A DNA stretch of 64,000 nt from an uncultured Pelagibacteraceae bacterium (GTDB lineage Bacteria > Pseudomonadota > Alphaproteobacteria > Pelagibacterales > Pelagibacteraceae), in NCBI GenBank assembly GCA_902615435.1, contig CACMOZ010000001.1, positions 62,001 through 126,000 of the forward strand, read 5' to 3'. Each line of letters opens with the position of its first letter. Within the stretch, counting starts at the first letter, position 1. Positions 1 to 64,000 of the stretch are shown here, piece by piece. The translations under genes and the position numbers were made by a program. Below the pieces are notes generated by a model. It searched no databases. It was not told where the DNA came from and saw nothing but the letters and a program-made list of their open reading frames with translations.

Positions 1-402
1 ATCTAAGTGTGCACTTTTTAAATATCCTTTTTTCATTACAGAAAAAGTAGAGTGTTGGCTAAATTTAGATCGATGATATTTTTTTTTTACATTTTCCTTT
101 ATGGGTTTCTCAAATTTTTCAATAATATGGGGTTTTAAATCTTTAAAAAGCTTATTAAAGCTTCTAAAAATTTTATTTTTTTCTAACTTTTTGTACCTTT
201 CTGAATTAGGTAATAAAGTTTTTTTTGTCCCAGACGAACTCTGAAAATAAATTTTTTTTTCAGTAATTTCTTTGAAACTAGGTAAAATTTCATTTAACTG
301 CTTTAAATTCTTTTGTGGTATTAAATTTTTTACAACGAAATACGGGAAGGGTTTTAAATGTAAATCGCTTTTTTTAATTTGATTTAATGAATATTTTAGC
401 AT
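1..402 (-). CDS. 2OG-Fe(II) oxygenase-like protein, N-terminal part (runs off the window)
   Basis: This is an open frame of 134 codons read leftward from an ATG at 402 to the window edge without a stop. The N-terminus reads MLKYSLNQIKKSDLH, followed by PYFVVKNLIPQ, a pattern seen at the start of 2-oxoglutarate/Fe(II) dioxygenase-fold proteins. The last residues visible are GYLKSAHLD, which fits the iron-binding HxD motif of that fold. The second histidine and the 2OG-binding arginine would lie outside the window, so the family call rests on one motif plus general style. Such proteins often hydroxylate sugars or peptides, but the substrate cannot be inferred. No recognisable ribosome binding site precedes the ATG. 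It could also be an unrelated protein with a chance HxD. Confidence 0.55.
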   Translation of the reverse strand, partial: MLKYSLNQIKKSDLHLKPFPYFVVKNLIPQKNLKQLNEILPSFKEITEKKIYFQSSSGTKKTLLPNSERYKKLEKNKIFRSFNKLFKDLKPHIIEKFEKPIKENVKKKYHRSKFSQHSTFSVMKKGYLKSAHLD

Positions 403-508
403 AATTCAAATTAACACTTTTAATGTATTAATCAATCACATACAAACTTCTTCTAGAATTCTAAATTTGAATTTGGCTTAAAAGCCTTGTATATATTTAT
501 TTAAACAA

Positions 509-585
509 GGGCCTGTAGCTCAGTTGGTTAGAGCAGTACACTCATAATGTATTGGTCCCAGGTTCGAGTCCTGGCGGGCCCACCA
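509..585 (+). tRNA. tRNA with CAU anticodon (tRNA-Ile2 more likely than elongator tRNA-Met)
   Basis: The cloverleaf is complete. A 7-bp acceptor stem pairs GGGCCTG with CGGGCCC. There is a D-arm, an anticodon stem GTACA/TGTAT around the loop CTCATAA, a T-stem CCAGG/CCTGG, and an encoded CCA at 583-585. The anticodon is CAT. Positions 4 and 5 of the acceptor are C-G pairs and the variable loop reads TTGGTC, both as in E. coli tRNA-Ile2, whose C34 is lysidinylated by TilS to read AUA; E. coli elongator tRNA-Met has U4 and A5. I therefore favour tRNA-Ile2, but automatic callers would label it Met. The 3' half of this gene is repeated at 2020-2073, which marks it as an integration target. Confidence 0.93.
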
Positions 586-586
586 A
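533..586 (+). repeat. attL-like core: 3' part of the CAU tRNA gene, copy 1
   Basis: These 54 bp are identical to 2020-2073. The repeat begins at tRNA nucleotide 25, includes the anticodon and T arms and the encoded CCA, and ends one base past the gene. A direct repeat limited to the 3' part of a tRNA gene is the standard scar of tyrosine-recombinase integration. This copy belongs to the intact tRNA. Confidence 0.9.
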
Positions 587-633
587 TAAAATCAACACTT
601 TTAGAAGATTTAGAAATTTTTAAAAACGTCCAG

Positions 634-652
634 GTACACAATTTGTACACAG
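634..652 (+). repeat. Left arm-type repeat pair of the tRNA mini-island
   Basis: Two copies of GTACACA stand at 634-640 and 645-651, exactly 11 bp apart, the second extended to CACAG. They begin 47 bp inside the core repeat. By position and helical phasing they resemble arm-type integrase binding sites; this function is an inference. They lie past the 3' end of the island operon, where a promoter operator would not be expected. Confidence 0.5.
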
Positions 653-664
653 TGAAATATGTTA

Positions 665-1108
665 TTAAAATTTTTGTTTAGCTTTTTCGCAATTATAAAA
701 ATATTGCATCAAATACTTTGAGTCATCATTTGTATTTCCCGCTGTATACGTCAGTCGACCATTATATCTATTTAAATTAATCGAAATATAGTTTGTATTT
801 TTTGATATAACAAACGTATAGTTATCATCATCGACTTTACTTACAAATTTTTCACTTTTTACTAAATCTAAATTAGCCATTGGCATATCTGTTTTAAATC
901 CATACTTATTATTTTTACCATTAGTAATGTTGAAATATATTATTTTAGGGTTGGTATCATCTTTTATAGTTTCCCCAAATTGCCCAGCGTCCCAATTTCT
1001 GTAATAGGTTTCAACATATTCACAAGTTAATTTTGTTTCTTTTGAGAAAGAAATTTCAAACCATAAAAAACTTAAAAGTGAGAAAGCTGCTATTTTTTTT
1101 AGAGTCAT
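665..1108 (-). CDS. Island gene: small secreted protein of unknown function
   Basis: I do not recognise the family. The 147-residue product starts MTLKKIAAFSLLSFLWFE and has a typical Sec signal peptide (basic start, hydrophobic core, likely cleavage around residues 20-23), so it should be periplasmic or secreted. The mature part is polar and rich in Asn, Tyr and Lys. Two cysteines (Cys29 and one close to the C-terminus) could form a disulfide. It is the last gene of the four-gene leftward group and begins one base after the stop codon of its upstream neighbour. The start has no strong ribosome binding site, suggesting coupled translation. It may be the effector-like cargo of the island, but that is a guess. 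Confidence 0.7.
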   Translation of the reverse strand: MTLKKIAAFSLLSFLWFEISFSKETKLTCEYVETYYRNWDAGQFGETIKDDTNPKIIYFNITNGKNNKYGFKTDMPMANLDLVKSEKFVSKVDDDNYTFVISKNTNYISINLNRYNGRLTYTAGNTNDDSKYLMQYFYNCEKAKQKF

Positions 1109-1387
1109 TTATCTGTAATAAATATGAATTGTAGAAACAACGGAAAATATTAAAAATGCAATTGGCGTTAGTAGGAAAAATATTTTTTTCTCTTCTGGGT
1201 GTTCTTTTCTTGTTTTTAATTCAGCACCAATAGTCCATATCCAAATAAAAGTAGAAAGCGGGAGTAAAAAAATAAATAAAAAATCAGCTTTTGAAAATTC
1301 AAACCAAACAGATACCCAGTATAAAGCTGGAATAATTGTCGAGGCACCACCTATTTGCTCTGCGTATTTATCAATAAAGTTTTTCAT
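1109..1387 (-). CDS. Island gene: small integral membrane protein
   Basis: The product has 92 residues if read from the ATG at 1387. An upstream ATG at 1429 would run through the end of the preceding gene, whose stop is at 1392, so the shorter form is preferred. After the N-terminal segment MKNFIDKYAEQIGGAS there are about three hydrophobic stretches (around residues 17-30, 33-54 and 66-88), with a charged loop KTRKEHPEEKK between the last two. This predicts an inner-membrane protein. No family is recognised. It is sandwiched between a membrane-anchored protein and a secreted protein in one presumed transcript. Confidence 0.65.
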   Translation of the reverse strand: MKNFIDKYAEQIGGASTIIPALYWVSVWFEFSKADFLFIFLLPLSTFIWIWTIGAELKTRKEHPEEKKIFFLLTPIAFLIFSVVSTIHIYYR

Positions 1388-1391
1388 TTTT

Positions 1392-1667
1392 TTATTTATA
1401 AAATTCTTCTGGATTATTTTCAAATTCATTCAAAGCTAACTGAATTGACTCTTTTTCGGAATACCCTTTTTTTTGATATTTTTTGATTACAAATTTAAAT
1501 CTTGCTTTTGCTACAGCATTTTTTGTTATCGGATGATTTGAGTCTACATATTTTGAGGCTTCCCCCATATCTTTCAAACTATCTGATGTTATTTGAATTG
1601 ATGGAATTACAATTTTAAAAACAAACCAAATTGCAACTAATATTATTATGATTATTAAAATTTCCAT
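1392..1667 (-). CDS. Island gene: membrane-anchored small helical protein
   Basis: The 91-residue product begins MEILIIIIILVAIWFVFK, a single N-terminal membrane helix, followed by a soluble cytoplasmic or periplasmic tail. The tail ends in a helical segment (KKYQKKGYSEKESIQLALNE) resembling short membrane-proximal domains of the SHOCT kind, but I cannot assign the family. It lies 4 bp from the next gene upstream and 4 bp from the gene downstream, consistent with one operon. Base composition does not differ obviously from the chromosome. Confidence 0.65.
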   Translation of the reverse strand: MEILIIIIILVAIWFVFKIVIPSIQITSDSLKDMGEASKYVDSNHPITKNAVAKARFKFVIKKYQKKGYSEKESIQLALNEFENNPEEFYK

Positions 1668-1671
1668 AAAT

Positions 1672-1935
1672 CTAATTTTGTTTTTCTGTAGTTACAAAAC
1701 CGTTTTCTTTCATAAATTGTTCTGCGTCTTCTTTTGTCTCAAAATTCCAAGAATGCATTGGTTGAGGAGGGCTTATATTTCTATATTGTACAACACACCA
1801 ATGCTTTTCACCCTCTTTGGTTTTATCTGGATGAGTTAAAGTTTTTGAAACTGTTAATTGATATACAAATTTTCTATGATCTCGATATATTCGCGGTATC
1901 GGTGGAGGGTAAATAATGTCATCTTCATTATCCAT
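1672..1935 (-). CDS. Island gene: hypothetical 87-residue soluble protein, first gene of the island operon
   Basis: The product begins MDNEDDIIYPPPIPRIYRD and is soluble, without a signal peptide. It contains an aromatic-rich core (KHWCVVQYRNISPPQ) and an acidic helix (TKEDAEQFMKENG). The family is not recognised. Its ATG follows directly on the paired CACAG repeats of the right island arm. A perfect TTGACA -35 hexamer sits on the minus strand at 1961-1966, but no good -10 follows, so promoter assignment is weak. If transcription starts here, the arm repeats would lie inside the promoter and integrase binding could interfere with expression. Confidence 0.6.
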   Translation of the reverse strand: MDNEDDIIYPPPIPRIYRDHRKFVYQLTVSKTLTHPDKTKEGEKHWCVVQYRNISPPQPMHSWNFETKEDAEQFMKENGFVTTEKQN

Positions 1936-1937
1936 AT

Positions 1938-1955
1938 GTCACAGTTGTGTCACAG
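1938..1955 (+). repeat. Right arm-type repeat pair of the tRNA mini-island
   Basis: Two copies of GTCACAG stand at 1938-1944 and 1949-1955 with an 11-bp period, 64 bp inside the right core. They share the CACAG core and the period with the left pair at 634-652. They could be arm-type recombinase sites or an operator for the adjacent operon. The matching pair at the other island end favours the first reading. Confidence 0.45.
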
Positions 1956-2019
1956 CTATGTGTCAATTTAAAGGAGTTCTATGAAATTTTTTTCTTATTT
2001 TATTGATTATTTTGCTAAG

Positions 2020-2073
2020 GCAGTACACTCATAATGTATTGGTCCCAGGTTCGAGTCCTGGCGGGCCCACCAA
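2020..2073 (+). repeat. attR-like core: displaced 3' part of the CAU tRNA gene, copy 2
   Basis: This is the exact 54-bp copy of 533-586. The sequence before it (ending CTAAG) is unrelated to the tRNA 5' half, so this copy cannot fold into a tRNA and is not a gene. It abuts the mlaC stop codon at 2075-2077. Confidence 0.9.
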
Positions 2074-2074
2074 A

Positions 2075-2671
2075 TTAATCATTAACAAATTCGTCTAACT
2101 TACTAATTAGTATTCTTATATCGTTATTATTAGAGTTTAAAATTGAAGCAAACTCTTCTTTCTGAGTTCTTGCTAAACTTAAACCTTCTACAATTAAATC
2201 TCTTATTAAGGGTTTTTCAGGATTTTTGGTATAAATTCTCCAATCTATTTTAATTTCTGGCCCCCCATCAATTGGAGAGATTTTAGAACTTACAATAGTA
2301 TAAGAAGTGCTCTTTTTTTCAGCACTTATAATTTCAAATTTACTTGATGAGTAATCCGTCAACCTAGAAGTAAGACTTTTTAAAAAATATCTTTTAAATG
2401 AATTTTGGTAATTAGAAATGTCATTTTCACTTGATGATTTTCTTAATTCACCAAGTGTATAAAGTCCTAGCGCATTTATATCCACATTTTCCAAAGCAAT
2501 CTTTTCAATAAAATTTGCTTTTTCGTCTTTAGTCAAGTTTTTGTCAGATAATTTACTGATTGCGTCATTGACTAATTCATTAACAAAATTTTTTGGATCT
2601 GAACTATATGCTAGTAAAGAAGTTTGTAATATTATAATTATTGAAATTATATAAATACTTATTCTGTGCAT
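2075..2671 (-). CDS. mlaC: MlaC-family periplasmic phospholipid-binding protein
   Basis: MlaC ferries phospholipids through the periplasm between the outer-membrane MlaA complex and the inner-membrane MlaFEDB transporter, keeping outer-leaflet lipid asymmetry. The 198-residue product has a signal peptide (first 22 residues, ending LAYSS) and the MlaC/Ttg2D pattern: an N-terminal helical part with NVDINALGLYTLG, and a C-terminal sheet with IDWRIY and LIRDLIVEGLSLA followed by a terminal helix. It is about the usual length. It lies 8 bp downstream of mlaA in the same direction, so they form an operon; the MlaFEDB genes are not in the window. Its 3' end touches the displaced tRNA fragment. Confidence 0.88.
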   Translation of the reverse strand: MHRISIYIISIIIILQTSLLAYSSDPKNFVNELVNDAISKLSDKNLTKDEKANFIEKIALENVDINALGLYTLGELRKSSSENDISNYQNSFKRYFLKSLTSRLTDYSSSKFEIISAEKKSTSYTIVSSKISPIDGGPEIKIDWRIYTKNPEKPLIRDLIVEGLSLARTQKEEFASILNSNNNDIRILISKLDEFVND

Positions 2672-2679
2672 TTATAACT

Positions 2680-3423
2680 TTAATTGTCTAAATTTCCCCA
2701 GTCGTCTTCTTCTTTAGTGGAATTATTGATTTTATTTTCTCTATCTTGCAAGTAAATACTTTTCATAGAGGAATACAAGTCTATAGAATTTTTTTTGAGA
2801 CTTTCAAAATTCTGGTCATTATCTGCTCTAAAATCTACTGCATCGGTCGCTTTAAATGAATAATAATCTAATGAGTTTCCAGACAAGCCAAACATTTCAT
2901 GTTCACGAATAGTAACATGAGCGAATGGATCTACAAAAGTATCTGCAATTAGTCCAATCGAGTCCCTCGCGGTAGTTGGTCCTAAGATTGGAAGAACATA
3001 GTAACAGCCGGGGCCAAACCCATAAGAACCTAAAGTTTGTCCAACATCTTCTTTATGAGGTTTTAACCCAATTCTTTCTGCGGGATTTAAAAAACCTAAA
3101 ATACCTACAGTAGTATTTATAGCAAAACTTCCTATCGAGTGGCCTAATTGTTTTAAGTTACCTTGTAACAAATTATTCGGAATTGATAATAAAGTCCCTA
3201 AGTTAGAAGTGAAATTACTTGTTCCAGTTTTTATTGGGTTAGGTAACTTATTATATCCCTTAGCAACTGGTTCAAAAATATAATTATCTAACGTCAAATT
3301 AAATTTGAAAATTGCTCTACTAGTTTTTTCAAAACACTCCTCTGTAGCTTGCGCATTTTGGCCTAAAAAAAAGACAATACCTAAGACAGATATAAAAATT
3401 TTTATGTTTTTATCTAATTTCAT
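2680..3423 (-). CDS. mlaA: MlaA/VacJ outer-membrane lipid-asymmetry protein
   Basis: MlaA forms a ring in the outer membrane that lets misplaced outer-leaflet phospholipids slide into the periplasm. Family landmarks are FKFNLTLDNYIFEPVAKGY near residue 40, then the block NLLQGN...LGHSIGSFAINTTVGILGFLNPAERIG, and GQTLGSYGFGPGCYYVLPILGP around residues 130-150. The 247-residue length is normal. It has a signal peptide ending around NAQATEE. I see no L-x-G/A-C lipobox: the only early cysteine follows TEE, unlike the lipoprotein form of enterobacteria. It is transcribed leftward with mlaC and diverges from ampD across 93 bp. Confidence 0.9.
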   Translation of the reverse strand: MKLDKNIKIFISVLGIVFFLGQNAQATEECFEKTSRAIFKFNLTLDNYIFEPVAKGYNKLPNPIKTGTSNFTSNLGTLLSIPNNLLQGNLKQLGHSIGSFAINTTVGILGFLNPAERIGLKPHKEDVGQTLGSYGFGPGCYYVLPILGPTTARDSIGLIADTFVDPFAHVTIREHEMFGLSGNSLDYYSFKATDAVDFRADNDQNFESLKKNSIDLYSSMKSIYLQDRENKINNSTKEEDDWGNLDN

Positions 3424-3516
3424 AATCGCTATATATCTAATTTTAATCTATAATCTATACGAAATTTAGCTTAAAATTGATAAAATTATGTAAAGAAATG
3501 GGCTTTATTTTAATCT

Positions 3517-4224
3517 ATGAAAATAGCACCGAATTTTTCTCCAAATCACTCAAAAAAAGCGAGGTTAAAAAATGATATAAAATTTATAATAATCCATTAC
3601 ACTGGAATGCAATCAGAAATTGAATCTATAAGAAGACTAAAAAATCCAAAATTTAAGGTAAGTTGTCACTATTTAATAAATAGAAAAGGTCAAATTTTTC
3701 AATTAGTAAGAGATAAAAATATAGCATGGCATGCAGGAAAATCTAAATGGCAAAGATTTAAAAATTTAAATAAAAATTCTTTAGGTATTGAACTAGTTAA
3801 TAAAGGCCATCAATTTGGATATCAAAGCTTTAGCAATGTTCAAATAAAAAATTTAATTAAACTTTGTAAAAAATTAAAAAAAAAGTACTCGATAAAAAAA
3901 GAAAATTTTTTAGGTCATTCTGATATTGCCCCTTTAAGAAAAATAGATCCTGGAGAAAAATTTCCTTGGAAAAAGCTTAGCTACCATAATCTTGGTATGT
4001 GGTACAAAAAAGATTTTAAAAAGATTAATTTTCATTCAAAGAATACAAAAACCCTTTTTTTTAAAAATATACATAAATTAGGTTATAGATACTTTGACAT
4101 TTATAAAAGAAGTATAAGTGACAAAAAAATCATTAAATCATTTCAGCAGCGTTATTCACCAAAAAACGTTTCGGGTAAAATAGATAAAAAAACCTTTATA
4201 ATTAGCCATTTTTTAACGAATTAA
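3517..4224 (+). CDS. ampD: AmpD-type N-acetylmuramoyl-L-alanine amidase
   Basis: This zinc amidase cleaves the bond between (anhydro)MurNAc and the stem peptide in peptidoglycan recycling. The Amidase_2 landmarks are all present: FIIIHYTGM with the first zinc His near residue 28, SCHYLINRKGQIFQLV, IAWHAGKSKW with a second His, SLGIELVNKGH, and the C-terminal GHSDIAPLRKIDPG carrying the last zinc ligands. After the catalytic domain there are about 70 residues (from about 165) that resemble a degenerate peptidoglycan-binding helix bundle. There is no signal peptide, so it should act in the cytoplasm. It starts divergently from mlaA and is followed by the RNase P RNA gene. Confidence 0.88.
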   Translation: MKIAPNFSPNHSKKARLKNDIKFIIIHYTGMQSEIESIRRLKNPKFKVSCHYLINRKGQIFQLVRDKNIAWHAGKSKWQRFKNLNKNSLGIELVNKGHQFGYQSFSNVQIKNLIKLCKKLKKKYSIKKENFLGHSDIAPLRKIDPGEKFPWKKLSYHNLGMWYKKDFKKINFHSKNTKTLFFKNIHKLGYRYFDIYKRSISDKKIIKSFQQRYSPKNVSGKIDKKTFIISHFLTN

Positions 4225-4235
4225 TTTAAAACATC

Positions 4236-4264
4236 TTGATTAATAACGATTTATTGAATAAAAG
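4236..4264 (+). promoter_or_regulatory. Candidate promoter of rnpB
   Basis: TTGATT (4236-4241) and TAAAAG (4259-4264) are separated by 17 bp and end just before the predicted 5' end of RNase P RNA. Spacing is ideal and the hexamers moderate; the call rests on position. Confidence 0.45.
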
Positions 4265-4266
4265 GT

Positions 4267-4630
4267 TTTTGCCAGATAATTGGACTGTCACTATTAGTTA
4301 TCTAATAGAGGAAAGTCCGGGCTCCATAAAGACACAGTGCCAGTTAATTACTGGCGAAGGTGACTTCAGGGATAGTGCCACAGAAATTAAACCGCCTTAT
4401 CAAGGCAAGGGTGAAACGGCGAGGTAAGAGCTCACCGGTTTTTTGGTAACAAAAAGCGCACGGCAAACCCCACTGGGAGCAAGGTTAAATAGAGAAGACG
4501 AGGTGTTTAGGCACAAAAAACAGTCTTTAGTTGGTCTTCTGGGTTAACCGCTTGAGCTTAAATGTGAATTTAAGCCTAGATAAATGACATCTTCAATGAC
4601 AGAACCCGGCTTACAGATTATCTGGCAAAA
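4267..4630 (+). ncRNA. rnpB: RNase P RNA (class A)
   Basis: This is the catalytic RNA of RNase P, which matures tRNA 5' ends. The ends pair over 14 bp as helix P1 (TTTTGCCAGATAAT at 4267-4280 with its complement at 4617-4630). Conserved regions of bacterial class A RNA are present: GAGGAAAGTCCGGGCTCC near 4310, GGGTGAAACGGCGAGGTAAGAG near 4410, GCAAACCCCACTGGGAGCAAG near 4465, AGATAAATGAC near 4580, and ACAGAACCCGGCTTA near 4600. It fills the only sizeable gene-free gap in this part of the window (4225-4771). A 63-codon frame inside it is not a gene. Confidence 0.97.
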
Positions 4631-4696
4631 TACCATAATTTTGTTCATCTTTTGTACTTCTCGTCAAATTTAATACTATTGACTAATTATTAAAAA

Positions 4697-4720
4697 CCCA
4701 TACTATCCCAAATAATCCCA
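4697..4720 (+). promoter_or_regulatory. MraZ-binding repeats upstream of the dcw operon
   Basis: Three copies of CCCA (TGGG on the other strand) stand at 4697-4700, 4707-4710 and 4717-4720 with an exact 10-bp period, about 50 bp before mraZ. MraZ is known to bind three TGGG-type repeats at 10-bp spacing in the mra promoter of E. coli, so autoregulation of this operon by its own first gene is likely. Confidence 0.75.
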
Positions 4721-4771
4721 TAATGGAGGGTATATTGAAAGATAATGTTTTATATAGGTATTTAATAAAAA

Positions 4772-5233
4772 ATGTTTTTATCAAGTTACGAAAACAGAAT
4801 AGACAAGAAAGGTCGTGTTTCAGTGCCAGCAACATTTAGATCTCATTTAAATTCTATGGGTTATAATGGTTTTATTGGTTATCCCTCTTTTAACCATAGC
4901 GCGCTTGAGGCTTGCTCCCAAGATAGAATAGAAAAATTATCTAATACGATAGACTCCCTAAATCCTTTCGAAGAAAAAAGAGATTTTTTTGCTACATCAA
5001 TATTATCTGAGAGTGAAAATTTGCAATTTGATACCGAAGGAAGGGTTTCTTTATCTGCAAAATTGTTAGATCACGCAAAAATTAAAAATAATGTTTTATT
5101 TGTAGGTCTTGGTAAAACTTTTCAAATTTGGGAGCCAAAAATTTTTGAGAAATTTAGAATTGTTGCTCGAAAAAAAGCTTTTCAAAATAGATCCAATTTA
5201 AAATGGGAAACAAAACAGAAGGGAGAAGTATGA
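4772..5233 (+). CDS. mraZ: MraZ transcriptional regulator / division cluster protein
   Basis: MraZ is an AbrB-fold DNA-binding protein that represses its own dcw operon. The 153-residue product shows both tandem SpoVT/AbrB-like halves: FLSSYENRIDKKGRVSVPATFR at the start and NLQFDTEGRVSLSAKLLDHA near residue 90. The second half carries the usual LFVGLGKTFQIWEP. It opens the dcw operon and has matching TGGG repeats upstream. Its stop overlaps the ftsZ start as ATGA, so the two are translationally coupled. Confidence 0.93.
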   Translation: MFLSSYENRIDKKGRVSVPATFRSHLNSMGYNGFIGYPSFNHSALEACSQDRIEKLSNTIDSLNPFEEKRDFFATSILSESENLQFDTEGRVSLSAKLLDHAKIKNNVLFVGLGKTFQIWEPKIFEKFRIVARKKAFQNRSNLKWETKQKGEV

Positions 5234-6720
5234 GTATAAATATTGGAGGAGGAGAACTGAGAGAATTAAAACCAAGAATATTAGTTTTAGGGGTTGGAGG
5301 CGCTGGAGGAAATGCCATTAATGCTATGATAGACTCTGGAATGGAAGGAGTTGAATTTGTAGCAGTAAATACTGATGCACAAGATTTGAAAATGAGTAAG
5401 GCGCACGCAAAAATTCAAATAGGAATGAATTTAACAAAGGGACTAGGGGCAGGTGCTAAGCATGATATTGGCCAAGCGGCAGCTGACGAGTCATTAAATG
5501 AAATTACAAGCTATATGCAAGGTGCAAACATGGTGTTTATAACTTCAGGAATGGGCGGAGGCACAGGCACTGGAGCTTCGCATGTAATTGCGAAAGCCGC
5601 AAGAGAGTTAAATATTTTGACAGTGGGTGTCACTACACTACCTTTTTCTTATGAGGGCCCAAAAAGGATGAGGCGGGCAGTTGAAGGACTAGAGGCATTT
5701 AAAAAACATTTAGATACAGTCATTGTTGTACCCAATCAAAATCTTTTTAAAATTGCTAGCGAAACAACTACATTTGAAGAGTCATTTAATTTATCTAACA
5801 ATGTTTTAAAGCATGGTGTTCAAAGTGTCACTGACTTAATGGTAAGACCAGGCATGATAAATTTAGATTTCGCAGATGTTGAAACTGTAATGAGTTCTAT
5901 GGGTAAAGCTATGATGGGAACCGGTGAGGCAGAAGGAGACAATAGAGCAATGGCAGCAACTGAAATTGCATTAAACAATCCTCTCATTGATGAGTATTCT
6001 TTAAAAGGAGCTAAAGGTTTATTAATAAATATAACAGGTGGAAACGATTTAACTCTTTTTGAAGTAGATCAATCAGTAAATAAAATTAGAGCTGAAGTGG
6101 ATCCAGAAGCTGAATTAATTTTTGGTGCTATTAAGGATGAGAGCATGACTGGAAAAATAAGAGTATCAATAGTTGCAACAGCACTTGATGGTTATAAGTC
6201 TGAGAATAAAACAGTCCTTAACATGGTTTCACGAATACAAAATAGAAACACAGGTTATTCTGAAAATTTATTTTCTCATAATCCAAGAGTAGAAAAAAAT
6301 ACATTGAGTTCAATTGATGGTGCTACAGCCTTAAAACTTGATGAAAGTTACGAAGTAGATGAGGAGCAAAACAACACTGCGAGTAATATAAATAATGTCG
6401 TGAATAGCAATCACTCAATTGAAGAACCAAATCAAAGAGAGAGAATTTTAGATAATGTTGCTACTGGTGTTTCGATTGAAAGTGCTTCTTATATGGAGAA
6501 TAATAATTTTGATGAAAGTGAAACTTCAGCAGATATACCCGAACTAAATGAGGAAGAGTATACTCCAAAATTATTTTCAGAAGATCAAAGCTATGAGTCA
6601 GATGAAAATCTAGCACCAGAAGATTTAGATAAAAATGATAATGATCAATTATTTGATCAAGAAATAAATGATGAGGAAGATTTTGAAATTCCCGCATTTT
6701 TAAGAAAACAAAAGTTTTAA
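5230..6720 (+). CDS. ftsZ: Cell division GTPase FtsZ
   Basis: FtsZ polymerises into the cytokinetic ring and recruits the divisome. The tubulin signature GMGGGTGTG is at about residues 107-115. The N-terminal LVLGVGGAGGNAINAM, the T4-T7 loops and the C-terminal tail peptide EIPAFLRKQ (which binds FtsA and other partners) are all intact. I start it at the ATG at 5230 (MSINIGGG), with GGGAGA just upstream, rather than at the upstream frame extension. It has 496 residues with a long acidic linker (about 320-485). The location is unusual: it sits between mraZ and rsmH, whereas most dcw clusters have ftsZ after ftsA. Here ftsA is followed by lpxC instead. Confidence 0.97.
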   Translation: MSINIGGGELRELKPRILVLGVGGAGGNAINAMIDSGMEGVEFVAVNTDAQDLKMSKAHAKIQIGMNLTKGLGAGAKHDIGQAAADESLNEITSYMQGANMVFITSGMGGGTGTGASHVIAKAARELNILTVGVTTLPFSYEGPKRMRRAVEGLEAFKKHLDTVIVVPNQNLFKIASETTTFEESFNLSNNVLKHGVQSVTDLMVRPGMINLDFADVETVMSSMGKAMMGTGEAEGDNRAMAATEIALNNPLIDEYSLKGAKGLLINITGGNDLTLFEVDQSVNKIRAEVDPEAELIFGAIKDESMTGKIRVSIVATALDGYKSENKTVLNMVSRIQNRNTGYSENLFSHNPRVEKNTLSSIDGATALKLDESYEVDEEQNNTASNINNVVNSNHSIEEPNQRERILDNVATGVSIESASYMENNNFDESETSADIPELNEEEYTPKLFSEDQSYESDENLAPEDLDKNDNDQLFDQEINDEEDFEIPAFLRKQKF

Positions 6721-6738
6721 TGATTAAAATTTGGTCGC

Positions 6739-7746
6739 ATGAACAATCAAACTTCATCACTGGAATTCTCCCATTATCCAGTAATGTTGAGCGAGGTTCT
6801 AAAAATATCTTCGCCAGTTCTAGGTGGAAAATTTATTGATTGTACATTTGGTGGAGGTGGATATTCTAAGGAAATTTTAAAATTTCCTAACACTCATGTG
6901 AAAGCGATAGATAGAGATGAAAAAGTTTCATCGATTGCGAAAGAAATTGAAAAAAAATACTCTCAAAGGTTCAAATTTTATCAAATAAAGTTTAGTCAAT
7001 TAGATACCATTACAGATAATAACGTTGATGCAGTAATTTTTGATTTAGGTCTATCTTCTATTCAATTAGAGGATCTTGAAAGAGGATTTTCATTTAAATC
7101 TAATAAAGAACTTAACATGTCAATGGGTCTTAATGAGATCTCTGCATTAGAAGTAATAAATAATTTAAATGAAAATGATTTAAAACTTGTTTTAAAAATT
7201 TTAGGAGATGAAAAAGAGGCCTCAGGAATTGTAAAAAATATTGTTAAACAAAGAAAATTGAAAAAAATTACAAATACTTCTGATTTAGTAAAGATAATTA
7301 AAAAAAGTAAAAGAAAAAATTATTCGAGTAAAATAAATCCGTGTACTAAAACTTTCCAAGCTCTTAGAATTTTTGTAAATAAAGAGATTACTGAGTTAAT
7401 AAACGGAATTATAAATGCTACTAAGAAACTTAAACCAGGAGGTAAAATTCTAGTTGTTTCTTTTCACTCAATCGAAGATAAAATTGTTAAATACTTTTTT
7501 TCAAATTTTTCAGAAAATAAATCAAGATCGTCTAGATATATACCAGAAAAAAATGATGATACAGTCCTATTTGATAAATATAAAAATAAAGTTTTTATAC
7601 CGTCAAAAGAAGAAATTAAATTAAATAGAAGGTCTAGATCTGCTAAACTTAGATTTGCAACTAGAAGTAAAAATAAATTCGTGTATCCAAAAAATTTAAT
7701 TGAAAAATTCCAAAAATATTTAAATTTAGAGGCTAAGGATGTTTAA
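6739..7746 (+). CDS. rsmH: 16S rRNA m4C1402 methyltransferase RsmH (MraW)
   Basis: RsmH N4-methylates C1402 of 16S rRNA using SAM. The product has 335 residues, with the expected HYPVMLSEVLK start, the SAM-binding IDCTFGGGGYSKEIL at about residue 33, VDAVIFDLGLSSIQLE near residue 93, and the C-terminal GGKILVVSFHSIEDKIVK plus NRRSRSAKLR. The gene begins 18 bp after ftsZ and overlaps ftsL by 8 bp. Its place in the operon is conserved next to ftsL, apart from the inserted ftsZ. Confidence 0.95.
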   Translation: MNNQTSSLEFSHYPVMLSEVLKISSPVLGGKFIDCTFGGGGYSKEILKFPNTHVKAIDRDEKVSSIAKEIEKKYSQRFKFYQIKFSQLDTITDNNVDAVIFDLGLSSIQLEDLERGFSFKSNKELNMSMGLNEISALEVINNLNENDLKLVLKILGDEKEASGIVKNIVKQRKLKKITNTSDLVKIIKKSKRKNYSSKINPCTKTFQALRIFVNKEITELINGIINATKKLKPGGKILVVSFHSIEDKIVKYFFSNFSENKSRSSRYIPEKNDDTVLFDKYKNKVFIPSKEEIKLNRRSRSAKLRFATRSKNKFVYPKNLIEKFQKYLNLEAKDV

Positions 7747-8077
7747 AACAAGATTTATTATTTCTTCAATTGTATTTATTATTTTTTTAATAATTACCTC
7801 TACTATAAAGAATAAAACTAGAATTATCGAAAAACAAATTTTTAATTTAAATACAACAATTTCGTCTTTAGAGCAAAATATTAATGAAACTCAATTAGAT
7901 TTTCATTATTTAACTTCTCCCGCAGAAATTGAAAAAAAATTAAATATTATTGGATTTGCAAATTATCAACCAATATCGCACTCAAAAATATTTTTTGATA
8001 TCTCAGATTTCTTAAGTATAGAAAATAAGTTTTCCAATCTCAATAATTTAAATGAAAAAGAAATCCAAAAAAAATAA
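7739..8077 (+). CDS. ftsL: FtsL-like divisome protein
   Basis: FtsL is a short bitopic membrane protein that forms a coiled-coil complex with FtsB and FtsQ and activates FtsWI. The 112-residue product has one N-terminal membrane helix (residues 5-22) followed by a coiled-coil region (IIEKQIFNLNTTISSLEQNI). The call rests on this architecture and on its position between rsmH and ftsI; sequence conservation in this family is low. It overlaps both neighbours (8 bp with rsmH, 26 bp with ftsI). Confidence 0.8.
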   Translation: MFKTRFIISSIVFIIFLIITSTIKNKTRIIEKQIFNLNTTISSLEQNINETQLDFHYLTSPAEIEKKLNIIGFANYQPISHSKIFFDISDFLSIENKFSNLNNLNEKEIQKK

Positions 8078-9773
8078 AAATTCAAATCAAACAAGTTTTT
8101 ATTTTGAAGATTACATTGAAACAAATAAAAAAAATAAAATTTTAAATAAAACAAATAATTTTCAAGATAGAATATATCTTTTATTTTTTTTCTTTTTTTC
8201 TTTAATATTAATTTTTTCAATTAAAATTATCCATATATCCTTAGATAAAAAAAATAATTTCTCATTAGAGCAGAAAAAATCAAATTTTTCTTTATTACGT
8301 AGAGATATAGTTGATAGAAATGATGTGATAATATCTAGAAATATTGATACTTATCACGTTTCAATTAATCCTAATCAAGTAAAAGATAAGAAAAACTTTT
8401 TAATAAAGTTAAGATTAAGTTTTCCGGACCTTCCAATAAATGAAATAAAAGAGAAATTAAATGGTAAAAAGTATTTCCGCTTAAAAAAGAGGATAGATCA
8501 AGTTGAAAAAAGAAAGTTTTGGGCTTTAGGAGAAAAAGCCATTAAGTTCGAACCTTTTCAGGCAAGGATGTATACTCATGGTAATTTATTTAGTCATATT
8601 ATTGGCCAGGTGGATTATGATAATTATGGTATATCCGGAATTGAAAAATATTTTGATAGAGAGCTGAAAAATAAAAATCTAATAGACCAACCTTTAAAAT
8701 TAACTTTAGACAGCAATATTCAGTACATCATTAATGAAGAGTTAAAAAATGCCGTTAAAACTTTTAGTGCAACTGGTGGAGGCGCTTTGTTAATGAATGT
8801 AAATAATGGTGACATAATATCCTTAGTTTCACTTCCAAACTTCAATATCAATCAAAGATTAACTATTAAAGATGAAAAATATATTAATAAAATTACAAAA
8901 GGAGTTTATGAACTTGGTTCAATTTTTAAAACCTTTACAGTAGCTTTAGCATTAGAAAATAAATTAGTAGATACAAGCACAATTATTGAAAATATTCCTA
9001 GAAAAATTAAATGTTCTATACATGAAATAACAGACATGAAGGAACATCCAAAGAATTTATCAGTTGAAGATATTTTAATTAGGTCATCTAACGTTGGTTC
9101 TGTAATTTTAGCGCAGAAAGTAGGAGAAAAAAAATATAAGGAATTTATTAGTAAAACAAAATTAACAAAAAACCCATCAATTGAATTAGAGGAGGTTGGA
9201 ACACCACATCAATTAAAATGGAATAGATGTAAATTAGAAACAATCTCATTTGGACACGGTATTACCACAACCCCCTTGCAAGCGACTGCTTTGTACGCTG
9301 CAATGAGTAACGGCGGTAAAATAATTACTCCTAGTTTAATTAAAGTTAGAGAAAATAAAAATTTAGATAGAATCATTTCTCATCAAACAAGTCATCAAAT
9401 AAGAAGCATTCTAAGAAAAGTAGTAAATGGTGAAGATGGAACGGCAAGTTTGGCAGACAAAAGCGGATATTATGTTGGAGGAAAAACCGGCACAGCAGAA
9501 AGCTATGGTGATAAAAAAAATAGGATAAATACATTTATCTCTATTTTTCCAACTGTCGAGCCAAATTATACTTTGTTTGTGATGTTAGAAAATCCTAAAA
9601 TTAATAAAAATCTTATTTACAATTATAGAGGAGTTAAAACTAAGGCTCCCTACAACACGTCTGGTTGGAATTCTGTTTATGTTGCAGGCAAAATAATAGA
9701 AAAAATTGGACCAATTTTAGCCATAAATAAAAAAGAGTTTAGTGATCAACATGTTGTTGAAAAATTTAATTAA
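8052..9773 (+). CDS. ftsI: Septal peptidoglycan transpeptidase FtsI (PBP3)
   Basis: FtsI crosslinks septal peptidoglycan in complex with FtsW. The 573-residue product has a cytoplasmic basic start, one membrane helix (about residues 47-65) and the class B PBP pedestal starting with RRDIVDRNDVIISRN. The penicilloyl-serine domain has all three motifs: S290-I-F-K, S345-S-N347 and K478-T-G. The length matches the family. It overlaps ftsL at the start and murE at the end (up to 32 bp), so translation is probably coupled through this whole stretch. Confidence 0.95.
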   Translation: MKKKSKKNKNSNQTSFYFEDYIETNKKNKILNKTNNFQDRIYLLFFFFFSLILIFSIKIIHISLDKKNNFSLEQKKSNFSLLRRDIVDRNDVIISRNIDTYHVSINPNQVKDKKNFLIKLRLSFPDLPINEIKEKLNGKKYFRLKKRIDQVEKRKFWALGEKAIKFEPFQARMYTHGNLFSHIIGQVDYDNYGISGIEKYFDRELKNKNLIDQPLKLTLDSNIQYIINEELKNAVKTFSATGGGALLMNVNNGDIISLVSLPNFNINQRLTIKDEKYINKITKGVYELGSIFKTFTVALALENKLVDTSTIIENIPRKIKCSIHEITDMKEHPKNLSVEDILIRSSNVGSVILAQKVGEKKYKEFISKTKLTKNPSIELEEVGTPHQLKWNRCKLETISFGHGITTTPLQATALYAAMSNGGKIITPSLIKVRENKNLDRIISHQTSHQIRSILRKVVNGEDGTASLADKSGYYVGGKTGTAESYGDKKNRINTFISIFPTVEPNYTLFVMLENPKINKNLIYNYRGVKTKAPYNTSGWNSVYVAGKIIEKIGPILAINKKEFSDQHVVEKFN

Positions 9774-12513
9774 ACATATTTCAGGCAATGACGGGAACAC
9801 CATCGTTTCTGGCCTTTCAATTGATAGCAGAAAAATAAAAAAAAATAATATTTTTTTCGCTATAAATGGAAATAAATCTAATGGTGAAATTTACATAAAA
9901 GAAGCAGTTTCTAAAGGGGCATCAGTTATTATATGTTCAACCAATTATAAATTTAATCACAAAAATACTGTCATAATTAAAACTAAAAATATCAGAGGAT
10001 ATTTAAGTGAAGTATCTTCTAGGTTTTATAGGCATAAGCCCAAAAATATATTCGCAGTTACTGGAACTAATGGAAAAACATCTGTGGCCGATATATTTTA
10101 TCAATTGTTAAGATTAAATAAAGTTCCAGCTGCATACATCGGTACCTTAGGAATTAAATATAACAATAAAATTATAAAAACTGATCTAACATCACCAGAT
10201 TCTATTTACCTTCATAAATGCTTAAACTTTTTGAAAAAAAAAAAAATAGATAACGTTATAATAGAAGCCTCAAGTCATGGGTTGGATCAAAAACGGCTAC
10301 ATAATATTAGTTTTAAAGCTGGGATATTTACAAATTTAAGTCAAGACCATTTAGATTATCATAAAACTATGAATTCCTACCTTAATGCAAAACTAATTTT
10401 GTTTAGAGAAATTTTAAAAAAAAGGTCTTCAATTATTTCTGATAAAGAAATTATGCCGTTTATAAAATTAAAAAAAATATCTCAACAAAAAAAATTAATA
10501 TTAATTGATATTAATAAAAATCTAGAAAAAATTAAAAATTTTTGCAGCGAAAGAATGAATAATTTTAAAGTTAAAAATTTAGCAATGGCAATAGAAGCTG
10601 TAAAATTATGCGGACTTAAAGATAAAAACATATATAAAAATTTAAAAAAAATTAAAGATGTCAGTGGAAGAGTTGAACTAGTAAAAAGCTTTAACAATAA
10701 TATAAAAGTATTTATTGATTATGCTCATACACCTGATGCTTTATTTGAAACTACGAAATATTTAAAAAATAACTATGGAAATAATATTTCTATAGTTTTT
10801 GGTTGTGGTGGTGATAGGGACAAAAAAAAAAGACCATTAATGGCAAAGATAGCAAATAAAAATTCTACAAAAATCTATTTAACTGATGATAATCCAAGAA
10901 ATGAAGATCCAAAAAAAATAAGAAACGAACTTAAAAAATATATTTCAAAAAATAAACTTTTCAATATTGGCAACAGGGGCTCAGCAATTAATAAAGCTAT
11001 TCAAAATGCCGATCCAAATGAAATAATTTTGATTGCAGGTAAAGGGCATGAGGAAAAACAAATTTATAAAAACAAAGTATATAATATTTCAGATAAAAAA
11101 ATCGTAAAAAAAATTAAAAAGTTAAAAAAAAATCTCAATAAAAAACATCAAAAATTTTTACATAATAAACTTATATTAAAAAAATTATTAGGAAAAACTA
11201 AACAAGTTAATTTTGAAGGGCTTTCAATTGACTCAAGACTTGTAAAAAAAGATAATTTATTTTTAACTATTAAAGGAAAAAAAAACAATGGAGATAATTT
11301 TATAAATGATGCTTTAAAAAAAGGTGCTGGATGCATCGTCACAGTTTCTAAAAACAAAAAAAAAATAGATAAAATTATAAAAGTAAAAAATACAATCTCA
11401 TTTTTAAATAGTTTTGCTAAACTAAAAAGAGAAAACTCTATAGCAAAGATCATTGCTATTACAGGAAGTGCTGGAAAAACATCTCTTAAAAATTTATTAA
11501 GTGATCTTCTAAATGAGTACGGAAAGACATATTCTTCTCCAAAATCTTTTAATAATCAATTAGGTGTTCCTATTAGTCTATCAAATTTAAGTTTTGAGGA
11601 TAAGTTTGGAGTTTTTGAAGTTGGAATGAGTAAAGCTGGAGAAATAAGAAAATTAAACAAATTAATCAAACCGCATATTGGTGTAATAACAAATGTTGGT
11701 GAAGCTCATTTAGAAAACTTTAATAATATAAAAGGAGTAGCTAAAGCAAAATCAGAAATAATAGAAAATATTCAAAAAGGAGGAACCATCATTTTAAATA
11801 GAGATGACAAATTTTTTAATTTTTTTAATAAAAAAGCTGTCATGCATCAATTAAAAATTGTTACTTTCGGTAAAAATAAAAAATCTGATTTCTGTGTCGA
11901 TCAAATCCTTAAAACAAAAAATAGTTCTAATATAATAATCAAAATTAAGAATAAAAAAATCAATTTTGAAATACAAGATCTAAATATTTATAATGTTCTA
12001 GCGTCTTTTGCAGTCCTGTCAGAACTAGGATTAAATCTAATAAAAATAAAATCTAAACTTCAAAAGATTAGACCATCTGATGGTAGAGGAAAGCAACACA
12101 TCGTGAAAAGATATAAGAAAAAATTTAAATTTATAGATGAAAGTTATAATGCCAACCCACTTTCAGTCAAAAATGCAATCAGTAGATTAAATTTAATTAA
12201 AAAAGGAAAATCAAAAAAATATTTGATATTAGGAGATATGCTTGAATTAGGATTTAAATCAAAAAAATATCACAAAGATTTATCAAAAGTTATTAACAGT
12301 TCAGATATAGACAAAGTATTCGTTAAAGGGAAAAAAACAATTTTCACATATAAATATTTGAATAAAAAGAAAAGAGGAAATATTTTACAAAATTTTAATG
12401 ATATAGATTTTAGTTTAAACGAAATGATATCAAATAATGATTATCTTATGATTAAAGGATCAAATGCAACAGGTCTCAATGAATTCAGTAAAAAGCTAAC
12501 TAAAGGAATATAA
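9742..12513 (+). CDS. murE-murF: Fused MurE-MurF peptidoglycan precursor ligase
   Basis: This single 923-codon frame joins two ligases that are normally separate. The first half (about 1-465) is MurE, adding meso-diaminopimelate to UDP-MurNAc-L-Ala-D-Glu: FAVTGTNGKTSVADI at about residue 107, HTPDAL, and the meso-DAP signature DNPRNEDP. After a short lysine-rich linker (about 450-475) comes MurF, adding D-Ala-D-Ala: GLSIDSR, ITGSAGKTSLK near residue 573 and ILGDMLELG. Both ATP loops are intact, so both activities are expected. The start may be GTG 9742 or ATG 9751; the former is closer to an AAGAG ribosome site. The two reactions are consecutive, which suggests substrate channelling. Confidence 0.95.
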   Translation: MINMLLKNLIKHISGNDGNTIVSGLSIDSRKIKKNNIFFAINGNKSNGEIYIKEAVSKGASVIICSTNYKFNHKNTVIIKTKNIRGYLSEVSSRFYRHKPKNIFAVTGTNGKTSVADIFYQLLRLNKVPAAYIGTLGIKYNNKIIKTDLTSPDSIYLHKCLNFLKKKKIDNVIIEASSHGLDQKRLHNISFKAGIFTNLSQDHLDYHKTMNSYLNAKLILFREILKKRSSIISDKEIMPFIKLKKISQQKKLILIDINKNLEKIKNFCSERMNNFKVKNLAMAIEAVKLCGLKDKNIYKNLKKIKDVSGRVELVKSFNNNIKVFIDYAHTPDALFETTKYLKNNYGNNISIVFGCGGDRDKKKRPLMAKIANKNSTKIYLTDDNPRNEDPKKIRNELKKYISKNKLFNIGNRGSAINKAIQNADPNEIILIAGKGHEEKQIYKNKVYNISDKKIVKKIKKLKKNLNKKHQKFLHNKLILKKLLGKTKQVNFEGLSIDSRLVKKDNLFLTIKGKKNNGDNFINDALKKGAGCIVTVSKNKKKIDKIIKVKNTISFLNSFAKLKRENSIAKIIAITGSAGKTSLKNLLSDLLNEYGKTYSSPKSFNNQLGVPISLSNLSFEDKFGVFEVGMSKAGEIRKLNKLIKPHIGVITNVGEAHLENFNNIKGVAKAKSEIIENIQKGGTIILNRDDKFFNFFNKKAVMHQLKIVTFGKNKKSDFCVDQILKTKNSSNIIIKIKNKKINFEIQDLNIYNVLASFAVLSELGLNLIKIKSKLQKIRPSDGRGKQHIVKRYKKKFKFIDESYNANPLSVKNAISRLNLIKKGKSKKYLILGDMLELGFKSKKYHKDLSKVINSSDIDKVFVKGKKTIFTYKYLNKKKRGNILQNFNDIDFSLNEMISNNDYLMIKGSNATGLNEFSKKLTKGI

Positions 12514-13599
12514 ATGCTATTTAGTTTATTTACTTCTTTAGTCGATCAATATTCTTTTTTAAATGTTTTTCGATACCTTACTTTTAGAACTGGCTTAGCT
12601 GTTATTACTTCTCTTGTTGTAGTCTTTATTATTGGAGGTCCGTTGATCAAATTATTTTCTGAAAAAATGATTGCTGGCCCTATAAGACAAGATGGACCTA
12701 TTGATCATATTATAAAGAAATCTGGAACGCCAACTATGGGCGGAGTAATTATTATTATAGGAATTATATCTGGCACTATTTTATGGTCTGATTTAAGTAA
12801 TATTTATGTTTGGACGTTGATATTTGTTGCATTATCTTTAGGAGCTTTAGGACTATTAGACGATGTATTAAAAATTAAGTTCAAAAACTCACAAGGTCTC
12901 AAATCAAGATATAAATTTCTTGGTCAAATAATAATTGGATTAATTACACTATTAATTTTAATAAAATATTCTAATCATGAGTTTTTATTTAATCTTTATT
13001 TTCCATTTTTTAAGAGTTTAATATGGCATATGGGTTTGTTTTTTATTCCTTTTGGATTATTTGTAATTATTGGGGCTTCTAATGCAGTAAATTTAACTGA
13101 TGGATTAGATGGATTAGCAACAGTTCCAGTTATGTTAGTTGCGCTTTCATTCACCTTAATTTCCTATGTAGTTGGCAACACAATTTTTTCTGAATATTTA
13201 CAAATTCAATACATTCCAGATGTAGGAGAATTATCTATTTTCTGTGGATCAATAGTTGGAGCATGCTTGGGTTTCCTTTGGTATAACGCACCACCAGCAA
13301 AAATTTTTATGGGAGATACTGGTTCACTTTCATTAGGAGGATCACTAGCTGCAATAGCAATAATAGTTAAACATGAAATTGTATTAGCAATTATCGGTGG
13401 ATTATTTGTTTTAGAAACAGTTTCAGTTATTATTCAAGTAGTATCTTTTAAGTTAACTGGTAGAAGAATTTTTAAAATGGCTCCGATTCATCATCATTTT
13501 GAAAAAAAAGGTTGGGCAGAGTCAACAATTGTCATTCGATTTTGGATAATAGCTATCATATTAGCTTTGATAGGATTAGCAACTTTAAAATTAAGGTAA
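12514..13599 (+). CDS. mraY: Phospho-N-acetylmuramoyl-pentapeptide transferase MraY
   Basis: MraY transfers phospho-MurNAc-pentapeptide to undecaprenyl phosphate, making lipid I in the inner membrane. The 361-residue product is a multi-span membrane protein with the family blocks TPTMGGVIII at about residue 73, GLLDDVLK, NAVNLTDGLDGLA with catalytic aspartates, FMGDTGSLSLGG and the C-terminal APIHHHFE histidine motif. It begins directly after the murE-murF stop codon. Confidence 0.96.
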   Translation: MLFSLFTSLVDQYSFLNVFRYLTFRTGLAVITSLVVVFIIGGPLIKLFSEKMIAGPIRQDGPIDHIIKKSGTPTMGGVIIIIGIISGTILWSDLSNIYVWTLIFVALSLGALGLLDDVLKIKFKNSQGLKSRYKFLGQIIIGLITLLILIKYSNHEFLFNLYFPFFKSLIWHMGLFFIPFGLFVIIGASNAVNLTDGLDGLATVPVMLVALSFTLISYVVGNTIFSEYLQIQYIPDVGELSIFCGSIVGACLGFLWYNAPPAKIFMGDTGSLSLGGSLAAIAIIVKHEIVLAIIGGLFVLETVSVIIQVVSFKLTGRRIFKMAPIHHHFEKKGWAESTIVIRFWIIAIILALIGLATLKLR

Positions 13600-13602
13600 A
13601 GA

Positions 13603-14880
13603 ATGTTTTACTTGCCAAAACTCAAAGAACTATCGTTCCTTGTTTACGGACTTGGTTTATCTGGATGTTCTGTTGTAAAATTTTTTGAAAGAGAAAAAAT
13701 TGTAAATTTTAAAGTTTGGGATGATAAGGAAAAAAAAATTTTTAAAAAATATAGAACTCAAAACTTAAAACAAACCTTAAAATTAGTTGATTATATTGTT
13801 TTATCTCCTGGGGTAAGTCTGATAAAAAATAAAAATCTCCGCAATTTCAAAAAAAAGATAATTTCAGACATTGATCTTTTTTATTTATCTAAAAAAAAAT
13901 CTAAAAGTATTGTTGTGACTGGAACTAATGGAAAATCTACAACGTGTAAATTACTGGATCATCTATTAAGAAAAAATAAATTTAAAACTTTTTTAGGTGG
14001 AAATATAGGTACACCTATTCTAGATTTAAAAAATTCAAAGAAAGATTTTGTTATTATTGAAGCATCGTCATTTCAACTCTCCCATTCTAAATTTATTTTA
14101 CCGGACTTTGCTTTTTTCCTTAATATTTCAAATGATCATCTTGATTGGCATGGAAGCAAAAGTAATTATTTGAGATCAAAATTAAAAGTTTTCGATTTAC
14201 AAACTAAAAAGAATTACGCTTTTATTGATAAAAAATTCAAAAAATTATTTATTAAAAGGAAATTTTTGAGCAAACTAATTTTAAATAAAAAAGATCAATA
14301 TAATAAAATTAAACACTTAATTAAAAACAAATATTTAAATTCTATAATAAATGATGAAAATATGAGTTTTATTTATACCTTTTGTAAAATAATTAAAATA
14401 AGTAACAAACATTTCGTAAATACAATGAAGTCATTTAGAGGTTTGCCACATAGATTCGAAATCTTCTTAAAAAGAAAAAATATTACATTTATAAATGATT
14501 CGAAAGCGACATCTTTTAAAGCTACTCAAGCCGCTTTATCAAGTTTAAAAAATATTTATTGGATTGCTGGAGGTTTACCAAAAAAAAATGATAAAATAAA
14601 TATTCTTAAGTTTAAAAAAAATATAGCTAAGTGTTACTTAATAGGAAAAAATACAAATTTTTTTAAAAATCAAATCAAACAAAAAATAATTTTTTCTGTC
14701 ACTAAAAATTTAAAAAGCTCAATCATTCAAATTTTTAGAGATATTGATTTACAACAAAAAAAAAAAAATTACATTTTATTAAGTCCAGCAGCTGCATCGT
14801 TCGATCAATTTAAAAATTTTGAGCAAAGGGGAGATGAATTTAAAAGATTGTGCATGATTTATGGTAGAAAATTTATTTAA
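13603..14880 (+). CDS. murD: UDP-N-acetylmuramoylalanine-D-glutamate ligase
   Basis: MurD adds D-glutamate to UDP-MurNAc-L-Ala. It has the Mur ligase P-loop VVTGTNGKSTT at about residue 103, then FVIIEASSFQL, FLNISNDHLDWHG, FINDSKATS and the C-terminal LLSPAAASFDQF. At 425 residues it is a little shorter than typical (about 440-450), with a compact N-terminal UDP-binding domain starting VYGLGLSG. It starts 3 bp after mraY and overlaps ftsW by 20 bp. Confidence 0.94.
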   Translation: MFYLPKLKELSFLVYGLGLSGCSVVKFFEREKIVNFKVWDDKEKKIFKKYRTQNLKQTLKLVDYIVLSPGVSLIKNKNLRNFKKKIISDIDLFYLSKKKSKSIVVTGTNGKSTTCKLLDHLLRKNKFKTFLGGNIGTPILDLKNSKKDFVIIEASSFQLSHSKFILPDFAFFLNISNDHLDWHGSKSNYLRSKLKVFDLQTKKNYAFIDKKFKKLFIKRKFLSKLILNKKDQYNKIKHLIKNKYLNSIINDENMSFIYTFCKIIKISNKHFVNTMKSFRGLPHRFEIFLKRKNITFINDSKATSFKATQAALSSLKNIYWIAGGLPKKNDKINILKFKKNIAKCYLIGKNTNFFKNQIKQKIIFSVTKNLKSSIIQIFRDIDLQQKKKNYILLSPAAASFDQFKNFEQRGDEFKRLCMIYGRKFI

Positions 14881-15988
14881 ATTTTTTTTAAATGATTATT
14901 GGAGAAGTATAGATAAAAAAATTTTATTTAGTTTTTTATTATTATTTTTTTTAGGTTTATTTTTTTCATATTCATCAACTTCATCATTAGCTGGCGAAAG
15001 GTTAAACAAAGATTTCTATTTTTTTTTCACTAAACATCTGATTTTCACTTTTTTAGCTTTAGCAATGATGATTTTAATCTCTTTAATGAATACACACTCA
15101 ATGATCAAACTTGTAATTCCATTATTTATAATATCTTTTTTATTATTAGCGTTTGTTCCAATATTTGGACATGAAGTAAAAGGTGCTAAAAGATGGCTTG
15201 ATTTGTATTTATTTAGATTGCAACCGATTGAAATTTTGAAACCATTATTTGTTTTAATTACAGCAAAAGTACTTACTAATAGTAAATTTAAAAATTCACA
15301 ATTAAAGTATATTCTTAGTTTTATACTTTTATTTTCAATAATAATTCTATTGATTGATCAGCCAGACTTAGGCCAATCAATATTATTAATATGTAGTTGG
15401 GTTTCGATAGTGTTTGTTTCAGGTGTAAGCTTAGTTTTTATATTCGTTTTTTTCTCTCTATTTCTTATATCTTTAAGTTCATTATTATTTTTTTTACCAG
15501 AGAAATTTGGTTATATAACTAATCGACTAATAACTTTTTTTGATCCTAACCAAGGAGATAAATTTCAATCTTCCTCAGCTCTTGATGCTATCAAACTAGG
15601 AGGCTTGACTGGCCAAGGAATGGGCGAAGGAATTTTGAAAGAAAGTGTTCCAGAAGCCCACACAGATTATATTATAGCAGTCATATCTGAGGAATATGGT
15701 TCAATAGTCTCCATAATGATATTATTAATTTTTTTATATATATCTTTTAGAATTATAAAAAATTGTTTTAATCAAGAAAACCAATTTTTAAAAATTTCTT
15801 TAAGTGGATTAGCTACTTTATTAATATTTCAAACATTCATACATGCCGGGGTTAATACTAGCTTACTACCAACAACTGGTATGACTTTACCTTTTTTAAG
15901 CTATGGTGGCTCATCTTTAATTGGAAGCGCCATTTTAGCTGGAATAGTTTTAAACTATACAAAGAATAAAGCTTATCTTTATGATTAA
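14861..15988 (+). CDS. ftsW: SEDS-family septal glycosyltransferase FtsW
   Basis: FtsW polymerises glycan strands from lipid II at the septum, working with FtsI. The 375-residue product has about ten membrane helices. It shows the SEDS landmarks GAKRWLDLYLFRLQPIEILK, DQPDLGQSILLI, IKLGGLTGQGMGEG with AHTDYIIAVISEEYG, and the terminal TTGMTLPFLSYGGSSLI. Its position after murD and before murG separates it from RodA (55188-56312), which sits in the mre operon. Confidence 0.95.
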   Translation: MVENLFKFFLNDYWRSIDKKILFSFLLLFFLGLFFSYSSTSSLAGERLNKDFYFFFTKHLIFTFLALAMMILISLMNTHSMIKLVIPLFIISFLLLAFVPIFGHEVKGAKRWLDLYLFRLQPIEILKPLFVLITAKVLTNSKFKNSQLKYILSFILLFSIIILLIDQPDLGQSILLICSWVSIVFVSGVSLVFIFVFFSLFLISLSSLLFFLPEKFGYITNRLITFFDPNQGDKFQSSSALDAIKLGGLTGQGMGEGILKESVPEAHTDYIIAVISEEYGSIVSIMILLIFLYISFRIIKNCFNQENQFLKISLSGLATLLIFQTFIHAGVNTSLLPTTGMTLPFLSYGGSSLIGSAILAGIVLNYTKNKAYLYD

Positions 15989-17069
15989 AAAAAAAATAAT
16001 TATTGCTACAGGAGGAACTGGAGGGCATATTTTTCCTGCATATAGTTTGGCAAATAACTTAGAGCAAGATTATGATTTGATTTTAACTACAGATAATAGA
16101 GGTTTTCAAATACTAAAAAATTATATCAATCTAAACTTGAAAAAAATTCCATCATCACCTTTTATCAGAAAAAATATTTTTACAATGATATTATCAATAA
16201 GTATTATAGTTTATTCAATAATCAAATCTTTTTTATTTTTAATACTTAATAGACCGTCAATTATAATTGGGGTTGGAGGTTATTCATCTTTTCCAATATG
16301 TATTGCTGCATTCTTTTTAAGAATTAAATTTATAATTTACGAAAACAATTTAATTATCGGAAAGGCAAATAAGTATTTGTTACCTTTTGCTGAAAAATTA
16401 TTTGTTTCTTATAAAGAACTTGACGGTATCCCAAAAAAATATGTTCATAAGATATATGAAATAGGAAATATTGTTAGGCAGGAAATTATAAATTCGGATC
16501 TTTATAAAGTTAATAGTAATTTTAATGAAATTAACGTTTTAGTTCTAGGAGGTAGCCAAGCTGCAAAAATTTTTGCAGATGAATTGCCACAAGTTTTCGA
16601 AAAGCTAAAGGAGACAGAATTTTCAATAAAAGTTTTTCAGCAATGCCAAAAGAAACAAAATGAGCAATTATCAAAATTTTACGGAAAAGCAAAAATTAAA
16701 TTTGAAATATTTAATTTTACAGATAAAATTATTGATTACTACTCAAAATCAAATTTAGTAATCACTCGTTCGGGGGCCTCTGTTCTAGGGGAATTGATAA
16801 ACGTTAAGATACCTTTTATTTCAATTCCATTACCATCGTCAGCCGATAATCATCAGCATAAAAACGCAGAGTTTTATGCAAAAAAAGGCTATGGATATTT
16901 ATTGAGAGAAAAGGATATAAAAAACAAATTGTTCGATTTGATAAAGTCAATTTTTCAAGATAAATCACAGCTTAAAGGTATTATAAATAAACAAAGACAA
17001 TATTCTGACAAAGATATTTTTAAAACTTTTAATACCCAAATAAAAAAAATTATTAATGAAAAAAATTAA
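15981..17069 (+). CDS. murG: UDP-GlcNAc transferase MurG (lipid II synthase)
   Basis: MurG adds GlcNAc to lipid I at the cytoplasmic face. The N-terminal ATGGTGGHIFPA loop, GVGGYSSFP at about residue 94, VLGGSQAAKIF at about residue 188, and the acceptor/donor region VITRSGASVLGELI...PSSADNHQHKNAEF are all conserved. The 362-residue length is standard. It overlaps ftsW by 8 bp and murC by 14 bp. Confidence 0.95.
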   Translation: MIKKKIIIATGGTGGHIFPAYSLANNLEQDYDLILTTDNRGFQILKNYINLNLKKIPSSPFIRKNIFTMILSISIIVYSIIKSFLFLILNRPSIIIGVGGYSSFPICIAAFFLRIKFIIYENNLIIGKANKYLLPFAEKLFVSYKELDGIPKKYVHKIYEIGNIVRQEIINSDLYKVNSNFNEINVLVLGGSQAAKIFADELPQVFEKLKETEFSIKVFQQCQKKQNEQLSKFYGKAKIKFEIFNFTDKIIDYYSKSNLVITRSGASVLGELINVKIPFISIPLPSSADNHQHKNAEFYAKKGYGYLLREKDIKNKLFDLIKSIFQDKSQLKGIINKQRQYSDKDIFKTFNTQIKKIINEKN

Positions 17070-18453
17070 TTTAGGCCAAAAAGATATAATTCATTTTGTT
17101 GGCATAGGAGGCATAGGTATGAGCGGTCTTGCTCAGATAATGAAAAATATGGGATTTCGAATACAGGGAAGTGATCAAAGTAAAAACAAAAATACTATTA
17201 GCTGTGCGAAAGCAGGAATAAAAATTTATTTAGGTCACTCTCCTAGTAATGTTAAAAATGCAACTATTATCGTCAAATCAACTGCAATAAAAAGCAATAA
17301 CTCAGAATTAAAGTATGCAAGAAAAAACAAACTACCTATATATTCAAGAGCCGAGGTCTTAGCTGATGCAGTGTCTCTTAAAAAAAACATTATCGTTACC
17401 GGCTCTCATGGAAAAACTACAACTACATCTTTAGTAGCTAAAATTTTATCAGACCAAAAGTTGGATCCTACAATAATTAATGGTGGTGTAATAAATTCTT
17501 TAAAAAGTAATGCAAGGCTTGGAAAAGGAGATTGGGCCATCCTTGAAGCCGACGAGTCTGATGGAAGTTTTTTAAAATTACCAATTAATTACTCAATAGT
17601 TACAAATATTGACTATGAACACTTAGATTTTTACAAAAAATTTCGAAATCTAGAAAACTCATTTGTAAATTTTATTAATAAAACTCCTCCCACAGGAAAA
17701 TCAATTATATGTATAGATAATATTTATATTAGAAAAATTTTGAATAAAATTAAAATTAAAAATATTATAACATACGGTGAAAGTAAAAGAGCTGACTTTC
17801 AAGTAAAAATTCAAAGATACAATTCAGAAAGCACAACCTTCAACTTATATTTTAAGGATAAAGAAAAGAAAAAAAAGAATATTGAAAATATAAATATAAA
17901 ACTATTAGGAAAGCATAACGTACTTAATGCGGCAGCAGCCTTTATTGTTTGTTTAAATCTAGGCGCAAACTTAAGCCTTGCTAAAAACTCTCTTAAAAAT
18001 TTCTCTGGAGTTCAAAGAAGAATGACTAAAGTATTTTCAAAAAATAAAAATGATTTTTATGATGATTATGCCCACCATCCTACTGAAATAAGTTCTATTT
18101 TAGAAGGAGTTCATAAAGTAAATCCCAATAGAAAAATCATAAGCGTATTTGAACCACATCGTTACTCAAGAGTATTATCTTTAAAAAATGAGTTTTCTAA
18201 ATGTTTTTCTAAATCAAATTTAGTCATTGTATGTCCTCTATACGCTGCAGGAGAGAGAAAAAATGAGAAATTTGATTTGCTAAAGTTTTCAAATTTGATT
18301 GCTAAAAACTCAAATACTCAAGTGATAATTATAAAAAATGAAATAGAGTTAAGTAAGTATTTAAAGAAAAATTTAATTAGCGATGAAATAATTATTGGAA
18401 TGGGAGCCGGAATAATATCAAAATGGATGGCAGGACTTAAGTATTTAATATGA
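17056..18453 (+). CDS. murC: UDP-N-acetylmuramate-L-alanine ligase
   Basis: MurC adds L-alanine to UDP-MurNAc, the first amino acid of the stem peptide. The motifs are HFVGIGGIGMSGLA at the start, the P-loop VTGSHGKTTTTS at about residue 115, ILEADESDGSF, TNIDYEHLDFY, and YDDYAHHPTEI with EPHRYSR at the C-terminal domain. The 465 residues match the family. It overlaps murG and murB by a few bases. Confidence 0.95.
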   Translation: MKKINLGQKDIIHFVGIGGIGMSGLAQIMKNMGFRIQGSDQSKNKNTISCAKAGIKIYLGHSPSNVKNATIIVKSTAIKSNNSELKYARKNKLPIYSRAEVLADAVSLKKNIIVTGSHGKTTTTSLVAKILSDQKLDPTIINGGVINSLKSNARLGKGDWAILEADESDGSFLKLPINYSIVTNIDYEHLDFYKKFRNLENSFVNFINKTPPTGKSIICIDNIYIRKILNKIKIKNIITYGESKRADFQVKIQRYNSESTTFNLYFKDKEKKKKNIENINIKLLGKHNVLNAAAAFIVCLNLGANLSLAKNSLKNFSGVQRRMTKVFSKNKNDFYDDYAHHPTEISSILEGVHKVNPNRKIISVFEPHRYSRVLSLKNEFSKCFSKSNLVIVCPLYAAGERKNEKFDLLKFSNLIAKNSNTQVIIIKNEIELSKYLKKNLISDEIIIGMGAGIISKWMAGLKYLI

Positions 18454-19355
18454 TTTTAAATTCTGATTTTATAAAAAAATTTAAAGGCAATTTTAGTGAA
18501 AACGTAAAACTTTCAAGTTACAGTTGGTTTAATCTTGGCGGCAATGCAGAGTATTTTTACAAAGCACAAGATAAAGAACAACTTATAAAATTTCTATATG
18601 AGGCAAAAAAAAGAAACTTGAAAACAATTATTATTGGGGCAGGCTCAAATACTCTCTTTAGAGACAATGGTGTTAAAGGAGCTGTAATTAAATTAGGTCA
18701 AAATTTTTCCTATACAAAAATACTTGATAAAGACGTATTGGATGTGGGCGCTGCCACGCTTGATCGTAAAGTAGCAAATTTTGCAAAAGAGAACAATCTA
18801 AGTAATCTAGAATTTTTATCTTGTATACCTGGATCAGTAGGAGGAGCTATAGTAATGAACAGTGGCTGTTATGATAATGATATTTCTAAAGTTCTTATAT
18901 CTTTAAAGGCTATTGATAAAAATAATTTATCAGAGATAGAAATAAAAAAAGAAAATATTAAGTTTTCTTACAGAGGCACAAATCTTCCTAATAATTTAAT
19001 TATTTTATCAGCTAAATTTCAAGGCAAAATTGGAAAAAAGCATGAAATAGAAAGAAAACAATCTGATTTTATTGAAAGAAAAAAAAATTCCCAGCCAAGT
19101 AAAATTAAAACCTGTGGCAGTACTTTCAAAAATATAAGTAAAGATAAAAAAGCTTGGATGTTTATAAAGAAGGCAGGTTGTGAAAATTTCAAAGAGGGAG
19201 ATGCAATGATTTCAGAAAAACATTGTAATTTTTTCGTTAATAATGGTAACGCTAAATCTTCTGATATTGAAAATTTAATTAAAAAAGTAAAAAAGAGAGT
19301 ATACGAAAAAACAGGTATAAATTTAGAATTAGAGATTAAAATTATTGGTGAGTAA
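18450..19355 (+). CDS. murB: UDP-N-acetylenolpyruvoylglucosamine reductase
   Basis: MurB is the FAD enzyme reducing the enolpyruvyl group to make UDP-MurNAc. It has SYSWFNLGGNAEYF, the FAD-binding GAGSNTLFRD at about residue 62, FLSCIPGSVGGAIVMNSGCY at about residue 122, and FSYRGTN. Near the C-terminus are CGSTFKN and NFFVNNGNA. At 301 residues it is the short (type II) form, as in most alphaproteobacteria. Overlap with murC is ATGA-like. Confidence 0.95.
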   Translation: MILNSDFIKKFKGNFSENVKLSSYSWFNLGGNAEYFYKAQDKEQLIKFLYEAKKRNLKTIIIGAGSNTLFRDNGVKGAVIKLGQNFSYTKILDKDVLDVGAATLDRKVANFAKENNLSNLEFLSCIPGSVGGAIVMNSGCYDNDISKVLISLKAIDKNNLSEIEIKKENIKFSYRGTNLPNNLIILSAKFQGKIGKKHEIERKQSDFIERKKNSQPSKIKTCGSTFKNISKDKKAWMFIKKAGCENFKEGDAMISEKHCNFFVNNGNAKSSDIENLIKKVKKRVYEKTGINLELEIKIIGE

Positions 19356-20286
19356 AAAAAAATTTAAAAAAGTTTTAGTTGTTCTGGGTGGTACATCTGG
19401 TGAAAGAACTATCAGTTTAGAAAGTGGTAGAGCATGTATAAAGGCACTTAAAAAACGCGGATACAAGGTATCAACGTTTGATCCAAAAGTGAGAAATTTT
19501 AATCTAATAGACAAAAAAAAAATAGATGTTATTTTCAATGCCTTACACGGTAGAGATGGCGAAGATGGTGTTGCTCAAAGTTATTTTGAGTATTTAAAAA
19601 TTCCATATACGCATTCAGGGGTTGTAAGCTCGTTTAATGCTATGAATAAGATTATATCGAAAGAAATATTCATAAAAAATAATATCAAAACTCCAAAATT
19701 TATATCAATTAATAAATCAAATTTTCATAAAAACTTAGTACAAAGACAATTAAGTCAAAAGACAATAAGATTTCCAATAGTTTCAAAACCAATTAATGAA
19801 GGATCTAGCCTTGGTGTTGTTGTTTGTAAAAATAAAAAAAAACTTTTTAAAACAATTAAAAATTTATTAAAAAAATATGATAATTTAATTATCGAAGAGT
19901 ATATTGGCGGGCAAGAAATTCAAGCAGCAGTGATTAATGGTGAACCGATCGGCGCAATAGAATTAATTCCTAAGAGAGAATTTTATGATTATAAGGCAAA
20001 ATATACAAAAAAGGCAAAGACACAACATGTAATGCCAGCAAGGTTGTCTAAAAAAAAATATAATCAGGTTTTGAAAATTTCAAAAAAAACACACAAAATA
20101 TTAGGGTGCAGAGGAGTAACTAGATCAGACTTTAAATTTTATAAAAATAATTTTTATTTGTTAGAAATAAATACACAGCCTGGGATGACAAGTTTATCTT
20201 TAGTACCAGAGATATCAAATTATAAGGGTATATCCTTTGAAGATTTAGTTGAGAAAATTTTACTAGATGCAAGTATTAATAAATGA
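19348..20286 (+). CDS. ddl: D-alanine-D-alanine ligase
   Basis: Ddl joins two D-alanines, the substrate of the MurF half encoded upstream. The ATP-grasp landmarks are LGGTSGERTISLESG, ALHGRDGEDGVAQ, KPINEGSSLGV, EEYIGGQEI and LEINTQPGMTSLS. I start at the GTG at 19348, inside the end of murB (8-bp overlap); a TTG one codon earlier is also open. At about 312 residues the length is typical for the B type. Confidence 0.94.
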   Translation: MSKKKFKKVLVVLGGTSGERTISLESGRACIKALKKRGYKVSTFDPKVRNFNLIDKKKIDVIFNALHGRDGEDGVAQSYFEYLKIPYTHSGVVSSFNAMNKIISKEIFIKNNIKTPKFISINKSNFHKNLVQRQLSQKTIRFPIVSKPINEGSSLGVVVCKNKKKLFKTIKNLLKKYDNLIIEEYIGGQEIQAAVINGEPIGAIELIPKREFYDYKAKYTKKAKTQHVMPARLSKKKYNQVLKISKKTHKILGCRGVTRSDFKFYKNNFYLLEINTQPGMTSLSLVPEISNYKGISFEDLVEKILLDASINK

Positions 20287-20939
20287 CTAAACGTTTTATT
20301 ATAGGGATCTCCCTTTTAATTTTATTTACAACATTTATCTCCCAAAAAGAAATTACAATCGAAAAATTTAAAATTAAAATTATTCAAATTGAAAATAACA
20401 ATTTATTATCTGAAACAGATATTAAAAAAGAGCTATTAAGTATTTATAATGAGAATCTTGTTTTCATAAATTTAGATAAAGTTAAAAAAATTCTTAGACA
20501 AAATACATATATAGAGAGTTTTCAAGTTAAAAAAAAATATCCTGACATTTTGATAATCAAAATTTTCGAAAAGAAACCAATTGCAATTTTACAAAAAAAA
20601 AAAGAAAGATTTTATTTAAGTGAAAAAATTGAACTAATTAAATTTGAAAATTTACATATATATAAAGATCTTCCAATTATATTTGGCAATGAAAAAGATT
20701 TTCAAATTTTTTATTACAATTTAAAAAAAGTTAATTTTCCTTTAGAATCAATTAAAAAATATTATTTTTTTGAGTCGAATAGATGGGATTTAATTACTCA
20801 AGATGAAAAAACTATCAAACTCCCATCAATAAATTACATTGAAAGTTTAAAAAACTTTTTAGATATTAAATATCGTAACGAATTTAAAAAATATAAAATT
20901 TTCGATTATAGAATTGATGACCAATTAATTTTAAAATGA
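20283..20939 (+). CDS. ftsQ: FtsQ divisome protein
   Basis: FtsQ is a bitopic membrane protein linking FtsL/FtsB to the rest of the divisome. The 218-residue product has one N-terminal membrane helix (residues 4-19) and a POTRA domain (IIQIENNNLLSETDIKKEL through VKKKYPDILIIKIFEKKPIAIL, about residues 34-100). A beta domain follows with WDLIT and the C-terminal YRIDDQLILK. The family is weakly conserved; the POTRA pattern plus the ddl-ftsQ-ftsA order support the call. It overlaps both neighbours by 4 bp. Confidence 0.88.
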   Translation: MTKRFIIGISLLILFTTFISQKEITIEKFKIKIIQIENNNLLSETDIKKELLSIYNENLVFINLDKVKKILRQNTYIESFQVKKKYPDILIIKIFEKKPIAILQKKKERFYLSEKIELIKFENLHIYKDLPIIFGNEKDFQIFYYNLKKVNFPLESIKKYYFFESNRWDLITQDEKTIKLPSINYIESLKNFLDIKYRNEFKKYKIFDYRIDDQLILK

Positions 20940-22135
20940 ACGCAAATATTTTAAAGCCAAGATTATTTATTGAAATTTATTTTAAACAATTTGTTTTTAT
21001 AGTCGCTAAGATCGATGAAAAAAATGAACTTGTTTCTATCGATAAGTTTGTTGTACCAGTATTAAATTTTGATAAGTCTAATATTTTTAATTACGAACTT
21101 TTTTCAAAAGTTTTAAAAGAAAATATTTTTTCATTAGAAAAAAAATTTAAATGCATATTTAAAGATGTTTTCTTAATTCTAAATGACTTTAATATAACAT
21201 TCATTAATTTTACTGGATTTAAAAAATTAAATGGATCTCAAGTTTTGAGAGAAAACATTACTTACATTTTAAATTCACTTAAATCTTCTATAAATGATGT
21301 TGAAAGCAAAAAAACTATTTTACATATATTTAATTCTAATTTTTTTTTAGATAAACAAAAAATTATTAATCCACCGATTGGTTTATTTGGTGACCTCTAT
21401 GCTCATGAATTATCATTTTGTTTAATCAATAATAATGACTATAAAAATTTAGATAACATTTTTAATTTACAAAATTTAAAAATTAAAAAAATTTTTCTAA
21501 AAAGTTATGTGGAGGGAGCTTACATTAGCAATATGAATCCTGGGATTGATACTTTTTTCTATATAAAAATTAACGAAAACAACTCAAAAGTTTTTTACTT
21601 TGAAAATGATGCTTTAAAATTTGAACAAAATTTTGATTTCGGTTTTGAAATTATTTCAAAAGATATTTCAAAAATAACATCACTTAGTCTAGAAACTGTA
21701 AAAAAAATCATTTCAAAATTTAAATTTAATAGCAAAATACCTGAGAGTGAACTTATAGAAAAAAAAATTCTTGAAGGAGAAATAAATAAAAAAATAAGAA
21801 AAAAGTTAATTTATGAAATTGCATTTGCAAGAATAAAAGAAATTGCTGAAAAAATTTTATTGAAAAATATTAATTTTAAAAATTTTGTTGAAACATCAAG
21901 TATTATTTTTTTAGAACTTACTGACAAATCTCATTATGATAACATGAAAGAGTTATATGATATTTCGTTTTCTCCGAAAGAAAATGAGCTAAAATATCTT
22001 GAAAATTTTTCAACTGAAGTTGCAGTAAACAACCTTAATAAAATAGTCCAATTTGGTTGGAAAAAAGAGGCTATACCTATAGCTAATGTAAAAAAATCTA
22101 TAATTTCTAGGTTTTTTGAAACATTGTTCAATTAA
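20936..22135 (+). CDS. ftsA: Highly divergent FtsA-like divisome protein
   Basis: FtsA tethers FtsZ filaments to the membrane. This 399-residue protein has the right place after ftsQ and the right length. Some FtsA landmarks are visible: NPPIGLFGDLYAHELSFCLI near residue 140 and the C-terminal amphipathic helix IISRFFETLFN for membrane binding. The actin-type nucleotide motifs are degraded. The N-terminal GxDxGT loop reads FIEIYFKQFVF, and the second phosphate loop DIGGGTT is replaced by PGIDTFFYIKINE. ATP binding is therefore doubtful. In most bacteria ftsZ follows directly; here it lies 14 kb upstream. This is the last gene of the overlapping dcw transcript. Confidence 0.82.
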   Translation: MNANILKPRLFIEIYFKQFVFIVAKIDEKNELVSIDKFVVPVLNFDKSNIFNYELFSKVLKENIFSLEKKFKCIFKDVFLILNDFNITFINFTGFKKLNGSQVLRENITYILNSLKSSINDVESKKTILHIFNSNFFLDKQKIINPPIGLFGDLYAHELSFCLINNNDYKNLDNIFNLQNLKIKKIFLKSYVEGAYISNMNPGIDTFFYIKINENNSKVFYFENDALKFEQNFDFGFEIISKDISKITSLSLETVKKIISKFKFNSKIPESELIEKKILEGEINKKIRKKLIYEIAFARIKEIAEKILLKNINFKNFVETSSIIFLELTDKSHYDNMKELYDISFSPKENELKYLENFSTEVAVNNLNKIVQFGWKKEAIPIANVKKSIISRFFETLFN

Positions 22136-22199
22136 ATTGTTATTTTTAGAAACATTAGTTGTTTTAAGATTATTTGAATTCTTGAGTATAACCCTTGAA

Positions 22200-23126
22200 A
22201 TGCAAGAAATTTATCAAAAAACAGTTTCTACACCCGTAAGTTTTAAAGGCGTAGGGCTTCATTCTGGGAAAAATTGTAAGATTACTATTTTACCAGCAGG
22301 CAATGACCAGGGAATCATTTTTAAAAGAATAGATTTAAGTAAAAATAACATCATAAAAGCCAATTATGAGAACGTATCCTCAGCTAAATTATGCACAACA
22401 CTAGAAAATGCATTTAACGTTAGAGTTTCAACTGTTGAACATCTATTAGCAGCTTTATACATCAGAGGAATTGATAACGCGATAATTGAAATTGATAATG
22501 AAGAAGTGCCGATCATGGATGGATCAGCTAAAGATTTTTCAAGAGTATTTAAAAAATTAAAATTGAAAGTTTTAGAAAAGAAAAGAAAATTCTTAAAAAT
22601 TTTAGAGAAAATTGAACTTAATTTTGGAGAAAAGAAAATATCTATAGAACCAAGTGAAAGTCTTAAAGTTGATTTTACTCTTAATTACAAAAATAAAATA
22701 ATAGGAAACCAAAGAAATTTAGTAGACTTTAAAGAAAATAATCTAAATAAAATTATTGAGTCGAGAACTTTTTGTTTATTTGAAGATATTGAAAGTATAA
22801 AAAAACTTGGTTTAGCTAAAGGTGGGTCTTTGGATAATGCTATAGTAGTTGGTGCAGACGAGGTGCTAAATAAAGAAGGGCTAAGAAATACAAAAGAATT
22901 CGTAAATCACAAAATTCTAGATTTAGCTGGGGATTTTGTATTATCAGGATTTAGAATTTGTGGGAAAGTAATATGTAATCAAGGTGGACATGAGTTAACA
23001 AATATGTTTTTAAGAAAAATATTTAAATTAAAAGATAGTTTTACAATAATAGAAAACGAAAAAGTCAATATTACTGGAAAAACACTTAATTCTTACCAGT
23101 CAAATAAGATTGCTGTTAACGCTTAG
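22200..23126 (+). CDS. lpxC: UDP-3-O-acyl-N-acetylglucosamine deacetylase LpxC
   Basis: LpxC is the zinc amidase for the committed step of lipid A synthesis. I start it at the ATG at 22200 (MQEIYQKTVSTPVSF), not at the upstream frame extension. This gives 308 residues and leaves a 64-bp spacer after ftsA. Motifs are GVGLHSGK, TVEHLLAALY with a zinc His, EVPIMDGSA with the conserved Asp, and HKILDLAGDF with zinc and catalytic residues. No strong ribosome binding site is visible, and it could be read from the dcw transcript. Confidence 0.95.
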   Translation: MQEIYQKTVSTPVSFKGVGLHSGKNCKITILPAGNDQGIIFKRIDLSKNNIIKANYENVSSAKLCTTLENAFNVRVSTVEHLLAALYIRGIDNAIIEIDNEEVPIMDGSAKDFSRVFKKLKLKVLEKKRKFLKILEKIELNFGEKKISIEPSESLKVDFTLNYKNKIIGNQRNLVDFKENNLNKIIESRTFCLFEDIESIKKLGLAKGGSLDNAIVVGADEVLNKEGLRNTKEFVNHKILDLAGDFVLSGFRICGKVICNQGGHELTNMFLRKIFKLKDSFTIIENEKVNITGKTLNSYQSNKIAVNA

Positions 23127-23174
23127 TTATCAATAAAATTTACCATTTATAATAAATTTGCTATTAAAATATCA

Positions 23175-27725
<4,551 letters not shown>

Positions 27726-27738
<13 letters not shown>

Positions 27739-29771
27739 TTAAGTATTTTATTTTTTTTGTACCTATCCCACCCAGGGCTTCTGTATTCTTCATCAAATTC
27801 AATTGAATTATCTTGATTGAAGTCAAAATCATTATCATCGCTAGAGTTAATTTCATTTTTTTCTACACTATTTTCAGGTATTTCATTTATAAATCTTGAG
27901 GGTAAAGCATCCATCCAATCTCCGTGAAAAGCTCTTTTCATCGCAAAAGATAAATATGCCTCTTTTTTCGCTCTTGTAATCCCAACATAGGCCAATCTTC
28001 TCTCTTCCTCTAAAGCAAAATCACCTTTTTCCTCTAACGATTTTTGGTGAGGGAATAGCCCTTCTTCCCATCCTGGTAGGAAAACTACATCAAATTCTAA
28101 ACCTTTTGCAGCATGCATAGTCATCAAATTAATTTTTGCTCCCTCCCATTCCTGATCAATTGAAGTAGCTAAAGCTACATGCTCTAAAAAACTTTGCAAG
28201 TTATCATAATCTTGCATAGCTCTGAGCAATTCTTTTAAATTCTCAAGCCTGTTTTCATTCTCTAAATCTTTTTTATTTTTCAACATTGAGGAGTAACCTG
28301 ACTCGTCTAATACCATTTTCAACAAGTCGAAATGTTTCATAGTTAAGGAGTCTTTACGCCATTTATGTATTAAGTTAATTAATTGGCTAAGCGAGGTTTT
28401 AATTTTTGGTTTAAAGTTTCCGTTTTCTATCATTTTTACAATAGAGTCTTCTAAACAAATATTATTCTTTTTTCCGAAATTATAAATTTGATTTAATGTG
28501 CTTTCACCAATACCTCTTCTAGGTGACCCAATAACTCTTTCTAAAGCTAAATCATCAAATTTTTGATTAATAATTCTAAGATAACATACAGCATCTTTAA
28601 TTTCTGCTCTCTCATAAAATTTTATACCTCCTAAAACTCTGTAACCAATCCCAACCTGAAGAAATCTTTCTTCAAATTCCCTGGTTTGATAAATAGCTCG
28701 TACTAGAATTGATACATCGTTATAAGAATATTTTTTTTTGATTTTTTTTTCTATTATATCGCTAATACCTTGAGCTTCCTCTTTACCAGTTCTGTAACAA
28801 TTTAATTTTACTAATTCTCCTTGATTTGCTGAAGACCATAATTTTTTACCAACCCTGTTAGAATTATTTGAAATTAAAGTTGAAGCAGTTTCTAAAATAT
28901 TTTTTGTTGATCTATAATTTTGTTCTAATTTAAATACTTTACAATTTTTATAAATTTTATCAAATGTTAGAAAGTTTTTAATTTCGGCGCCTCTCCAACT
29001 GTAAATAGATTGATCATCGTCTCCAACACAACAAATATTTTCCTTATCATTTACTAAAAGGTTTAACCATTTATTTTGAATGAAATTGGTATCTTGAAAT
29101 TCATCAACCAAAATATATTTAAAATTTTTTCGATAAATTTCTTTAATATCTTTATGATCTTCAAATAATTTTACACAAAATAAAATTAAATCACCAAAGT
29201 CAAACGCGTTAAGATCTTTAGCTTTGTTTTGGTAAACTTCATACACTTTTAATACAGATTTAAGTATTGAACCCGATTTTTCTATTTTAACATCCTTTGG
29301 TAAAAGACCTTTATTTTTCCACTGATCAATATGATATATTATTAACTGAGGAGAAAATTTCTTAGCATCTAAATCTTCTCCCTTTACAATGTTCCTAATT
29401 AATTTTTTTTGATCATCTGTGTCTAAAATTGTAAAATTGCTTTTATATCCTAATGCCTCAGCATGTCTTCTCAAGAATTTTACACTAATTGAGTGAAACG
29501 TACCTAACCAAGGCACAGCATTGGAATTTCCTTTAACATATTGCATAACTCTGTTTTGCATTTCTTTTGCTGCTTTATTTGTAAAAGTTACGCATAAAAT
29601 TTGATTAGGCCATGCTTTCTTTTTATCAATGATATGAATTAGTCGTGTTGTTAAAACTCTTGTCTTTCCCGACCCGGCTCCTGCTACTATTAAATTGGGT
29701 CCCTCAGTGTTTAGAACTGCTTCTTTTTGTTCTTTGTTAAGGTTTTCAATTAAATTATCTATGTTATTCAT
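27726..29771 (-). CDS. uvrD: Superfamily 1 DNA helicase UvrD/PcrA
   Basis: This 3'-5' helicase acts in nucleotide excision and mismatch repair. It has the Q motif (LNKEQKEAVL), Walker A AGAGSGKTRVL at about residue 30, ILVDEFQDTN (Walker B), GDDDQSIYSWRGA, LEQNYRST, NLMTMHAAKGLEFDVVFLPG and RRLAYVGITRAK. The 681-residue length is a little short of E. coli UvrD, with a reduced acidic C-terminal tail. It diverges from the AsmA-like gene. Confidence 0.94.
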
Positions 29772-29815
29772 ACGAGGGAAAATTTATTTATATACTAGTT
29801 ATAAAAATAAAAAAA

Positions 29816-31219
29816 ATGATAAATAATTTTTTTAAAATAATACACAACAAGTACTCTAGATTCTTTAGATTTATTTTTTTTCTTAGATATTTATTACTTA
29901 TATTCATTATTTCTATTACCATATTTTTAATATTACCAAATTTTTTCAATTACGAAAAAAGAGCTCAAGCTATTAAAAATTATTTGCTTGAAAATTATAA
30001 TTATGAAATCAATGATTATGATAGTATTAAATATAAGTCGTTTCCTTCACCTACTCTCTCCATTAATAATGTTGAAGGAAATATAAAATCATCAAAAGCA
30101 AGGTTGTTTGTTCAGAACCTTAAATTAAAACCAAAACTAATTAGTATTTATAATTTTAATAATTTTCAATTAAATAAAATATATTTGAGCGATATTAGCA
30201 TTAGTCAAGATGTCTCAGATTTCAAAACTCTTAAGAAATTTTTATTTAGTCAAAAAAAAAAATTTAATCTAATTAATTTAAATCTGAAGTTAAAAGATAA
30301 TAATAATAGCTTGGTTGAAATTAAAAAAATTAAATTCTCAAACTACGGATATAGTAGAGATTTAATAGAAGGTGAGATTTTTGATAAAAAATTTAAATTA
30401 AAAATAAATGAAAATTTTGATAAGATCGATTTTAAGCTGATTAACTCTGGTTTTTCCTCCGAAATAAATTTTGATAATAATGAAAACGCAAACTTATTAA
30501 GCGGTATTTTTAAATCAAAAATTCTTAATACTAATATAAAGTTTAATTTTATTTATAATGATTTTAAACTAAAGATTCTTAATGCTTATTTTAGAAGCAA
30601 AAATTTGTCTTTTAATAATGAAAGTTTAATTGTTCTTAAACCATTTTTATTTATAAATTCAGATATCGTTATTGAGGATTTGAATCTTAATATAATTAAA
30701 AATCTAAAATTAGATAAAATAATTGATTTTAAAGACATGATTAAAAAAATTAATGGAAAAAATAATACTAATTTTTTGTCAAAAAAATTCACTAGAGGTT
30801 TAATAGAAGATTTAAATTTAAATATCGAGTTAGCTTATGGAAGAATAAATTACAAAAAAAATTTTTCTATTTCTGATAATTTTATTGATTGTAGGGGAAA
30901 TATAAATCTTTTGGAGGAATTTCCACTATTATTTTTTGAATGTTCGCTTATATCTGAAAATATTGAAAAATTTCTGAATGAATTTTCAATAAAAAGAAAA
31001 CTTAAAGTTAAAAATTTGAAAGTAGATGTTGAAGGAAATTTAAATATTTTTAATAAAAAAATAAATTTTACTAAAATTTTAATTAATGATGAAGATAATA
31101 CTACAAAAGAAGATTTAAAGTATTATAAAGAAACTTTCGAAACTTATTTATTTGACAAAAATTTTATAGAAATCTTTAGCTATAAAAAAATTAAAGAATT
31201 TCTTATCGAAATATCTTAA
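29816..31219 (+). CDS. AsmA-like membrane-anchored protein, function unassigned
   Basis: The 467-residue product has an N-terminal basic region and one membrane helix (about residues 22-42) followed by a large predicted beta-rich periplasmic part. The pattern YDSIKYKSFPSPTLSINNVEG after the anchor, with later segments NINLL and KNLKVDVEGNLNIFNKKI, resembles AsmA-family proteins. Several relatives of that family form bridges for lipid transport to the outer membrane. Conservation is weak and the composition is extremely Asn/Lys/Ile/Phe-rich, so the family call is tentative. It faces fumC tail to tail with one base between. Confidence 0.55.
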   Translation: MINNFFKIIHNKYSRFFRFIFFLRYLLLIFIISITIFLILPNFFNYEKRAQAIKNYLLENYNYEINDYDSIKYKSFPSPTLSINNVEGNIKSSKARLFVQNLKLKPKLISIYNFNNFQLNKIYLSDISISQDVSDFKTLKKFLFSQKKKFNLINLNLKLKDNNNSLVEIKKIKFSNYGYSRDLIEGEIFDKKFKLKINENFDKIDFKLINSGFSSEINFDNNENANLLSGIFKSKILNTNIKFNFIYNDFKLKILNAYFRSKNLSFNNESLIVLKPFLFINSDIVIEDLNLNIIKNLKLDKIIDFKDMIKKINGKNNTNFLSKKFTRGLIEDLNLNIELAYGRINYKKNFSISDNFIDCRGNINLLEEFPLLFFECSLISENIEKFLNEFSIKRKLKVKNLKVDVEGNLNIFNKKINFTKILINDEDNTTKEDLKYYKETFETYLFDKNFIEIFSYKKIKEFLIEIS

Positions 31220-31220
31220 T

Positions 31221-32609
31221 TTATTTTGGTTTCGTCATTTTAAGCGGATTCATAATTTTTTCATATTCTTTCTCTTTTATCAAACCTGCTTTAACCACTT
31301 CTTCTTTAAGAGTAGTTCCATTTTTATGTGCCGTTTTTGCTATCAGAGCTGCTTTGTCATATCCAATTTTTGGCGCCAAAGCTGTAACTAACATTAAAGA
31401 ATTATCTAATAAATATTTTATTCTTTTTCTGTCTGCTTTTATTCCTCTTACACAATACAATGCAAAAGTTTTCGAAGAGTCACTCATAATTTCAATTGAT
31501 TGTAAAATATTATGAATGATTAGAGGTTTAAAAACATTTAATTCAAAGTGTCCATGAGAACCAGCCATAGTAATACCATTGTGATTTCCAATAACTTTCA
31601 CACATACCATTGTAACAGCTTCAGATTGAGTTGGGTTTACCTTACCAGGCATTATCGATGAACCCGGTTCGTTAGAAGGCAGTATAAGTTCACCATAACC
31701 TGCTCTAGGCCCAGAGCCTAAAAATCTAATGTCGTTTGCAATTTTCATTAAACAAACCGCAGTAGTATTTAACGTTCCAGAAAAATTTACAATTTCATCA
31801 TGAGCTGCTAGGGCTGCAAATTTATTATTAGCAGGTTTAAATGGAATTTTAGTAATTTTACTTATTTCCTTAATAATTTTTTTATCAAAATTTTTTCTTG
31901 TATTAAGACCCGTTCCTACAGCAGTACCACCTTGAGCTAAACTATGTATTTCTTTTAATGAATTTTCTATTCTAACAATACATTTTTTGAGCTGTTCGTG
32001 ATAACCAGAAAATTCTTGACCTAAAGTAAGGGGAGTTGCGTCTTGTAAATGCGTCCTTCCCACTTTTACTATATTTCTAAATTCATTTGTTTTTTTTGCT
32101 AATTCCTTCTCTAATAATCTTAGTGACGGTAAAAGTTTTTCTTTAGCTTTTAAAGCAATGGCAATATGCATTGCTGTTGGAAAAACATCATTAGTGGATT
32201 GCGATTTATTAACATGGTCATTTGGATGAACTGGTTTTTTTGATCCTAATTTTCCTCCCATCATTTGGATAGCTCTATTTGCAATTACTTCGTTAACATT
32301 CATATTAGTTTGTGTGCCGGAACCTGTTTGCCAAACTTTTAAAGGAAAATGACTATCATGTTTTGCTTTAATAACTTCATCTGCGGCCTTAATAATATAT
32401 TTACCTATTTTTGGATCTAAATCTTTATTTTTTATATTAACAATAGCTGCTGCTTTTTTAATAATTGCAATTGAGTGAATTACTAAAGGTCTGACTAAAA
32501 AATCTCCGATGTTAAAATATTTATTAGACCTTTCAGTGGAGGCTCCCCAATACTTATCACCAGGAACTTTTATTTTTCCAATACTATCAAATTCTATTCT
32601 GTATTTCAT
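31221..32609 (-). CDS. fumC: Class II fumarate hydratase FumC
   Basis: FumC interconverts fumarate and malate in the TCA cycle. The signature [15 protein letters not shown], the [19 protein letters not shown] segment and [17 protein letters not shown] are intact. I start at the ATG at 32609 ([16 protein letters not shown]), which matches the usual N-terminus. A GTG eight codons earlier is open but adds non-homologous residues. The length is about 462 residues. Confidence 0.95.
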
Positions 32610-32676
32610 ATTTGATTCATGCTTATAATACACTCTTATTTAATATTTAAAAATTATAAAATATAAAGGATAAGAA

Positions 32677-33048
32677 ATGAATAATTTTGAAAGTGTTAGA
32701 AAATTTATGCAAACTTTTGGTCAAGAAGTCAGAAAAAAAGCAGGTTTTCCTGATGATAAGATTACATCTTTACGATATGACCTTATAGAAGAGGAACTTG
32801 GTGAGTTAAAAGAGGCAATAGATAGTAAAAATATTAAAGAAGTAGCCGATGCACTAACTGATATACTTTATGTTACATATGGAGCTGGTCACGCGTTTGG
32901 AATTGATTTAAATAAATGTTTTGAAGAAGTACAAAACTCTAATATGAGTAAATTGGGCCCAGATGGACAACCAATCTATAACGATAAAGGCAAGGTAATG
33001 AAAGGGCCTAATTATTTTAAACCTGATTTAACTAAATTTGTAGCATGA
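32677..33048 (+). CDS. MazG-like nucleotide pyrophosphohydrolase
   Basis: The 123-residue protein has the all-alpha MazG/PRA-PH fold metal motif: EEELGELKEAID (about residues 38-49) followed by EVADALTDILYVTYG (about residues 56-70), i.e. EExxE...ExxD. Relatives hydrolyse (d)NTPs or phosphoribosyl-ATP. The C-terminal GPDGQPIYNDKGKVMKGPNYFKP is typical of a subgroup also found in phages and eukaryotes. A strong AAGGA lies upstream. Its stop overlaps the start of a 27-codon membrane ORF as ATGA. Confidence 0.85.
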   Translation: MNNFESVRKFMQTFGQEVRKKAGFPDDKITSLRYDLIEEELGELKEAIDSKNIKEVADALTDILYVTYGAGHAFGIDLNKCFEEVQNSNMSKLGPDGQPIYNDKGKVMKGPNYFKPDLTKFVA

Positions 33049-33128
33049 TAAAAGATAATTATTATTGGATTTTATTAGGTATAGCTGTTGGAATATTAAT
33101 CTATCTAGGTGATAAGTATATTTTTTAA
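33045..33128 (+). CDS. 27-residue single-span membrane peptide
   Basis: The frame starts in an ATGA overlap with the MazG-like gene and encodes a short polar start (MIKDNYY), a hydrophobic helix (WILLGIAVGILIYLG) and a charged end (DKYIF). This is the layout of a small bitopic membrane protein. Support comes from the exact stop-start overlap and the clean transmembrane pattern. There is no known family, and conservation would have to be tested. Confidence 0.45.
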   Translation: MIKDNYYWILLGIAVGILIYLGDKYIF

Positions 33129-33194
33129 GTAATCAAGATTAGTAAAGGCAAATTATCATTTCCAATAAAATAAATAATTAGTTATATTTGCATT

Positions 33195-33968
33195 ATGTAT
33201 AGGGATGTAGTGACTTTTTTATATCATGAAGTAAGTAACAATCCCAATTCAACAGGATTTTTAAGAAAGTCTAATATCCCATACAAGCATAAAGAGGAGG
33301 ATTTTGTTAAAAATATTGAAGTAATTAAAGACACTCAAATTATTCCAAGTACGATAAAAGATATAAATATTAAGTCTGAAAAACATAAAATAATGTTAAC
33401 GTTTGATGATGGAGGAAAATCTGCAATGTATATTGCTGATGTTTTAGAAAAAAATAATTGGCAAGCACATTTTTTTATAACAACATCTATGATTGGTAAA
33501 AATACGTTTTTAAACAAAAACAATATTAGGGAATTATTTGAAAGAGGACATGTAATAGGTTCTCATTCTCACAGTCATCCTACACCATTTAATAAATTGA
33601 CTATTAGGGAAATGGTTGAGGAGTGGTCAACTAGCATTAATATTTTAGAACAAATTTTGAATACTAAAATAAGTTGTGGATCTATACCTGGAGGAGATAT
33701 GGATAAAAGAACTATTTTATCTGCACAACAATCAAATATAAAATATCTTTTCACCTCAGAGCCTACAAATAAATTATGGAAAAAAAATGATCTGACCTTA
33801 ATTGGTAGAGTATGTCCTAAAGTAGGAACAAAAATATCTAAAGTAAGAAGGCTTGCAAATAATCGAGGTTTTGCAAAAGAGATGCTAATAAGAAGAATAA
33901 AAAATTTTATAAGATTTTTATTAGGTCCACTTTACCCATTATATGTAAAAATTCGACATGGTTCTTAA
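33195..33968 (+). CDS. Polysaccharide deacetylase (NodB fold)
   Basis: The carbohydrate esterase 4 landmarks are present: MLTFDDGGKSA with the catalytic and metal Asp at about residues 70-74, and VIGSHSHSHPTPF with the metal histidines at about 118-122. CGSIPGGDMDKRTI follows as a third motif. The 257-residue product lacks a signal peptide, so it acts in the cytoplasm, probably on a nucleotide or lipid-linked sugar, rather than on wall polymers. It is the first gene of the surface-glycan region and lies 6 bp before the formyltransferase gene, probably cotranscribed. Confidence 0.85.
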   Translation: MYRDVVTFLYHEVSNNPNSTGFLRKSNIPYKHKEEDFVKNIEVIKDTQIIPSTIKDINIKSEKHKIMLTFDDGGKSAMYIADVLEKNNWQAHFFITTSMIGKNTFLNKNNIRELFERGHVIGSHSHSHPTPFNKLTIREMVEEWSTSINILEQILNTKISCGSIPGGDMDKRTILSAQQSNIKYLFTSEPTNKLWKKNDLTLIGRVCPKVGTKISKVRRLANNRGFAKEMLIRRIKNFIRFLLGPLYPLYVKIRHGS

Positions 33969-33974
33969 TTTATC

Positions 33975-34784
33975 ATGATTAATGAAAAGAAATACAAAGT
34001 ACTTCTTTTGATAGGAAATAAATTATGGAATTGGAATACTGTTGTTGATTTCAAAAAATCAAACTTAAATATAGCTGGGGTTTGTGTTTACGACAATTCT
34101 TTTTTAGGTTTACCGATAAATGTAATTTGGAAAAATTTAAAAAAAAAAGGGATATTTGTTGTTATTGATCAAATTCTTGGACGAATATTTTATAAAATGA
34201 TAAATTTTCTTTCTGATAAAGAAAGGCTAGAGAAAATTTTCAACATAAAAGAATGTAAGAATATAAAAAAAAATATTAAAGAACCTTTATATTTTACTAA
34301 ATCATATAATGATCAAAAAACACTTAATTGGATAGAAGAACTAAATCCTGATATAATTATTGTACATTCTGACGGATGGGTTGGAAAATCCATAAGAAAT
34401 ATTTCGTCATTAAAGCTAATTATCGGAGGACATCCGGGGATAACACCAAACTATAGAGGAGCACATTCTCCTTTTTGGGCAATTTATCATCAAGATCAAA
34501 GTAAAATTGGTTACAGTATATTTCATATTGATGATGGAGTTGATACCGGAGACCTTATTTATCAAAAACAAATTTACATACATGAAAACGAGTCCTACAT
34601 GTCAATTTCTTGGAGAGCTATGAAAGAAATTTCAAAGAAACAGGTTGAAATAATTAAAATGTACGAAAAAGAAAATAAAATTCTTAAAAAAAAACATAAT
34701 AAAATTACAAAAGAAAGTGAGTATCCAATACCTGGTTTGACGCATTATGTTCGTTATTTAAATATTCAGAAGAAAGTAAAATAA
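33975..34784 (+). CDS. Formyltransferase-fold protein, probably sugar N-formyltransferase
   Basis: The catalytic formyltransferase core reads IIGGHPGITPNYRGAHSPFWAI (about residues 151-172) and FHIDDGVDTGDLIYQ (about 186-200), using N10-formyltetrahydrofolate as donor in known relatives. The N-terminal 110 residues differ from methionyl-tRNA formyltransferase and there is no tRNA-binding C-domain. The setting among glycan genes, with a GDP-mannose dehydratase close by, suggests N-formylation of an amino sugar. No aminotransferase that would make such a sugar is in the window. Confidence 0.8.
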   Translation: MINEKKYKVLLLIGNKLWNWNTVVDFKKSNLNIAGVCVYDNSFLGLPINVIWKNLKKKGIFVVIDQILGRIFYKMINFLSDKERLEKIFNIKECKNIKKNIKEPLYFTKSYNDQKTLNWIEELNPDIIIVHSDGWVGKSIRNISSLKLIIGGHPGITPNYRGAHSPFWAIYHQDQSKIGYSIFHIDDGVDTGDLIYQKQIYIHENESYMSISWRAMKEISKKQVEIIKMYEKENKILKKKHNKITKESEYPIPGLTHYVRYLNIQKKVK

Positions 34785-34805
34785 TTTTATCATTGCAAAA
34801 TTAAA

Positions 34806-34829
34806 AGGGGCGTTCTGTTGCCAGGTGCC
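34806..34829 (+). repeat. tmRNA-tail repeat, copy A (outermost)
   Basis: These 24 bp (AGGGGCGTTCTGTTGCCAGG plus TGCC) are identical to 35215-35238 and 35867-35890. The last of these is the 3'-terminal pseudoknot of the tmRNA coding piece read on the other strand. I interpret it as a displaced att core. Confidence 0.85.
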
Positions 34830-35214
34830 TATAATTTTAGTTAATATATTAAATGTATGAATTGTTTGCAAATCTTACATTAATTGCGCATTTAATCTTT
34901 ATCTTATTTGTTATTTTTGGTGGCCTGCTCTTCTTCATTTTTTCAAAAGTATTCTATATTCATCTTCCTGCATTATCATGGGGAATTTATATAGAACTAA
35001 CTAGTTCTGTTTGCCCATTAACCTATTTAGAAAATTGGTTTTTGAATAAAGCTGAGTTGGCAACTTATTCTAATGGTTTTATTAACAACTATCTTTACCC
35101 AATAATTTATCCCGAGGGCCTAACTAATAACATTCAGATATATCTTGGCATAACATTGATAATTGTTAATATTTTTATATACGGATATATTTTAAAAAAT
35201 TTTAAAAGATTTTA
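34830..35214. mobile_element. ssrA cassette 1: single DUF2784 gene between tmRNA-tail repeats
   Basis: The unit from repeat A to repeat B measures 409 bp and is almost entirely filled by one 120-codon gene. There is no recombinase. The gene's stop codon TAA ends at 35215, on the first bases of repeat B. I see no 11-bp-period arm repeats here, unlike in the neighbouring cassette, so this one may be immobilised. Inference: an old integrative cassette at ssrA. Confidence 0.65.
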
Positions 35215-35215
35215 A
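34853..35215 (+). CDS. DUF2784 family membrane protein
   Basis: The 120-residue product matches the DUF2784 pattern: an N-terminal helix LIAHLIFILFVIFGGLLFF, then IHLPALSWGIYIELTSSVCPLTYLEN, NGFINNYLYPIIYPEGLT, and a final helix. About four membrane segments are predicted. The function of the family is unknown. It is the sole gene of ssrA cassette 1, reading rightward, opposite to the tmRNA. A TATAAT at 34830-34835 right after repeat A could be its -10 element. Confidence 0.85.
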   Translation: MYELFANLTLIAHLIFILFVIFGGLLFFIFSKVFYIHLPALSWGIYIELTSSVCPLTYLENWFLNKAELATYSNGFINNYLYPIIYPEGLTNNIQIYLGITLIIVNIFIYGYILKNFKRF

Positions 35216-35244
35216 GGGGCGTTCTGTTGCCAGGTGCCCCGAAC
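35215..35244 (+). repeat. tmRNA-tail repeat, copy B (between the cassettes)
   Basis: These 30 bp are identical to 35867-35896 at the tmRNA gene; the first 24 also match copy A. The GGGGC...GCCCC stem of the tmRNA pseudoknot is complete here, so it may also act as a terminator hairpin for the DUF2784 gene that stops on it. Confidence 0.88.
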
Positions 35245-35299
35245 TTTGTTTGATTATAGGCAATTATTTTTTCAAAGTCACATAAATTTTACGTATCAG

Positions 35300-35332
35300 G
35301 ACGAGTAGAGGACGAGTGAAAATCGACTCGCC
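35300..35332 (+). repeat. Left arm-type repeats of ssrA cassette 2
   Basis: GACGAGT occurs at 35300-35306 and 35311-35317 (11-bp period). An inverted near-copy (ACTCGCC) follows at 35326-35332. The first 18 bp recur with one mismatch at 35792-35809. Confidence 0.6.
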
Positions 35333-35362
35333 CATCTAATTTATTTTTGATAGCATCGGCTA

Positions 35363-35785
35363 ATGATTTTTGGATTGTTTAAAGATTATTCTGATACTGA
35401 CATAATAGATGCAGTTCAATTTCTTGACGAAATTGATAGCACTATGCACAAGTATGTAAGTGATAGTGAGATGTCTGGTATGCTAGCAGATACATCAATT
35501 GCAAACGAATACACAATCAAAAATTTAAGAATGGTAGGTATCTATTATTATGGATTGTCTAGAATGTTTAAGGGAAAGCCAAATCAATTAAATAATTTTT
35601 TATTAGACGTATTTAAATATAAATACAAAGAGTACGACACAAGTATTGCAAAACAAGCGTATGTAGGATTTAGTAAAAATGTTAACTTTAAGAATAAATA
35701 TTTTTTAGAGGGATATAAGGAAGCAAAAAATTTTAAGGGAGATACTTTAAAATTAGTAGATAAACATTTTAAAAATTTTAAGTAA
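35363..35785 (+). CDS. Hypothetical 140-residue helical protein, cargo of ssrA cassette 2
   Basis: The family is not recognised. The product begins MIFGLFKDYSDTDIIDAVQF and appears soluble and mostly helical, with segments EIDSTMHKYVSD, IKNLRMVGIYYYGLSRMFKG and KHFKNFK at the end. No signal peptide, membrane helix or nuclease/ATPase motif is visible. It reads rightward, has no clear ribosome binding site, and is flanked on both sides by the GACGAGT repeats. Given its isolation in a mobile-looking unit it could be a fitness or defence cargo, but nothing in the sequence proves this. Confidence 0.65.
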   Translation: MIFGLFKDYSDTDIIDAVQFLDEIDSTMHKYVSDSEMSGMLADTSIANEYTIKNLRMVGIYYYGLSRMFKGKPNQLNNFLLDVFKYKYKEYDTSIAKQAYVGFSKNVNFKNKYFLEGYKEAKNFKGDTLKLVDKHFKNFK

Positions 35786-35791
35786 TTTCAA

Positions 35792-35809
35792 GACGAGTAT
35801 AGGACGAGT
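35792..35809 (+). repeat. Right arm-type repeats of ssrA cassette 2
   Basis: GACGAGT occurs at 35792-35798 and 35803-35809 with an 11-bp period. The 18-bp block matches 35300-35317 at 17 positions and has the same orientation. Confidence 0.6.
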
Positions 35810-35866
35810 CACTAGGTTGTATTTTTTAAATAACGTTGATACTGCAAACTAATTTAACAAATGAGT

Positions 35867-35896
35867 AGGGGCGTTCTGTTGCCAGGTGCCCCGAAC
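35867..35896 (+). repeat. tmRNA-tail repeat, copy C (the functional tmRNA end)
   Basis: This is the 3'-terminal pseudoknot of the tmRNA coding piece and the source of repeats A and B. In the integration model it is the attachment core rebuilt after each insertion. Confidence 0.88.
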
Positions 35897-36116
35897 CCCG
35901 TTACTTAATTAACAAAGTTAATTAAGCTGCAAGTGCATAACTTTCGTTAGCATTTGTAAATTGGCCCGTTACGTCGGAACCATCTCGTACGAAAGAATAG
36001 CCTTTAGACATCCGTCGATCCTAATTCACCCCCTTTTGATTTAATTGGTGGAGGTGGTGGGTACTGCCCCCACGTCCGTAATGTTTATTACGAAATTCGT
36101 TTATCGTCATAGTTGG
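35867..36116 (-). ncRNA. ssrA: Two-piece (permuted) tmRNA
   Basis: tmRNA rescues stalled ribosomes and tags the unfinished protein for proteolysis. On the minus strand the acceptor piece comes first. Its T-arm pairs GTGGG with CCCAC, followed by the acceptor strand CACCTCC and a mature CCA ending at 36046. After a 12-nt spacer the coding piece begins at 36033 with GGGGGTG, which pairs over 7 bp with the acceptor strand. The tag frame at 35951-35922 reads ANESYALAA then TAA. A TTAATTAA-stem hairpin and a final GC-rich pseudoknot (35867-35896) follow. This permuted order is known from alphaproteobacteria. The pseudoknot is the sequence duplicated as repeats A and B. The outer ends are approximate. 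Confidence 0.95.
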
Positions 36117-36132
36117 TAAAACCAACAATTCT

Positions 36133-36138
36133 ATTATA
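36133..36138 (-). promoter_or_regulatory. Candidate -10 element of ssrA
   Basis: A perfect TATAAT on the minus strand lies about 20 bp before the acceptor piece. A 6-bp perfect hairpin (GTTGGT/ACCAAC, 36112-36126) would form at the start of the transcript. No good -35 is visible. Confidence 0.5.
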
Positions 36139-36161
36139 AAGTAGATTTGGCATTTTACTAC

Positions 36162-36878
36162 ATGAAAAAAAATAATAGATTTCATATTTTAATTCCAGTT
36201 TTCAATGAAAATGAAACTATCGTAGAGACTGTAAGAAATATTCTTCAAAATGTGGATTATAATTTTGAAATACTAATTTGTTATGATTTTGATGAAGATA
36301 AGACATTAAATATTTTAAAAGAAAATTTTAAAAACAATCCTAAAATCAAGTATATCAAAAATAAATCTCGAGGATTTAATTTAGCTCTTATTACTGGAAT
36401 TGAAATCTCAGATGCCGATGCAATATTAATCTATATGGCCGATGACCATAACAATTCTAAGCTTATTAATAGGATTTTTGAAAAGTATAATGAAGGTTAC
36501 CACGTAGTTTGTCCAAGCAGATTTGTACAAAGTGGAAATATGAAAGGAGTTCCTTTTCTAAAAGGCGTACTAACAAAACTTGCATCATTTATAATATTTA
36601 ATTTTTCAACTTTTCCGATTAAGGATGCAACTAATTCTTTTAGGTTGTTTTCAAGAGAACTCCTCAGTCAATTAACATTAGAGTCTAATAAAGGTTTTAC
36701 ATTAAGTTTTGAAATTACTGCAAAAGCACATAGGCTTAATTTTAAGATGATCGAAATACCAACAGTTTGGATAGAGAGAACTAGAGGAGAGAGTAGATTT
36801 AAATTATTAACTTTTATTCCTCTATATCTAAGATGGTTATTTTATATTTTTCAAACGACTTTAACTAAGAAGAATTAA
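36162..36878 (+). CDS. Family 2 glycosyltransferase (dolichyl-phosphate mannose synthase-like)
   Basis: The GT-A fold is shown by FHILIPVFNENETIVETV at the start, EILICYDFDEDKT, SRGFNLALITGIEIS and ILIYMADDHNN, where DDH replaces the common DxD. The product has about 238 residues from the ATG at 36162; a TTG at 36147 adds five residues. The C-terminus contains a hydrophobic stretch that may associate with the membrane. Such enzymes transfer a sugar to polyprenyl phosphate or to a growing glycan. The stop overlaps the next gene's start by one base, so it is cotranscribed with the oxidoreductase. Confidence 0.85.
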   Translation: MKKNNRFHILIPVFNENETIVETVRNILQNVDYNFEILICYDFDEDKTLNILKENFKNNPKIKYIKNKSRGFNLALITGIEISDADAILIYMADDHNNSKLINRIFEKYNEGYHVVCPSRFVQSGNMKGVPFLKGVLTKLASFIIFNFSTFPIKDATNSFRLFSRELLSQLTLESNKGFTLSFEITAKAHRLNFKMIEIPTVWIERTRGESRFKLLTFIPLYLRWLFYIFQTTLTKKN

Positions 36879-37885
36879 TGAAAAAAAGAATTCCAATCGC
36901 CATAATTGGCAAAAACTTTGGCTATAAAGTATTAGCAAAATCTTTAAATAAAACTAAGAGATTTGATTTAAAAGCTTTATCTTTCAAATCAAATAAATTT
37001 AAAAACAATTCAATTAAAAATATATTTTTTTCATCTAATTGGAAAGACATTATTAAAGATAAAGAAATTAAAGCAGTTGTAATAGCATCGCCTCCGACAA
37101 TGCATGAAAAAATTATAAATTTTGCAATAAAGCATAAAAAGCACATTTTTTGTGAAAAACCTTGTAGCTTAAATTTAAAAAAAATAGATAAAATTATTAA
37201 AAAAATTAAAGACAAAAAATGTTTTATCTCACATATGGTTAATTACGAAATGATGGAGTTAAAGGCATTTAAATATTTTAGTTCACTTATCAGAAAGAAA
37301 AAATTGAAAATAAATTCTATTGGTGTTGAATGGAACGTATTCAATAGAACAAAAGTGTATAGTTGGAAAAATTATCACAAGAATGGGGGGGGGCTAATGT
37401 TTAATTACTACTGCCATTGTTTATTCTACATTGAAAAATTGTTTGGTAAAATAAATTCTATTAAACGTATTACCAATTTTAACTTGAATAAAATAAATAA
37501 TACTCTTGAAGTAATGCTCAAATTGAAAAATGATATTTTTTGTTCAATAAAAATATCATCTACTAAATTATTAAAGCAAAATGATCTGTTTCATAAATTA
37601 ATTATATATACTAATCAGGGAAATTATCTTATTAAATGCAAGACCTTAAATATTTCTGACCAATTCGTTATTGAAAAAGTTATTGTTTCAAAAAATAAGT
37701 TTATAAAAAAAAAGATTTTTAAAGAAAAAAAGAGTTCAAATGATTTTAGGATTCTACCCTCATACTTTAATTTTATAAAATTTGCTGACTCAATTGAAAG
37801 AAAAAAAATAATCACTCCTAATTTTTTAGACGCAAAAAACATTCATTTTCTGATTAAAAAAACAATTCAATCTAAAAAAAAATAA
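36878..37885 (+). CDS. Gfo/Idh/MocA-family oxidoreductase
   Basis: The N-terminal Rossmann part begins PIAIIGKNFGYKVLAKSL, a divergent dinucleotide loop. It is followed by the conserved AVVIASPPTMHEKIINFAIKHKKHIFCEKPCSLN (about residues 66-100), whose EKP lysine is catalytic in the family. The C-terminal part carries HKNGGGLMFNYYCHCLFYIE. The 335-residue length is normal. In glycan clusters such enzymes oxidise or reduce nucleotide sugars. The loop lacks the usual GxGxxG, so cofactor affinity may differ. Confidence 0.82.
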   Translation: MKKRIPIAIIGKNFGYKVLAKSLNKTKRFDLKALSFKSNKFKNNSIKNIFFSSNWKDIIKDKEIKAVVIASPPTMHEKIINFAIKHKKHIFCEKPCSLNLKKIDKIIKKIKDKKCFISHMVNYEMMELKAFKYFSSLIRKKKLKINSIGVEWNVFNRTKVYSWKNYHKNGGGLMFNYYCHCLFYIEKLFGKINSIKRITNFNLNKINNTLEVMLKLKNDIFCSIKISSTKLLKQNDLFHKLIIYTNQGNYLIKCKTLNISDQFVIEKVIVSKNKFIKKKIFKEKKSSNDFRILPSYFNFIKFADSIERKKIITPNFLDAKNIHFLIKKTIQSKKK

Positions 37886-37934
37886 AAAAAGAAGTTCTAT
37901 TAATTTAGTAAAAAAAAAGATATTAATTGCATAA

Positions 37935-38993
37935 ATGCCAAAAAAAAAAGCACTTATAATTGGAATAACCGGTCAAGACGGAAGCTATCTCGCAGAAATA
38001 CTTCTTAAAAAAAATTATATAGTTCACGGAATGGTCAGGCGATCATCAATGCCTAATACCCAAAGAATTGATCATATAATTTCAACTTCAAGAGATAACG
38101 AAAAATTGAACAAAAAAGTTATACGTGAATATGGAGATCTAAGTAGCTCTGCTCAAATTCAAAATTTAATAAAAAGAGTTAAACCGGATGAAATTTATAA
38201 CCTCGGCGCCCAAAGTCATGTAAGAGTTAGTTTTGAAATACCAGAATATACATATGATATTGTTGGAATAGGGCCTTTAAGAGTTTTAGAAGCCATTAAA
38301 AATATTAAACCAAATATCAAATATATTCAGGCATCTTCCTCAGAAATGTTTGGAAACAGCAAAAAAAATTTACAAGATGAGGATACAAAGTTTAAACCCG
38401 AGTCTCCATATGCATCAGCAAAAACGCTAGGATATTGGACTACAAAAAATTATCGAGATAATTTTAAAATTTTTGCTTCCAACGCAATTATGTTTAATCA
38501 TGAGTCACCGAGAAGAGGAGTTAATTTTGTTACAAAAAAAATAGTAAGAGGTTTATGTGAAATTAAAAGTAAAAAAAGAAAAATTTTATATTTAGGAAAT
38601 CTTAATGCTAAGAGGGATTGGGGATATGCAAAAGAATATTGTGAAATTCTTTGGAAAATTCTTCAATTAAGAAAACCTAATGATTTTGTTATAGCTACAG
38701 GAAAAAATTATAGTGTTAGAGATTTTGTCGAAGCCACAGGTAAAGAACTTAATATGAATATAATATGGAAAGGAAGCGGTCTAAAAGAGGTGGGCTACGA
38801 TACTAGATCAAAAAAAGTAATTATAAAAGTAGATCCATATTTTTTTAGACCTAATGATGTTCAAAGCTTATTAGGAAATTCATCAAAATTATTCAAAATA
38901 ATGAAACAAAAACCTAAAACTTCCTTTAATCAATTAGTAAAAATAATGGTCAAAAATGAGATTAAATTAATCAAAACAAATAGACTTTACTAA
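37935..38993 (+). CDS. gmd: GDP-mannose 4,6-dehydratase
   Basis: This enzyme makes GDP-4-keto-6-deoxy-D-mannose, the precursor of fucose, perosamine, rhamnose and colitose-type sugars. It shows IIGITGQDGSYLAEILL, the conserved RRSS after it, YNLGAQSHV, the active-site region QASSSEMFGN...SPYASAK, NHESPRRG and NAKRDWGYA. The length of 352 residues is typical. No second enzyme completing a specific deoxy sugar is in the window. Confidence 0.92.
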   Translation: MPKKKALIIGITGQDGSYLAEILLKKNYIVHGMVRRSSMPNTQRIDHIISTSRDNEKLNKKVIREYGDLSSSAQIQNLIKRVKPDEIYNLGAQSHVRVSFEIPEYTYDIVGIGPLRVLEAIKNIKPNIKYIQASSSEMFGNSKKNLQDEDTKFKPESPYASAKTLGYWTTKNYRDNFKIFASNAIMFNHESPRRGVNFVTKKIVRGLCEIKSKKRKILYLGNLNAKRDWGYAKEYCEILWKILQLRKPNDFVIATGKNYSVRDFVEATGKELNMNIIWKGSGLKEVGYDTRSKKVIIKVDPYFFRPNDVQSLLGNSSKLFKIMKQKPKTSFNQLVKIMVKNEIKLIKTNRLY

Positions 38994-38996
38994 AAT

Positions 38997-39422
38997 ATGA
39001 AACAAGCAATACAAATAATTACAGATAAAAATGGAAAAAGGTTAGCAGAGGTAATCTTGTCAGATCAAAAAGTTGAAAAAACTACTTTTTTTTCTAATCC
39101 AGACTCTGCATTTCAATTCGGTTTTGTAGCTCATAAAAAGGGCTATGAGGAAGATGCGCATTACCATAAAAAAATTGAAAAAAAAATTTCTGACGTAAGT
39201 CAGGTATTATTTGTTCAAAAAGGAATAGTTGCAGTAGATTTTTATAATGATGATAAAACTAAATTAACTGAAGTTCACTTAAAAAAAGGTGATGCCATTA
39301 ATATTATTACAGGAATTCATAGAATTCGAGTTTTAGATGATTGTCAATGTTTAACAGTCAAACAAGGACCATATATATCAGATGATATGGATAAAGTTAA
39401 CGTAAGTTTTATCAACAAATAA
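38997..39422 (+). CDS. Small cupin-like protein of the glycan region
   Basis: The 141-residue product has a cupin-like barrel pattern: FGFVAHKKGYEEDAHYHKK (metal-type histidines near residues 55-57), VLFVQKGIVAVDFYND, and LKKGDAINIITGIHRIRVLDDC with a further His. The C-terminal CLTVKQGPY recurs in cupin proteins of polysaccharide loci. Its role (isomerase, sugar binding or regulation) is unknown. It begins 3 bp after gmd and is probably the last gene of this transcript. Confidence 0.6.
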   Translation: MKQAIQIITDKNGKRLAEVILSDQKVEKTTFFSNPDSAFQFGFVAHKKGYEEDAHYHKKIEKKISDVSQVLFVQKGIVAVDFYNDDKTKLTEVHLKKGDAINIITGIHRIRVLDDCQCLTVKQGPYISDDMDKVNVSFINK

Positions 39423-39472
39423 ATATTTAAAATAATAACAATTTTTATAAATAAAATATATATATTGTTTTC

Positions 39473-40420
39473 ATGAAACTTACCCCTGAGCAAGTAAAAG
39501 AAATAAAGTCTCAACAAGATCAATCAAATAAGACAAAACGCGTAACATCTCCGGAACTGGAAAAAATTTTATATGAAGCATTACCTGTTTTAGATCATGG
39601 ATTTGTAAGAGTGATTGATTATATGGGGGATGATAGTTCAATAGTACAGTCTGCGAGAGTATCTTATGGAAAAGGAACTAAAAAAGTTTCAACTGATGAA
39701 GGATTGATAAAATATTTGATGAGACATTGGCACTCAACGCCATTTGAAATGTGTGAGATTAAATACCATGTAAAACTTCCTATCTTTATTGCGCGTCAAT
39801 GGATTAGACATAGAACGGCAAATGTAAATGAATATTCTGCAAGATATTCAATATTAGATAAAGAATTTTATATTCCATCCAAGGACCAGTTATCTGCTCA
39901 ATCAACATCTAACAGACAAGGAAGGGGTGACTTGATTACCGGAGAACAGGCTGATGAAGTTCTAAAAATTTTAAAAGACGACGCTACTAGAACTTACGAT
40001 AATTATGAAAAAATGCTAAATGAGAGATTTGATGGAAGCACTATCGATGAAAGCAAAGCAGGCCTAGCAAGAGAACTTGCCAGAATGAACCTCACTTTAA
40101 ATTCTTACACTCAGTGGTACTGGAAAACAGATTTATTAAATTTATTAAATTTTTTATTTTTAAGAGCAGACAGTCATGCTCAATATGAAATTAGAGTATA
40201 TGCGGAAGTAATGTTAGATACAGTAAAAAAATGGGTTCCGATTACCCATGCTGCATTCTTAGATTACAGAGTAGGAGCAGTACATGTTTCTGCTAAAGGT
40301 AAAAAAGTTATTCGACAAATGGCGAAAGGTGAAAAAGTAAGTCATGAAAGTTCAGGTCTTTCTAAAAGGGAGTGGAATGAATTAATGACGTCTTTTGATT
40401 TTAAAGAAAAGATTGTTTAA
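39473..40420 (+). CDS. thyX: Flavin-dependent thymidylate synthase ThyX
   Basis: ThyX makes dTMP from dUMP using FAD, NADPH and methylenetetrahydrofolate. The family motif RHRx7S reads [11 protein letters not shown] at residues 112-122, preceded by [23 protein letters not shown]. At 315 residues it is the longer form seen in alphaproteobacteria. Its 3' end overlaps convergent mrp by 20 bp. Confidence 0.95.
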
Positions 40421-41195
40421 TTTTTTCAGCTATATTTTTAAATATTTTTGAAACCTCATGATCTGGGTCAAAATGAGTTAAAGGCTCGCCTTTATCAGCT
40501 GAAGCTCTCAAGTCTTGATGAATTGGTAGGTGGCCTAAAAATTCTTTATTAAATTCTTTGGACGTTTTCTCCACTCCGCTTTCACCAAAAATTTTATACT
40601 CTTTGCCGTCATCTCCCTTAAAGTAACTCATGTTATCAATTAGTCCTAAAATTTCCACTCCAGTTTTATTAAACATTTGAATTCCTCTTTTTACATCTAA
40701 TAACGCTAAATCCTGTGGAGTTGATACAATCACTGCTCCATCAACTTTCACTTGTTGAGCAAAAGTCAATTGTGTATCACCGGTGCCCGGGGGCATATCA
40801 ACTATAATCATATCTCTATCTTTCCATAAAACATTTTGAGTCATTGTCTTTATAGCGCTTATTACCATTGGGCCTCTCCAAATCATTGGAGTTTGTTCAT
40901 CAACTAAAAATCCCATGGACATACATTGTGCACCATATTTTTCCAAAGGTATCATAGCCTTACCATCTTCACTTTTTGGTTTTTCATTTAAATTAATTAA
41001 TTTTGGAAGAGATGGTCCATAAACATCAGCATCAAGAATTCCTATTTTTAATCCAAGATTTTGAAGAGCAAAAGCGAGATTAATAGCTACAGTGGATTTA
41101 CCTACTCCACCTTTAGCGCTTGAAACCAAGATAACAGACTTAGTTCCATTGATCGGAGTTTTAACAAATTGTTTTGGTGGCGGTTTTTGGCTCAT
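40401..41195 (-). CDS. mrp: Mrp/NBP35-type iron-sulfur cluster carrier ATPase
   Basis: Mrp (ApbC) loads Fe-S clusters onto target proteins. It has the deviant Walker [17 protein letters not shown] at about residue 26, [14 protein letters not shown], and [24 protein letters not shown] and [11 protein letters not shown]. The usual CxxC near the C-terminus is not present: the matching place reads [20 protein letters not shown], with no cysteines where classical Mrp has NMSxFxCPxC. At 264 residues it also lacks the N-terminal DUF59 domain. Confidence 0.92.
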
Positions 41196-41249
41196 CTTTT
41201 TACTTTATTAAACAATTTAGACATAATAACGCTCTTACTTAACTTGTTT

Positions 41250-41278
41250 TTGCAGGAAAAGTCACTATATAAAGTTAC
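41250..41278 (+). promoter_or_regulatory. Candidate promoter giving a near-leaderless hflK transcript
   Basis: TATAAA lies at 41268-41273, five bases before the hflK ATG. TTGTTT at 41244-41249 is a -35 candidate. Transcription would start at or next to the start codon, and no ribosome binding site is present. The evidence is positional only. Confidence 0.35.
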
Positions 41279-42391
41279 ATGAGTTTTAAAGACAAAATTT
41301 TTAAAAACCAATCTCCTTGGGGATCACCTCCTCCTGGTGGTGGGGGAATGCCTGGTGGTAATGGATCAGGTTCAAGACAAGATCCACCAAATCTTGACGA
41401 TATAATTAAAAATTTTCAAAAAACGATTAATAAATTTTCTGGCGGAAAATCAGGTGGTTCACGTCCAATAATTATGGGTTTATTAATTTTAGCTTTGCTT
41501 TACGTTGCTAGCGGTCTTTACAGAGTTTTACCAGATGAACAAGGAGTAGTACTTAGATTTGGAAAATATGTTAACACTACTCAACCGGGATTGCATTATC
41601 ACTTTCCAACACCTTTCGAAAGAGTATTAACTCCTAAGGTTACAAAAGTTAATAGAGTTGATGTAGGTTTTAGACCTGCAAGCGACACCGGAAGATCTTC
41701 TGGAGTTGGAAATGTTCCCGAAGAAAGTTTAATGTTAACTGGTGACGAGAATATAGTTGATATTAACTACTCAGTTTTTTGGGTAATTAAAGATGCTCAA
41801 AAATTTTTATTTAATATTCAAAGCCCAATAGAAACAGTAAAAGCAGCTTCAGAAACAGCGATGAGAGAAGTTATAGCAAAAAACAGAATTCAAAATATTT
41901 TAACAGAGGGTAGATCGAAAATTGAAATAGAAGTTCAGGAAATCACGCAGATAATTTTAGATGAGTACGGTTCAGGTATACAAGTCACTCAAGTTCAAAC
42001 TCAACAAGCTGATCCACCTGAACAAGTTATTGATGCTTTTAGAGATGTTCAGGCCGCGAGAGCAGATAGAGAAAGATCAAAGAACGAAGCAGAAGCTTAT
42101 GCTAACGATGTGATCCCAAGAGCCCGAGGTGAAGCAGAACAAGTTTTACAACAAGCTGAAGCTTATAAAAAAGAAGTTGTTGCTAAAGCAGAGGGTGAAG
42201 CAAGTCGATTTTTAGCGATTTATAATGAATATAAAAACGCAAAACAAGTTACACAAGAAAGAATGTATTTGGAAACAATGGAAAAAGTTTTAGCAGATAT
42301 TGACAAAGTAATAATAGATAAAGAGTCAGGTTCAGGCGTAGTTCCTTATTTACCCTTACCAGAGCTAAAAAAATCAGGGAGCAATAATTAA
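41279..42391 (+). CDS. hflK: HflK, FtsH protease regulator (SPFH family)
   Basis: HflK and HflC form a membrane cage around the FtsH protease. The product has a Gly/Pro-rich cytoplasmic start (PWGSPPPGGGGMPGG), one membrane helix (about residues 62-80), the SPFH/band 7 domain (LPDEQGVVLRFGKYVNTTQPGLHYHFP onward) and a long helical coil (AEAYANDVIPRARGEAEQV). The 370-residue length is typical. It overlaps hflC by one base. Confidence 0.94.
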   Translation: MSFKDKIFKNQSPWGSPPPGGGGMPGGNGSGSRQDPPNLDDIIKNFQKTINKFSGGKSGGSRPIIMGLLILALLYVASGLYRVLPDEQGVVLRFGKYVNTTQPGLHYHFPTPFERVLTPKVTKVNRVDVGFRPASDTGRSSGVGNVPEESLMLTGDENIVDINYSVFWVIKDAQKFLFNIQSPIETVKAASETAMREVIAKNRIQNILTEGRSKIEIEVQEITQIILDEYGSGIQVTQVQTQQADPPEQVIDAFRDVQAARADRERSKNEAEAYANDVIPRARGEAEQVLQQAEAYKKEVVAKAEGEASRFLAIYNEYKNAKQVTQERMYLETMEKVLADIDKVIIDKESGSGVVPYLPLPELKKSGSNN

Positions 42392-43266
42392 TGAGAGGCG
42401 TTAAAATTATAATTCCTGCAATAGTTTTAATAGCAGTAGTAGTGTTTCAATCTTTATTTATAGTTCAAGAGATTAGCCAAGCTATTGTTCTTCAATTTGG
42501 TGATCCTAAAAAAATTGTAACTAAAGCTGGATTAAACTTTAAATTACCATTTATTCAAAACGTAGTTTATCTAGATAAAAGAATTTTAAACTTAGATAAC
42601 GAACCCGAAGAGGTTATTGCAGCAGATCAAAAGCGATTGATCGTTGATGCTTTCGCAAGATTTAAGATTGTTGATCCATTAAAATTCTATATTTCAGTTG
42701 GAAATGAAAGAGTTGCAAGATCAAGACTGTCTACAATTATAAACTCTAGAATAAGAGGTGTATTGGGTACACAAGAATTAGCGACCTTATTATCTACTGA
42801 TAGAGCTAGACAAATGCAAATCATTCAATCCCAAGTAAATCAAGAGGCAGAGAATTTTGGAATTCAAATTGTTGATGTAAGAATTAAAAGAGCTGATTTA
42901 CCTCCAGCGAACAGTGAGGCTATTTACAAACGAATGCAAACTGAAAGAGAGAGAGAAGCTAAAGAATTTAGAGCACAAGGAGCTGAGATAGCACAAAAAA
43001 TTAGATCGACAGCAGATAAAGACGTAACCGTAATTCTAGCTCAAGCTAATAAGAAGTCAGAAATTATGAAAGGAGAAGGCGACGGTGAAAGAAATAAAAT
43101 TTTTGCTAATGCCTTTGGAAGAGATCCTCAGTTTTTTGCTTTCTACAGAGCTATGCAGGCTTATGAAAAAGCGCTAATCGGTGGAGAAACTTCACTTGTA
43201 TTATCCCCTGACAGCGAATTCTTTAAATTTTTTGGTAAATCTATAAAGCCAAATATTAAAAGATAA
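42391..43266 (+). CDS. hflC: HflC, FtsH protease regulator (SPFH family)
   Basis: This is the partner of HflK. It has an N-terminal membrane helix (residues 5-24), then EISQAIVLQFGDPKKIVTKAGLNFKLPF, VDVRIKRADLPP and the coil MQTEREREAKEFRAQGAE. Near the end it has GRDPQFFAFYRAMQAYEKAL, characteristic of HflC. The 291-residue length is normal. Ordered hflK-hflC-yjeT-degP in one direction with very short spacers. Confidence 0.94.
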   Translation: MRGVKIIIPAIVLIAVVVFQSLFIVQEISQAIVLQFGDPKKIVTKAGLNFKLPFIQNVVYLDKRILNLDNEPEEVIAADQKRLIVDAFARFKIVDPLKFYISVGNERVARSRLSTIINSRIRGVLGTQELATLLSTDRARQMQIIQSQVNQEAENFGIQIVDVRIKRADLPPANSEAIYKRMQTEREREAKEFRAQGAEIAQKIRSTADKDVTVILAQANKKSEIMKGEGDGERNKIFANAFGRDPQFFAFYRAMQAYEKALIGGETSLVLSPDSEFFKFFGKSIKPNIKR

Positions 43267-43278
43267 ATTAATCACTTT

Positions 43279-43464
43279 GTGAAAGAGCTTATTACTGCAA
43301 TCGGATTGCTTTTCTTTATAGAAGGTCTTTTCCTTGCCATTTTCCCGTCAAGAATAAAAAATATGTTAGAGATGATCAAAAATACACCAGAAAATAAACT
43401 GAGATCATTTGGGTTGTTTTTTTTGATTATCGGTTTTTTAATAATTTGGTATATAAAAAGTTAA
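43279..43464 (+). CDS. yjeT: DUF2065 family small membrane protein (YjeT-like)
   Basis: The 61-residue product starts at a GTG and has two hydrophobic helices (residues 6-22 and 42-58) separated by a loop FPSRIKNMLEMIKNTPENKLRSFG. This matches the DUF2065/YjeT family, often found downstream of hflC. Its function is unknown. It is followed one base later by the degP gene. Confidence 0.82.
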   Translation: MKELITAIGLLFFIEGLFLAIFPSRIKNMLEMIKNTPENKLRSFGLFFLIIGFLIIWYIKS

Positions 43465-43465
43465 C

Positions 43466-44869
43466 ATGAATATTCTTAAGAAAATATTTTTTGTATTATT
43501 AATTTTAAATTTTTCATCTATTCAAGCTAAAGCAGTTCCAAGTTCTTTTGCTGATTTAGCAGAAAAATTAATGCCGTCAGTTGTTAATATTTCAACTACT
43601 CAAACAGTGAGAACAACAACTAATCAATTTCCTTTTCAGTTTCCTCCAGGTTCACCTTTTGGTGAAATGTTTAAAGATTTTGAAAGACCAACGGAGAGAA
43701 AAGCCTCATCTTTAGGTTCTGGTTTTATAATTAAAGAGGAAGGTATCGTAATTACGAACAACCATGTTATTGCCAATGCTGAGGATATTTTAATAAGAGT
43801 TGGTGACAAAGAATATAATGCAGAGGTCATAGGTGCAGATCCTTATATGGATCTTGCAGTTTTAAAAATGAAAACGAAAGATAAATTTAAACCTGTACGT
43901 TTTGGTGACTCAAATAGAGCAAGAGTAGGCGACTGGGTTGTTGCTATTGGTAACCCATTTGGTCTTGGTGGAACTGTAACGTCTGGAATAATCTCAGCAA
44001 GAAACAGGCAAATTGGTTTAACGCGATATGAAGATTTTATTCAAACTGATGCATCAATCAACCAAGGTAATTCTGGTGGACCGTTATTTAATCTTAAAGG
44101 AGAGGTAATCGGAGTTAACACCGCAATCATAGCTCCAGGTCAATCAGGCTCGATTGGGATCGGTTTTGCGATACCAGCCAACGCAGCATCAAATGTAATT
44201 GACCAATTAATAAAATTTGGCGAAACAAAAAGAGGATGGTTGGGTGTAAGGATTCAGGAAGTAACCAAAGAAATTGCAGACGTTGAAAAATTAAAAAAAC
44301 CTGAAGGAGCTCTTGTGGCGAGCGTTGGCCAAAATAGTCCAGCAGAAAAAGCTGGAATAAAAGCAGGTGATATTATTTTAGAATTTGACGGAAAAAAAAT
44401 TAATACAATGAAAAAACTTCCAAATGTAGTCGCAAGCACAGAAGTAGGAAAAAGTGTTGAACTTAAAATTTGGAGAAATAAAAAATTAATCTCAAAAAGA
44501 TTAACTTTAGGAAGACTTGAAACATCAGAGGAATTTAAAGAAACAAAACCAAAAATTGTTAAAAAGGATATAGACATCCAAAGTTTAAAAATAGCAGTAA
44601 GAGATTTAAATGAGAAGGATGTTACAAATAGAAATCTAAACAAAAAAACTAAGGGAGTTGTGATTACTGAAATTTCTAATCGAAGCCCTTTAGCTAATCT
44701 CTTAAGTGTAAATGATATAATAATTGAAGTACAAAAAACTCCTGTAAAAAATTCTGATGATTTAAATAGAATAGTTAATGGAATTTTTAAAAAGGGTGAA
44801 AAAACTTTATTGTTAACAATAATTAATAACAATAATAGAAGAAGATATCTTGGTGTAAAAATAAATTAA
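43466..44869 (+). CDS. degP: DegP/HtrA-type periplasmic serine protease
   Basis: DegP degrades or refolds damaged envelope proteins. A signal peptide (about residues 1-23) precedes the trypsin-like domain with the catalytic triad H100 (NNHV), D129 (YMDLAV) and S203 (GNSGGP). Two PDZ domains follow: RGWLGVRIQE at about 253, and a second, more diverged one from about 370. The 467-residue length is normal. Its place after hflKC suggests a membrane protein quality-control operon. Confidence 0.94.
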   Translation: MNILKKIFFVLLILNFSSIQAKAVPSSFADLAEKLMPSVVNISTTQTVRTTTNQFPFQFPPGSPFGEMFKDFERPTERKASSLGSGFIIKEEGIVITNNHVIANAEDILIRVGDKEYNAEVIGADPYMDLAVLKMKTKDKFKPVRFGDSNRARVGDWVVAIGNPFGLGGTVTSGIISARNRQIGLTRYEDFIQTDASINQGNSGGPLFNLKGEVIGVNTAIIAPGQSGSIGIGFAIPANAASNVIDQLIKFGETKRGWLGVRIQEVTKEIADVEKLKKPEGALVASVGQNSPAEKAGIKAGDIILEFDGKKINTMKKLPNVVASTEVGKSVELKIWRNKKLISKRLTLGRLETSEEFKETKPKIVKKDIDIQSLKIAVRDLNEKDVTNRNLNKKTKGVVITEISNRSPLANLLSVNDIIIEVQKTPVKNSDDLNRIVNGIFKKGEKTLLLTIINNNNRRRYLGVKIN

Positions 44870-44871
44870 TT

Positions 44872-45789
44872 TTGTCAAAAAAAATTATTCTCTTAGCAGG
44901 ACCAACAGCTTCAGGAAAATCAAAATTAGCAATTCATTTAGCAAAAAAAATGAATGGAGAAATTATAAATGCTGACAGCATGCAAATATATAAGGAGTTT
45001 TCTATTTTATCTTCTAGGCCTAGTAGATCTGAAACAAAAAAAATCAAACATCATTTGTATGGCATAGTTTCTGTTAAAAAATATTTCTCAGCAGGTGATT
45101 GGCTTAAAGAAGTAAAAAAGAAAGTTAACTTATGTTTAAAGAAGAAAAAAATTCCAATTATTGTTGGGGGCACTGGTTTATATTTTAACACTATTACTAA
45201 AGGAATAAGTAAAATTCCGGATATAGATACCAAAACGAGAAATAATGTAAGAGCTTTATTCAAGACACTTGGCTCAAAAAAGTTTTATGAGAAGCTTTTA
45301 GAGCTAGATCCTAAAGTTAAAGATAGAATTTATCCAAAAGACTCTCAAAGAATGCAAAGAGCGTATGAGGTAAAATTAAAAACAAAAAAATCTTTATTTG
45401 ATTGGTTTGCAAAAACGAAATCAGACTTTCTAGATTTTGATTTAAGAAAAGTTTTTATTGATATTCCAAGAAAAGATTTACTTGTGAAAATTTCAAATAG
45501 AACTGAACTTATGTTTAAAGAAAACTGTTTAGGTGAGGTTAAAAAATTTAATACGCTAAGACTGAATAAGAGTTTATCGGCTAATAAATTGATAGGTGTC
45601 CAAGAAATTAATCGATTTATTAAAGAAAATATCTCGTTAGACCAATGTAAAGAACTTATCAATATTAAGACTAGGCAGTACGCCAAAAGACAAAATACGT
45701 GGGCTCGTGGTCATATGAAGAATTGGATTAAGCTATATTCTAAAAATTTCTCTATTCTTTTAAAAAAAACATTAAAAGTAACCAGCTAA
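44872..45789 (+). CDS. miaA: tRNA dimethylallyltransferase MiaA
   Basis: MiaA adds a dimethylallyl group to A37 of tRNAs reading codons that begin with U. It has the P-loop GPTASGKSKLA at residues 8-18, NADSMQIYKE, SAGDWLKEV, IIVGGTGLYF and TRQYAKRQNTWARG. A TTG start lies 2 bp after degP; no ATG fits better. The 305-residue length is normal. Confidence 0.93.
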   Translation: MSKKIILLAGPTASGKSKLAIHLAKKMNGEIINADSMQIYKEFSILSSRPSRSETKKIKHHLYGIVSVKKYFSAGDWLKEVKKKVNLCLKKKKIPIIVGGTGLYFNTITKGISKIPDIDTKTRNNVRALFKTLGSKKFYEKLLELDPKVKDRIYPKDSQRMQRAYEVKLKTKKSLFDWFAKTKSDFLDFDLRKVFIDIPRKDLLVKISNRTELMFKENCLGEVKKFNTLRLNKSLSANKLIGVQEINRFIKENISLDQCKELINIKTRQYAKRQNTWARGHMKNWIKLYSKNFSILLKKTLKVTS

Positions 45790-45792
45790 AAC

Positions 45793-45820
45793 TTGACGGT
45801 TGGCATTTCTAGGCTAGATT
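45793..45820 (+). promoter_or_regulatory. Candidate sigma-70-type promoter of the ilv genes, predicted leaderless
   Basis: TTGACG (45793-45798) and TAGATT (45815-45820) are 16 bp apart. The ilvB ATG begins seven bases after the -10 element, exactly where transcription should start, and no ribosome binding site precedes it. Confidence 0.5.
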
Positions 45821-45826
45821 GTATGA

Positions 45827-47595
45827 ATGCCGAAATTATTAAGTGGAGCGGAAATAGTATTCAAAGCATTAGAGGACCAAAAAGTAGAATATATTTTTGG
45901 TTACCCTGGAGGTGCTGTGCTTCCTATTTATAATGAATTAAAAAATCATAAAACTATAAAACATATTTTAGCAAGACATGAACAAGGAGCGGGTCATGCT
46001 GCAGAAGGTTACGCTAGATCCAGCGGCAAGCCAGGAGTCTTATTAGTTACATCAGGACCAGGAGCAACGAATGCTGTTACTGCGTTAACAGATGCTTATA
46101 TGGACTCAATTCCTGTAGTTTGTATTTCAGGACAAGTGCCAACTCATTTAATCGGAACTGATGCATTTCAAGAATGTGACACAACGGGAATAACACGACC
46201 GTGCACAAAGCATAATTGGCTAGTGAAAGATGTAAATGACTTAGCTGATATCATGAACCAAGCTTTTAAAATTGCTACAACAGGTCGACCAGGACCAGTT
46301 TTAGTAGATATTCCAAAAGATATTCAATTTAACAAAGGTATTTATAAAGTAAGTAAAAATAAATTAGAAAAAAAATTAAATGGCGCTCTAACTAATAAAA
46401 TAAATTTAAAAGACGTTGATAAATTTATTGAGATGATAAAAAAATCTTCTAAACCTATTTTTTATACAGGTGGAGGAGTAATTAATTCAGGCCCAAAAGC
46501 GAGTGAGCTTTTAAGAGAACTAGTTTCATTAACTGGTTTTCCTATTACTTCTACCTTACAAGGATTGGGAGCGTATCCTGGTGACGATCCTCAATTTTTA
46601 GGAATGCTTGGAATGCATGGAACTTATGAAGCTAACAACGCCATGCATGATTGTGATTTAATGATTAATGTTGGAGCTAGGTTTGATGACAGAATAACAG
46701 GAAAAATAGATGAGTTTTCTCCTAAATCAAAAAAAATTCATATAGATATAGATCCATCTTCAATAGGGAAAAATGTAAAAGTTGATCTAGCTATTACAAG
46801 CGATGTAAGTGAATTGTTACAAGCTGTTATAAAAAGATTCAAAGAAAATAATAAAAACTTTATTGATTCTAATAAGCAGAAAATTGCAAAGTGGTGGAGT
46901 CAAATTGATAAATGGAGAGAAAAAAAATCTTTAAATTTTATTAATAGTAAAGAGACGATAAAACCTCAGCATGCTGTACAAAGACTTTATGAGTTAACTA
47001 AAGAACAAGATACTTTTATTACAACAGAAGTTGGGCAACACCAAATGTGGGCTGCTCAACATTATAAGTTTAATAAACCAAACAGGTGGATGACATCTGG
47101 AGGTCTTGGAACTATGGGGTATGGTTTACCTGCTGCTATTGGTGTTCAAATAGCTCATCCTAAAAAACTAGTAGTGGATATAGCAGGTGAAGCTTCGATT
47201 TTAATGAACATTCAAGAAATGTCGACAGCCATACAATACAGACTGCCTATTAAGATATTTATTTTAAATAATGAATACATGGGGATGGTTCGACAATGGC
47301 AAGAATTGCTACACGATAAAAATTACTCTGAAAGTTATACTGAGGCCTTACCAGATTTTGTGAAGCTTGCTGAAGCTTATGGAGCTGTTGGGATTAGAGC
47401 AAAAACTCCAGATGAGCTAGATGAAAAAATTAAAGAAATGATTAACACAGATAAACCTGTAATTTTTGATTGCGTAGTTGATAAGGTGGAAAATTGTTAT
47501 CCAATGATACCATCTGGAAAACCACATAACCAAATGCTTCTTGGACCAGAAGATGAAAAAGAAGAAGTTTCAGATGAAGGAAAAACTTTAGTTTA

Positions 47596-47596
<1 letters not shown>
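45827..47596 (+). CDS. ilvB: Acetolactate synthase large subunit
   Basis: This TPP enzyme makes acetolactate or acetohydroxybutyrate, the first common step of valine, leucine and isoleucine synthesis. It has the N-terminal YIFGYPGGAVLPIYNEL with catalytic Glu in RHEQGAGHAAEGYAR, FAD-domain segments, and the C-terminal TPP motif GEASILMNIQEMSTA...NNEYMGMVRQWQE. The 589-residue length is standard. ilvH starts on its last base. Confidence 0.96.
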
Positions 47597-49177
<1,581 letters not shown>

Positions 49178-49280
49178 CCCAATCTGAGTCCTGAGTTGCA
49201 ACAATACTTATATTATAATTTGCAAATTCTATCTTTGATTGTATTATGAGTAACTTTTTAATTAATGAAAAGTTTTAATT

Positions 49281-51885
<2,605 letters not shown>

Positions 51886-51903
51886 TTTGTATTTTACGAA
51901 TAA

Positions 51904-52749
51904 ATGTCAGTTAGTAGAGATGATTTTAGTATAGCTTTCCGTTCAGCTCTTTTACAAAGAGGAGCTACCCAAAAATTTTCAATTCTCTCTCTTATTATTT
52001 TAGCCATATTCATTTTCTTTTTAGATGTTTATGGTTTTACCTTAGTAAAAACAGCAAGAAGTTTTATCAATGATGTTGTCTACAGAGTAACTTATTTAGC
52101 TTCTGCCCCAACTAGATTATTTCCAAGTATAAACAAAGGAGTCGCAAGCCATTTTAATTTAAAAAAGGAAAACGAAGAATTAAGAAAGGTAATAGAGAAA
52201 TATAAATCTATAGATTTAAATTTAGAGTATATATCGAATGAAAATAAAAACTTGAAAAAAGTTTTAGATACAGAAGACGTACAAAGTGTTTCTAATGTTG
52301 TTCTAGCTAAAGTTTTAATTGATCGAAATAGTCCATTTTTAAAATCAATTATTATAAACAAGGGAAGTAAAGAAGGTATTATTAAAGGCATGCCTGTTAC
52401 CCAAAATAAATATTTAGTTGGACGAATAGTCGAGACAAATTATTTATCATCAAGAGTATTATTATTAAATGATTTAAATAGTAGAATTCCAGTTACCTTT
52501 GATGAAAAAAGTACTCAGGCGATATTAACAGGAGGTGGAACACGTAACCCTACATTATCTTATTTACCCGAGGACTATGAATTTGAGGAAGATGTAACTG
52601 TTTTTGCTTCTGGTAAAGATGGTATTTTTAGTGCTGGAACTCCTATCGGAAAAACAAAAAATAACGGTGAAGTGACGCTATTCGTAGATCCTAATCAGTT
52701 GTCTTTTGTTACAGTAAATTTAATTAAACCAAGAAAGGAAGTTTTTTAA
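51904..52749 (+). CDS. mreC: Rod-shape protein MreC
   Basis: MreC is a bitopic membrane scaffold that links MreB and PBP2. It has a membrane helix (about residues 25-45) and a coiled coil (LKKENEELRKVIEKYKSI). The beta-barrel domains contain INKGSKEGIIKGMPVTQNKYLVGRIVE and SRVLLLNDLNSRIPV. The 281-residue length is typical. Overlap with mreD is one base. Confidence 0.93.
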   Translation: MSVSRDDFSIAFRSALLQRGATQKFSILSLIILAIFIFFLDVYGFTLVKTARSFINDVVYRVTYLASAPTRLFPSINKGVASHFNLKKENEELRKVIEKYKSIDLNLEYISNENKNLKKVLDTEDVQSVSNVVLAKVLIDRNSPFLKSIIINKGSKEGIIKGMPVTQNKYLVGRIVETNYLSSRVLLLNDLNSRIPVTFDEKSTQAILTGGGTRNPTLSYLPEDYEFEEDVTVFASGKDGIFSAGTPIGKTKNNGEVTLFVDPNQLSFVTVNLIKPRKEVF

Positions 52750-53261
52750 TGGCAAAAACAAATATAGTGAATAAATTATTTGCATCAGGTCCTTTATTTT
52801 TATTATATTATTTGTCTATAAGTGAGATTGATACAAATTTAGAAAAATTATTTGAAGTTTTTTCTTTAAATTTACAAATCATAATAATTTATTTTTGGAT
52901 AATAAAACGTCCCAATCTAATGGGTCCTGGTCATATATTTTCAGCTGGACTTATCAACGACGTTGTAATGGGATTTCCATTAGGTATAAGTTCACTATCC
53001 TACCTAGTAGTTTGTTTTGTAGGTAATTATGTTAGAAACAAAAGTGTTAATACCACAATAGCTTCTGACTGGTTTACATTTTTAGTAGCACTTCTATTTG
53101 CTAACCTAGTTTTCTTTTCATTATTAAATAATTTTTCAGAAGTCGGAATTTCCTATACAAAGATTGGATATAATACTTTTTTTACTTTATTTTTATTTCC
53201 AGTTTTTTGGCTTCTATTTAATCTTTATCAAATGAGTTTCGTAGGATCCCAAGATGCTTAG
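52749..53261 (+). CDS. mreD: Rod-shape protein MreD
   Basis: The 170-residue product has about five membrane helices, including the conserved FSAGLINDVVMGFPLGISSLSYL block typical of MreD. Sequence conservation elsewhere is low, so the operon position supports the call. It overlaps mrdA by 8 bp. Confidence 0.85.
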   Translation: MAKTNIVNKLFASGPLFLLYYLSISEIDTNLEKLFEVFSLNLQIIIIYFWIIKRPNLMGPGHIFSAGLINDVVMGFPLGISSLSYLVVCFVGNYVRNKSVNTTIASDWFTFLVALLFANLVFFSLLNNFSEVGISYTKIGYNTFFTLFLFPVFWLLFNLYQMSFVGSQDA

Positions 53262-55188
53262 CCCAGGTTCAGGTAATACTGTTATTAAATCAAAGCTTAT
53301 AAGCAGAAGAATGTTTCTAATTACCGCTGCAAAAGCAGTAATTATGGTTGGACTTGTAGGTAGATTAATATCTCTTCAAATTAATCAAGCAACAAAATAT
53401 AAATCTTTATCTGATAAAAATAGATTTAGAGAGTGGAAATTAGCTCCTGAAAGAGGAGCGATAAAAGACTTCTTTAATACAGAAATAGCCTCGAGCGAAC
53501 CACTTTATCAATTACATTTAGTTCCAGAAAACGCCAAAGATCTTGATAATTTATTTGTAAGATTAAAAGCAATTTTAAATATTACTGATAAAAAAGTTTC
53601 TTACCTCAAAAGAGTTATAAAAAAACAAAAACCTTGGGAGCCAGTAATTGTTTCTGAAAATTTAGATTGGTCTGATTTTTCAAGAATAAATTTATTTTTG
53701 CATGAACTAGAGGGAGTAGAACCTATAGTATCGGTAGCAAGAACCTATCCAGATAATTCTTCAGCTCACATTTTAGGGTATGTTTCCCAGATAAGTGCAA
53801 AAGATTTAAAAACAAAAGAATATCTTAAAGAATTAGCCGTACCAGGTATGGCCATTGGGAAAACTGGATTAGAAAGAAAACTAGATGAACAGATAATTGG
53901 TAAAGTTGGTTATCAGCGTTATGAAGTAAACGCCTTTGGTAAAAGAATAAGGGAAATTAAAATTGATGAAGGTCAAGCGGGTAAAAGTTTCAAAACCACT
54001 TTAGATTATGAAGTACAAAAATTTACAAATGAATTATTAAAAGATAAAGCAGCCGCAGTATGTGTGATGGATGTTTATAATGGAGATATTGTTTCTTTAG
54101 TTTCATCTCCAACTTTTGAGCCTAACGAATTCGTGCATGGATTAGATAAAGCTTATTGGAACAGTTTAATTACAAATGATAAGAAACCATTAGCCAACAA
54201 AGCGTTATCAGGCTTATATCCTCCTGGGTCAACGATTAAGACATTAGTAGCTTTGAGCGCTTTAGAAAATAAGATTATAAGACCTTTAGACACTTTTAGG
54301 TGTAAAGGTAAAATCGAGTTATATGGTGAAAAATTTCATTGTTGGGAAAAAGACGGACACGGTATTGTAAATTTAAGAAAAGGAATTCAAAGATCTTGTG
54401 ATGTTTATTTTTATGAAGTTGCAAGAAAATTAGGTGTTGATCGATTATCAGATACTGCAAAAAGATTTGGATTAGGAAAAAAAGTTTTAAGTGATTTTAT
54501 CGAGGAAAGGTCAGGGGTAGTACCAAATACAAAATGGAAGAAAAAATTTATCGGACAAAACTGGTATTTAGGTGAAACTCTTCACTCAGGTATCGGCCAA
54601 GGATATTTTCAAAGCACACCTTTACAATTATGTTTAATGACAGCTCAAATTGCTAATGGAGGTTTTAAAATAAAACCTAGAATAGTTTTTGATGAAAAGA
54701 ATGACAATCTTAGAAATTATTTAAAACATAAAAATGAAAATCCAAATGAACCTCTTCCAACGGATTTATTGGTATCAAACTTTAATTTGGAGCCTTTGTT
54801 TAAAAATCAAGAACACATAAACCTAATTAAAGATGCCATGTTCTCGTCATCAAATGAACCTGGTGGAACTTCTTATATGCACAGATTAGAAAATCCAAAG
54901 TACACTTTTGCAGGAAAAACTGGGTCATCACAGATTAAAAGATTTACAGAGGCACAACGTGAAGCTGAAGTAAAACAAGAAAGTTTACCTTACAAAGACA
55001 GAGACCATGCGTTGTTTGTAGCATTTGCTCCTTATAAAAATCCGCAATATGCCATTAGTGTTTTAGTCGAGCATGGCGGTTCAGGGGGTAAAGCAGCAGC
55101 ACCAATAGCAAAAAAAGTAATCAAAAAAGTTCTTGAGAGACATGAGTTAAGAAGAAGTATTAATAATCAAATTGGAGAGCCTGTTTAA
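53254..55188 (+). CDS. mrdA: Elongation transpeptidase PBP2
   Basis: PBP2 crosslinks lateral-wall peptidoglycan together with RodA. The 644-residue class B PBP has an N-terminal membrane helix (about residues 20-42), pedestal regions with APERGAIKDFF and HILGYVSQ, and the transpeptidase motifs S326-T-I-K329, S381-C-D383 (SxD form usual for PBP2) and K555-T-G. The stop overlaps the rodA start. Confidence 0.96.
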   Translation: MLSPGSGNTVIKSKLISRRMFLITAAKAVIMVGLVGRLISLQINQATKYKSLSDKNRFREWKLAPERGAIKDFFNTEIASSEPLYQLHLVPENAKDLDNLFVRLKAILNITDKKVSYLKRVIKKQKPWEPVIVSENLDWSDFSRINLFLHELEGVEPIVSVARTYPDNSSAHILGYVSQISAKDLKTKEYLKELAVPGMAIGKTGLERKLDEQIIGKVGYQRYEVNAFGKRIREIKIDEGQAGKSFKTTLDYEVQKFTNELLKDKAAAVCVMDVYNGDIVSLVSSPTFEPNEFVHGLDKAYWNSLITNDKKPLANKALSGLYPPGSTIKTLVALSALENKIIRPLDTFRCKGKIELYGEKFHCWEKDGHGIVNLRKGIQRSCDVYFYEVARKLGVDRLSDTAKRFGLGKKVLSDFIEERSGVVPNTKWKKKFIGQNWYLGETLHSGIGQGYFQSTPLQLCLMTAQIANGGFKIKPRIVFDEKNDNLRNYLKHKNENPNEPLPTDLLVSNFNLEPLFKNQEHINLIKDAMFSSSNEPGGTSYMHRLENPKYTFAGKTGSSQIKRFTEAQREAEVKQESLPYKDRDHALFVAFAPYKNPQYAISVLVEHGGSGGKAAAPIAKKVIKKVLERHELRRSINNQIGEPV

Positions 55189-56312
55189 TGTTGCAACCAA
55201 GATCAATTCAATCTTCATTAGGTATTAGAGATAAAATTTTATCAATTGATTATATTTTAGTATTTTCAATTTTAGTTTTAGGCATTGTTAGCATGTTTGC
55301 GATGTATTCTACTGACGGAGGGCAATTTAAATATCATACAAACAGCCACATTTTAAGATTTTTTGTATTTTTTGGAATGTTTTTTGTTGTTTCGTTTATT
55401 TCTGTAAGATTTTGGCATGAGACAAGTTATATATTTTATGTTGGGGTATTTATTTTATTACTTGGTGTAAAATATTTTGGATTAACATCATCAGGGTCTA
55501 AGAGATGGCTAGATCTTTATTTTATGAATTTACAGCCATCTGAATTAATGAAAATTGGATTAATTTTATTTTTAGCTAAATATTATCATCGTATCTCGAT
55601 TGATGGTGTCAACAGCTTTAGATATTTACTTTTACCAATAACAGTTCTTATTGCGCCCGTAATTTTAGTTGCAACTCAACCTGATCTTGGAACATCAATT
55701 TTAATTGCTGCGGGAGGCGTAATTGTTGCTTGGTTAGCAGGTGTTAGAGCAAAGTTTTTTACTATATCTGGAATTGCAATGCTTGCTTTATTACCAATAG
55801 CTATTTCATTTTTAAAACCTTATCAAAAGTCAAGAATTTTAACTTTTCTAAATCCTGAAAGAGACCCGCTTGGAGCAGGGTATCAAATCATTCAATCGAA
55901 AATAGCGATAGGTTCTGGCGGATTATTTGGAAAAGGTTTTTTAAATGGATCTCAGAGTTATCTAGATTATTTGCCTGAAAAACATACAGATTTTATTTTT
56001 ACACTTTTTTCAGAAGAATTTGGTTTTTTTGGGTCTTTATTTATCTTAATTTTATACGCTATAATTATCTCAAGAATAGTAAAAATTGGAAATATTACTC
56101 GAAGTAATTTTGGAAAATTATATTGTTATAGTTTCGCGACAGCGTTTTTTCTTTATGTTGTAGTAAATATGATGATGGTGCTAGGTTTACTACCTATCGT
56201 AGGCTCACCCTTACCAATTATGTCATATGGTGGTTCTTCAATGATGGCAATTATGTTTGGTTTAGGAATAGTTATGTCTTGCAAGATATATAAAGATGTT
56301 CCAGTCAATTAA
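55188..56312 (+). CDS. rodA: Elongation glycosyltransferase RodA (SEDS)
   Basis: RodA polymerises lateral-wall glycan from lipid II. The 374-residue membrane protein has the SEDS motifs GSKRWLDLYFMNLQPSELMK, ATQPDLGTSILI, GGLFGKGFLNGSQSYLDYLPEKHTDFIF (catalytic Asp region) and SPLPIMSYGGSSMM. It is the elongation paralogue of the FtsW encoded at 14861-15988. It closes the mre operon. Confidence 0.95.
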   Translation: MLQPRSIQSSLGIRDKILSIDYILVFSILVLGIVSMFAMYSTDGGQFKYHTNSHILRFFVFFGMFFVVSFISVRFWHETSYIFYVGVFILLLGVKYFGLTSSGSKRWLDLYFMNLQPSELMKIGLILFLAKYYHRISIDGVNSFRYLLLPITVLIAPVILVATQPDLGTSILIAAGGVIVAWLAGVRAKFFTISGIAMLALLPIAISFLKPYQKSRILTFLNPERDPLGAGYQIIQSKIAIGSGGLFGKGFLNGSQSYLDYLPEKHTDFIFTLFSEEFGFFGSLFILILYAIIISRIVKIGNITRSNFGKLYCYSFATAFFLYVVVNMMMVLGLLPIVGSPLPIMSYGGSSMMAIMFGLGIVMSCKIYKDVPVN

Positions 56313-56382
56313 ATTTAAACCTAAAATGATCAAATTTAATTTAAATTAATGCTTGTATAAAAATCAAATAGATGATTAGTTT

Positions 56383-56847
56383 ATGAAAAATAATATGTTT
56401 GGTGACAAAAAAATAAAAATCAAAGACTCTGAAAGATCTCTTATAAGTGAGACAGTGAGCATAGAAGGTACAATAAACAGTTCAGGTGCAATAGATGTTG
56501 CTGGGCTTGTCAAAGGCCCCGTTTATTCTAAGGAGCTAATCGTTAGAGATACTGGTTCAATCACAGGTACAATTGAGGCAGACGACGTAGAGATACATGG
56601 ACATCTTGATGGAAAAGTTTCAGCACAGAATATTGTTATTGGAGCTACGGGTACAGTAAAAGGAGATATTGAATTTGGAAATAATTTAAGAACAGAAAAT
56701 GGTGCCGATATAGATGGTTACATTAAGAAGACGAACAGTTCGAAATCTAAATTAACAGGTGATTTCCTATTTAAGAAAAAAGATAAAAAAGAAGCTCCAG
56801 AGTCCGAGGAACGACCAGACGTAGTCAATAAAGAAGCTATAGCCTAA
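56383..56847 (+). CDS. Bactofilin cytoskeletal protein
   Basis: Bactofilins form nucleotide-free polymers that help shape cells and stalks in alphaproteobacteria. The product shows the parallel beta-helix pattern of repeating hydrophobic-glycine units (VSIEGTINSSGAIDVAGLVKG, VRDTGSITGTIEADDVEIHG, HLDGKVSAQNIVIG, TGTVKGDIEFG) over residues 25-110. Disordered charged ends follow. The 154-residue length is typical. It follows rodA after a 70-bp spacer and fits the shape-control setting. Confidence 0.92.
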   Translation: MKNNMFGDKKIKIKDSERSLISETVSIEGTINSSGAIDVAGLVKGPVYSKELIVRDTGSITGTIEADDVEIHGHLDGKVSAQNIVIGATGTVKGDIEFGNNLRTENGADIDGYIKKTNSSKSKLTGDFLFKKKDKKEAPESEERPDVVNKEAIA

Positions 56848-56892
56848 TCTACCGCACTACTAATTTCTCAAACTTTGAAATATAATTTTCGA

Positions 56893-58152
56893 ATGGAAAA
56901 TTATAAATGTAAGTCAGTTGGGATTGTTGGATCAGGTATTCAAGGGGTTTGTACCGGACTTCAATTAATTAAAAAAGGCATTTCCGTAACAATCTTTGAC
57001 AGAAACGATCCTCTATCAAGTGACTTTAAAGCTGCCTCTTATGGTAACGCCGGTCATTTTTCACCATATGCTGTTTTACAATTTAATCGTCCAGATGTTC
57101 TATACGATGTGCCTAAAATGTTAATTAGTTCCTATGGACCACTTGCTCTTAAATGGAATTATATTCCAAAAATGTTTAATTGGTTTTTACATTATTTTAA
57201 AAATTGCAATCATAATTCGATGATGCATACCGCAAAAAATATGCATCAAATTTTAAGCTTGTCGAACGACGCTTATGAAGAAATTTTCCAAGAGATCGAT
57301 ACTACTGGTCTAGTTGAAAAAAAAGGTATTATTTATATTTGGACAAAAAAAAATTTAAAAAGTAGAAATTTAGAAATAAAAGTTCGTAAAGAGCTTGGAA
57401 TTGAACAAAAACTTTTAACACAAAAAGAAGTTTTAGATCTAGAGCCAAATTTAAAACCTGTATTTGATGCTGGTGTAATTTATGAAAGCGCAATGCATGC
57501 AAGGGATCCGCATGGAATTCTCAAAAAAATATTTAAATTATATTTAGAAAGAGGAGGGAAGTTTATACAAACTAACATTAAAAATTTAGAACAAATTAAT
57601 AATTATGAAACAGCTATTAGATCAGAAAATGAGGAGTATAAATTTGAGAAAACTGTAGTAGCTTCAGGAGCTTTTTCAAAATCATTAACAGATCAATTGG
57701 GTGAGAATATCCCATTAGATACTGAAAGAGGGTATCATGTTCATTTTAAAGGAAAAGATCATCTGATTAACCGTCCTGTTATTTTTTTAGATAGAGGTTT
57801 TGGAATGACCCCAATGAATCAAGGATTAAGAGCTGTGGGAACAGTTGAACTAGGAGGTTTAAAAAACCCTCCATCTAAAAAAAGGATCGATTACATTATT
57901 AAATGTGCAAAAGAACTTTTGCCTGATCTTGGTAATCACGAAGATGAATGGCTAGGTTTTAGACCGACACTTCCTGATTTTCTACCAATTCTTGGCCCTT
58001 CATTAAAAAATAAAAACATTATTTATGCGTTTGGGCATCAGCATTTAGGCTGGACTTTAGGAGCTATTACAGGCAAAATAATCTCTAAAATAGTTGTAGG
58101 AGAAAAAACAAATCTAGATTTAACTCCTTACAGCTCAAAAAGATTTGATTAG
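56893..58152 (+). CDS. FAD-dependent D-amino-acid dehydrogenase-like oxidoreductase
   Basis: The dinucleotide-binding motif VGIVGSGIQGVCTGLQLI opens the protein, followed by SYGNAGHFSP and the DAO-family C-terminal EDEWLGFRPTLPDFLPILGPS and YAFGHQHLGWTLGAITG. This matches the DadA/glycine-oxidase type of flavin amine oxidoreductase. The ATG at 56893 is preferred over a TTG six codons earlier. About 419 residues. It overlaps an EamA transporter gene and is near a hydroxyacid dehydrogenase gene, suggesting an amino acid or hydroxyacid catabolic set. Confidence 0.85.
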   Translation: MENYKCKSVGIVGSGIQGVCTGLQLIKKGISVTIFDRNDPLSSDFKAASYGNAGHFSPYAVLQFNRPDVLYDVPKMLISSYGPLALKWNYIPKMFNWFLHYFKNCNHNSMMHTAKNMHQILSLSNDAYEEIFQEIDTTGLVEKKGIIYIWTKKNLKSRNLEIKVRKELGIEQKLLTQKEVLDLEPNLKPVFDAGVIYESAMHARDPHGILKKIFKLYLERGGKFIQTNIKNLEQINNYETAIRSENEEYKFEKTVVASGAFSKSLTDQLGENIPLDTERGYHVHFKGKDHLINRPVIFLDRGFGMTPMNQGLRAVGTVELGGLKNPPSKKRIDYIIKCAKELLPDLGNHEDEWLGFRPTLPDFLPILGPSLKNKNIIYAFGHQHLGWTLGAITGKIISKIVVGEKTNLDLTPYSSKRFD

Positions 58153-59053
58153 GAAATTTCTGTCAAAAAATTATTTAGCATATACTTTTCTTACTTTAGC
58201 AGCTTTGTTTTGGTCGGGAAATTTTATAATAGGTAAATTTGCGACCTTATTCGAGGTTCCACCACTGACTCTAAACTTTTTAAGGTGGGTTATGGTATGG
58301 TTTATATTGATACCTTTCACAATTAAAGAAATTTTAGCAAAGAGAAACTATATTAAAGAAAACTTTTTAGTAATAAGTTTTATGGGTATATTAACAATTA
58401 GTACTTTTAATTCAGTTGTTTATTTTGCTTTAAACTTTACGCAAGTAATAAACGCAGTTTTAATGTTAGCTGCTATCCCACCAATGATAATAATTTTTTC
58501 GTCGATTATGAAAATTGAAAAAACAAACATATTTCAAATATCAGGATTAATTTTATCTATATTTGGAGTAGGAACAATTATTTCAAATGCAGACATTCAA
58601 AAAATAATTTCTTTAACTTTTAATATTGGTGATATATGGATGCTAGTTTGTGTTTTAAGTTGGTCATTATATTCGACTTTACTAAAAAAAAGTAAGCTTG
58701 AATTATCTCAATTTTCTTTAATTCAAATAATGGTCACTGTAGGTTTAATATTTTTGTTTCCACAATTTTTATATGAAAAATCAATAGGACTAGATTTTGA
58801 AATAAATAAAGCTTTTATCTTTATTTTAACCTATGTAGTTATCTTTCCTGCTATTGCAGCATATTATTGTTGGCAGAAAGCAATAGAACTTATAGGACCC
58901 AATAGATCATCTATGTTTATTCAGCTAATGCCTTTATTCAGCTCAGTGATGGCTATAATTATTTTTAATGAAAAATTTGAATTATATCATTTTGCTGGAG
59001 CAGTTTTTATAGTATCTGGTATTTATTTATCGAATAAAAAAATCAATGATTAA
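58145..59053 (+). CDS. EamA/DMT-family transporter
   Basis: The 302-residue product has ten predicted membrane helices in two EamA halves, beginning FLTLAALFWSGNFIIGKFA. The second half starts with IWMLVCVLSWSLYSTLLKK, and the protein ends with FAGAVFIVSGIYLSNKK. Such proteins export or import small metabolites; the substrate cannot be deduced. It begins at a TTG inside the end of the oxidoreductase gene and overlaps the next gene by 8 bp, so the three are probably one transcript. Confidence 0.88.
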   Translation: MIRKFLSKNYLAYTFLTLAALFWSGNFIIGKFATLFEVPPLTLNFLRWVMVWFILIPFTIKEILAKRNYIKENFLVISFMGILTISTFNSVVYFALNFTQVINAVLMLAAIPPMIIIFSSIMKIEKTNIFQISGLILSIFGVGTIISNADIQKIISLTFNIGDIWMLVCVLSWSLYSTLLKKSKLELSQFSLIQIMVTVGLIFLFPQFLYEKSIGLDFEINKAFIFILTYVVIFPAIAAYYCWQKAIELIGPNRSSMFIQLMPLFSSVMAIIIFNEKFELYHFAGAVFIVSGIYLSNKKIND

Positions 59054-59996
59054 AGTTGCAGTTTTAGATGATTATCAAAATGCTTTTCAACAAATTGTTG
59101 AAGTAGATAAGTATAAAGATAAATTTAATTTTCAGGTTTTTAACGAACCCTTTTCAGATGAAAAAGAAGCTGCTGTACAATTAGAGGATTTCGAAGCTTT
59201 ATTCATCATGAGGGAGAGAACTCCAATTACAAAAGATCTTATAGAAAATTTGCCAAAGCTTAAATACATAATGACTTCGGGAATGAGAAATAATGCAATT
59301 AATTTGGAAACAGCAAAGAAAAAAAATATACTTGTTTGTGGCACAGAAATAAATCCTAATCCTGCTGCTGAAATAACATGGGCATTAATTCTCGGGCTTT
59401 ATCGAAATATGAAACAAGAAATCGATAATATGTTTCAAGGATACTGGCAGACAACGATTGGTTTTGAATTGAAAGGAAAAATGTTGGGCTTGATTGGTCT
59501 TGGAAAAATCGGAACACAGGTAGCTAAAGTTGCAAAAGCTTTTGGTATGGATGTTTGTGCTTGGAGTGAAAATTTAAATCTATCGCATGCGAATGAACTT
59601 GGAGTATTACCCATGAGTAAAGAAGATTTATTAAAAAACTCTGATATAATATCCATTCACTTAGTTTTAGGAGAAAGATATAAAAATTTAATATCAAAAA
59701 AAGAATTAGAAATGATGAAAAAAAATGCTTTCATTATCAATACGTCAAGAGGACCAATCATTAATGAAAAAGATTTAGTTGAAGCTCTCAAAGATGAAAA
59801 AATAGCTGGAGCTGGTTTAGATGTTTACGATAAAGAACCTTTACCTCAAGATCATAAATTAAGATTTCTTCCTAATGCTTTGTTACTTCCTCACATCGGT
59901 TACGTTACAGCAGAAAATTATTCAAAATTTTATTTGCAGATGATAGAAAGCCTTGAAGGTTGCTTAAAAAACAAACCCTTAAGACTAATCTCGTAA
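59046..59996 (+). CDS. D-isomer specific 2-hydroxyacid dehydrogenase
   Basis: The NAD-binding domain carries GLIGLGKIGTQVAKVAKAFG (about residues 148-167), then INTSRGPIINEKDLVEAL with the catalytic Arg region, LDVYDKEPLP with the Glu, and LLPHIGYVT with the catalytic His. It resembles phosphoglycerate dehydrogenase but at 316 residues lacks the ACT domain, so the substrate may be another hydroxyacid. It is the third gene of the set with the flavoprotein and the transporter. Confidence 0.9.
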   Translation: MIKVAVLDDYQNAFQQIVEVDKYKDKFNFQVFNEPFSDEKEAAVQLEDFEALFIMRERTPITKDLIENLPKLKYIMTSGMRNNAINLETAKKKNILVCGTEINPNPAAEITWALILGLYRNMKQEIDNMFQGYWQTTIGFELKGKMLGLIGLGKIGTQVAKVAKAFGMDVCAWSENLNLSHANELGVLPMSKEDLLKNSDIISIHLVLGERYKNLISKKELEMMKKNAFIINTSRGPIINEKDLVEALKDEKIAGAGLDVYDKEPLPQDHKLRFLPNALLLPHIGYVTAENYSKFYLQMIESLEGCLKNKPLRLIS

Positions 59997-60011
59997 ATTT
60001 TATCTTCAATT

Positions 60012-60042
60012 ACAGGTTGTATTTGATAAACTCATAATGAGT
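60012..60042 (+). promoter_or_regulatory. Duplicated upstream element plus palindrome before lipoprotein gene 1
   Basis: ACAGGTTGT at 60012-60020 recurs at 60556-60564 before the paralogous lipoprotein gene, 94 and 93 bp from the respective start codons. A perfect 13-bp palindrome ACTCATAATGAGT lies at 60030-60042. The shared distance suggests a conserved control element; the regulator is unknown. Confidence 0.4.
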
Positions 60043-60105
60043 GATTCGTTTGTTTTATAACAGACAAATCTCTGCTTAAAATAAGAATATTTATAAAAGG
60101 GGAGT

Positions 60106-60507
60106 ATGAAAAAAATTTTAGGATTATTGTTAGGGCTTTCGTTATTAACAGGTTGCGCAGAGTCCTTAGCTCTATTAGGTCCTACTTCTACTGCAGTAAC
60201 TGGTGGAAATATTGCCCAATCAGCTTTTTCTTCGGCAGTAAATTATGGAGTAAAAAAACAAACCGGAAAAAGTCCGATGGAGCATGCAATAGCATATGCA
60301 GAGGAAGTAAATCCCGAGAAAAAAAAGGAACCTTGCTTGTCATTTGTTGAAAAAACAAACTCAGAAATTTGTGCAATAGTGAAAAAACAATTAGAATTAA
60401 GTAAATCTAAAATTCTAATGAGATCAAAGGAAAAATCTATAAAAGATCTCACTTCATCACTAAAGCCTTACATAAATAAAAAATCTAAAATTAAGTACTT
60501 GGACTAA
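60106..60507 (+). CDS. Small lipoprotein, paralogue 1
   Basis: The product begins MKKILGLLLGLSLLTGCAES, a clear lipoprotein signal with Cys17 as lipidation site, preceded by an AGGGGAG ribosome site. The mature part (ALLGPTSTAVTGGNIAQ, VNYGVKKQTGKSPMEHAIAYAEE, about residues 22-68) recurs closely in the next gene. Two further cysteines lie in the second half (PCLSF and EICAI). The 133-residue protein has no known family that I recognise. The conserved block followed by a basic, variable C-terminus hints at a periplasmic binding or structural role. Confidence 0.82.
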   Translation: MKKILGLLLGLSLLTGCAESLALLGPTSTAVTGGNIAQSAFSSAVNYGVKKQTGKSPMEHAIAYAEEVNPEKKKEPCLSFVEKTNSEICAIVKKQLELSKSKILMRSKEKSIKDLTSSLKPYINKKSKIKYLD

Positions 60508-60555
60508 GTAATTTTATAACAAGATCTTCATATCTGATTCAAGATATTAACTATC

Positions 60556-60564
60556 ACAGGTTGT
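60556..60564 (+). promoter_or_regulatory. Duplicated upstream element before lipoprotein gene 2
   Basis: This is the second copy of ACAGGTTGT, 93 bp before the ATG at 60649. It supports that start choice and a tandem duplication including the control region. Confidence 0.4.
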
Positions 60565-60648
60565 GTTAATAAAAATTAACATACTTACAATTAACTTTTA
60601 TTTAAAGATGAAGCGGATATATGAAACCTATTGAAACAAATTTTAATC

Positions 60649-61056
60649 ATGAAAAAGATACTGCTTTTATTTTTAACTACTCTCTTACTGAACGGTTGCG
60701 CAGAGTCTTTGGCATTACTCGGTCCAGGAGCATCGAACGGAAGAATTATTCAATCTAGTCTAAATTCAGCGATAAGTTATGGGATTAAAAAACAAACAGG
60801 AAAAACCCCTTTAGAACACGCTATTACTTATGCAGAGGAAAAAAATCCTGAGAGAAAAAAAGAAACCTGCATTTCATCTTTTGAAATTACTAGGTCTGAA
60901 TTTTGTACCATTGCTAAAAAACAAATTAAGTTAAAAAGCACTCCACTGATAAAAAAGACTGCAAATATTTTAAAAGAATATCCAAAAAATGAAATTAAAG
61001 AGATATCTAAAATTGAGAAGATAGCAAAAAAATCAACTATTTATAATAGAAGGTAG
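60649..61056 (+). CDS. Small lipoprotein, paralogue 2
   Basis: It is a tandem duplicate of the gene before it, with a lipoprotein signal (LLLFLTTLLLNGCAES), ALLGPGASNGRIIQ, ISYGIKKQTGKTPLEHAITYAEE and the two later cysteines (ETCISS, EFCTIA). I start at the ATG at 60649, which aligns with paralogue 1; a TTG six codons upstream is open but less likely. The C-terminal third is lysine-rich and differs. Its end overlaps the convergent rhodanese gene by 24 bp. Confidence 0.82.
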   Translation: MKKILLLFLTTLLLNGCAESLALLGPGASNGRIIQSSLNSAISYGIKKQTGKTPLEHAITYAEEKNPERKKETCISSFEITRSEFCTIAKKQIKLKSTPLIKKTANILKEYPKNEIKEISKIEKIAKKSTIYNRR

Positions 61057-61425
61057 TCCTAAGTTTTTCCAACCAGGATCTTGACCATTTCCACTAAACC
61101 CATCTGAAACATTTAAAGTAGAATAACCTTCTGCTTCTAAAAGTTTTGCTGCTAACAAAGATCTACCCCCGGCGGCACACATAACTAAAATTGTTTTATC
61201 TTTATTAATATTTTTTTTTACATTTTCTACAAAATTTGGATCTGGAACTTGCCAATTTGATAAATCAGGACTTACTGTTACAAAATATGTTTTTGAATTT
61301 AAATCTTCAGCATTAGGTTTGCCTAACGTAGTCCATTCATTTTCAGTTCTCACATCAAGTAAAACTACGTTAGAGTTTTCTTTAATATAACTTTTTATTT
61401 CAGATGATTTAATTTGTTTTATCAT
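61033..61425 (-). CDS. Single-domain rhodanese-like protein
   Basis: The 130-residue rhodanese fold shows VVLLDVRTENEWTTLGKP near the start and the active-site loop MCAAGGRS, with the catalytic Cys at about residue 85, followed by AAKLLEAEGYSTLNVSDGF. It should carry persulfide sulfur. Being directly downstream of metY in the same direction suggests a link to sulfur assimilation. A GC-rich hairpin lies between them. Confidence 0.9.
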   Translation of the reverse strand: MIKQIKSSEIKSYIKENSNVVLLDVRTENEWTTLGKPNAEDLNSKTYFVTVSPDLSNWQVPDPNFVENVKKNINKDKTILVMCAAGGRSLLAAKLLEAEGYSTLNVSDGFSGNGQDPGWKNLGLPSIINS

Positions 61426-61435
61426 TTTTTATTTT

Positions 61436-61455
61436 GCCCCACATTTAAGTGGGGC
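61436..61455 (-). terminator. GC-rich hairpin between metY and the rhodanese gene
   Basis: A perfect 7-bp stem GCCCCAC/GTGGGGC with a 6-nt loop lies 9 bp after the metY stop codon. No U-tract follows on either strand, so it may weaken read-through or protect the 3' end rather than act as a full intrinsic terminator. Confidence 0.45.
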
Positions 61456-61464
61456 AATTATAAT

Positions 61465-62757
61465 TTAAGCTGCTAAAGCTTGTTTGATGTCTGCAATGAT
61501 ATCATCCGGGTGTTCGATACCAATTGACAGTCTTACGTAGCCTGGTGTTACACCGGCTGCTGCTAACGCTGCATCGTCTAATTGACTGTGCGTTGTAGTA
61601 GCTGGGTGAATTGCTAGACTTCTAGCATCTCCAATATTAGCAACGTGATACAACATCTTTAAGTTATCGATGAATTTAGCACCAGCTTCTTTAGTGCCTA
61701 GATCCATTCCAACTAAAGAACCGTACCCACCTTGCATATATTTTTTAGCTCTTTCTTTAATCTCACCTTGGTGATTAGTAGGGTAGATCACATTCTTTAC
61801 TTTCTTTTGAGTTTCTAAGAAAGACACAACTTTTTCTGCGTTACTACAGTGTTGTTTCATTCTAAGAGCAACTGTTTCCAAACCTTGAATAATTTGGAAA
61901 GCATTAAATGGGCTTAAAGGAGCACCTAAGTCTCTCAATAAAACTACTCTTGCTCTGATTACAAAAGGAATGTTAGCCCCTGTTAATTGAGGAACTGCAT
62001 CTGCCCAAACGGCACCACCATAACTTTGATCAGGTTCGTTTATTAGTGGTTGTCTTTTTCTGTCTTTAATCCAGTCAAAGTTTCCACCATCAACAATTAT
62101 TCCACCAATTGAAGTTCCGTGACCACCAATATACTTAGTCAATGAGTGCATTACAATTGCAGCACCATGAGCTAAAGGTTTGCAAATTACTGGTGAAGCT
62201 GTGTTATCGATGATTAAAGGAATACCTTTTTTTCTACCGATATCTGAAACCTCTTTGATTGGGAACACACGAAGATAAGGATTTGGACAAGACTCACCGT
62301 AGTAAGCTCTTGTCTTATCATCAGTAACTTTTTCAAAGTTTTTAGGATCAGCAGGATCTGCAAATCTAACTTCAATACCTTGTTGTCTTAGGGTATTTTT
62401 GAATAAGTTTACTGTACCTCCGTACAAGTCAGTTGAAGCAACGATATTATCTCCAGCTTGTGCTAAATTTTGTATGCACATTGCTGAAGCTGCCTGACCT
62501 GAACCAACCGCTAGTGCTGCTACACCACCTTCTAATGCTGCTACTCTTTTCTCAAGCACATCACATGTTGGGTTCATTATTCTTGTGTAAATATTACCGA
62601 ACTCTTTTAAACCAAATAAATTTGCAGCAGTTTCTGCATTTTTAAATTGGTAAGAAGTTGTTTGGTAAATTGGAACAGCTACTGCTGTAGTTGCAGGATC
62701 ACTTCTGTAATCGCTACCATGCAAGCCAATAGTTTCCGGATGTTTAAAATCAGCCAT
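61465..62757 (-). CDS. metY: O-acetylhomoserine sulfhydrylase (MetY)
   Basis: MetY is a PLP enzyme of the Cys/Met metabolism family that makes homocysteine from O-acetylhomoserine and sulfide. It has the N-terminal HPETIGLHGSDYRSDPATTAVAVPIYQTTSY, ALAVGSGQAASAM, DNTASPVICKPL and the PLP lysine K208 in HSLTKYIGGHGTSIGG. At 430 residues it has the MetY rather than the shorter MetB/MetZ length. It is downstream of bhmT, and a 16-codon ORF in between ends 3 bp past the metY ATG. Confidence 0.93.
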   Translation of the reverse strand: MADFKHPETIGLHGSDYRSDPATTAVAVPIYQTTSYQFKNAETAANLFGLKEFGNIYTRIMNPTCDVLEKRVAALEGGVAALAVGSGQAASAMCIQNLAQAGDNIVASTDLYGGTVNLFKNTLRQQGIEVRFADPADPKNFEKVTDDKTRAYYGESCPNPYLRVFPIKEVSDIGRKKGIPLIIDNTASPVICKPLAHGAAIVMHSLTKYIGGHGTSIGGIIVDGGNFDWIKDRKRQPLINEPDQSYGGAVWADAVPQLTGANIPFVIRARVVLLRDLGAPLSPFNAFQIIQGLETVALRMKQHCSNAEKVVSFLETQKKVKNVIYPTNHQGEIKERAKKYMQGGYGSLVGMDLGTKEAGAKFIDNLKMLYHVANIGDARSLAIHPATTTHSQLDDAALAAAGVTPGYVRLSIGIEHPDDIIADIKQALAA

Positions 62758-62800
62758 TGATTTTCCCCCTTACTGTTTCTCTTGTCGTTTCTTTTCTCAT
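62750..62800 (-). CDS. 16-codon ORF linking bhmT to metY
   Basis: A GGAGG site right after the bhmT stop is followed at 8 nt by an ATG. The frame encodes MRKETTRETVRGKING and then stops with TGA just 3 bp after the out-of-frame metY ATG. Its strong ribosome site and the overlap suggest translational coupling by termination and reinitiation. It is not rich in Met or Cys, so classical attenuation is unlikely. It may be a chance frame. Confidence 0.4.
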   Translation of the reverse strand: MRKETTRETVRGKING

Positions 62801-62813
62801 TATTATAGCCTCC

Positions 62814-63872
62814 TTACGCTACGTTTCCATACTCTTTCATGTGTTTCGGTATTTTTTTATCTGAACCATACATGAAGTGTTTACTCATATTTTCCCTAAA
62901 TCTGCTTGCTGGAACTCTTAAACCAATCGCCTCTGCAACCTCTCGTATATGCATTGGGCTGGCTCCGCAGCAAACACCGATATATTTGACTCCTAAATCA
63001 AATACTTCTTTTGCGAAATTTCCAATCTCGTATCTATTGCATTGCAATGGATCCATAGCAGTAGGGAAAGTTCTGCCATGAGGAGATGGACAATTACATC
63101 CATTATTATCTGGAAGATTAAAAAATGTTGGGTGCTGTTCTGTTGTTCTGTAAGGAACTGGTAAAGCAGCAACATGACATTTAAGTTCTTTTCTAATTTT
63201 TTTAATATAAGGGAGCATTGTAGCTGGTCCTCTAAAACAATTTAGACCAACAACATCAGCTCCAAGTTCTTCTAACCTCTTACATGTTTCAAGGATAGTA
63301 TAACCGTCTCTCATTTTATTTTCACCCATCGGCGAAATAGTAATTACAGATGGTAAACCAGATTTTTTAATTGTTTCTAGGGCAGCAAAAGCTTCTTCAG
63401 CGTAGTAAAAAGTTTCACCAATAATAAAATCAGCTCTTTCTTCTTTTGCCCACTGAACCATTTCAGCGAACATACTTTTTACTTCTGCTTGTACTCTTGA
63501 ATTATTTTCTTCCCAAATATTACTGTTAGAAATGTTTCCTGCCATTAAGCTAACACCTAAACCTTTTGGTGGATTGTCAGCACATTTTCTGGCAATTCTT
63601 AAAGCAGCTCTATTTAAGGGCTCAAGCAAATGCTCTTTATCGATCACTCTCATTTTTTCTCTATGACCATTATAAGTAAAAGCTTGAACTATATTTGAGC
63701 CTGCATGTTGAAATTCTCTATGAAGATTTTCTAAAACTTCAGGATGCTCTAATGCTACTTCAGGAACAAACTCGCCAGAAGTTAAATAACCTCTTCGTTC
63801 CATTTCAAATAAATAACCTTCAGCACAAATTAAAGGCTGATCTTTTAAAGTATCTAATAAAATATTACTCAT
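62814..63872 (-). CDS. bhmT: Betaine-homocysteine methyltransferase
   Basis: BhmT transfers a methyl group from glycine betaine to homocysteine, giving methionine and dimethylglycine. The Hcy-binding barrel has VQAFTYNGHREKM near residue 60, GETFYYAEEAF, and the zinc cysteines in GLNCFRGP and GVCCGASP. At 352 residues it is shorter than animal BHMT, lacking the C-terminal dimerisation arm. Its ribosome site GGAGAG is buried in a hairpin (63875-63897), and its ATG overlaps the stop of an upstream ORF. Confidence 0.93.
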   Translation of the reverse strand: MSNILLDTLKDQPLICAEGYLFEMERRGYLTSGEFVPEVALEHPEVLENLHREFQHAGSNIVQAFTYNGHREKMRVIDKEHLLEPLNRAALRIARKCADNPPKGLGVSLMAGNISNSNIWEENNSRVQAEVKSMFAEMVQWAKEERADFIIGETFYYAEEAFAALETIKKSGLPSVITISPMGENKMRDGYTILETCKRLEELGADVVGLNCFRGPATMLPYIKKIRKELKCHVAALPVPYRTTEQHPTFFNLPDNNGCNCPSPHGRTFPTAMDPLQCNRYEIGNFAKEVFDLGVKYIGVCCGASPMHIREVAEAIGLRVPASRFRENMSKHFMYGSDKKIPKHMKEYGNVA

Positions 63873-63931
63873 TTTCTCTCCATTTTAACCGGAGAGAGAT
63901 GAAATCGGTTGAGGGAGTTTATTGATTTCAT
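63869..63931 (-). CDS. 20-codon upstream ORF coupled to bhmT
   Basis: An ATG six bases after a GGAG opens a frame (MKSINSLNRF onward, 20 residues) that ends in an ATGA overlap with the bhmT start. The GGAG is the last part of the SAM-aptamer-like element. The start codon lies in a 9-bp inverted repeat (63924-63932 with 63898-63906). Translating this frame would melt the hairpin that hides the bhmT ribosome site. Existence of the peptide is unproven. Confidence 0.45.
   Translation of the reverse strand: MKSINSLNRFHLSPVKMERK
63875..63897 (-). promoter_or_regulatory. Hairpin sequestering the bhmT ribosome binding site
   Basis: TCTCTCC and GGAGAGA form a perfect 7-bp stem with a 9-nt loop. The 3' arm is the bhmT ribosome binding site. 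The hairpin lies wholly inside the upstream ORF. Confidence 0.6.
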
Positions 63932-63937
63932 CTACTT

Positions 63938-63990
63938 CTCCTTTTTAGTACTTCGGCAAAATGCCAGGTGTACAATATGGTTCAAATACC
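63938..63990 (-). promoter_or_regulatory. SAM-II/SAM-V-like riboswitch aptamer upstream of bhmT
   Basis: Read on the minus strand, a small structured element contains GTAC...GTAC as outer pairing, an inner hairpin GGCA-ttt-TGCC, and the tail TACTAAAAAGGAG. The tail resembles the 3' core of the SAM-II class (GCTAAAAAGG), in which the A-rich strand and the GG pair back into the aptamer. Here CCT after the first GTAC can pair with AGG of the ribosome site. SAM-II and SAM-V elements are known upstream of methionine genes in SAR11, and the gene served (bhmT) fits. The window ends close upstream, so further aptamers may be cut off. Exact class and limits are uncertain. Confidence 0.65.
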
Positions 63991-64000
63991 CGGTTTTATT

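Follow-up and report, generated by a model that had tools for sequence, protein, structure and literature searches.

The open reading frame at positions 20936–22135 (+ strand) of the window, the 64,000-nucleotide stretch of SAR11 DNA analysed here, encodes a 399-residue FtsA ortholog with an eroded nucleotide site. FtsA is normally an ATP-binding relative of actin. In the genus to which the window belongs (g1), which includes the isolate HIMB058, the protein probably serves as a nucleotide-independent adaptor: its ATP site would have been abandoned in the common ancestor of g1 and its sister genus g9, with selection acting on what was left as a passive adaptor.

All three nucleotide motifs are lost from the window FtsA, the first of them retaining only its acid. 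The former phosphate-1 loop (FIEIYFKQF, residues 11–19; 20966–20992, + strand) keeps E13 at the position of E. coli E14 but has Tyr-Phe in place of the Gly-Thr of E. coli (G16-T17), the equivalent residues in relatives being mostly Asn-x. With this acid in place, and a Glu here in E. coli FtsA too, phosphate-1 has lost its Gly-Thr but not its acid, and to that extent the original prediction of an eroded first loop needs qualifying. The former phosphate-2 segment (YIKINENNS, residues 209–217; 21560–21586, + strand) lacks the DxGGGTT pattern, as had been anticipated. K211 stands at the position of E. coli D210, which is occupied by Lys, Glu, Gln or Asn in relatives without any consensus, and G212 is replaced by Asn. 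The former adenosine region (residues 326–334; 21911–21937, + strand), a loss additional to the two listed originally, has LELTDKS in place of the motif, without Gly-Gly, and belongs to the fastest-evolving part of FtsA.

The alignment of orthologs that had been suggested as a check reveals that this erosion is genus-wide. Among 90 g1 sequences, the phosphate-1 pattern [DE]xG is found once and the phosphate-2 (DxG) and adenosine (GxG/A) patterns not at all, such that the complete set is present in 0/90 compared to 24/24 other alphaproteobacterial FtsAs, a reference set that is circular in having been preselected by motif pattern. The set is also present in 30/30 other alphaproteobacterial FtsAs chosen without a motif filter, two phosphate-2 entries of which returned no call owing to a narrow pattern. 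On these counts, the motif loss in g1 exceeds chance. Other divergent alphaproteobacterial FtsAs mostly keep their motifs. Those of the f2 family (L073, L079, L109 and L085) are partly eroded, with AIDIR (AIDIRADK) or LQVG at phosphate-1, an IDIQ-type phosphate-2 (IDIQKNKT) and GYGA (GYGAKS) or GEGA at the adenosine motif. An eroded FtsA-like protein from another alphaproteobacterial family (L344; genome of about 1.4 Mb) has the motifs ISIGD, VNID and GECS and lacks the Arg of the pair that binds FtsZ.

A candidate replacement for bound Mg-ATP is provided by K189 (21500–21502, + strand), which is Lys in 95 of 102 sequences and is proposed to form a salt bridge with E13. It occupies the position of A188 in E. 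coli FtsA, a residue close to the Mg ion (PMC10213515). An acid at 13 is paired with a base at 189 in 92/102 sequences and the charges are swapped (K13/D189) in two more; the exceptions often come from the HIMB058-like lineage. The charge pairing is significant in a Fisher test that ignores kinship (p = 1.4e-4), and the covariation is modest, ranking about 1000th among 75,466 column pairs (MI-APC). The pair is therefore no more than suggestive of an internal salt bridge that stands in for Mg-ATP.

ATP or another nucleotide might still be bound through non-canonical residues, with the actin switch rewired. The survival of E13, matching the Glu of E. coli, and the confidently predicted overall actin fold are in keeping with this, but we consider it unlikely: the phosphate-2 Asp position drifts among Lys, Glu, Asn and Gln, the adenosine region evolves faster than any other, the sequences share no new glycine-rich loop, and the residue equivalent to E. 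coli A188, close to the Mg, is a bulky Lys.

The distribution of the eroded form across SAR11 places its origin. In a tree of FtsZ and LpxC, g1 and g9 are monophyletic with 100% support and both possess an eroded full-length FtsA, whereas the FtsAs of g5, g7 and g8, which share the locus, gene order and ftsZ relocation of g1, are intact (DIGS, IDFGxDKTS and GxGS). In g6, presumably Pelagibacter, some genomes encode a long FtsA with the motifs (e.g. G046) and many others have lost domain 2 entirely (e.g. G047). The resulting proteins of ~233 residues (L092, L093, L095, L099, L102 and L320–L339) are not recognised by Pfam, but hhalign matches them to residues 2–195 of the long g6 FtsA (99.8%, E=1e-28). 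They resemble g1 FtsA in lacking the nucleotide site and in keeping the locus, domain 1 (1A and 1C) and the membrane helix; they differ in that domain 1 is joined directly to this C-terminal helix, a separate event having removed domain 2 in full, and with it subdomain 2B, which binds FtsZ. An intact short frame was found in about 55–60 of 80 g6 genomes, the genomes searched being mostly those without an FtsA by TIGR01174. The domain 2 deletion in g6 is independent of the erosion in g1 and g9. Since one lineage eroded the site in place and the other separately deleted domain 2, the sequences indicate at least two losses of the ATP site within SAR11.

Apparent further shrinkage of g6 FtsA to 27–179 residues was rejected, as these frames mostly reflect contig ends, and in six genomes with matches to neither FtsA nor LpxC the locus most likely fell into an assembly gap. 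Two genomes are real exceptions, with a frame break in the short ftsA: G053 (closed, 1,343,202 bp), where it is split into 75 and 174 residues (L098), and G174, where the parts are 64 and 161 residues long (L225). These frame breaks are possibly pseudogenes or sequencing errors.

In g1 the gene is being maintained. A match to ftsA is present in 125 of 169 g1 genomes and is full-length and stop-free in about 108, the remaining genes being split by contig ends or missing from incomplete genomes. All 80 named orthologs are 376–402 residues long without stops, in line with the expectation that the length of FtsA had been kept. Sequence identity within the genus is 33–53%, and dN/dS for the closest ortholog pairs is 0.11–0.34, which points to purifying selection on FtsA across g1. 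A pseudogene or an error in the window is excluded by the number of intact genes, the low dN/dS and the genus-wide motif loss.

What is conserved lies outside the nucleotide site. Subdomain 1C (SHS2; residues 86–165; 21191–21430, + strand) is the slowest large region and has the lowest pN among the regions compared (mean 0.22), followed by the C-terminal tail (0.25), with the adenosine region fastest at 0.50. In subdomain 2B, R299-IK-E302 (21830–21841, + strand) is located on the predicted FtsZ-tail-binding face and corresponds to E. coli R300/E303, known from work on the E. coli and T. maritima proteins as FtsZ-tail contacts. R299 and E302 are invariant in 102/102 sequences and in 90/90 of the g1 motif set, and none of the full-length FtsAs of the motif comparison, whether from SAR11 or from other alphaproteobacteria, lacks the pair. 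D139, G152 and the G, W, E, A and P of GWKKEAIP (22055–22078, + strand), the motif preceding the terminal helix, are invariant as well, the last of these in 81 orthologs; traces of it (SEALP, KEIP) occur in other SAR11 genera. The C-terminal amphipathic helix (22097–22132, + strand; residues 389–398 in the AlphaFold2 model), predicted to be membrane-targeting, is real, and the original claim that it had been kept is borne out. Of 80 orthologs, 89% end in 12 residues whose amphipathicity exceeds that of 95% of shuffled versions, although for the window protein alone the margin is weak, as 10% of shuffles score equally high. Selection has shifted to 1C, the amphipathic helix and R299/E302. In published work, deleting 2B abolishes FtsZ binding of FtsA, and 1C is responsible for FtsA self-interaction and for recruiting later division proteins (PMC4281207).

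The same data bear on the idea that selection on FtsA is relaxed, the protein being on its way out of SAR11 as a weakly useful remnant kept chiefly for the sake of 1C and its membrane helix. The fast evolution and low identity within the genus, the loss of domain 2 from many g6 genomes and the broken short ftsA in g6 would all be expected from this, but dN/dS is far under 1, about 108 genomes are free of stops, and R299/E302, D139, G152 and GW..EA.P do not vary, making it a quite improbable account of the g1 protein.

The identity of the protein is secured by its locus, family matches and fold. As had been noted, the position of FtsA is preserved: ftsQ (POTRA_1; 20283–20939, + strand) is the upstream neighbour and lpxC (about 22200–23126, + strand), at a place that ftsZ takes in most alphaproteobacteria, the downstream one, in an otherwise ordinary dcw cluster of the order mraZ, ftsZ, rsmH, transpeptidase (at the ftsI position), murE-murF, mraY, murD, ftsW, murG, murC, murB, ddl, ftsQ, ftsA and lpxC, several of these names being based on order and sequence alone. 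In this cluster, murE and murF are fused in a 923-residue frame (9742–12513) that scores 799 bits against the bifunctional MurE/MurF family NF008896 (cut-off 1023). The best family match of the frame is to FtsA (TIGR01174), with 85 bits (E=4.6e-24), under the cut-off of 175.85 bits that only 10/197 genomes of the order reach. The Pfam SHS2_FTSA match of the window protein is slightly under its cut-off; this domain is found in 61/81 orthologs and the Pfam FtsA actin domain in 10/81. A profile of the 81 orthologs matches the E. coli FtsA structure (PDB 7q6d) with E=5e-17. Structure prediction, the other check originally suggested, gave an FtsA actin-like fold with inserted 1C (AlphaFold2; pLDDT 86.7, pTM 0.84), for which the top 19 Foldseek matches in the PDB are FtsA (TM 0.52–0.62), with PilM next. 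These TM scores leave room for an altered domain arrangement in the modelled protein. Because HMM, profile and structure comparisons agree, the frame is a true FtsA ortholog. An unrelated or repurposed protein at the ftsA position, for which the rarity of the Pfam actin domain and the sub-threshold equivalog scores might speak, is close to refuted and scarcely credible given the SHS2_FTSA, profile and Foldseek matches and an FtsA-like locus and C-terminal helix. No second FtsA was detected in the window genome, which is 87% complete; the remaining matches are weaker and look like other actin-superfamily proteins.

The partner of FtsA is encoded at a distance. In the window, ftsZ (5203–6720, + strand; TIGR00065, 371 bits) lies ~14 kb upstream of ftsA and keeps its C-terminal peptide DFEIPAFLRKQKF; wherever a SAR11 FtsZ is complete, it retains this tail (EDFEIPAFLRKQKF in the window). 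Whereas ftsZ is near ftsA in 27/30 other alphaproteobacteria, this is so at 0/80 loci of the g1 genus, and in all SAR11 with both genes on one contig ftsZ is ~15 kb upstream. The original prediction linked the erosion to this separation, a connection that fails: the relocation is shared by g5, g7 and g8 with their intact FtsAs, so it is older than the erosion and is ruled out as its cause. As neither SepF nor ZipA was detected in the 35 SAR11 genomes searched for them, FtsA remains the sole known candidate for tethering FtsZ in g1.

The further proposal that FtsA here acts as an ATP-independent tether fares better, its supposed coincidence with ftsZ relocation aside: a canonical site lost throughout the genus, with 1C, the Arg/Glu pair and the helix kept under purifying selection, is how such a protein would be expected to look. 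We infer that a nucleotide-independent adaptor would work as follows. The amphipathic helix would anchor FtsA at the membrane, 2B would bind the conserved FtsZ tail through R299/E302, and 1C would contact later division proteins. Such a protein would bind the membrane and assemble constitutively, with no nucleotide switch, and the E13–K189 pair may keep the cleft closed in place of Mg-ATP.

Experiments on other FtsAs show what such a change would entail. The E. coli D210A mutant no longer complements or forms A-rings, A188V retains 19% of the ATPase, and E14R and S84L are membrane-bound in any nucleotide state, yet fail in division (PMC10213515). These sites therefore matter, and membrane binding is separable from nucleotide. 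In S. pneumoniae, both polymerisation and membrane attachment of FtsA require ATP binding (PMC5832921). Losing the ATP site thus harms FtsA function in both E. coli (PMC10213515) and S. pneumoniae (PMC5832921). Given the requirement in S. pneumoniae, the SAR11 protein must have come under a different regulation, and some compensating change would have had to occur. We put forward more tentatively, as a possibility somewhat short of even, that SAR11 FtsA has turned at least twice from an ATP-driven actin into a nucleotide-free adaptor, by erosion with an E13–K189 lock in g1/g9 and by deletion of domain 2 in g6, where the core would be 1C and the membrane helix and FtsZ would be tethered in an undescribed way.

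The g1 protein is like canonical FtsA (E. coli 7q6d; T. maritima 1e4g/4a2a) in its locus, length, 1A-1C-2A-2B organisation, Arg/Glu pair and amphipathic helix, but it lacks the phosphate-1 Gly-Thr, the phosphate-2 Asp and Gly and the adenosine Gly-Gly, and has gained a conserved Lys at the A188 position. The nearest experimental parallels to our reading are E. coli E14R and S84L, with an impaired ATP site and nucleotide-independent membrane binding (PMC10213515); these mutants, however, retain much ATPase and are non-functional in division, whereas the SAR11 protein is a natural, sole FtsA. Neither the eroded g1 form nor the short g6 form was reported in the open literature searched.

It has long been asked whether ATP makes FtsA a polymer, a switch or neither. 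A conserved FtsA that naturally lacks an ATP site, in bacteria as abundant in the sea as SAR11 and with a cultured relative in HIMB058, makes it possible to test which functions require nucleotide. The half-actin FtsA of g6 sharpens the question, since these cells do without even the subdomain known to bind FtsZ. Our analysis suggests that one branch of SAR11 divides using an FtsA that works without ATP.

Follow-up and report, generated by a model that had tools for sequence, protein, structure and literature searches.

Matched, putative arm-type words at the ends of small, integrase-less cassettes stacked at the tmRNA gene of Pelagibacteraceae

The window, a stretch of 64,000 nucleotides, comes from a 1.04 Mb assembly of 24 contigs from the Pelagibacteraceae (SAR11). 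It carries on its reverse strand (35864–36164) the tmRNA gene ssrA, a permuted, two-piece alphaproteobacterial form (Rfam RF01849, 218 bits; ARAGORN tmRNA*) with the tag peptide ANESYALAA, which serves as the integration target. Three copies of the ssrA 3′-end sequence, starting at 34807, 35216 and 35868, bracket two small units, cassettes 1 and 2. The proximal copy at the 3′ end of ssrA (35868–35896) and the distal copy of cassette 2, which separates the two cassettes (35216–35244), form a 29-bp direct repeat, GGGGCGTTCTGTTGCCAGGTGCCCCGAAC; the third copy is the distal end of cassette 1 (34807–34829). The ssrA core sequence is GGGGCGTTCTGTTGCCAGGTGCC. The repeat encodes the predicted terminal hairpin of the ssrA coding RNA piece and restores the 3′ end of the tmRNA, as the direct repeat of an integrated element does. 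Core-type half-sites are usually imperfect palindromes, and the core reads GGGGC-gtt-CTG-ttgc-CAG-gt-GCCCC, which can be interpreted as inverted core-type half-sites around a short overlap, the arrangement of a tyrosine-integrase attP.

Cassette 1 encodes a DUF2784 protein (34853–35215, forward strand). As a unit of 409 bp (34807–35215) it recurs in G048, G008, G033, G089, G076, G224 and G040, without arm words and at differing array positions; since it adjoins the core without a distal core in several genomes, it may be an ancestral neighbour. The cargo of cassette 2 is an orphan protein of 140 residues (35363–35785, forward strand), predicted to be all-helical in a single-sequence model with a mean pLDDT of 66. 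It had no Pfam match above the cut-off, no NCBIfam match, no convincing match to PHROGs or phages and no relatives in 397 genomes; a kinship with the cargo of G077_9277 was not supported.

Inside the two cores, cassette 2 carries paired words. The left pair, GACGAGTAGAGGACGAGT (35300–35317, forward strand), consists of two copies of GACGAGT with a period of 11 bp and starts 55 bp past the left repeat, where the preliminary description of this DNA had placed it. The right pair, GACGAGTATAGGACGAGT (35792–35809, forward strand), has the same words, period and orientation and differs from the left by one mismatch, as also described, except that it ends 58 bp and not 57 bp before the right repeat; the mismatch falls within the spacer. 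That description listed both direct pairs and missed a third, inverted word in the left arm (35326–35332, reverse strand; ACTCGCC on the forward strand). Sister cassettes carry corresponding inverted words, and the closest related cassette, G354_8161, has the exact inverse, ACTCGTC, at this place. The block that matches between left and right extends to 22 bp at 91% identity. GACGAGT occurs seven times in the window against an expected 0.99, a count reached in none of 100 shuffles, and GACGAGT-N4-GACGAGT occurs exactly twice in the assembly, both times in cassette 2 (reversed control pattern: no occurrences). As the double word is found only here, the pairs are not a genome-wide regulatory motif in this genome.

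The DNA between core and arm words belongs to a family that we term scaffold C, with a putative left attP module at 35239–35345 and a putative right one at 35788–35867, both on the forward strand. A search of 397 family genomes with the left module yielded ten clear matches (76–92% identity), all of them from a single genus, g14, to which the window does not belong. The right module is 85% identical to that of G354_8161, and G044_8856 is also close. On this scaffold, GACGAGT is found in seven other cassettes. Four of these have pairs at both ends (G354, G398, G417, G367), as does G406 with one diverged copy per end, and AG-910-B05 and AH-326-D09 show the same layout, the latter again with one diverged copy per end. 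Among six of the scaffold C cassettes (the window, G354, G398, G417, G406 and G367), no cargo similarity was detected. Further members have exchanged the word: GTCGTCC stands at both ends in G465 and G395 and on the left in G322 and G399, and TCCGAAC (G357) and CCGACC (G354_6287) are each present on both sides. Thus cargo is freely exchanged on a scaffold that is kept, and the two ends change their word in step, a pattern predicted by arm-type sites under changing integrase specificity and not by a host regulatory motif.

Cassettes of this kind are widespread at ssrA. An exact search with the core was positive in 66 of 150 relatives, all of the same genus and many with two to four copies. In 132 Pelagibacteraceae regions we delimited 221 cassettes between ssrA-end repeats, with up to seven in tandem, the regions having been picked for their matches, so that these counts are not frequencies. 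Median length was 847 bp over the first 172 cassettes, and most contain between one and three genes. The names of several source records resemble those of single-cell assemblies (AG- series), making a binning artefact less likely. A 272-bp cassette is 99.2–99.6% identical in G044, G077 and G088, genomes whose mrp genes, which adjoin ssrA, are only 75–80% identical. Likewise, G074 and G164 share a 1.3-kb cassette at 99.2% identity, and the 394-bp cassettes of G044 and G175 do not differ. Judged by these sequences, cassettes appear to be shared horizontally between genomes, as expected of elements mobilised in trans.

The 25 commonest PHROGs families in 116 cargo proteins comprise methyltransferases, helicases, nucleases, a protease, an epimerase and unknowns; integrase, primase, capsid-modifying, packaging or other phage and satellite genes were not among them. 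Three loci (L308, L300, L208) hold large cassettes with type I and type III-like restriction genes, DNA methylases, a caspase-domain protein and trypsin-like proteases. At the other extreme are very small armless cassettes of 127–199 bp (G051_7873, G044_10007, G017_280, G074_8761, G034_8493), in which hydrophobic peptides of about 16–27 residues seem, by eye, to be encoded on the ssrA strand after purine-rich ribosome-binding sites. In G263, a left arm of a second scaffold, B, lies beside a tRNA-Leu-like sequence (L362, ~7877–7938) and not directly at an ssrA core, inside a diverged ssrA array.

To describe the arms across the collection, we scanned 148 cassettes longer than 300 bp for near-identical 7-mer pairs near their ends. 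Pairs with a spacing of 9–13 bp were present at 73/148 left and 79/148 right ends, compared to 57/385 interior windows, and the spacing peaked at exactly 11 bp (59 left, 72 right), with a preferred distance to the core of about 61–73 bp on the left and 64–78 bp on the right. The words vary by cassette and include, besides GACGAGT, TACGAGT, TACGACC, TACGTGT, TCCGCCC, TTCGGCA, TGTGATC, TGAGTCC and TGCGTC. Of the 53 cassettes with a pair at both ends, 25 have exactly the same word left and right, whereas 2000 shuffles gave 5.0 such cassettes on average and never more than 11. The covariation persists within scaffolds A (z = 4.2) and B (z = 6.8), both at the floor of 20,000 shuffles, and within scaffold C (n = 13, z = 4.75, floor of 50,000 shuffles), the shuffles ignoring the shared ancestry of modules, so that independent word changes are fewer than cassettes. 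Four cassettes (G076_12930, G185_8996, G040_7583, G032_7693) have different words at their two ends, which is expected if neighbouring cassettes fuse through loss of the intervening core. About half of the cassettes, cassette 1 included, have no arm words; either another route exists for them or their arms have decayed.

The same word on both sides of a core is the layout that arm-type sites would have in an attP. The proposal that the pairs in the window are arm-type sites is now strongly supported, as the architecture recurs in many ssrA cassettes, the ends stay matched as the word changes, and unrelated cargo lies between near-identical putative arm modules in two genera. Covarying arm words of this kind appear to be new.

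In the cassettes, the left words immediately precede a conserved promoter-like box and the start codon of the cargo, and the cargo mostly starts within ~150 bp of the core. Twelve cargo proteins, among them G015_10494, G165_7454, G153_7823, G448_7517, G038_9073 and G154_10176, share a MKKLLAIVVLGLLWSGNAYA-like signal peptide (67% mean identity over 18 residues). Their mature parts are largely unrelated, some pairs being related further on. Unrelated cargo with a single signal peptide suggests that promoter, start and secretion signal may all be part of the conserved left end.

The place of the left words directly upstream of the promoter-like box and start codon also fits another explanation, in which they are operators at the cargo promoter, bound by a regulator or by a recombination directionality factor. 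Directionality factors of the wHTH type bind short direct repeats in attP regions (compare PMC11963761). What an operator leaves unaccounted for is the right pair, which lies downstream of the cargo and repeats the left word, its distance from the other core being nearly constant regardless of whether 0.4 or 3 kb of cargo intervene; a simple operator needs no such matching copy. We regard the operator explanation as unlikely.

Arm-type sites, as we interpret the words, imply an integrase. The preliminary description had found the recombinase gene missing from the unit, and this is borne out in every array read: with an HMM built from SAR11 tyrosine recombinases, no tyrosine integrase was detected in any array or flank, although the model recovered resident and phage integrases elsewhere. 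Phage_integrase is absent from the 25 commonest of the 118 Pfam families in 116 cargo proteins, and a serine recombinase is absent among the top Pfam families listed for them. By the HMM and the listed families, then, the elements differ from an ordinary integrated element in having no cognate integrase gene of their own. A single tyrosine recombinase of ~304–325 residues is the rule in the genus. The one tested resembles XerD/Cre over its whole length and thus has no separate arm-binding domain. The finished genome G230 contains an arm cassette, and no tyrosine recombinase was found in it other than this XerD/Cre-like protein, which is 325 residues long and unlinked, ~318 kb away. In HTCC1062, a ‘probable phage integrase’ has been reported in the hypervariable region HVR2 (PMC2217521); we infer that it is the same gene. 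No repeated 11-bp word pairs were found near the prophage-type integrases of the genus (G033, G050, G010, G043, G042). In two of these genomes (L291 in G033, L292 in G050), a 446-residue phage-type integrase sits in a block with a terminase-like gene, adjoining a trigger-factor-like gene; these are probably prophages at another site.

Since arm sites need an arm-binding integrase, and none is present in the cassettes or in the finished genome G230, mobilisation in trans is favoured. To this extent the preliminary description is supported; its further suggestion of a phage or larger island with the same arm words found no counterpart in IMG/VR, in GenBank phages, in PLSDB or in those SAR11 genomes that were searched, and a helper with matching recombination sites was likewise not seen among these viral contigs, phages and plasmids. 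Nor did the genomes and databases searched yield an integrase-bearing element at ssrA. Signatures of scaffolds A, B and C gave no match in IMG/VR, or a chance match in a contig of 44% GC, and only chance-level matches in GenBank phages and PLSDB. In a genus-wide search, the scaffold A matches that were placed lie at ssrA arrays. Among the matches listed for the GACGAGT double word in IMG/VR, the contigs were of mixed composition and not linked to the core, which is what chance would produce for a pattern with 14 fixed bases. The 23-bp core itself is present in eight IMG/VR contigs (L001–L008), each with its own permuted tmRNA gene and none with a visible cassette, and a degenerate core in one more (L331), which has no recognised tmRNA. 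As viral contigs carry a tmRNA with the identical 23-bp core, phage genomes could offer cassettes a landing site.

Alternatively, the cassettes could be relics of an autonomous element that once had its own integrase, now dead or transferred solely through homologous recombination of the ssrA repeats. The absence of a tyrosine integrase from every array fits this, as do the degenerate cores or mismatched arms of some cassettes. Relics should not, however, be near-identical at different array positions in hosts whose flanking genes have diverged to 75–80% identity, nor should their arm words stay matched while the DNA between core and arm diverges. Homologous recombination over ~25 bp would leave the matched words unexplained, and we consider this origin quite improbable.

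We propose that cassette 2 is probably a non-autonomous integrative cassette, moved by an arm-binding tyrosine integrase supplied in trans. Its ends would be the two halves of an attP, each combining a core half-site from the ssrA 3′ hairpin with arm-type sites 55–60 bp further inside, two direct GACGAGT copies per end and one inverted copy on the left. The integrase would enter transiently with a helper (a phage, plasmid or larger island), bind the word pairs and the core, and excise the cassette as a circle, which could insert at ssrA by attP × attB recombination. Insertion would regenerate the core next to ssrA, so that cassettes stack in tandem arrays. The arm word would act as an address matching the integrase, different between cassettes and changing at both ends together. 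The sequences themselves show the anatomy, its recurrence, the matching of the two ends and the spread between genomes, with no tyrosine integrase detected in the arrays; binding of words by the integrase, circle formation and a transient helper are steps that we infer. It is plausible that such cassettes arose when cargo replaced the integrase gene behind the old int promoter. A circle could in principle also replicate, with right pair, core and left pair as an origin and the words as iterons, which are likewise direct repeats at one helical turn and in the circular form would cluster within ~200 bp, but no replication gene was recognised in cassettes that mostly hold one to three genes, and an intasome accounts better for direct pairs that have an additional inverted copy and an att core between them, making this explanation very improbable.

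Under trans mobilisation, the cassettes suggest an unrecognised, integron-like form of gene exchange that depends on an outside helper. SAR11 are among the most abundant marine cells and have streamlined genomes, whose variable regions have been reported to be free of any integron signature; the ssrA arrays would be a concrete route of gene exchange between divergent genomes, in cassettes of ~1 kb, some with restriction systems, methyltransferases, proteases or a caspase-like protein. Tentatively, and with some doubt, the tmRNA end may be viewed as a shared SAR11 docking site for address-coded cassettes, which would be small, mostly promoter-bearing and recombinase-less, with defence-like or secreted cargo, and with arm words that are matched to diversifying outside integrases and swap in concert while the att scaffold is kept. 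If true, this system would belong neither to the integrons nor to any known class of satellites. With their concerted changes, the arm words would constitute a natural data set on the evolution of integrase arm-binding specificity, and they predict the binding site of the helper integrases. We found no description of ssrA cassettes in SAR11 in the open literature, outside which most subscription journals lie.

Several known systems share parts of this anatomy. In Dehalococcoides, tandem islands at ssrA have direct repeats of the 3′ end of that gene at their borders, and 15 of them without an integration module have been proposed to be cis-mobilizable; the system relies on a large serine recombinase, DsiB, present in neighbouring islands (PMC3146451). 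The SAR11 cassettes resemble them in tandem arrangement, ssrA 3′-end repeats and integrase-less members, but the Dehalococcoides islands are larger, whereas the SAR11 arrays have covarying arm words and no integrase-bearing neighbour was found in them; a term search of that paper returned no mention of arm-type sites.

With integrons and CALINs (PMC11389934), the cassettes have in common that they are small, stand in tandem at a fixed site and have no recombinase of their own, integron and CALIN cassettes being moved in trans. Unlike CALINs, whose site is a folded attC, they would use a duplex ssrA core with putative arm sites, and many appear to carry their own promoter; attC sites have been reported absent from SAR11 hypervariable regions (PMC2217521). 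Phage satellites and tycheposons (PMC11389934, PMC10872708) also place cargo at tRNA or tmRNA genes and rely on helpers, but those reported are larger (tycheposons 4–200 kb) and typically have their own tyrosine recombinase, compared to a median of 0.85 kb and no tyrosine recombinase found in the SAR11 cassettes. In the additive flexible islands of Methylophilaceae, the final 20 bp of a tRNA gene similarly recur as a mark of the island; these islands use another target, and the available part of the source (PMC10872708) does not describe arm sites.

A parallel for the left end is KplE1, where the intS promoter, immediately within attL, is overlapped by arm sites (PMC2951348). The SAR11 cassettes likewise combine a core and putative arm sites with a promoter-like box just inside one att site, under the arm words. 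In contrast to KplE1, the gene behind that promoter is cargo and not an integrase, and on a conserved scaffold the arm words differ between elements.
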